IMG/VR virus record: IMGVR_UViG_3300013138_000614
Location: 1-21,349 of that record
DNA: 21,349 bases
Origin: a virus
Reading direction: 5' to 3' (one strand)
The position numbers and the translations under genes are program-made. Shown here in pieces: positions 1-21,349 of the stretch (its first letter is position 1; each line of letters opens with the position of its first letter). The notes beneath the pieces were generated by a model. That model was not told where the DNA came from, ran no database searches, and saw only the letters and a program-made list of their open reading frames with translations.

Positions 1-120
1 CAAACTGCAAATTTGTTTTAATGTCATTGTCGGATAATGATTTTCTATCTTGTCGGCATTATCTTTTGAAAAGTCATATTTCCACGGAGGGTCTGCATAA
101 ATTATTTGGTATTTCTTCAT
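1..120 (-). CDS. MT-A70 family adenine methyltransferase, N-terminal fragment (runs off left edge)
   Basis: Forty codons are visible, starting at the ATG at 120 and open to base 1. The protein begins MKKYQIIYADPPWKYD and continues to HYPTMTLKQICSL. DPPW followed by an aromatic residue is the catalytic motif IV of MT-A70 methyltransferases, which transfer a methyl group from S-adenosylmethionine to adenine N6. The HYPTM block shortly downstream is also usual in phage and bacterial members. It is the last visible gene of a leftward run of DNA-modification genes, 33 nt downstream of the preceding one. The C-terminal part lies outside the window, so whether the gene is intact cannot be judged. 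The target is presumably phage DNA, but RNA substrates are known in the wider family. Confidence 0.85.
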   Translation of the reverse strand, partial: MKKYQIIYADPPWKYDFSKDNADKIENHYPTMTLKQICSL

Positions 121-125
121 ATTAT

Positions 126-144
126 TTCCCACAGTTATTGAGAT
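126..144 (-). repeat. junction repeat type B, copy 1 (before MT-A70 gene)
   Basis: The 19 bases TTCCCACAGTTATTGAGAT (plus strand) recur exactly at 790-808. Both copies lie a few bases upstream of a leftward start codon, so on the sense strand CTGTGGGAA precedes the ATG by about 5-7 nt. It may carry a translation or regulatory signal, or be a recombination junction. Confidence 0.8.
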
Positions 145-153
145 GTGGACTCG

Positions 154-783
154 CTAGCTTTTAATAAATACCCAAAAATAAGTATGTATCTTTCTTAGGT
201 GTCTTTGTTTTGTTCTCGGGTTAGTTATTTTATTTGGCTTTACCAGTATTGCTAAATCTTTGGCATAAAATCCTAATTCTGTCGCCCAATTATAAACTAA
301 ACAATGTGTCATTGTAGTTTTACTATCAGTATAATCTTGGCACTTAAATATCAAAACACCTTTATTTTTTAACACCCTATATGCTTCACTCAAAATTCCC
401 TTATATGTTTTCTCAAGTTCTAAAAAATCTTTGAATATGGTATGGGTTTTTGAGCTGTAAAACTGGTCTGCCTTTCCGTGAACCCCAAATAAAAATGGTG
501 GGTCAAGTATTATACTTTGAAGTGAGTTATTTTCTAGTGGTAAGTTTGTGGCGTCAGCTTGTTTTATCCAGTTTTCTTGTGGATTTTTATCAAAAACTAA
601 TTCTGGCATATCTAGTCCACCTTTATAGAAATTTCCCCTAAAAAACATAGGGTCGCAATCAACCATTTTCCCACTATTATGTAGTTCTAAAAGCCAAGCT
701 AAACAATCTTGTTCATTATCAAATACACTTTTTGCGTGTTTTTTCTTTGCTTCTTGAACTACTTTATTTAAGTTTATTTCCAT
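154..783 (-). CDS. DPPF-type DNA methyltransferase (N4/N6 amino-methylase class)
   Basis: This is a 209-aa protein. Motif IV appears as LDPPFLFG (about residues 93-100), typical of SAM-dependent enzymes that methylate exocyclic amino groups of adenine or cytosine. It is followed by a helix ending EAYRVLKNKGVLIFKCQD, the post-motif strand seen in small phage methylases, and the protein ends with an aromatic strand, HTYFWVFIK. No FxGxG motif I is obvious in the usual form, so the SAM site is inferred from the family. An FFRGNFYKGG segment near residue 47 suggests a separate N-terminal substrate element. The neighbours are a Mom-like enzyme upstream and an MT-A70 enzyme downstream, so it belongs to a DNA-modification block. 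Target sequence and base cannot be read from the protein. Confidence 0.8.
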   Translation of the reverse strand: MEINLNKVVQEAKKKHAKSVFDNEQDCLAWLLELHNSGKMVDCDPMFFRGNFYKGGLDMPELVFDKNPQENWIKQADATNLPLENNSLQSIILDPPFLFGVHGKADQFYSSKTHTIFKDFLELEKTYKGILSEAYRVLKNKGVLIFKCQDYTDSKTTMTHCLVYNWATELGFYAKDLAILVKPNKITNPRTKQRHLRKIHTYFWVFIKS

Positions 784-789
784 ATTTAA

Positions 790-808
790 TTCCCACAGTT
801 ATTGAGAT
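790..808 (-). repeat. junction repeat type B, copy 2 (before DPPF methyltransferase)
   Basis: Exact 19-nt match to 126-144, again just upstream of a leftward ATG (783). Here it sits next to a type A junction repeat (821-850), so this 106-nt gap is a composite of both junction types. Confidence 0.8.
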
Positions 809-820
809 CTAAACTCGTTA

Positions 821-850
821 ATTAAACACTACACCACATTTATAATAATA
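821..850 (-). repeat. junction repeat type A, copy 3
   Basis: Matches 27 of 30 bases with 1549-1578. The shared core CCACATTTATAATAATA is exact over 17 bases. At 1549-1578 this sequence overlaps the last codons of the methyltransferase gene. Here it lies in non-coding DNA between the Mom-like and DPPF genes, as if a junction had been copied or left behind by a gene swap. Confidence 0.8.
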
Positions 851-889
851 TAATATAAGTTAATATAAAGCGGAATGTAGGAACTGCCC

Positions 890-1546
890 CTACCCCTCTC
901 GGATGGAATCCGAGCGTTTCTCTGCTTGAAACTTCTTCCGCAAACCTCTATTTAAAATATACAAATAACGATACTGATAAATAGGATTTTTTTTAGTCCC
1001 CTTAATATGTTTTATCCCTTGATAAATTTCTTTCAATAAAGACCACTTGCGACTTTTATGCCGATGATACATGGATACTGGATGGACTCTCTCTCCGTTT
1101 CCCAACAAGTAAAAATCACATAGAATCGGTGGCAATCGAATAGCGTTTGTCGCTTGGTATATTATTCCCTTGTTTCCGGCCGAACCATCTGCATAAGTTA
1201 TTACAAACTTAATTCTTGGATAATACTTTTTTAAAAATTTTAGTAATAAAGAGATAACCTGACTTTCACTATTCTTGGGCAATGAATCTGACAACCACAT
1301 TCTATCAAATTCACAGTAATTATTGGTCGTTATCAATTTGGAAATAGTATTTTTTTTGTGCGGTCTTATACCATAACCAAGTTGTATCGCCCCCTTTCCA
1401 TTATTTATATCGAACGATAAAAAATGGTTAGGTGTGCATTTGTGTGAATAGTGATATTGCTCAATTAATTTAGCTACACAATTAGAATCAACCTTGGTTA
1501 ATGTCACTCCGTTTTTAGATATTTTTTGTTCAAACAGTTCAAACAT
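890..1546 (-). CDS. mom: Mom-like DNA adenine modification enzyme
   Basis: A 218-aa protein of the size of phage Mu Mom relatives. Three blocks are diagnostic: YHYSHK at residues 31-36; EFDRMWLSDSLPKNSESQVI at about 79-98; and ITYADGSAGNKGIIYQATNA at about 116-135, the YAD..G..G.IYQA signature of the family. In Mu, Mom is a GNAT-fold enzyme that converts adenine in DNA to a carbamoylmethyl derivative and shields phage DNA from many restriction enzymes; that chemistry is known for Mu and inferred here. No Com-like translational activator is seen beside it. It starts 21 nt after the upstream methyltransferase stop, within a shared junction repeat. The tail is basic (RGLRKKFQAEKR), which fits DNA contact. 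Confidence 0.85.
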   Translation of the reverse strand: MFELFEQKISKNGVTLTKVDSNCVAKLIEQYHYSHKCTPNHFLSFDINNGKGAIQLGYGIRPHKKNTISKLITTNNYCEFDRMWLSDSLPKNSESQVISLLLKFLKKYYPRIKFVITYADGSAGNKGIIYQATNAIRLPPILCDFYLLGNGERVHPVSMYHRHKSRKWSLLKEIYQGIKHIKGTKKNPIYQYRYLYILNRGLRKKFQAEKRSDSIREG

Positions 1547-1578
1547 AAGTTAAACGCTACCCCACATTTATAATAATA
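1544..1578 (-). repeat. junction repeat type A, copy 2 (before mom-like gene)
   Basis: The 21 bases at 1544-1564 are identical to 2852-2872, including the start codon itself. Bases 1549-1578 match 821-850 at 27 of 30 positions. The repeat covers the stop of the upstream gene, the intergenic gap and the start of the downstream gene. On the sense strand it reads ATGTGGGGTAGCGTTTAA, then CTT, then the ATG. Confidence 0.85.
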
Positions 1579-2854
1579 CTTGTTGTCTTAACCTATCTTC
1601 GGCGATTTTAATGTAAGCTGGATTAAGTTCTATGCCGATATAATTTCGACGTAATTGTTTAGCGACTAATCCAGTTGTTCCTGCTCCAAAGAAAGGATCT
1701 AAAACTATTCCACCTTCCCAACCTGCACCACATCCGCAGTCAGTGTAACCTTTGTCTGTTTTTTTCGCATATCTCATACCTTGCTTATATTTTCCCTCAT
1801 ATCTGGCTGGTCTATAATTTGGGTCATCTTTGTTGAGTTCGTATCTTTCAAGCGTTTTTATGTCTATTATCTTCTCCCTCGCCTTTCCACACTTCTTACA
1901 AACAAATTCAGGGCAACCCGCTTTAATCGGAGTTTCGCATAATGCTTCAGGGTAAGTGGCAAAGTGTGCCTCTTTGTATGGTTTGGTAGTTATACGCCAG
2001 ACACAACGTTTGTTGCGACCATAAGAGCCGTCTGCCATTTTGGTTGTGGTGTGGTTATCGCCGATAAAAGCGTATTTATCAACATTGTTTTTGTTTGGAT
2101 GTTTTCTATTTTTCCCCCACGATGTTGTTTTATTAGCGTGTTGTTCACCATAGATTGCTTTCTCATACTGCGTTTCAAAATAATACTTCTTGCTCTTTGA
2201 AAAGAAAAATAACATCTCGTAATCAACGGTAAAGCGGTCTTTAACAGAACTCGGCATGCAATTCGGTTTCCACCACACAATAGAATTTCGGAGTATCCAT
2301 CCACGATTACACATTTCTATTGCGAAGCGAGAAGGAATTTGACATAGTGATTTTTTAGGACATTGACTATCATCTTTATAAATCATTCCTACTTTATCAT
2401 TTCCGTATCCTTGCCTTCCTGCTTTTGAATAACTGCTATCATTCATATAAGTATCCCCCATATTCACCCAGCAAGTGCCTTCTTTTTTGAGAACTCTTTT
2501 AACTTCATCAAAAATATCGCAGAGGCGGTTAATATATTCCTGAAAGGTTGGTTCTAATCCTAGTTGTTGGTCTTTACGAATAGCACCACATTTATGACAA
2601 CTTTCACGATTAAACCTTATAGCGTGGCTACCACTACTTCCATCAAAAGATTGTTTTGGGTCTGATTCTCCTTTTGGTATTTTGTGATCGCAATTCGGGT
2701 CGCCTCCTTCCCATGTAGCGGTTCCGTAATCTCTCAAAGCCCAATATGGCGGTGATGTCATCACACAATCAATACTTTCGTCTGGTATTTGTTTTAAAAC
2801 TTCCAACGAATCACCCTGAATAATTGTGTTCTTAATGTCAGAGATGCTATACAT
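1568..2854 (-). CDS. Beta-class site-specific DNA methyltransferase (SPPY type)
   Basis: A 428-aa SAM-dependent methyltransferase. Motif IV is TSPPYWALRDYG, with SPPY at residues 34-37. Motif I, DPFFGAGTTG (386-395), lies near the C terminus and is followed by RRNYIGIELNPAYI. Motif IV before motif I defines the beta class; SPPY is common in N4-cytosine enzymes but also occurs in N6-adenine ones. A central insertion carries Cys/His clusters (CDH near 55 with CHKC at 86-89; CPEFVCKKC; DCGC) that look like zinc-binding elements. No cognate restriction nuclease is adjacent, so it is an orphan phage methylase, probably for anti-restriction. It lies 19 nt after the helicase gene in the same leftward unit. 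Confidence 0.9.
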   Translation of the reverse strand: MYSISDIKNTIIQGDSLEVLKQIPDESIDCVMTSPPYWALRDYGTATWEGGDPNCDHKIPKGESDPKQSFDGSSGSHAIRFNRESCHKCGAIRKDQQLGLEPTFQEYINRLCDIFDEVKRVLKKEGTCWVNMGDTYMNDSSYSKAGRQGYGNDKVGMIYKDDSQCPKKSLCQIPSRFAIEMCNRGWILRNSIVWWKPNCMPSSVKDRFTVDYEMLFFFSKSKKYYFETQYEKAIYGEQHANKTTSWGKNRKHPNKNNVDKYAFIGDNHTTTKMADGSYGRNKRCVWRITTKPYKEAHFATYPEALCETPIKAGCPEFVCKKCGKAREKIIDIKTLERYELNKDDPNYRPARYEGKYKQGMRYAKKTDKGYTDCGCGAGWEGGIVLDPFFGAGTTGLVAKQLRRNYIGIELNPAYIKIAEDRLRQQVLL

Positions 2855-2873
2855 AAGTTAAACGCTACCCCAT
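2852..2873 (-). repeat. junction repeat type A, copy 1 (before beta-class methyltransferase)
   Basis: Bases 2852-2872 are identical over 21 nt to 1544-1564. The repeat fills the whole gap between the helicase stop and the methyltransferase start and includes the ATG. The coding sequences on either side are unrelated to those at the other copy, so the identity is not explained by gene homology. Confidence 0.85.
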
Positions 2874-4376
2874 CTAAAACGGTATATCAGTTTGTAATTT
2901 TTCTTTTATCTCCTCGGCGGATGTGGGAGTTAAATCTTCGTATATCGCCAACTTCAATGGATATGTGGTCGTCTTTAAGAAATTTCCGTCCGCATCCTGC
3001 GCCACCGTCCGGCCATTTGAGCCAACATCCAATACCTCCTTTATCCGTCGCGCAACTTCATGAATCCTCATCTTAATCGACCCACCCTCCTGCACATTTA
3101 ATGAGTACCATTGTCGATACCTTTTGAAAATTTCCGATAACGGATAGTGCGCCTCATTGTCAATCGCAAATGTCTCATTCAAAAACTCACGCACAATGTC
3201 GTTCTCATTCTGATACTTCTCCATTAAATCTTTCACTAAACCATTATAATCAAATTGATATTTGTCATTCCGCAAATCATCCATCCCACCTAAAAAGTAA
3301 TTGAATATCGCCGATTTTTCTTTTTCTATTTTCTCCGCCAGTGTCGAATCTTGCAAGTATATTCCCTTCTTCTCGGGATTCTTTATCATATCATACTCCT
3401 CCTTCGGTTTGTATTGATTAGGGAAATCAAATATAAGCAGTCGCCGGTAAATTCCACTCGACGTATCATTGAATTTCGGAAGACCGTTGCACGCCAGCAC
3501 CAGCTTAAATTTCGGCTTAATCGTCAGCTCCGTCTTAAACTTTCGACTAATACTTATTCGCGCACCTTCCGCAATTAACTTAATCTGTTCGGCATCAATG
3601 TATGTGCGCTTCTGCTCGCCTGCACAATTAATGCGTGAATGTAAAAGCGCTTCCTTCTTAAACGAACTACCAGCAATATCCTCTAACGATAATGACGTTA
3701 TCTGCCGATCATTGAAAAACATCAGAAACGTATTAATCAGCGTGCTCTTCCCGCTCGCACCCGGGCCATTGAATAGAAAAATCTTGTTCGCCTGACAACT
3801 GTTATCAAGTAAATACCCGCCCAATTTTCTGATATTATTCATCTGCCCTGTGTTCTCGCCACCCAATACTTCGCATAAATACTTGTAGAATACCGGCATG
3901 TCCTGCGCCTGATAGTCGTAGTCAACATTAACCATCGTGTCCAAATAGAAGTTCGGCGAATGATTGTACATCTTCTTCGCATCCAAATCTATCACCCCAT
4001 TATTTACACACAAAAAATTGTTGTCGCCCATCTTAATTGTCGGAATAGCGTCATAAGAACGAATAGAAGATACTATGTTCACAATGTAACCACTCTTCCA
4101 AATATCATAAATCATGTGCTTCATCACGAACCGGTGTATCATCATCTTAATATCCTCATCCTCCACCATGTCGTAATGTTTGCCATTGTACTGCCACATG
4201 ATATAGTTTCCATTCTCATCCTTACTCCGCACCATTATCGCATTTTCACGCAGTATCTCGAACATCATCGTTATCGGACATCTTCTGTTCTTTATAATAA
4301 AAGCATGCCGCTCTTGCTCTTGCAATTTGGCTTCGTCGCTGATTATCTCTTTAACAATTTGTTCGTTTTCGCTCAT
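2874..4376 (-). CDS. D5/SF3-type replicative helicase (phage/plasmid primase-helicase C-terminal type)
   Basis: With the ATG at 4376 (MSENEQ) the protein is 500 aa. An N-terminal D5_N-like region precedes an SF3 ATPase core: Walker A FNGPGASGKSTL near residues 202-213, a Walker B-like strand INCAGEQ at 249-255, motif C KLVLACNGLPKF at 291-302 and an arginine pair (GIYRRLLIFDFP) just after. SF3 helicases of this type unwind DNA at phage origins. No zinc finger or prim-pol domain is present, so primase activity must come from elsewhere. The frame is open to a GTG at 4445, but those 23 extra codons lie inside a strong leader hairpin, so I prefer the ATG; GGA sits 5 nt upstream of it. First gene of the second leftward unit. 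Confidence 0.88.
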   Translation of the reverse strand: MSENEQIVKEIISDEAKLQEQERHAFIIKNRRCPITMMFEILRENAIMVRSKDENGNYIMWQYNGKHYDMVEDEDIKMMIHRFVMKHMIYDIWKSGYIVNIVSSIRSYDAIPTIKMGDNNFLCVNNGVIDLDAKKMYNHSPNFYLDTMVNVDYDYQAQDMPVFYKYLCEVLGGENTGQMNNIRKLGGYLLDNSCQANKIFLFNGPGASGKSTLINTFLMFFNDRQITSLSLEDIAGSSFKKEALLHSRINCAGEQKRTYIDAEQIKLIAEGARISISRKFKTELTIKPKFKLVLACNGLPKFNDTSSGIYRRLLIFDFPNQYKPKEEYDMIKNPEKKGIYLQDSTLAEKIEKEKSAIFNYFLGGMDDLRNDKYQFDYNGLVKDLMEKYQNENDIVREFLNETFAIDNEAHYPLSEIFKRYRQWYSLNVQEGGSIKMRIHEVARRIKEVLDVGSNGRTVAQDADGNFLKTTTYPLKLAIYEDLTPTSAEEIKEKLQTDIPF

Positions 4377-4388
4377 AGATTCCAAACA

Positions 4389-4471
4389 AAAAATCGAGCT
4401 GAAATTATAAAAGGGGCTTGTCCGTAGTAGGTTTACCCCGACCACGCCCTTCGCAGTTCAACTCGATTTTT
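4389..4471 (-). promoter_or_regulatory. long hairpin in the 5' leader of the helicase operon
   Basis: Bases 4389-4403 and 4457-4471 pair over 15 bp with one G-U in the leftward transcript. Inside, AAGGGC/GCCCCUU (4446-4451 with 4411-4417) and GUGGU/ACUAC (4441-4445 with 4424-4428) extend it to one long irregular stem. The 3' arm ends in a run of six U residues, so it could act as an intrinsic terminator or attenuator before the helicase ATG. Confidence 0.65.
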
Positions 4472-4516
4472 CGCTTAGAACAAAGTGTTACAAGCATACA
4501 CTTTTTTTATATCTCA

Positions 4517-4544
4517 ATTATACAGATACTTTCACGAAAGTCAA
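4517..4544 (-). promoter_or_regulatory. leftward sigma70-like promoter for helicase/modification operon
   Basis: On the minus strand, TTGACT at -35 is followed after 16 bp by a perfect TATAAT. The -10 hexamer is preceded by CTG, as in the other leftward promoter at 7069. Expected start of transcription is near 4510, leaving about 135 nt of leader before the helicase ATG. Confidence 0.7.
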
Positions 4545-4619
4545 AATTATGGTGTGGATAAATGGAATTTTAACTCTGATTTTCGATTTCAATTTACCCG
4601 AATTTTTTTCAGTTTTTAT

Positions 4620-4687
4620 GAGGTGGGGGATTTTTTGGTGGGGTAGGGGAGCGGGGAGAAGGGGGGGGGTAGGGAGGTAGGGGAGTG
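4620..4687 (+). other. G-rich tract with quadruplex-forming potential
   Basis: Seven plus-strand G runs of three to nine bases occur in about 60 nt (4625-4629, 4640-4643, 4646-4649, 4653-4656, 4661-4669, 4672-4674, 4680-4683). The tract lies between the terminator of one leftward unit and the promoter of the next. The C-rich reading frame opposite it is low-complexity and not a credible gene. Together with the promoter and leader this accounts for the 4377-4778 gap. Confidence 0.7.
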
Positions 4688-4714
4688 TCCATTGCTTCAC
4701 AATTCCCATATAAC

Positions 4715-4744
4715 AAAAAGCCCAACATGCGGGGGATGTTGGGC
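4715..4744 (-). terminator. intrinsic terminator of the early leftward operon
   Basis: Perfect 9-bp stem (4720-4728 with 4736-4744), 7-nt loop, and on the minus strand a TTTTTGTTA tract directly after it. It lies 34 nt beyond the stop of the 90-aa gene, so it ends that transcription unit. Confidence 0.85.
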
Positions 4745-4778
4745 GGTTTGTGGCGAATAGGTGGCGATTGCTCGCGGT

Positions 4779-5051
4779 TTATTCGTGGTCAACAGCCGAT
4801 AGCTTTTGCGTTCTTTTGTAAATTGACATTGCCGCGCGACGCACGGTTTCGTCGGGGTGCGCCATGAAGTCCGATAACGTCGAGCGCATAACGTCAACAG
4901 CGTCAATGTTTATCGTTGACTCGGCTTCGCGGTCGGCGTAGCCGTCCTCATGGCCGTCTTCGTAGATTTGCTGGATTACGCTCGCCATGGCAAGTGCGTC
5001 GCCTTGCGCCTCGTCGAGCGCGTCAAGATAGTCCTGGAAAAAGTCTTCCAT
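4779..5051 (-). CDS. Hypothetical small acidic protein (90 aa)
   Basis: Not recognised. The N-terminal half is strongly acidic (MEDFFQDYLDALDEAQGDAL, then EDGHEDGYADREAE). The C-terminal half has an amphipathic helical stretch, HPDETVRRAAMSIYKR, that resembles a single helical repeat. No signal peptide or membrane segment is present. It is the last gene of the first leftward unit, 7 nt after the upstream stop and just before the terminator. Coding potential is supported by an unbroken frame with normal amino acid use and by tight packing. Acidic early phage proteins often inhibit host DNA-binding proteins, but nothing here shows that. Confidence 0.7.
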   Translation of the reverse strand: MEDFFQDYLDALDEAQGDALAMASVIQQIYEDGHEDGYADREAESTINIDAVDVMRSTLSDFMAHPDETVRRAAMSIYKRTQKLSAVDHE

Positions 5052-5058
5052 AGATTTT

Positions 5059-5544
5059 TTATTTTAAAATTTTGTAGCATAAAGTTTTTTCTCCCTTTAT
5101 GGCGTCGTCAATCACCTTTCCCTGGCTATATCTTTTGCCTTTGCTTTTGTGGCCACAAAATAGATACTCCATACCTAAAATTTCAAAATGCGCTTTGTCG
5201 CGTCTAAACATTGTCGATCCGTCCGTCAACATGTCAACCTCCAATTGCTTGGCGTTTTCGGGAAGGTTCGACGGTTTCGTCCTGATTGCTTCCGCTTCCT
5301 TGTCGGTCAACTCTCTCTTGCCCGCTTCGTATATTGTGAAAATGTCACCATTATAGTCAATCAATGAAGCAGGCGGAAAATATAACCATGATCGCTTTTT
5401 GTCTTGTCGGTCGATTACTACCGCATTTCCTTGAACGTGTGTGATTATTCCAATTTTACCGACAAGACTATTGTTGTCGTGTGCCCATTCAATGACAACA
5501 TTTCGGCCGACGTATAGATCGCGTTTTAAAGCTGTTAGTGTCAT
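5059..5544 (-). CDS. Hypothetical early protein (161 aa)
   Basis: Not recognised. The protein opens with MTLTALKRDLYVGRNVVIEW, followed by GKIGIITHVQGNAVVIDR, a strand pattern like a small KOW or SH3-type barrel, then a mixed region containing ELTDKEAEAIRTKP, and a basic C terminus with CGHKSKGKRYSQGK. The frame is open three codons further to a TTG at 5553, but the ATG at 5544 is the more likely start. A 60-nt hairpin (5572-5631) sits just upstream and may influence its expression. Genes on both sides are small, co-directional and also unassigned. Confidence 0.7.
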   Translation of the reverse strand: MTLTALKRDLYVGRNVVIEWAHDNNSLVGKIGIITHVQGNAVVIDRQDKKRSWLYFPPASLIDYNGDIFTIYEAGKRELTDKEAEAIRTKPSNLPENAKQLEVDMLTDGSTMFRRDKAHFEILGMEYLFCGHKSKGKRYSQGKVIDDAIKGEKTLCYKILK

Positions 5545-5571
5545 AATTGTCAAAGAGCCCCGCGTCTCTTG

Positions 5572-5631
5572 TTATTTTATCACGGCGGCGGCCGTTGCAA
5601 ATAGGCAATGGCCGCACACGCGATAAAATAA
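5572..5631. repeat. 60-nt long inverted repeat / hairpin filling an intergenic gap
   Basis: The outer arms TTATTTTATC and GATAAAATAA (5572-5581, 5622-5631) pair perfectly over 10 bp. The inner arms 5588-5598 and 5605-5615 pair over 11 bp with one mismatch (G-U in plus-strand RNA), closing a 6-nt AAATAG loop. The GC-rich inner stem and AT-rich outer stem occupy most of the gap between the 63-aa and 161-aa genes. There is no U tract, so it is not a standard terminator. Confidence 0.8.
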
Positions 5632-5632
5632 G

Positions 5633-5824
5633 TTAAAACCCGCACGCCTCCGAAAATAGCGAAATGTTGAAGCGTGGATTTTCTGCTTGCAACGTCCCGC
5701 AAAGGTCGCAAAAAATAAGCCGTCGCATGTCTTCGCGCGCTTGTTGTTTAACCTTGTTTTTGTCCTGGATTGCTCCGCTCCTCCAAAGAGCGCCCGCAAT
5801 TAGTTCATAGTCTTTTTTGGTCAT
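5633..5824 (-). CDS. Small conserved phage protein, MTKKDYELIA family (63 aa)
   Basis: Begins MTKKDYELIAGALWRSG and ends with DLCGTLQAENPRFNISLFSEACGF. A short MTKKDYxLIA start joined to a terminal NPRFxxxxFxxACG motif is a pattern I know from many small phage and prophage proteins of about 60-70 aa with no assigned function. The middle is helical and charged (DKNKVKQQAREDMRR). One CxxC pair (CDLC) is present, but a metal site is not implied by the family. It starts 10 nt after the upstream stop. A 75-aa frame overlapping it on the same strand lacks this conserved pattern and is taken as a shadow. Confidence 0.75.
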   Translation of the reverse strand: MTKKDYELIAGALWRSGAIQDKNKVKQQAREDMRRLIFCDLCGTLQAENPRFNISLFSEACGF

Positions 5825-5834
5825 AACGTTTTGA

Positions 5835-5996
5835 TTAAATTTTTTCTACTCGCGAAACTTTGTAGTCCGAGCCACTTTGATAATCATTGTCAAACTCGCC
5901 ATCAAAAAATAACTCTTCCGCCTCTTGCTCATTTTCCGCTTCCACCTCGCAATTTCCGACGCCGTCGAACGTGTAAAATACTTTGAATTTTTGCAT
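5835..5996 (-). CDS. Small acidic hypothetical protein (53 aa)
   Basis: A short frame from the ATG at 5996 to the TAA at 5835-5837. The product begins MQKFKVFYTFDGVGNCEVEA, then has an acidic middle (ENEQEAEELFFDGEFDNDY) and ends SDYKVSRVEKI. The pattern of a beta strand, an acidic helix of the EAEEL type and a final strand is frequent in small phage proteins that extend a ferredoxin-like half-fold. It fits exactly between its neighbours, 10 nt before the next ATG. Function is unknown. Confidence rests on the protein-like pattern and tight packing rather than on a named family. Confidence 0.65.
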   Translation of the reverse strand: MQKFKVFYTFDGVGNCEVEAENEQEAEELFFDGEFDNDYQSGSDYKVSRVEKI

Positions 5997-6034
5997 ATTT
6001 TTTTTACTTGTGGGCGGTTAATTACGCCCTGCTT

Positions 6035-6331
6035 TTAGATTTTTTCGATTATTGCTTCGGCTCCGATTATGTCGTTCGATTCTAGTTTCCGCAAAAAAAC
6101 ATTTCGCGCGATTGATAAAATTGCCCGTTCGCTCAATTGCTTTTTTTTGCCCGCCCCGACGCAACGCCAACAATTTGCCTCCCATGACCCAACCTTCGCG
6201 TAAAACCCGTCTTTGTCTTCATTGATTGATTCAATTGTGAATTCAAAACGGCTTTTTTTTCCGCCGTCCCAATAACCGCCGACTGGCTCGCGAAGGTTGA
6301 AGACGATTTTATATTCTGGTTCGTAAAACAT
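6035..6331 (-). CDS. Hypothetical early protein (98 aa)
   Basis: Not recognised. The N-terminal half is strand-rich (YEPEYKIVFNLREP, SRFEFTIESI, DGFYAKVGSW), then NCWRCVGAGKKKQLSERAIL leads into a helical C-terminal half (IARNVFLRKLESNDIIGAEA). The single CWRC pair could be structural. The ATG at 6331 is 1 nt after the stop of the upstream gene, which suggests translational coupling. Downstream a small GGGCG/CGCCC hairpin (6012-6029) occupies the gap before the next gene. There is no membrane or signal segment. Confidence 0.7.
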   Translation of the reverse strand: MFYEPEYKIVFNLREPVGGYWDGGKKSRFEFTIESINEDKDGFYAKVGSWEANCWRCVGAGKKKQLSERAILSIARNVFLRKLESNDIIGAEAIIEKI

Positions 6332-6332
6332 A

Positions 6333-6515
6333 CTATTTGATTTTAGCGCTTTCCTCGCCGATTATCCCTTTATTTTTTAGCTCATCTAATAGCGCAAGCC
6401 GCGCCGTCAATGCTGCGCGCGCCTTGGCCTCAATCACTTTGTGCCGCAATTTGGCGCGCTGCTCCGCGCTCAAGAGCCGCAAATAGTCCTCAATGGTGCG
6501 ATATTCTGGTATCAT
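6333..6515 (-). CDS. Small helical basic hypothetical protein (60 aa)
   Basis: Not recognised. It begins MIPEYRTIEDYLRLLSAEQR, followed by a basic, alanine-rich helix (KARAALTARLALLDELKNK) and a short tail. The whole protein is predicted helical by eye, possibly a helical hairpin. It lies 12 nt downstream of the 145-aa gene and 1 nt before the 98-aa gene, so it sits inside the operon. The start context AGTGTATGATAC is identical over 12 bases to that of the upstream 145-aa gene. The base composition looks more GC-rich than that of the structural genes. Confidence 0.6.
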   Translation of the reverse strand: MIPEYRTIEDYLRLLSAEQRAKLRHKVIEAKARAALTARLALLDELKNKGIIGEESAKIK

Positions 6516-6527
6516 ACACTTGTTGTT

Positions 6528-6965
6528 TTATTTAGTTATACTTTTTGAAGGCGCTGGTATGGGGAGGCGGCAGTCTATCGCCCACCCCCGCGACACGCAC
6601 AACTCAATGGCGGCCAGGCGCAAGTTTGACAAGGATTTGATTTTTTGTAAATTTGTCCTTCTGGCAAAAGATCCAATGACTACGTCTCGCCATGTGCTCT
6701 TCTGTTCGTCATCATAGCCAGTCACCCATGCTCGCCACACTCCCTTCCGTATTCTCTCCGGCGCCGAAAATCGAATCGAGGACGTCACCACGTAAATAGG
6801 TCGATCCACAGAAAAGAAGCACAAACAATCGCCGTGCGTATCGGTCGCCAGGTATTGTTCCACTGTCCCCTTCCCGCCACCATCTGGCAAACGAACGCTT
6901 CGGATTCCCTGGCTGGCCACAAGAGCCCTTCGCACTGATCCATCCCCAAACCTCACGCGTATCAT
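6528..6965 (-). CDS. Hypothetical protein, first gene of the early leftward operon (145 aa)
   Basis: Not recognised. It begins MIRVRFGDGSVRRALVASQG, with several predicted strands (GDCLCFFSVDRPIYVVTSSI; VWRAWVTGYDDEQKSTWRDV) and a C-terminal stretch with NLRLAAIELCVSRGWAIDC. It is the first gene after the strong promoter at 7069-7097, with a leader of about 97 nt containing a hairpin. First early genes in phages are often takeover or regulatory proteins, but no helix-turn-helix or enzyme motif is visible. A second frame on the same strand (6712-6975) is shorter and less protein-like. The region looks GC-richer than flanking DNA. Confidence 0.6.
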   Translation of the reverse strand: MIRVRFGDGSVRRALVASQGIRSVRLPDGGGKGTVEQYLATDTHGDCLCFFSVDRPIYVVTSSIRFSAPERIRKGVWRAWVTGYDDEQKSTWRDVVIGSFARRTNLQKIKSLSNLRLAAIELCVSRGWAIDCRLPIPAPSKSITK

Positions 6966-6976
6966 ACACTGGCACG

Positions 6977-7035
6977 CTCGCGACGCTCAGCTCAATGTTG
7001 GCCGTTTATGGCGAATAATGAGCGACAATCGCGAG
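6977..7035 (-). promoter_or_regulatory. hairpin in the 5' leader of the early leftward operon
   Basis: Bases 6977-6989 pair with 7019-7024 and 7029-7035 to give 13 bp interrupted only by a 4-nt bulge (7025-7028). It lies between the predicted transcription start (about 7062) and the first ATG (6965), the same position as the leader hairpin of the second leftward operon. Confidence 0.65.
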
Positions 7036-7068
7036 GCGTTTTTTATGTTTTAATGCTTGTCTGTTCAC

Positions 7069-7097
7069 ATCATACAGCATAAAAAACAAATTGTCAA
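7069..7097 (-). promoter_or_regulatory. strong leftward sigma70-like promoter
   Basis: On the minus strand a perfect TTGACA (-35) is separated by exactly 17 bp from TATGAT (-10). The -35 box is embedded in ATTGTCAAT on the plus strand, resembling half of the inverted repeat at 7400-7421. It should drive the 6965-to-4779 gene block. Confidence 0.8.
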
Positions 7098-7127
7098 TGT
7101 TATTTGTCCACAACCCAAAAATGCATG

Positions 7128-7328
7128 GTGTCTTTGTTTGGATTGCCGCTAAAATTGCAGGAAAAAAACCTATATTTTTATCTTTTTTTTATTTTTTATA
7201 AAAAGATAAAAATATATAGTGTAAAAAATACACTAAAAAATTATTATAAGGTTTTGAGTCGTTTTTTTTTTTTGGCCATTTTTGTCGTTTTTATTGGCTT
7301 AAATTAGCGACAATCCAAACAAAGACAC
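7128..7328. repeat. 201-bp element with 25-bp inverted ends and nested hairpins
   Basis: Arms 7128-7152 and 7304-7328 are inverted repeats matching at 24 of 25 bases (GTGTCTTTGTTTGGATTG at the outer end). Between them lie a perfect 17-bp inverted repeat (7171-7187 with 7200-7216), a 7-bp hairpin (7217-7223 with 7229-7235) and a 12-base T run. No transposase frame and no clear target-site duplication is visible. The 67-aa frame across it is a by-product of the AT-rich repeats. Candidates are a cruciform origin element, a MITE-like insertion or a structured RNA. Confidence 0.8.
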
Positions 7329-7372
7329 GAGAAAAATAGTGGTTATAGAGTAATAGCATTTAAGACAATTTT

Positions 7373-7402
7373 TTGACTTATTCATAACAAAGTGGCTAGA
7401 TT
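7373..7402 (+). promoter_or_regulatory. possible rightward promoter with overlapping operator-like repeat
   Basis: TTGACT and TAGATT are spaced by 18 bp. An 8-bp perfect inverted repeat, ATTGTCAA / TTGACAAT (7400-7407, 7414-7421), overlaps the -10 box and the expected start region, a usual place for a repressor site. It is 750 nt from the first rightward gene, so it may instead make a regulatory RNA. Confidence 0.4.
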
Positions 7403-7421
7403 GTCAAGAAAAATTGACAAT
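7400..7421. promoter_or_regulatory. inverted repeat ATTGTCAA-N6-TTGACAAT, operator-like
   Basis: A perfect 8-bp dyad with a 6-bp spacer in the divergent control region. A related half-site, ATTGTCAAT (7091-7099), covers the -35 box of the leftward promoter, so one dimeric regulator could touch both directions. Confidence 0.5.
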
Positions 7422-7499
7422 AGTAAAAAACAGTGTTGATGTATATTTTTTTAAAATTATGAAATGAAATGTAATTATAGTCAAGTTGATAATACATAA

Positions 7500-7565
7500 G
7501 ATATGTTGTGGCGTATGCGAGAGTTGAGGTGCAAGGTGTGCGATATATTGTGGCGTATTCGAGAG
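7500..7565 (+). repeat. pair of 24-bp direct repeats, 42-bp spacing
   Basis: Bases 7500-7523 and 7542-7565 match at 22 of 24 positions around the core TTGTGGCGTAT. The 42-bp offset is close to four DNA turns, so two protein molecules would bind on the same helix face. A short GC-rich block with two small hairpins (7597-7619 and 7618-7629) follows. Confidence 0.75.
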
Positions 7566-7650
7566 ATGTAAAATTAAAACGGACCTGCCTTTCGCGCCTA
7601 TTTGCCGCCCTAAAATAGGGGAGTGCCCCCCACGCCCGCGCCGCCGACGG

Positions 7651-7668
7651 TTGTGTAAATTTACACAA
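7651..7668. promoter_or_regulatory. 18-bp perfect palindrome, operator candidate 1
   Basis: TTGTGTAAATTTACACAA is a perfect 18-bp palindrome. A second copy with one changed base is at 7738-7755. Two such sites 87 bp apart in a divergent intergenic region are typical of operators for a dimeric repressor, possibly with looping. Confidence 0.65.
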
Positions 7669-7737
7669 TACCTGACAGTATATCTATTAATATGTATAAT
7701 GCGACACGCATATTTTTAGCGCTTTATCAGCAAGTGC

Positions 7738-7755
7738 TTGCGTAAATTTACACAA
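7738..7755. promoter_or_regulatory. 18-bp near-palindrome, operator candidate 2
   Basis: TTGCGTAAATTTACACAA matches the perfect palindrome at 7651-7668 at 17 of 18 bases. It is followed by three runs of five G (7776-7792). Confidence 0.65.
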
Positions 7756-7865
7756 AAAGCTCAAAGTCCTCGAATGGGGGTGGGGGTGGGGGCACGGAAT
7801 AATTTTTATTTCTAGTCCTACCTGGCTCACAAATTTTCCTATAAAAAAGTGACCTATATCGTGTG

Positions 7866-8005
7866 GGCTCAAACGATAAAGGGAAGTTTGTATAGGAATT
7901 GGCTTAAAAGACAAAGGGAAGTTTGTATAGGAATTGGCTCAAACGATAAAGGGAAGTTTGTATAGGAATTGGCTTAAAAGATAAATGGAAGTTTGCATAG
8001 GAATG
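7866..8005 (+). repeat. four tandem 35-bp repeats (iteron-like)
   Basis: Units run 7866-7900, 7901-7935, 7936-7970 and 7971-8005. Units 1 and 3 are identical, and units 2 and 4 share a different left part, so the array is two copies of a 70-bp pair. The conserved core is GGAAGTTTGTATAGGAAT, with one change in unit 4. There are no variable spacers, so this is not CRISPR. Tandem sites of this kind are usual for replication initiator binding; the encoded SF3 helicase fits such a role. Confidence 0.85.
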
Positions 8006-8047
8006 GTCTCATAGTATTATTTTGATAATGTTATTCACACAATTATT

Positions 8048-8076
8048 TTGACATAAGATAAAGTTTATGAAATGAT
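8048..8076 (+). promoter_or_regulatory. possible rightward promoter before the head genes
   Basis: A perfect TTGACA (8048-8053) is followed after 17 bp by AATGAT (8071-8076), or after 19 bp by TGATAT. The -10 is weak. It is the closest plausible promoter to the first structural gene (8158). Confidence 0.4.
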
Positions 8077-8157
8077 ATGAGTGTAAGAGATACATTTATG
8101 TTTATTGCGGAAGATATTTTAGAAATTATTTTTTAATAATTTTTTATTTTTAAATTT

Positions 8158-8304
8158 ATGCCAATGACTAAGAAGGGGAAGAAGATAATGTCAGCGATGA
8201 TGAGTGAATATGGAGAAAAAAAAGGAAAGGAGGTATTTTATGCCAGTAAAAACAAGGGGAAGATCAAGGGGGTTGAGGGGAGGAGAAATCGTAGGAAAGG
8301 ATAA
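8158..8304 (+). CDS. Small basic phage protein, TKKGKKI...VFYAS.NKGKIKGVE type (48 aa)
   Basis: The frame runs from the ATG at 8158 to the TAA at 8302-8304. It encodes MPMTKKGKKIMSAMMSEYGE, then KKGKEVFYASKNKGKIKGVE and a basic tail. The pattern TKKGKKIM..M...YG.KKG..VFYAS.NKG.IKG is one I know from small phage proteins lying next to head genes, with no assigned function. It is lysine-rich and probably binds nucleic acid or a virion partner. Its last 65 bases overlap the start of the next gene in another frame, and the strong Shine-Dalgarno of that gene lies within it, suggesting coupled translation. It has no clear ribosome site of its own. Confidence 0.75.
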   Translation: MPMTKKGKKIMSAMMSEYGEKKGKEVFYASKNKGKIKGVEGRRNRRKG

Positions 8305-8740
8305 AGGCCTTGTTCCTATTGGTGGATTTGGTAGTGAGGTGGAGTATGTGGCGAGTAAGAATGGCAATGGAAAGAGTGTGGAGGATTTTTATCATGGTTT
8401 AGTTGAGACGGATGTTGCGAATAGGGCGCGGATGGATTTGCTAGAGGCAGATGGTAAGCCGAGGTTATGGGTAAAGGAGAAGATATTTCAATATCGCAAG
8501 TTATGGTGGGCTAGGTGGTTAGAGGCGATGGAATCTGGTGATAAGGATGTGAGGAAGAATGCGTTGATTGAGTACAACAAGTTGCAGGTGCGATTGGTTC
8601 CGACCAATGATGATAGTGGTGGAGTTGGTGGGATAGTGGTGAAGATAAATCAGTTCAATAATAATACGACCAAGATAGAGGAGAAGGTAATAGACATCGG
8701 GGATGGAAAGCCGTCGCCGCAGGTTGTAGATGTAAAATAA
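8240..8740 (+). CDS. Putative terminase small subunit (166 aa)
   Basis: The start at 8240 (MPVKTRGRSRGLRGGE) is preceded by AAGGAGGT at an ideal distance, the strongest ribosome site in the window; 12 codons further upstream are open but less likely. The N terminus is Arg/Gly-rich. The middle holds a helical stretch, KPRLWVKEKIFQYRKLWWAR, then KNALIEYNKLQVRLVP, followed by a glycine-rich turn and a strand-rich tail. No clear helix-turn-helix is visible. The assignment rests mainly on position, 5 nt before terminase large subunit, and on size. The small subunit would recognise the packaging site and load the large subunit onto DNA. Confidence 0.55.
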   Translation: MPVKTRGRSRGLRGGEIVGKDKGLVPIGGFGSEVEYVASKNGNGKSVEDFYHGLVETDVANRARMDLLEADGKPRLWVKEKIFQYRKLWWARWLEAMESGDKDVRKNALIEYNKLQVRLVPTNDDSGGVGGIVVKINQFNNNTTKIEEKVIDIGDGKPSPQVVDVK

Positions 8741-8745
8741 AAGTT

Positions 8746-10020
8746 GTGGAAATAACGTTGCCATACAATTTTGTTCCGATGCAGCATCAGATGGATTTCT
8801 TTAGTAGCAAGAAGCGATTTAAGATACTGGTGTTGCATCGGCGGGCGGGAAAGAGTGCGGCGGCGCTGAATGAGCAGATTATAAAGACGCAGGTGAAGAT
8901 GGGGATATACTATTATGTGCTACCGACATATCGGCAGGCGAAAGACGTTATGTGGCACAATTTAATAAGGAAGCATGTGCCGATGGAGCTTGTGGAGAAG
9001 AAGAATGATTCGGAACTGACGATATATTGGAAAAACGGCAGCATTCAGAAGTTTGTGGGGTGCGAAGACTATGACAAGCACCGAGGTGTTGACTGCGTTG
9101 ATGTAGTATTCGATGAGTACAGCGAGATGGTTGAGGATGTATGGACGGCTATTTTTCGGCCGATTCTGGCGAGGAATGGCGGGACGGCGACGTTCTGCTT
9201 TACGCCAAAGGGTAAGAATCATTCGTGGAAGCTGGTGAATCAGGCACGAGACGATGTCGACGAATGGGACGTGTTCGTTAAAACAGCAATTGATACTAAT
9301 GTTATTCCTCCGAAAGAGTTGGAATCTATCCGAAAGACAACCCCTGAAGCGCTATTCAATCAGGAATACATGGTGGACTTCATTGACAATGCGGGAGCGT
9401 TCTTTCGGCGAGTACGACAGAATATTTATCAGCATGATGGAAGTTATGATCCGCGCCACTCATATCAGTTAGGGATTGACCTTGCGAAATATAATGACTG
9501 GACTGTGATTACGCCTTTTGACCTTTGCACCTTCAAGGTACACACGCAAGATAGGTTCAATCAAGTTGACTGGAATCTACAGAAAGCGAGAATAGAGGTT
9601 GCGGCGCGGAAATACAACGATGCGCAACTGAAAATTGACCGAACGGGCGTTGGAGACTCGATAGTTGAAGATTTGGAGCGACAGGGGCTAAATATTGGAG
9701 AAGACGGTGGGGTGAAATTTAGTCAGAAGTCAAAGAATGATTTGCTGATAAATCTCGCGACGCTATTGGAGCAAGACAAGATAAAGATTCCCAATGACCC
9801 CGGACTAATTGCGGAATTAGAGGGGTTTCAATACGAGATAGACTCGAGTAATGGAAAATTAAAATTTGGTACGGTAAAGGGAATGACAGATGATAGAGTG
9901 ATGAGCTTGGCACTAGCGGTGCACAAGGTTGATAAACCATTATGGTCGCCGGAAAGAATAAAGGAGGACCGACGGATACATAGCAATGAAGAACACTTTG
10001 ATAAATTTAGTTGCTTTTAA
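8746..10020 (+). CDS. terL: Terminase large subunit (ATPase and nuclease)
   Basis: A 424-aa DNA-packaging motor. The N-terminal ATPase has Walker A HRRAGKS (residues 31-37), Walker B VVFDEYSEM (120-128) and the coupling motif FTPKG (152-156). The C-terminal RNase H-like nuclease has its acidic residues in GIDLAKYNDWTVI (Asp245), KIDRTGVGD (Asp298) and DDRVMSLALA (382-391). Together these cut concatemers and pump DNA into the prohead through the portal. The start is a GTG at 8746; the encoded MEITLPYNFVPMQHQ matches the usual short lead before Walker A, whereas the next ATG (8779) would trim it. Length is normal for compact terminases. The gene is flanked by small-subunit and portal candidates. 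Confidence 0.93.
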   Translation: MEITLPYNFVPMQHQMDFFSSKKRFKILVLHRRAGKSAAALNEQIIKTQVKMGIYYYVLPTYRQAKDVMWHNLIRKHVPMELVEKKNDSELTIYWKNGSIQKFVGCEDYDKHRGVDCVDVVFDEYSEMVEDVWTAIFRPILARNGGTATFCFTPKGKNHSWKLVNQARDDVDEWDVFVKTAIDTNVIPPKELESIRKTTPEALFNQEYMVDFIDNAGAFFRRVRQNIYQHDGSYDPRHSYQLGIDLAKYNDWTVITPFDLCTFKVHTQDRFNQVDWNLQKARIEVAARKYNDAQLKIDRTGVGDSIVEDLERQGLNIGEDGGVKFSQKSKNDLLINLATLLEQDKIKIPNDPGLIAELEGFQYEIDSSNGKLKFGTVKGMTDDRVMSLALAVHKVDKPLWSPERIKEDRRIHSNEEHFDKFSCF

Positions 10021-10022
10021 AT

Positions 10023-11963
10023 ATGGATAACATAGAAAAAATAAAGAAGTACAACAACGATGTTATTAAGTACGACGATGAGGAGAAGGAATACTATGGT
10101 TTTTTAGTCGGCAGAATAGTTGACTCCAAAAATCAGCGCAACGAATCGTACTCTGAACTGAATGACATGAAATATCAGGAGTACTACGATGGTAATCAAA
10201 AGGCTGCCAACTCATATATTGCACCGAAGAAAAATAAATTCGACACTCGCGTAGTAACGGGGACGACGGAAGAGAAGGAGAACAGTTTGTTATCGGCGCT
10301 CTTGAATTATAATATCCGGCCAACGATAGTTCCGTTTAACGATTATCAAATGGAGGACTACGAAATGGGCAAGTTGGCAGAGAAACTGATAAAGAAGAGC
10401 CGAGAGCTTGAAGACTATGATGATAAGAGGCCGCTATATTATAAGGAGCTATTAGACCAGGGTTCATGTTTTATTGAGGAGCAGTGGGTTGAGGAGTCAC
10501 GAATTGAAAAGAAGCTGAAGAATTTTAATTGGGGTAATGGTGTCGATACTAAAAAAATAAAATGGTCAGAAAAAACAATAAAGGACATTGGAAAATGTAC
10601 TACGAGAATTATTGCGGGTGATAGCATATATTTGGGTAACGTCAGAGAATTTGAAATTAAGAAACAGCCATACATTTTTACGGTTGATGTTATTTCCTAT
10701 TCGGAGGCGGAGGCGATTTTTCAAGACTGGTCCAGATGGAAATATGTTCCAAAAAGTGTGGTGAATTTCAATTCGGACAATGAAAGTAGTTATCGTGTTT
10801 GGACGATTTCGGACATGAAGGAGAATATGGTTGAGGTGGTTAAATATCAGGATAAGTGGTCAAATGATTTCATGATAATTTTGAATGGGGTGATGATGTT
10901 ACCGGCGAGATTTCCCCTGACGGCCGTAAGTCCATGCGGAGAATATACCATTGCGAAGGGAGATGTGTTTCCAATTAGTAAGTTTTTTGCTTATAGCAAA
11001 TCTATTCCGGCGAAGACCAAGGTTGACCAGGAGACGTTGGATGAGATGATGAAGTTAATTGTGTTAAAGACACGAAAGAGTTTTCAACCGCCGTTGGCCA
11101 ATAACACGAATAGAGTATTATCGGATGATATTCAGATTCCCGGCAAGATAACCAATCAGATTGACCCAGCCAAGATTCAACCTATTGGAGACACTGATGG
11201 CGTCACGCAGGGAGAGTTTGCGGCGTTTCAATTTATTAAGAATATTATTGATGAGAAGACGGTATCACCGATGTTTACCGGAGACACAGCGAATAAGAGT
11301 CAAACGGCGACTGAAATATTGGAACTGAAAAAACAGCAAATGATGAAGCTGGGATTGGTTGTTTGGGGAGTCATCTCACTGGAAAAGCAACTGGATTACT
11401 TGAGAATTAATAACATCATGAAGCACTGGACTGAACCAATCGATACGCGCATTAATCAGTTCACCAATAAACTTGAAGATGTTTACAGGATTGAGTCCGT
11501 TGAAGGCGAGATTGAGGAGAATATTAGTGGAAAGAATATTATTGAGTTCTCTCCAGATGCTGGTAAGTTTTCCCCGGAGATGATAGGAGAAGAGGAGAAA
11601 ATGTTGAGCGAGATGTATCGTGTGCCGGTAAAGAAATATTATGTTGATCCCAAGGTAAAGAATTTCCAATACAACTGGTATATTGTAGAGCAAGCGTCAG
11701 AGCGCGACAGTACCGACTTCCAGAGGGTTTTGTACAAACAGGATATTGCCGATTCCGTTGGCTTGTTTGGTCCGCAATCGATGAATTTCGATTATCTTAG
11801 AAAGAAATTCGCAGCGCTATCGAAACAAGACCCAGATAAATTCTTTATTAAAAACGTGCCGTCATTTCCCACGGAAGCCATGATTGGCAAGGGTTCAGGA
11901 GACCAGGGCGGACTGGGAGCGCAACTTAATCGTGGGATTGGCACGGCACCACTTGGGATATGA
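10023..11963 (+). CDS. Portal protein
   Basis: A 646-aa protein directly after terminase, 2 nt from its stop. The size and order fit a portal, the dodecameric ring at the capsid vertex through which DNA enters. Features seen: an acidic, helix-rich N terminus; the segment LLSALLNYNIRPTIVPF around residue 94; and MFTGDTANKSQTATEILELK in the C-terminal half, resembling the SxTATE element found in many portals, followed by a long helix (QQMMKLGLVVWGVISLEKQL). The tail is glycine-rich. The frame is open 4 codons upstream to a TTG, but the ATG at 10023 is preferred. The last 4 bases overlap the next gene (ATGA). Confidence 0.85.
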   Translation: MDNIEKIKKYNNDVIKYDDEEKEYYGFLVGRIVDSKNQRNESYSELNDMKYQEYYDGNQKAANSYIAPKKNKFDTRVVTGTTEEKENSLLSALLNYNIRPTIVPFNDYQMEDYEMGKLAEKLIKKSRELEDYDDKRPLYYKELLDQGSCFIEEQWVEESRIEKKLKNFNWGNGVDTKKIKWSEKTIKDIGKCTTRIIAGDSIYLGNVREFEIKKQPYIFTVDVISYSEAEAIFQDWSRWKYVPKSVVNFNSDNESSYRVWTISDMKENMVEVVKYQDKWSNDFMIILNGVMMLPARFPLTAVSPCGEYTIAKGDVFPISKFFAYSKSIPAKTKVDQETLDEMMKLIVLKTRKSFQPPLANNTNRVLSDDIQIPGKITNQIDPAKIQPIGDTDGVTQGEFAAFQFIKNIIDEKTVSPMFTGDTANKSQTATEILELKKQQMMKLGLVVWGVISLEKQLDYLRINNIMKHWTEPIDTRINQFTNKLEDVYRIESVEGEIEENISGKNIIEFSPDAGKFSPEMIGEEEKMLSEMYRVPVKKYYVDPKVKNFQYNWYIVEQASERDSTDFQRVLYKQDIADSVGLFGPQSMNFDYLRKKFAALSKQDPDKFFIKNVPSFPTEAMIGKGSGDQGGLGAQLNRGIGTAPLGI

Positions 11964-12298
11964 GTAGAAAAAAGGTTTATACCAACAAGATATTTTTCAA
12001 TGTTGGTGACGCGACCGATGGCATGAATAATGACGCCAAGCTTGCTTTTCTAAAGGAGGCAAGTGAGATATTTAATGGTAAGGTTATAAAGAAAATATAC
12101 GATGCACTTGTTAGCCGGCAGACTATTTATGTAGCGCGAGAGGCAACGACGATGGAAAAGATGTCATTTGGTCGTGGCTCGATAAATGGCATGGATTTAT
12201 TCTATCAGGCGTTAGAAGATTATAGTAACGCATATCAAGACTTAATATCGAATGGGGGAAACGAATTAAGTCGGGAAGATTCTTTAAAAATGATTTAA
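11960..12298 (+). CDS. Hypothetical head-module protein (112 aa)
   Basis: Not recognised. It starts inside the portal stop (ATGA overlap), so it is probably translationally coupled. The protein begins MSRKKVYTNKIFFNVGDATD and is largely helical, with DAKLAFLKEASEIFNGKVIKKIYDAL and MDLFYQALEDYSNAYQDLIS. Small helical proteins between portal and scaffold genes are common, and some are head-assembly chaperones or protease-like factors; there is no protease motif here. Function stays open. Confidence 0.75.
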   Translation: MSRKKVYTNKIFFNVGDATDGMNNDAKLAFLKEASEIFNGKVIKKIYDALVSRQTIYVAREATTMEKMSFGRGSINGMDLFYQALEDYSNAYQDLISNGGNELSREDSLKMI

Positions 12299-12314
12299 CT
12301 TGCTCGCCATCAAC

Positions 12315-12965
12315 ATGGCTGTTACTTCGTGCACAAAGTACGGGGATGTTGTAGGCAAGTTGCAAACTATGGGAAAATTTTTTGACGCAGATGGCAATGA
12401 GGTAACTGCTTTGACGCAAGAAGAGGCAGATAATCTTGCCAAACAGAAAACAGACGAACTTTTAAAACAGAAAGACGAAGAGTTAAAGAAGCGCGATGAA
12501 GAATTGGAAAAATTAAGGACAAAAGATCTTAATTTTAAGAAACTACGCGACATGACCGAAGAGGAAAGGTCAAAATTATCTGAAGAAAAGAGGATGATTT
12601 TGGAGCAGAAGGAAGAAACGGAAAAAAGAGTAGCAGAATTAGAGAGGGCTGTTGGTGGTGCGCGATTGGATAGAGAAATCGAGGCATTAGTGGGTGACGA
12701 CACAGAGATGAAGGAAAAAGTGAAGTTTCATTTTAATCGCATTTCTGATGATCCAAAAGACGCCGAGGGTTACAATAAAAAAATCAATGATGCCATTAAA
12801 TTGGCCAACGATGGGGTGGCTCCGAACCAGGTAAATAGGGCGTTTAATGTTAGTGGTTATCGCAAATCATCTACTAATAAAAGCTATTCAGAGAGTGAAG
12901 AGGGGTCATCTTTGGCCAATGAGCTTGGTCTTCACTTTGTGAAAGACGGAAAGGATAAAAAATAA
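12315..12965 (+). CDS. Putative capsid scaffolding protein (216 aa)
   Basis: A long charged coiled-coil dominates (about residues 30-115), with heptad-like KQKDEELKKRDEELEKL and EEKRMILEQKEETEKRVAEL. It is followed by a helical region with DREIEALVGDD and a basic tail ending in KDGKDKK. Helical, highly charged proteins between portal and capsid genes are normally scaffolds, which shape the prohead and then leave or are degraded. Start choice is uncertain: ATG at 12315 (MAVTSCTKYG) has no ribosome site; ATG at 12369 (MGKFFDADGNEVTALTQEEA) gives 198 aa and looks more like a natural N terminus; a TTG at 12300 is also open. No protease domain is fused. Confidence 0.65.
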   Translation: MAVTSCTKYGDVVGKLQTMGKFFDADGNEVTALTQEEADNLAKQKTDELLKQKDEELKKRDEELEKLRTKDLNFKKLRDMTEEERSKLSEEKRMILEQKEETEKRVAELERAVGGARLDREIEALVGDDTEMKEKVKFHFNRISDDPKDAEGYNKKINDAIKLANDGVAPNQVNRAFNVSGYRKSSTNKSYSESEEGSSLANELGLHFVKDGKDKK

Positions 12966-12967
12966 AT

Positions 12968-13489
12968 ATGGAAGAAGAAAAAGTGCAAAGTGAAAAGACG
13001 AAACTTGAAATATTAACGCAAGAGTTGGAACTATTAAAGTCGGAATTAAAAAAGGTTCAGAGAGGTGAGGTTCCGACCTATGATGAGAGTGTGGCCAACG
13101 AGAGGTTTGTAAACATTAGAGTTATTGATGACATGCCGATTATACGATGGGATGAGCGGATGAAAAACAAACAAAACGATAAAGGCGTATGGGTTGATTT
13201 TATTAAGGTTTATTCGCTTGATGGTAAAAAGGAGAACGAGTTGGAACTTGAATATTTGGAGTTCATTCGGAACATTGATAAGGTTAAGGCGAAGATAGTT
13301 GATGAGAAAGTCACAATTCAGACGATTATTCAAGGGACAACCACAAAGAAATTTGTTAAAGATGGAACATACAGAACGATTGACACCGGGATCAGAGTTC
13401 CGGTAAAGGTACAAATCCCAGAATCCATGCTAACCGTTGAAATGCCGAACGGCGACAGGATAGAAATTAATAGTAAATATGTCAATTAA
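12968..13489 (+). CDS. Hypothetical head-module protein (173 aa)
   Basis: Starts 2 nt after the scaffold-like gene. The N terminus is a short coiled coil (KLEILTQELELLKSELKKVQ) and the rest is strand-rich: RFVNIRVIDDMPIIRWDERM, WVDFIKVYSL, KVTIQTIIQGTTTKKFVKDG, VPVKVQIPESMLTVEMPNGD. I recall similar proteins, with a coiled coil followed by an FVNIRVIDxxPII strand, in phage head regions, but no function is assigned. It could be a virion or assembly component. It ends with 11 nt of overlap if the next gene used its first ATG. Confidence 0.75.
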   Translation: MEEEKVQSEKTKLEILTQELELLKSELKKVQRGEVPTYDESVANERFVNIRVIDDMPIIRWDERMKNKQNDKGVWVDFIKVYSLDGKKENELELEYLEFIRNIDKVKAKIVDEKVTIQTIIQGTTTKKFVKDGTYRTIDTGIRVPVKVQIPESMLTVEMPNGDRIEINSKYVN

Positions 13490-13490
13490 T

Positions 13491-13853
13491 ATGTGGCCAT
13501 TTAAAAAAGATTATGAGAAAGAGACGAATGAGCGTTGTTTTTCCATGGCGCAAGAAGTGTTGAGGCTAATTGGCACAAAGGAAAAATTATTGTTTGGCGG
13601 ATATACGCAGAAAGAAGCCAACGAGGAATACAAGGACTTAGTGCAGGAAATAAAAAAGATAATGTTAGAAAAGAAGTTATTATTGGAGGAGGTAAATTAT
13701 GTAATGAAATTGGTGTTACAACCGATAGAGGCAACGAAGTTCATTCTGAATGAAAATTTCAATAAACTTTTACTTGATGCCGAAGAAAAGTTTTGGGGTA
13801 AGAGTCACGACGACATTACGGTAGAAGATCTTGACGACGTGTTAAAAAAGTAG
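13491..13853 (+). CDS. Hypothetical helical protein (120 aa)
   Basis: Preferred start is the ATG at 13491 (MWPFKKDYEKE), 1 nt after the previous stop; an ATG at 13479 in the same frame would overlap the previous gene. The product is almost entirely helical and charged (EEYKDLVQEIKKIMLEKKLL, EVNYVMKLVLQPIEATKFIL) with an acidic tail, DITVEDLDDVLKK. There is no membrane segment. It is the last gene before the 13861-13884 hairpin, closing the first head block. Not assigned to a family. Confidence 0.75.
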   Translation: MWPFKKDYEKETNERCFSMAQEVLRLIGTKEKLLFGGYTQKEANEEYKDLVQEIKKIMLEKKLLLEEVNYVMKLVLQPIEATKFILNENFNKLLLDAEEKFWGKSHDDITVEDLDDVLKK

Positions 13854-13860
13854 TTTTATT

Positions 13861-13884
13861 GCGAGGTCAAAAAGTTGACCTCGC
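13861..13884 (+). terminator. perfect 10-bp hairpin, weak terminator or processing site
   Basis: GCGAGGTCAA (13861-13870) pairs perfectly with TTGACCTCGC (13875-13884) around an AAAG loop, 7 nt after a stop codon. The following bases are only loosely T-rich (CTATTTTA), so termination may be partial. It separates the head block from the methyltransferase/glycosyltransferase pair. Confidence 0.6.
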
Positions 13885-13899
13885 GCATAAGTCTATTTT

Positions 13900-14415
13900 A
13901 TGAGGAGAGTTTTATTAATGGGAAGTGGTTATACCAAAAAAGTAGAATGGGAGATATGCAGAAGTGCTAAGGCATATAGCGACATTGTAAGGCTAGACAG
14001 CAATAAGGATTGTCGTCCCGATGTGTTATGGGACTTGACCGTACATCCGCTACCATTTCCAAGGAGTTATTTTAATGAAATTCATGCCTATGATGTTTTA
14101 GAGCATTTGGCATGCCAGGGTGATTATAAATTCTTCTTTAAGGAATTTTCAGAATACTGGAGGATACTAAAACCACTTGGAACATTTGTTGCATCTGTTC
14201 CGAAGGCAGAAAGTGTTTGGGCATTTGGCGATCCGTCCCATAAAAGAGTCATAACAGAGGAAAACTTAATTTACCTAGACCAAGAGTTTTATACGCTTAG
14301 GGTTGGTAAAAGTAAAGCCAGTGATTTTAGAAATTTGTGGAAAAAGAGTTTTAAGATTATTGCCATGAACAAGGATGATAAAGATTTATTTTACTTTATT
14401 CTACAAAAGGTATGA
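13900..14415 (+). CDS. SAM-dependent methyltransferase-like protein (171 aa)
   Basis: Resembles short class I methyltransferases of the Methyltransf_11 kind. The opening strand and turn are RRVLLMGSGY, then an acidic end of strand 2 (IVRLDSNKDCRPDVLWDLTV), then the conserved NEIHAYDVLEHL (residues 59-70) with WRILKPLGTFVASVP after it, and WAFGDPSHKRVITEENLIYL further on. Motif I is reduced to GSG, so cofactor binding should be regarded as likely but unproven. The substrate is unknown; a neighbouring glycosyltransferase overlaps it by 4 nt (ATGA), suggesting joint action on a sugar or surface component. An internal ATG at 13918, preceded by GAGGAG, is an alternative start that would remove strand 1. 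Confidence 0.7.
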   Translation: MRRVLLMGSGYTKKVEWEICRSAKAYSDIVRLDSNKDCRPDVLWDLTVHPLPFPRSYFNEIHAYDVLEHLACQGDYKFFFKEFSEYWRILKPLGTFVASVPKAESVWAFGDPSHKRVITEENLIYLDQEFYTLRVGKSKASDFRNLWKKSFKIIAMNKDDKDLFYFILQKV

Positions 14416-15182
14416 AACATGTAGCCATTTGTCTTGCTCATAATTATCCGGCATTTGAAAAAACATTTGTAATGAATTTAATTCAGATGATTGATAATTT
14501 TAATGTTTGGAGTTGGGAAAACGGGAGAAAATATTGTTTATCGGTATTAAATCATGGTGGGTATAATCTTGATAGAATGAGGGACAATGTAACCGACATG
14601 GCTATTGCCAACAAGGCGGACTTTGTTCTCTACATGGATACCGACATGTCATTTCCAGATGATACTGTTATAAGAATGGTTAATGTTTTGGAGCAGAATC
14701 CAGATTTTTCTGCCGTTAGTGGCTTATACACGTCCAAACATGAACCATATTTACCGCAAATATTTACGGATTTTGACAAAAAGCATAAATACTTCATAAA
14801 GCCATTAAAATTTCAGTTAAATCAACCATTTGAGATAGTTGGATGTGGGGCAGGAATACTAATGGTAAGGATAGATGCGATAAAGAGGATGAAAAAGCCA
14901 TATTTTAAATTCATATACAAAGGAGAGAGTAGATTATTCACAGATGGCATAGGCGAGGACTTGTTTTTCTGTTATAAAATGATACAATTAAAGCAGAGAA
15001 TGCTATGTGACCCTTATATTATATGTGGGCACTATGATACTAGGCCAGTGTCAATAGCCAATTATATTAATAAAAACAGGTTGAATGTAAAAAAAGGAAT
15101 TATACAAATTACAAAAAAACAGATTAAAAACATTGAATATAAAGTAAAAGAATCTAGGAAAACAGGAGCAGGAAAACTATAA
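14412..15182 (+). CDS. GT-A fold glycosyltransferase (GT2-like, 256 aa)
   Basis: N-terminal strand KHVAICLAHNYPAFEK, then a helix with LDRMRDNVTDMAIANKADFV leading to the metal-binding DxD in LYMDTDMSFPDD (Asp76, Asp78). Further on are VSGLYTSKHEPY, the acceptor-side block VGCGAGILMVRIDAIKRM (143-160), GIGEDLFFCYKM (179-190) and a late CGHY (205-208). This set is standard for GT-A enzymes encoded by phages near structural genes, which attach sugars from nucleotide donors. Targets could be virion proteins, DNA or host surface glycans; the gene position favours a virion or surface role. It is coupled to the preceding methyltransferase-like gene and is followed by a structured RNA element and a terminator. 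Confidence 0.8.
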   Translation: MKHVAICLAHNYPAFEKTFVMNLIQMIDNFNVWSWENGRKYCLSVLNHGGYNLDRMRDNVTDMAIANKADFVLYMDTDMSFPDDTVIRMVNVLEQNPDFSAVSGLYTSKHEPYLPQIFTDFDKKHKYFIKPLKFQLNQPFEIVGCGAGILMVRIDAIKRMKKPYFKFIYKGESRLFTDGIGEDLFFCYKMIQLKQRMLCDPYIICGHYDTRPVSIANYINKNRLNVKKGIIQITKKQIKNIEYKVKESRKTGAGKL

Positions 15183-15192
15183 TTACAAATAA

Positions 15193-15247
15193 CCCTGGGA
15201 AAGTTAGTGGCTTGAGCTTGGCTACTAATGGTAAGTTCTTCCCAGGG
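15193..15247 (+). ncRNA. two-tier stem-loop RNA element, family unknown
   Basis: Outer stem CCCTGGGAA / TTCCCAGGG (15193-15201, 15239-15247) is perfect over 9 bp. The inner stem TTAGTGGC / GCTACTAA (15204-15211, 15221-15228) has 8 bp with one G-U. An unpaired TGGTAAGTTC segment lies on the 3' side. It sits between the glycosyltransferase stop and the terminator. It does not match a riboswitch I recognise. Confidence 0.55.
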
Positions 15248-15266
15248 GGCTTATCATATAGTAGTC

Positions 15267-15296
15267 AAAACTCACGTCATTACGGCGTGAGTTTTT
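15267..15296 (+). terminator. intrinsic terminator after the glycosyltransferase gene
   Basis: AAAACTCACG (15267-15276) and CGTGAGTTTT (15286-15295) form a perfect 10-bp stem with a 9-nt loop and a five-T tract (15292-15296). The A run on the 5' side makes it potentially bidirectional. The remaining leader to 15401 contains further short inverted repeats (TTGTC/GACAA, CGGAG/CTCCG) and an AAGGAG 33 nt upstream of the next ATG. Confidence 0.8.
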
Positions 15297-15401
15297 CGCA
15301 CAGACAAGTGCGTTAAAAAATCAATTGTCTTCGGAGCGACACTCCGTTACTAATGTCGACAAGGAGAGTATTTAAAAAACTTAGTAAAAAAAACATCAGG
15401 T

Positions 15402-15824
15402 ATGTTTAAACCATTAAAAAATGGTTGGACGATCAAACATTACCCGAAGACAGCGTCGGTGACATTTACCAATGGAGATTTGGTAATGTTCACTTCTGGC
15501 TATGTTGCTACCGCAACCGCGCAGTCAACAAAGCATTTGGGGATTATCCTTAAAGCTGTAACTTCCGGTGACAGTGATTTTGCTTCAGCCACTAAAGTTC
15601 CCGTTGCTATTCCGAAAGCTCCATTTGCCGAGATGGAAGGTACAGTTACTGGCACATTGGCCACGACTGACCTTGGCGGACAATTTGATTTATCTACGGC
15701 TGGGTTAGTGAACAAGGCTGGTACGACTTATAAAGTTGTCACCTGCACTGGTTTTGTTAGCACTGCTAAGGGTAGATTCATTTTGAACTCTAATCTTGCA
15801 TTTGCTGATACCACTTGGGACTAA
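15402..15824 (+). CDS. Putative capsid decoration/stabilising protein (140 aa)
   Basis: Small, Thr/Ala/Gly-rich and strand-rich protein directly upstream of the capsid protein candidate: TKHLGIILKAVTSGDSDFAS, KVPVAIPKAPFAEMEGTVTG, then GRFILNSNLAFADTTWD. Size, composition and position fit capsid cement or decoration proteins, which bind the outside of the mature shell; no specific motif confirms it. It follows a terminator and a long leader, so it may be the first gene of its own highly expressed transcript together with the capsid gene. There is no conventional ribosome site at the ATG. Confidence 0.6.
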   Translation: MFKPLKNGWTIKHYPKTASVTFTNGDLVMFTSGYVATATAQSTKHLGIILKAVTSGDSDFASATKVPVAIPKAPFAEMEGTVTGTLATTDLGGQFDLSTAGLVNKAGTTYKVVTCTGFVSTAKGRFILNSNLAFADTTWD

Positions 15825-15846
15825 AAATTAATCTAAATAGTGACTT

Positions 15847-16854
15847 ATGGCATATACTTCTTTACTCAATAAAGTCACTTTGTCTGAATTTACAGATCTT
15901 ACCGAGAAGGAATTTTCTCATCTTCAGAATAAAGTGACGCCTGTGGCGCAACAGCTTTTCGTTGTTGAGGACTTACAGGCGAACACTGGTGACACTCGCC
16001 GATACGACGAAGTGGACACCGAGACCTATGCCAAGTTGAAAGATGAAGGCGATGATGCCCAAAAAGCTTCAGCTGGTGTTGGTTACAACAAGACGATGAC
16101 TGCCGCTCGCAGAGCCGTTGAAATCGAAATTACTTGGGAAATGCGCAGATACAACAAGAAACCGCAAGTTGTGTCGCAATTGACGAATCTTTCAACTTTC
16201 TGCCCGCAACGTCTCGAACTTGACTTGACTCACAGACTTACTTTCTGCACGAGTTCAACTTATACGGACATGGATGGCACTACGGTTACTGTTACCGGCG
16301 GAGATGGCAACCCGATTGCCTATGCTACTCATTCTTTGGCTAACTCTTCCTCGACTTGGAGAAATCGTGTCACCAATGACCCGGTTCTCTCACAGGGCGC
16401 GCTGGAGGCGGCGGAAGAGCTTGCGAACACCAATGTTTTGTCTAACCTTGGTGACCGTCGTGTGCTTCCGTTTAATGTTTTGATTACTGGTGATGATCCG
16501 AACACAAAACGCACGGCGAGACAGATTCTTCAATCTACTGCCGACGTGGATGCCGCGCAAAGTGGCGTGATGAACTATTATTCTGGGGCGTATCGACACG
16601 TTGTGTTGCCGCAATTGGCGACGACTGCGGTTGGCGCTTCTGATTCTACTAAAAAGAAATGGTGGGGTATTGCTGCCATTGGCAATGGTGTCACGCAGAG
16701 CTGGCAGGCATATCTTGGCATCTTTGAACCAAACAACATGAAAGCCCCGGAGGAAGACGTACACAATGACAACTGGGTATACGGCGCTCGTATGTCCTAT
16801 GGTATTTGTGTGGTTTCTGGTAAGGGTATTATCATGTCTTGTCCTGCTACCTAA
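15847..16854 (+). CDS. Major capsid protein candidate (335 aa)
   Basis: The length and position, after scaffold-like and decoration-like genes, fit an HK97-fold major capsid protein. Visible features: helical N-terminal part (LSEFTDLTEKEFSHLQNKVT), a long E-loop-like region with DTRRYDEVDTETYAKLKDEG and AARRAVEIEITWEMRR, a spine-helix candidate LELDLTHRLTFCTSSTY, and a compact C-terminal region (WVYGARMSYGICVVSGKGII). The fold itself cannot be proved by reading. Four or more Cys residues are present. The start ATG lacks a Shine-Dalgarno, surprising for what should be the most abundant phage protein. Confidence 0.75.
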   Translation: MAYTSLLNKVTLSEFTDLTEKEFSHLQNKVTPVAQQLFVVEDLQANTGDTRRYDEVDTETYAKLKDEGDDAQKASAGVGYNKTMTAARRAVEIEITWEMRRYNKKPQVVSQLTNLSTFCPQRLELDLTHRLTFCTSSTYTDMDGTTVTVTGGDGNPIAYATHSLANSSSTWRNRVTNDPVLSQGALEAAEELANTNVLSNLGDRRVLPFNVLITGDDPNTKRTARQILQSTADVDAAQSGVMNYYSGAYRHVVLPQLATTAVGASDSTKKKWWGIAAIGNGVTQSWQAYLGIFEPNNMKAPEEDVHNDNWVYGARMSYGICVVSGKGIIMSCPAT

Positions 16855-16864
16855 TAACTTCTAA

Positions 16865-16918
16865 TTCATCGCTATGAGCTTAGCGAGTGGCTAAGTGAGG
16901 TCGGAGGTGGGCGATGAG
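16865..16918 (+). ncRNA. two-tier stem-loop upstream of beta-helix gene
   Basis: Outer stem TCATCGC / GCGATGA (16866-16872, 16911-16917) encloses a 6-bp CTTAGC / GCTAAG hairpin (16879-16884, 16890-16895) and a G-rich strand. It fills the gap after the capsid gene and ends at the GAGGA ribosome site of the next gene. Confidence 0.5.
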
Positions 16919-16929
16919 GAAAAAAAAAT

Positions 16930-17931
16930 ATGTTATACAATCAGAACTCTGGATATGGTCGCGCGCTATTTGACGCGATTCATTCAATCATTCCTACTCC
17001 TGGCAATATCTTTTTTGTTGCTAATTCTGATGATTATGATGAAAAAAATTATCAGAAGATGCAGGAATTATTTAAGCCAGACGCAGAGGGAACTCAAAGA
17101 TTTTTTACGAGTCTTTCGTCTGCGTATGATGCAACCGAATCAAACAACAACGACGTTATTATTCTTGATGGAAACTCAACTCACACTCTTACTGCGGAGC
17201 TGAATGTTTCTAACAATAGAGTTCATTTTATCGGTTTAGATTGGTTACTTGGTATTCGCAGAAAACAAGGACAGAGTGCCAAGGTGAATATTGGTGTTAC
17301 GACCGATACTGGTGATGTCTCGGCCATCATGAATACAGGCGTTCGCAATTCATTCCGTGGTATTAAATTCACCAACAACAACACGCTGACGCAATCATTG
17401 TATTGTTTCGCGGATGGTGGAGAATATACCTACATTGAAGATTGCGAAATTGTCTATAATGCCAAATTGACGACTGCCACCGTTGCCGACTTATTGGCTA
17501 ACGGCGACAGCTCGACATATATTGGCTGTTCTTTCGGCACAACCGGTAATGAAATAACGGCCAATGGAGCGCGTCCGAATGTTCTTATTAGTCGAGAAAC
17601 AGTTTCTGGAAAAGTCGCGCGCGATGTACGATTTATTAACTGCGATTTCTTGTACAAATGCGGTGACACCGATAATCGTTTCGTCTATGGCTCTGGGACC
17701 ACGGACGTTGAGCGGCTGATGGTATTTGATGGGTGCTTATTCTTCAACAGTTTGCTTGCAGCACAAACCATGACATTGGGAATGGCTATGGGCAATCAGA
17801 CGGAGGGCGCGGTTATCTTAAAGGCATGTGCGGCATACAAGACGACTGATTTTGCGACCGCGACTGGAATTTTTCAGGCAAGTGGCGCAGCGCAAGCGGC
17901 CAATGGTTGTGAAGTTATCCAGTCGGCATAA
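16930..17931 (+). CDS. Beta-helix-like virion structural protein (333 aa)
   Basis: After a short N-terminal domain (MLYNQNSGYGRALFDAIHSI ... GNIFFVANSDDYD) the protein shows rungs of a right-handed parallel beta-helix: DVIILDGNSTHTLTAELNVS, NRVHFIGLDWL, RNSFRGIKFTNNNTL, GEYTYIEDCEIVYNA, STYIGCSFGTTGN, DVRFINCDFLYKCG and RLMVFDGCLFFNSL. The repeated xxFxNCxF pattern is typical of pectin-lyase-like folds. In phages these are found in head fibres, tailspikes and cell-wall-binding parts. Its place next to the capsid gene suggests a head-decorating or vertex protein. It has a GAGGA ribosome site. Catalytic residues are not evident. Confidence 0.7.
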   Translation: MLYNQNSGYGRALFDAIHSIIPTPGNIFFVANSDDYDEKNYQKMQELFKPDAEGTQRFFTSLSSAYDATESNNNDVIILDGNSTHTLTAELNVSNNRVHFIGLDWLLGIRRKQGQSAKVNIGVTTDTGDVSAIMNTGVRNSFRGIKFTNNNTLTQSLYCFADGGEYTYIEDCEIVYNAKLTTATVADLLANGDSSTYIGCSFGTTGNEITANGARPNVLISRETVSGKVARDVRFINCDFLYKCGDTDNRFVYGSGTTDVERLMVFDGCLFFNSLLAAQTMTLGMAMGNQTEGAVILKACAAYKTTDFATATGIFQASGAAQAANGCEVIQSA

Positions 17932-17953
17932 TTAATTAATAACTGGTAATCTT

Positions 17954-18094
17954 ATGGCGGATAATGAATTAAACTCTTCATTCATTGAACAACAAGAAAT
18001 CAAAGAAGAAAAAGAAATTCAACAACCAGAAGTTGTTGAGGAAAAAAAACCTGAAGAGTCAGATGAAGAAGCTATTGAAAAAACTATTGAATAA
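17954..18094 (+). CDS. Short acidic Glu/Lys-rich protein (46 aa)
   Basis: Open frame from the ATG at 17954 to the TAA at 18092-18094. The product begins MADNELNSSFIEQQEIKEEK and continues in Glu/Lys/Gln-rich low-complexity sequence ending AIEKTIE. It is probably disordered or one helix. It lies 22 nt after the beta-helix gene and before a strong hairpin, so it is within the structural transcript. Function unknown. Low complexity lowers confidence, but the gap between structural genes is otherwise unexplained. Confidence 0.55.
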   Translation: MADNELNSSFIEQQEIKEEKEIQQPEVVEEKKPEESDEEAIEKTIE

Positions 18095-18096
18095 AT

Positions 18097-18155
18097 AGTC
18101 CTTATTTAGGGGAGGAGGGGGAAATCGAAAGATTGCCTCTCCTCTAATGGGGACT
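18097..18155 (+). ncRNA. long hairpin with GAAA tetraloop between structural genes
   Basis: Outer AGTCC / GGACT (18097-18101, 18151-18155), then a purine-rich strand (TTAGGGGAGGAGG) pairing with CCTCTCCTCTAA over about 10 bp with two G-U pairs, then AATC-GAAA-GATT closed by a GNRA tetraloop (18127-18130). It ends 8 nt before the next ATG. There is no U tract, so it may be an mRNA processing, stability or translation element. Confidence 0.55.
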
Positions 18156-18163
18156 TAAAAATT

Positions 18164-19735
18164 ATGTTATTTGGAGGACGAGATAATCAGGAATCGATAA
18201 CAAATCGTATACCGCTACCGGTTGATATTGTAGCGGATGCTGCCTATGTTAATTCGATTACTGGCGAGACAGTACAACTTTATTATTGGAACTCTGGCAC
18301 ACTTACGGTAGACGCAGGCCAAGCCGCAGGCACGGTTGTTATTGCGAAACTGGCATATTCAGGAGTATTAGACACTTTAGGCGGAATGATTGGCAACGAC
18401 AAAGACTGTTCATTGACGTGGACGACTAATACTGTTTTACCAAAGGCGAGTATTCTACCATGTAATTATCATCACATTCAAGACGCGTCTAATGCCACGT
18501 TGGAAGAAATAGCCACGGACATGACTGCTAATTTCAGTAATGGTCAATGGTGTATTGACAATAGGAATGGCATTATTTATGGCAAAAAAGCCACAACTGG
18601 TACTTCTGATACTGCGGCATACAAGGTGCTTTCTACTTCAGTTGGTGGTGGAACGACAGTTATTGCTTCTCAAAACTTAGAAAAGATCAATAATGTTGAT
18701 ATTCCACTTGACGATGCAGCGTTTACGGTAGCGGCATCTCCCGTCATTCCGGCTGGATTTTTGGCAGATGAGACGACGACAGATAGTGTAAACGAGGGTG
18801 ATGCTGGAGTCGCAAGAATTACTCTTGATAGAAGACAGATCAATTCGTCCGAGGCCAAAGACGATAGTGCATTTACAGCTGGCGATTATGTCTCGCAGAG
18901 TGGTTTCGTAGCAGACGAGGCGGCGACGGACAGTGTAGACGAAGGTGATGTCGGTATCGCGAGAATGACGCTTGATAGAAGACAAATTGTAAATATTAAT
19001 GATGGTACAACTTATACTGATGTTCTTCCATTAACATCGGCGACGGTATCAACAGGATTACTTTCAGTAGCTGGAGAGATTGTGGATTTTGATAGTGGCG
19101 CTGGCGATGATCCAACTCCTGCAATCGGTATAATTGGGGCTTCCGCTGGTGGTGCAAAGCCATTATATTTGGTTGCAGACGACTCGGAAATGGACGCAAC
19201 GCCAACGATGTTGCCAGTGGGCGGAGAATATCGCGCAACCGATACAACTTATACTGAGGGTGATGCGACCGTTCTTCAGTCGACGATTGCCGGACATTTA
19301 AAAGTTCGCGCAGATGGATATGACACTGGCACGGATTCAAATAAGACATTTGAAGTTTCTCCGCTAGACCAACATTATGTCGGAGAGAAAACCGTTCTAA
19401 CGAATATTGCCCAGAGCACGACAGCATATATCTATTATGATATGTCTGGATATAGATATATTACATTGCAGGGCGTGCAGAACGGTGGTGCTTCTACGGA
19501 CACAATTACCTGCACCATTGAGGCCAGTTGTCAGGATGATGGAACGGCCGCGGCCTCTTGTTCATACGTTGATATAACTTCAGCATTCTTTGGGGTGGCC
19601 AGTTGGCTGGACACTGACTTTTTGGCGGTAATAGACAACCCGACACCATTCAAGTATATTCGGATTAAATATGTCACAAACGCTGGTGGCGGAAACGATG
19701 CGGATTTGACAGTATATTCTAAGAAAATGTTTTAA
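18164..19735 (+). CDS. Repeat-containing virion structural protein (523 aa)
   Basis: Not assigned to a named family. It is rich in Thr, Ala, Asp and Gly, with few basic residues, and predicted beta. Two consecutive repeats of about 42 residues are clear: 184-226 and 234-275, both ending in EGDxGxARxTLDRRQI and both with GFxADExxTDSVxEGD. This SEGD-G-xR-TLDR type of segment is known from phage and bacterial surface-structure proteins. An N-terminal domain precedes the repeats, and a C-terminal jelly-roll-like part follows (YIYYDMSGYRYITLQGV; PFKYIRIKYVTNAGG). Likely a fibre, head-vertex or adsorption component. No signal peptide. Confidence 0.7.
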   Translation: MLFGGRDNQESITNRIPLPVDIVADAAYVNSITGETVQLYYWNSGTLTVDAGQAAGTVVIAKLAYSGVLDTLGGMIGNDKDCSLTWTTNTVLPKASILPCNYHHIQDASNATLEEIATDMTANFSNGQWCIDNRNGIIYGKKATTGTSDTAAYKVLSTSVGGGTTVIASQNLEKINNVDIPLDDAAFTVAASPVIPAGFLADETTTDSVNEGDAGVARITLDRRQINSSEAKDDSAFTAGDYVSQSGFVADEAATDSVDEGDVGIARMTLDRRQIVNINDGTTYTDVLPLTSATVSTGLLSVAGEIVDFDSGAGDDPTPAIGIIGASAGGAKPLYLVADDSEMDATPTMLPVGGEYRATDTTYTEGDATVLQSTIAGHLKVRADGYDTGTDSNKTFEVSPLDQHYVGEKTVLTNIAQSTTAYIYYDMSGYRYITLQGVQNGGASTDTITCTIEASCQDDGTAAASCSYVDITSAFFGVASWLDTDFLAVIDNPTPFKYIRIKYVTNAGGGNDADLTVYSKKMF

Positions 19736-19744
19736 CCATAAATT

Positions 19745-20512
19745 ATGTCTATACACGTATTATCTAAAGATTACGTCCAGACCGCAGATGCTACAACTAA
19801 TTTGGAGGAACGTGATGTTATTGGCAACAAAACAGATGCGGCGGCGGCTGGTGCAGTAAGTGCCACGGAATCACTAATGGCATACTCGAAGCAAAACGTT
19901 ACTAACACGGAGGCGGCGGCTACATCATTGTCTACGATTGACGCATTTCATGATGTGCCAGTGGCGGATGTGGCAACAAATACCGTAATGCGAGACGTTA
20001 TCGGAAATAAATCAGACACTGTTGTTGGGACATCATTATATTCTAAGGCAGTAACAATCCTTGCTAATGTTTTGTCGACAATGGGAAGTGCCGGTATCCT
20101 ATCCGCGAAAACAGCGGCGGCGTTGCCACAGACAAATCAATCTGCATTATTTACTGTTACGGGGACAGTTGAGATTTTAGCAATCCGGGGTGATGTAACG
20201 GTAGAAATTGGCGCAGTTGCAAATGCGACTAAACTTGTTTCTAATCCTACGGTTGGTGCTGACGTTAATTTGTGCGCGACCAACGATATTACTGGAGATA
20301 CGGTAGGGACAATGTATTCAGTTACTGGTATTTTTGCCGATCCGATGGTTGCCACAACCTCTGGAGCGTTTGAATCACAAGCGAATCCAATCACTGTTAC
20401 CGCAGGGACAATTGATGTAAATTGTGCGGGTAGTGATGGTGGCGATGGGCGAGTGAGTTGGACAGTTCTATATAGAGTTTTATCGCCTGGTGCATCCGTC
20501 GTATCAGCTTAA
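19745..20512 (+). CDS. Virion structural protein with duplicated N-terminal motif (255 aa)
   Basis: Ala/Thr/Val-rich, strand-rich protein. The N-terminal half carries two copies of a motif about 60 residues apart: RDVIGNKTD (23-31) and RDVIGNKSD (83-91), each preceded by an ADxxTN segment. The DVIGNKxD motif is one I associate with phage structural proteins that occur as repeats. The C-terminal half (SALFTVTGTVEILAIRGDVT ... GRVSWTVLYRVLSP) looks like a small beta-sandwich. It follows the 523-aa gene by 9 nt and likely acts in the same virion structure. No ribosome site is evident. Confidence 0.7.
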   Translation: MSIHVLSKDYVQTADATTNLEERDVIGNKTDAAAAGAVSATESLMAYSKQNVTNTEAAATSLSTIDAFHDVPVADVATNTVMRDVIGNKSDTVVGTSLYSKAVTILANVLSTMGSAGILSAKTAAALPQTNQSALFTVTGTVEILAIRGDVTVEIGAVANATKLVSNPTVGADVNLCATNDITGDTVGTMYSVTGIFADPMVATTSGAFESQANPITVTAGTIDVNCAGSDGGDGRVSWTVLYRVLSPGASVVSA

Positions 20513-20515
20513 TAA

Positions 20516-20577
20516 ATTAAATTATGTCTAGGGAGTGAGTAATTATAAGTTTTAAATACCACACTTACTAATTTAAT
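20516..20577 (+). ncRNA. two-tier AT-rich hairpin before the 95-aa gene
   Basis: ATTAAATTA (20516-20524) pairs perfectly with TAATTTAAT (20569-20577). Inside, GTGAGT (20535-20540) pairs with ACTTAC (20563-20568) with one G-U, stacked directly on the outer stem. It occupies almost the whole gap and ends 4 nt before the ATG. Confidence 0.5.
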
Positions 20578-20581
20578 CAAT

Positions 20582-20869
20582 ATGGAAAAAGACTATTCGA
20601 AATTATGTCCGAATCTTAGTAAATTTATTTCTCTGGCGGACATTAAGAATGATCTCGCTCCGAAAGGTATGACATCTAAAGAAAGGCCGTCATTGACAAA
20701 GGAAAAAGTGGAGCAGGCATATTTAATGTTGTTGGTTGACCCGCAATATCTAAAAATTTCCTATACTGTTGGAATAGATGTTGACCAGGTAAAAGAGTTA
20801 CATGATGAAATGATAGTGCTTAAGTCGAGTGAGCTTATAACAACTGACAATTATGTTAATCTATCCTAA
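20582..20869 (+). CDS. Hypothetical protein (95 aa)
   Basis: Not recognised. Helical by eye: MEKDYSKLCPNLSKFISLAD, then SLTKEKVEQAYLMLLVDPQY and VDQVKELHDEMIVLKSSELI, perhaps a winged-helix or head-completion-like fold, though no motif proves either. It lies in the structural transcript after a hairpin. Its end overlaps the next gene by 17 nt, suggesting coupling. Confidence 0.7.
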   Translation: MEKDYSKLCPNLSKFISLADIKNDLAPKGMTSKERPSLTKEKVEQAYLMLLVDPQYLKISYTVGIDVDQVKELHDEMIVLKSSELITTDNYVNLS

Positions 20870-21349
20870 GGTAAAAGCCGAAAACTGTATATTCGTGGAA
20901 CAATACATAAATACGCAGTATATCGATGATAATAGCGTAACGCTTTTTAATACACCGACGGTAGATAAAGGGATGATATTGAACGGCACAACCCAATACG
21001 CCGCTTTGGCCGATGAATACAAATACAGTTTTGGTAATGGGTATGTTGATGTGCCATTCAGTGTGGAGGCAGAAGTAGTAATGACTGATGCAACCAGTTT
21101 CACTATTTTGTCGAAGGGCGTATACAATACTGATGATGAGTGGAGATTGGCAACAGGCGCGGATGACAAGATATATTGGCAGTTATTTGATGAGAGTGTG
21201 GCTGATTGTTATATCGGTAGGGCATATTCTGTTCCATTGACTGCAAACGAGGGACAGAAGTTACATATTGTTGCCACTTATGACGGAAGTGGCACGAGTG
21301 CCGGATGTAAAATATATATAAATGGAGTTCCCGTAGACGACACAGATGC
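20853..21349 (+). CDS. LamG/concanavalin A-like lectin domain protein, N-terminal part (runs off right edge)
   Basis: From the ATG at 20853 the frame is open for 165 codons to the window end. After about 60 residues the sequence reads as a LamG-type jelly roll: FSVEAEVVMTDATSFTILSK, EWRLATGADDKIYWQLFD, GQKLHIVATYDGSGTSAGCK and then IYINGVPVDDTD. The HIVATYDGS...IYINGVPV ending is the hallmark strand pair of LamG_3 domains. Phages use such domains in fibres and head or tail decorations that bind glycans. The 5' end overlaps the 95-aa gene in another frame. The remainder and any fibre domain lie outside the window. Confidence 0.8.
   Translation, partial: MLIYPKVKAENCIFVEQYINTQYIDDNSVTLFNTPTVDKGMILNGTTQYAALADEYKYSFGNGYVDVPFSVEAEVVMTDATSFTILSKGVYNTDDEWRLATGADDKIYWQLFDESVADCYIGRAYSVPLTANEGQKLHIVATYDGSGTSAGCKIYINGVPVDDTD

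Follow-up and report, generated by a model that had tools for sequence, protein, structure and literature searches.

A repeat-rich gap between the divergent gene arms of a phage genome as a probable control hub and possible replication start

We consider a 21,349-bp IMG/VR virus record over its full length (the window), which is probably a fragment; six long records among its terminase relatives measure 37-43 kb. According to the list of open reading frames (ORFs) and PHROGs, the genes before position 6966 run leftward and encode methyltransferases, a Mom-like protein and a primase/helicase, while the genes after 8157 run rightward and encode a 48-aa protein, a probable small terminase, the large terminase, a connector protein and further products. 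The gene orientation flips across the stretch between them, as in a divergent control region. The gap and the genes that bound it on the right are:

6966-8157, no strand: gap without recognisable genes between the two arms (ORF list, gap ranking, weak codon test, inner ORFs without family matches)
8158-8304, plus strand: 48-aa conserved phage protein, first rightward gene (homologs in HMO-2011, HTVC033P and MW202711)
8240-8740, plus strand: probable small terminase subunit (position before terL only; family search without match)
8746-10020, plus strand: large terminase subunit (PHROGs and Pfam)

With its 1192 bp the gap is the largest in the window, three times the next largest (399 bp), and 93% of the sequence outside it is coding, in agreement with an earlier note that had described a gene-free divergent region of 1.2 kb in a genome with few spare bases elsewhere. 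Three ORFs inside the gap score as non-coding in the weak codon test, and family searches with them gave no match above threshold. The right edge is secured by homologs of the 48-aa ORF at 8158, which directly adjoin terL or portal in two of the three phages listed above. The left edge, the start of the leftward ORF 6528-6965, is less secure. A family search with this ORF gave no match, a search for relatives with the 145-aa leftward product found none, and its codon-position composition is odd (high GC at position 2); its coding status is therefore uncertain and the non-coding stretch could be longer. Reading this ORF as a structured leader RNA is unsupported (fold z = +0.49). Searches for relatives by the primase or the small terminase found none, and a terminase search of GTDB genomes for the host gave no match.

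Some observations on the arms stand apart from the gap. Most genes of the window have no clear Shine-Dalgarno sequence; an exception is the gene of the probable small terminase, at 8240 (AAAGGAGG). An identical 22-nt sequence lies at the starts of two leftward genes, those of the Mom-like protein and a DNA methyltransferase (1543-1564 and 2851-2872), with a diverged copy at 815-836, and is possibly a shared regulatory or translation element. Between leftward genes, 5572-5631 is a 27-nt inverted repeat (81% complementary, 6-nt loop), possibly a terminator.

Within the gap we find the following predicted promoters, repeats and boxes:

6966-7062, minus strand: presumed leader of the leftward transcript; it contains a stable hairpin, and its start is deduced from the promoter
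7069-7097, minus strand: leftward promoter TTGACA-17-TATGAT (11/12 consensus match)
7085-7152, no strand: left arm of an imperfect mirror palindrome, the inner 25 nt (7128-7152) nearly exact (repeat search, shuffles)
7104-7112, plus strand: DnaA-box-like TTGTCCACA, one mismatch, 6 bp from the leftward -35 (box scan, composite motif)
7171-7216, no strand: AT hairpin with 17-bp perfect arms and a 12-nt loop; the 80-bp segment that contains it is the window's least stable (repeat search, shuffles, stability)
7304-7374, no strand: right arm of the mirror palindrome, the inner 25 nt (7304-7328) nearly exact (repeat search, shuffles)
7456-7484, minus strand: second leftward promoter-like site TTGACT-17-CATAAT (10/12, consensus match only)
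7500-7568, plus strand: two 27-bp direct repeats, 89% identical, 42 bp apart (repeat search)
7651-7668, no strand: perfect 18-bp dyad TTGTGTAAATTTACACAA, operator-like (repeat search)
7672-7700, plus strand: rightward promoter CTGACA-17-TATAAT (11/12 consensus match)
7738-7755, no strand: second dyad, 17/18 identical to the first and 87 bp from it (repeat search)
7866-8011, plus strand: tandem array of 35-bp repeats, about four copies of two alternating types (repeat search, shuffles)
8031-8039, plus strand: DnaA-box-like TTATTCACA (box scan)
8048-8076, plus strand: rightward promoter TTGACA-17-AATGAT with a TG extension (10/12 consensus match), probably that of the packaging operon
8079-8158, no strand: AT-rich segment, the second least stable 80 bp of the window (stability calculation)

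The promoters are scored against a sigma70-type consensus, and the host may differ in its promoter and DnaA preferences. The gap holds 12 promoter-like sites, about twice the 5.4 +/- 2.5 of shuffled sequences, and only the best of them convince on their own. Of the three 11/12 matches in the whole window (both strands), two lie here and face outward. The rightward promoter at 7672 is flanked by the twin dyads, and near-identical dyads on either side of a promoter are a classical layout of established phage and bacterial operators. No phage regulator for these dyads is recognised in the fragment. Downstream of the same promoter are three tandem TGGGGG units (7775-7792) that could possibly form a G-quadruplex; a structured RNA in its transcript is unsupported (z = -0.85).

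The gap also contains the strongest inverted and the strongest direct repeats of the window, and no other part equals it in both kinds when sliding windows are compared. The AT hairpin scores 48.2 bits against an inverted-repeat shuffle maximum of 43.7, and the 35-bp array 115 bits, where the best of 200 dinucleotide shuffles gives 31.9; elsewhere in the record, the inverted repeat at 5572-5631 reaches 46.4 bits in its window and a direct repeat at 18-19 kb, inside a gene, 72.5 bits. An exact scan of IMG/VR for the 35-bp core found none. The array ends 36 bp upstream of the promoter with the TG extension, and 3' of it TTATTCACA, the promoter and the unstable segment follow in this order. The features that the earlier note had listed in the gap are largely recovered: outward, near-consensus sigma70-type promoters (their activity is a prediction), a hairpin leader (the 97-nt stretch downstream of the leftward promoter, fold z = -4.07), a pair of operator-like dyads, direct repeats, palindromes (the AT hairpin above the shuffle maximum and the perfect dyad), a GC-rich block at about 7577-7650, and iterons, in the sense of iteron-like tandem direct repeats at which an initiator may bind.

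An iteron origin is expected to combine DnaA boxes with an AT-rich unwinding region, and near the array there are one TTATTCACA and the unstable 8079-8158. In the gap as a whole, one box matches TTATNCACA exactly (8031), one clear box has a single mismatch (7104, beside the leftward promoter) and none is an exact TTATCCACA. The three 80-bp segments of lowest stability in the window all lie in the gap. The cumulative GC skew, proposed earlier as a check for an origin, has its minimum at 6993 and so inside the gap; it is rejected as proof because the skew flips with gene orientation, and as just three of six relatives' records have their minimum in the gap, it does not decide the origin.

Does a similar arrangement exist upstream of terL in other phages? 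Sixty-four terminase loci were fetched, and a scan for promoter pairs covered 54 loci (700 kb). The DNA of the gap has no similarity of note to phages, plasmids or the fetched loci. In the nearest terminase clade (55-60% identity) the genes upstream of terL mostly share its orientation, and the divergent layout is therefore not a fixed family trait; it is common in a more distant terminase group of about 40-45% identity. Conservation in relatives, to which the earlier note had tied its reading, is thus found by half: the layout recurs in one group and is mostly absent from the nearest clade, and the sequence is not conserved. Of the 18 mirrored promoter pairs that match at 11/12 or better, 16 are located 0.7-2.1 kb upstream of terL, and reversed controls give none; a few of these loci are near-duplicates (L043/L044 and L054/L055 have a central sequence in common), which somewhat reduces the number of independent cases. 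The paired strong promoters of the relatives have facing -35 boxes 22-124 bp apart, whereas the 11/12 promoters of the window are 575 bp apart.

The DnaA box TTATCCACA occurs 13 times in 13.3 kb of the relatives' gaps (shuffle mean 0.18, maximum 2) versus 18 times in 230.6 kb outside, an enrichment of about 12-fold. A composite motif of DnaA box plus promoter is found nine times in 721 kb, once at the leftward promoter of the window, six times in hubs of relatives and twice elsewhere; as the motif was widened to T/C after the window had been seen, its match at the window's leftward promoter is suggestive only. The mirrored-promoter hubs of relatives (such as L046, L047, L063 and L067) share with the window the divergent arms, a gap roughly 1 kb before terL, and a DnaA-like box beside a strong promoter. 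They differ in having consensus DnaA boxes between the paired promoters and, in four relatives, a structured leader RNA, whereas the window has a large palindrome and extra repeat classes between its promoters. The titles and abstracts covered by a literature search hold no description of such an arrangement.

The leader of the four relatives is the following:

L040 4680-4994, L043 1932-2245, L046 8577-8883 and L063 8426-8725, minus strand: conserved leader RNA of about 310 nt, directly downstream of the leftward hub promoter

Of its 68 predicted pairs, 35 are changed on both sides, compared with at most 11 in slid-partner controls, and none of 500 shuffles reaches the observed values; these figures are biased towards the structure, as it was predicted from the very sequences on which it is scored, and a sample of four is small. 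This leader is a candidate for a new structured RNA of these phages. A search of the window for the element did not find it, and Rfam gave nothing at gathering score in the window or the relatives; two sub-threshold matches in the gap, to eukaryotic families, are taken as chance. L096 was rejected as a further member, as the matching part falls within a 581-aa ORF and the remainder cannot be aligned. A second conserved leader class is seen at the same place in L055 (8357-8655) and L052 (3139-3440), both on the minus strand, and a further class just downstream of leftward promoters in L039, L045, L047 and L067 (minus strand) is the one with a long pyrimidine tract.

From the observed features, the gene orientation and the recurrence of the layout in relatives we infer promoter activity, a regulator, a role for the array and an origin as follows. 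The gap would be the divergent control hub of a tailed phage in which DNA replication probably also starts, a reading to which we assign a probability of roughly 0.6. The promoter at 7097-7069 would drive the replication and DNA-modification genes, and those at 7672-7700 and 8048-8076 the packaging and head genes. Binding of the two dyads by a dimeric regulator is probable and would repress the 7672 promoter, perhaps by looping, and the array upstream of the 8048 promoter probably binds several copies of a phage protein, either an initiator or a late activator. Replication would start in the hub, probably helped by DnaA and local transcription. The switch between left and right arms that had been proposed earlier is well supported by the gene orientation, the outward promoters, the operator-like dyads and the layout in relatives; the origin proposed with it is plausible rather than proven, on the strength of the array, the least stable DNA, the two DnaA-like boxes of the window's gap and the DnaA boxes concentrated at the matching place in relatives.

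The largest feature of the gap can be read in another way. The imperfect mirror palindrome spans 290 bp (7085-7374), and what had been described as a 201-bp inverted-end element (7128-7328) is its inner part; the inverted ends are confirmed (24 of 25 nt match), and no other copy appears in exact-match scans of the record, IMG/VR or GTDB contigs, which would miss diverged copies. It is possible, if somewhat doubtful, that this segment is a miniature transposable element whose chance insertion split the leftward promoter from the remainder of the hub and which has no control role. Like a MITE, it is short, holds no ORF of note and has 25-nt terminal inverted repeats. It also folds strongly (z = -9.6), shifting the ends by 3-5 bp places it between copies of a 6-bp AAAAAT repeat, and without it the leftward -35 would lie about 75 bp from a weak facing -35 at 7373, near the spacing in relatives. 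Unlike a MITE, it is found in a single copy and has no clear target duplication (none at the 25-nt ends), and the symmetry continues outside: past the ends, both sides resume matching at an unchanged offset as far as the leftward -35, with a score that 0.5% of shuffles attain. Ends and flanks together score 41.9 bits, not above the shuffle maximum. Such symmetry is less expected of a simple insertion, and an insertion amid a mirrored promoter pair could look alike. Five single-end matches to the inverted ends do not include the inner part of the repeat and seem fortuitous. At the other extreme, the palindrome, with its DnaA-like box by an outward promoter and its central AT hairpin, might form the origin together with the array as initiator site, one structure setting the transcription of both arms and replication, an idea that we consider distinctly improbable.

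Points against a hub with an origin are that we found no homolog of the gap sequence, that the nearest terminase relatives mostly lack the divergent layout, that the window's 11/12 promoters are spaced more widely than those of relatives, and that its gap has no exact TTATCCACA. A purely transcriptional switch, with the promoters, dyads and array as operator or activator sites and replication starting elsewhere, for example in the missing part of the genome, is in our view possible, if somewhat doubtful. It would suit the array, since 36 bp upstream of a promoter is a normal place for activator sites, and the single exact DnaA-like box in the window's gap; DnaA boxes can, moreover, regulate transcription without an origin. 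Against it stand the strong enrichment of these boxes at the equivalent place in relatives and the location of the window's least stable DNA in the gap. That the array or the whole gap is a packaging start (pac or cos), as the earlier note had allowed, we regard as very unlikely: its position upstream of the terminase genes is all that favours it, nothing found ties gap or array to packaging, and the promoter, the DnaA-like box and the AT-rich DNA after the array have other ready uses.

The reading as a control hub that probably includes a replication start also has a parallel in lambda. Outward promoters with dyad operators between two arms resemble the pL/pR region, and tandem repeats beside AT-rich DNA resemble the lambda ori, whose iterons lie inside the O gene. 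The window differs in that no repressor gene is recognised between its promoters, its first rightward genes are packaging genes and its repeat unit is 35 bp. The gap thus offers a compact target for experiments on the arm switch of an uncultivated phage group, and possibly on its origin, and the mirrored promoters and DnaA boxes of the relatives, at one spot upstream of terL, provide a hypothesis for where their replication may start.
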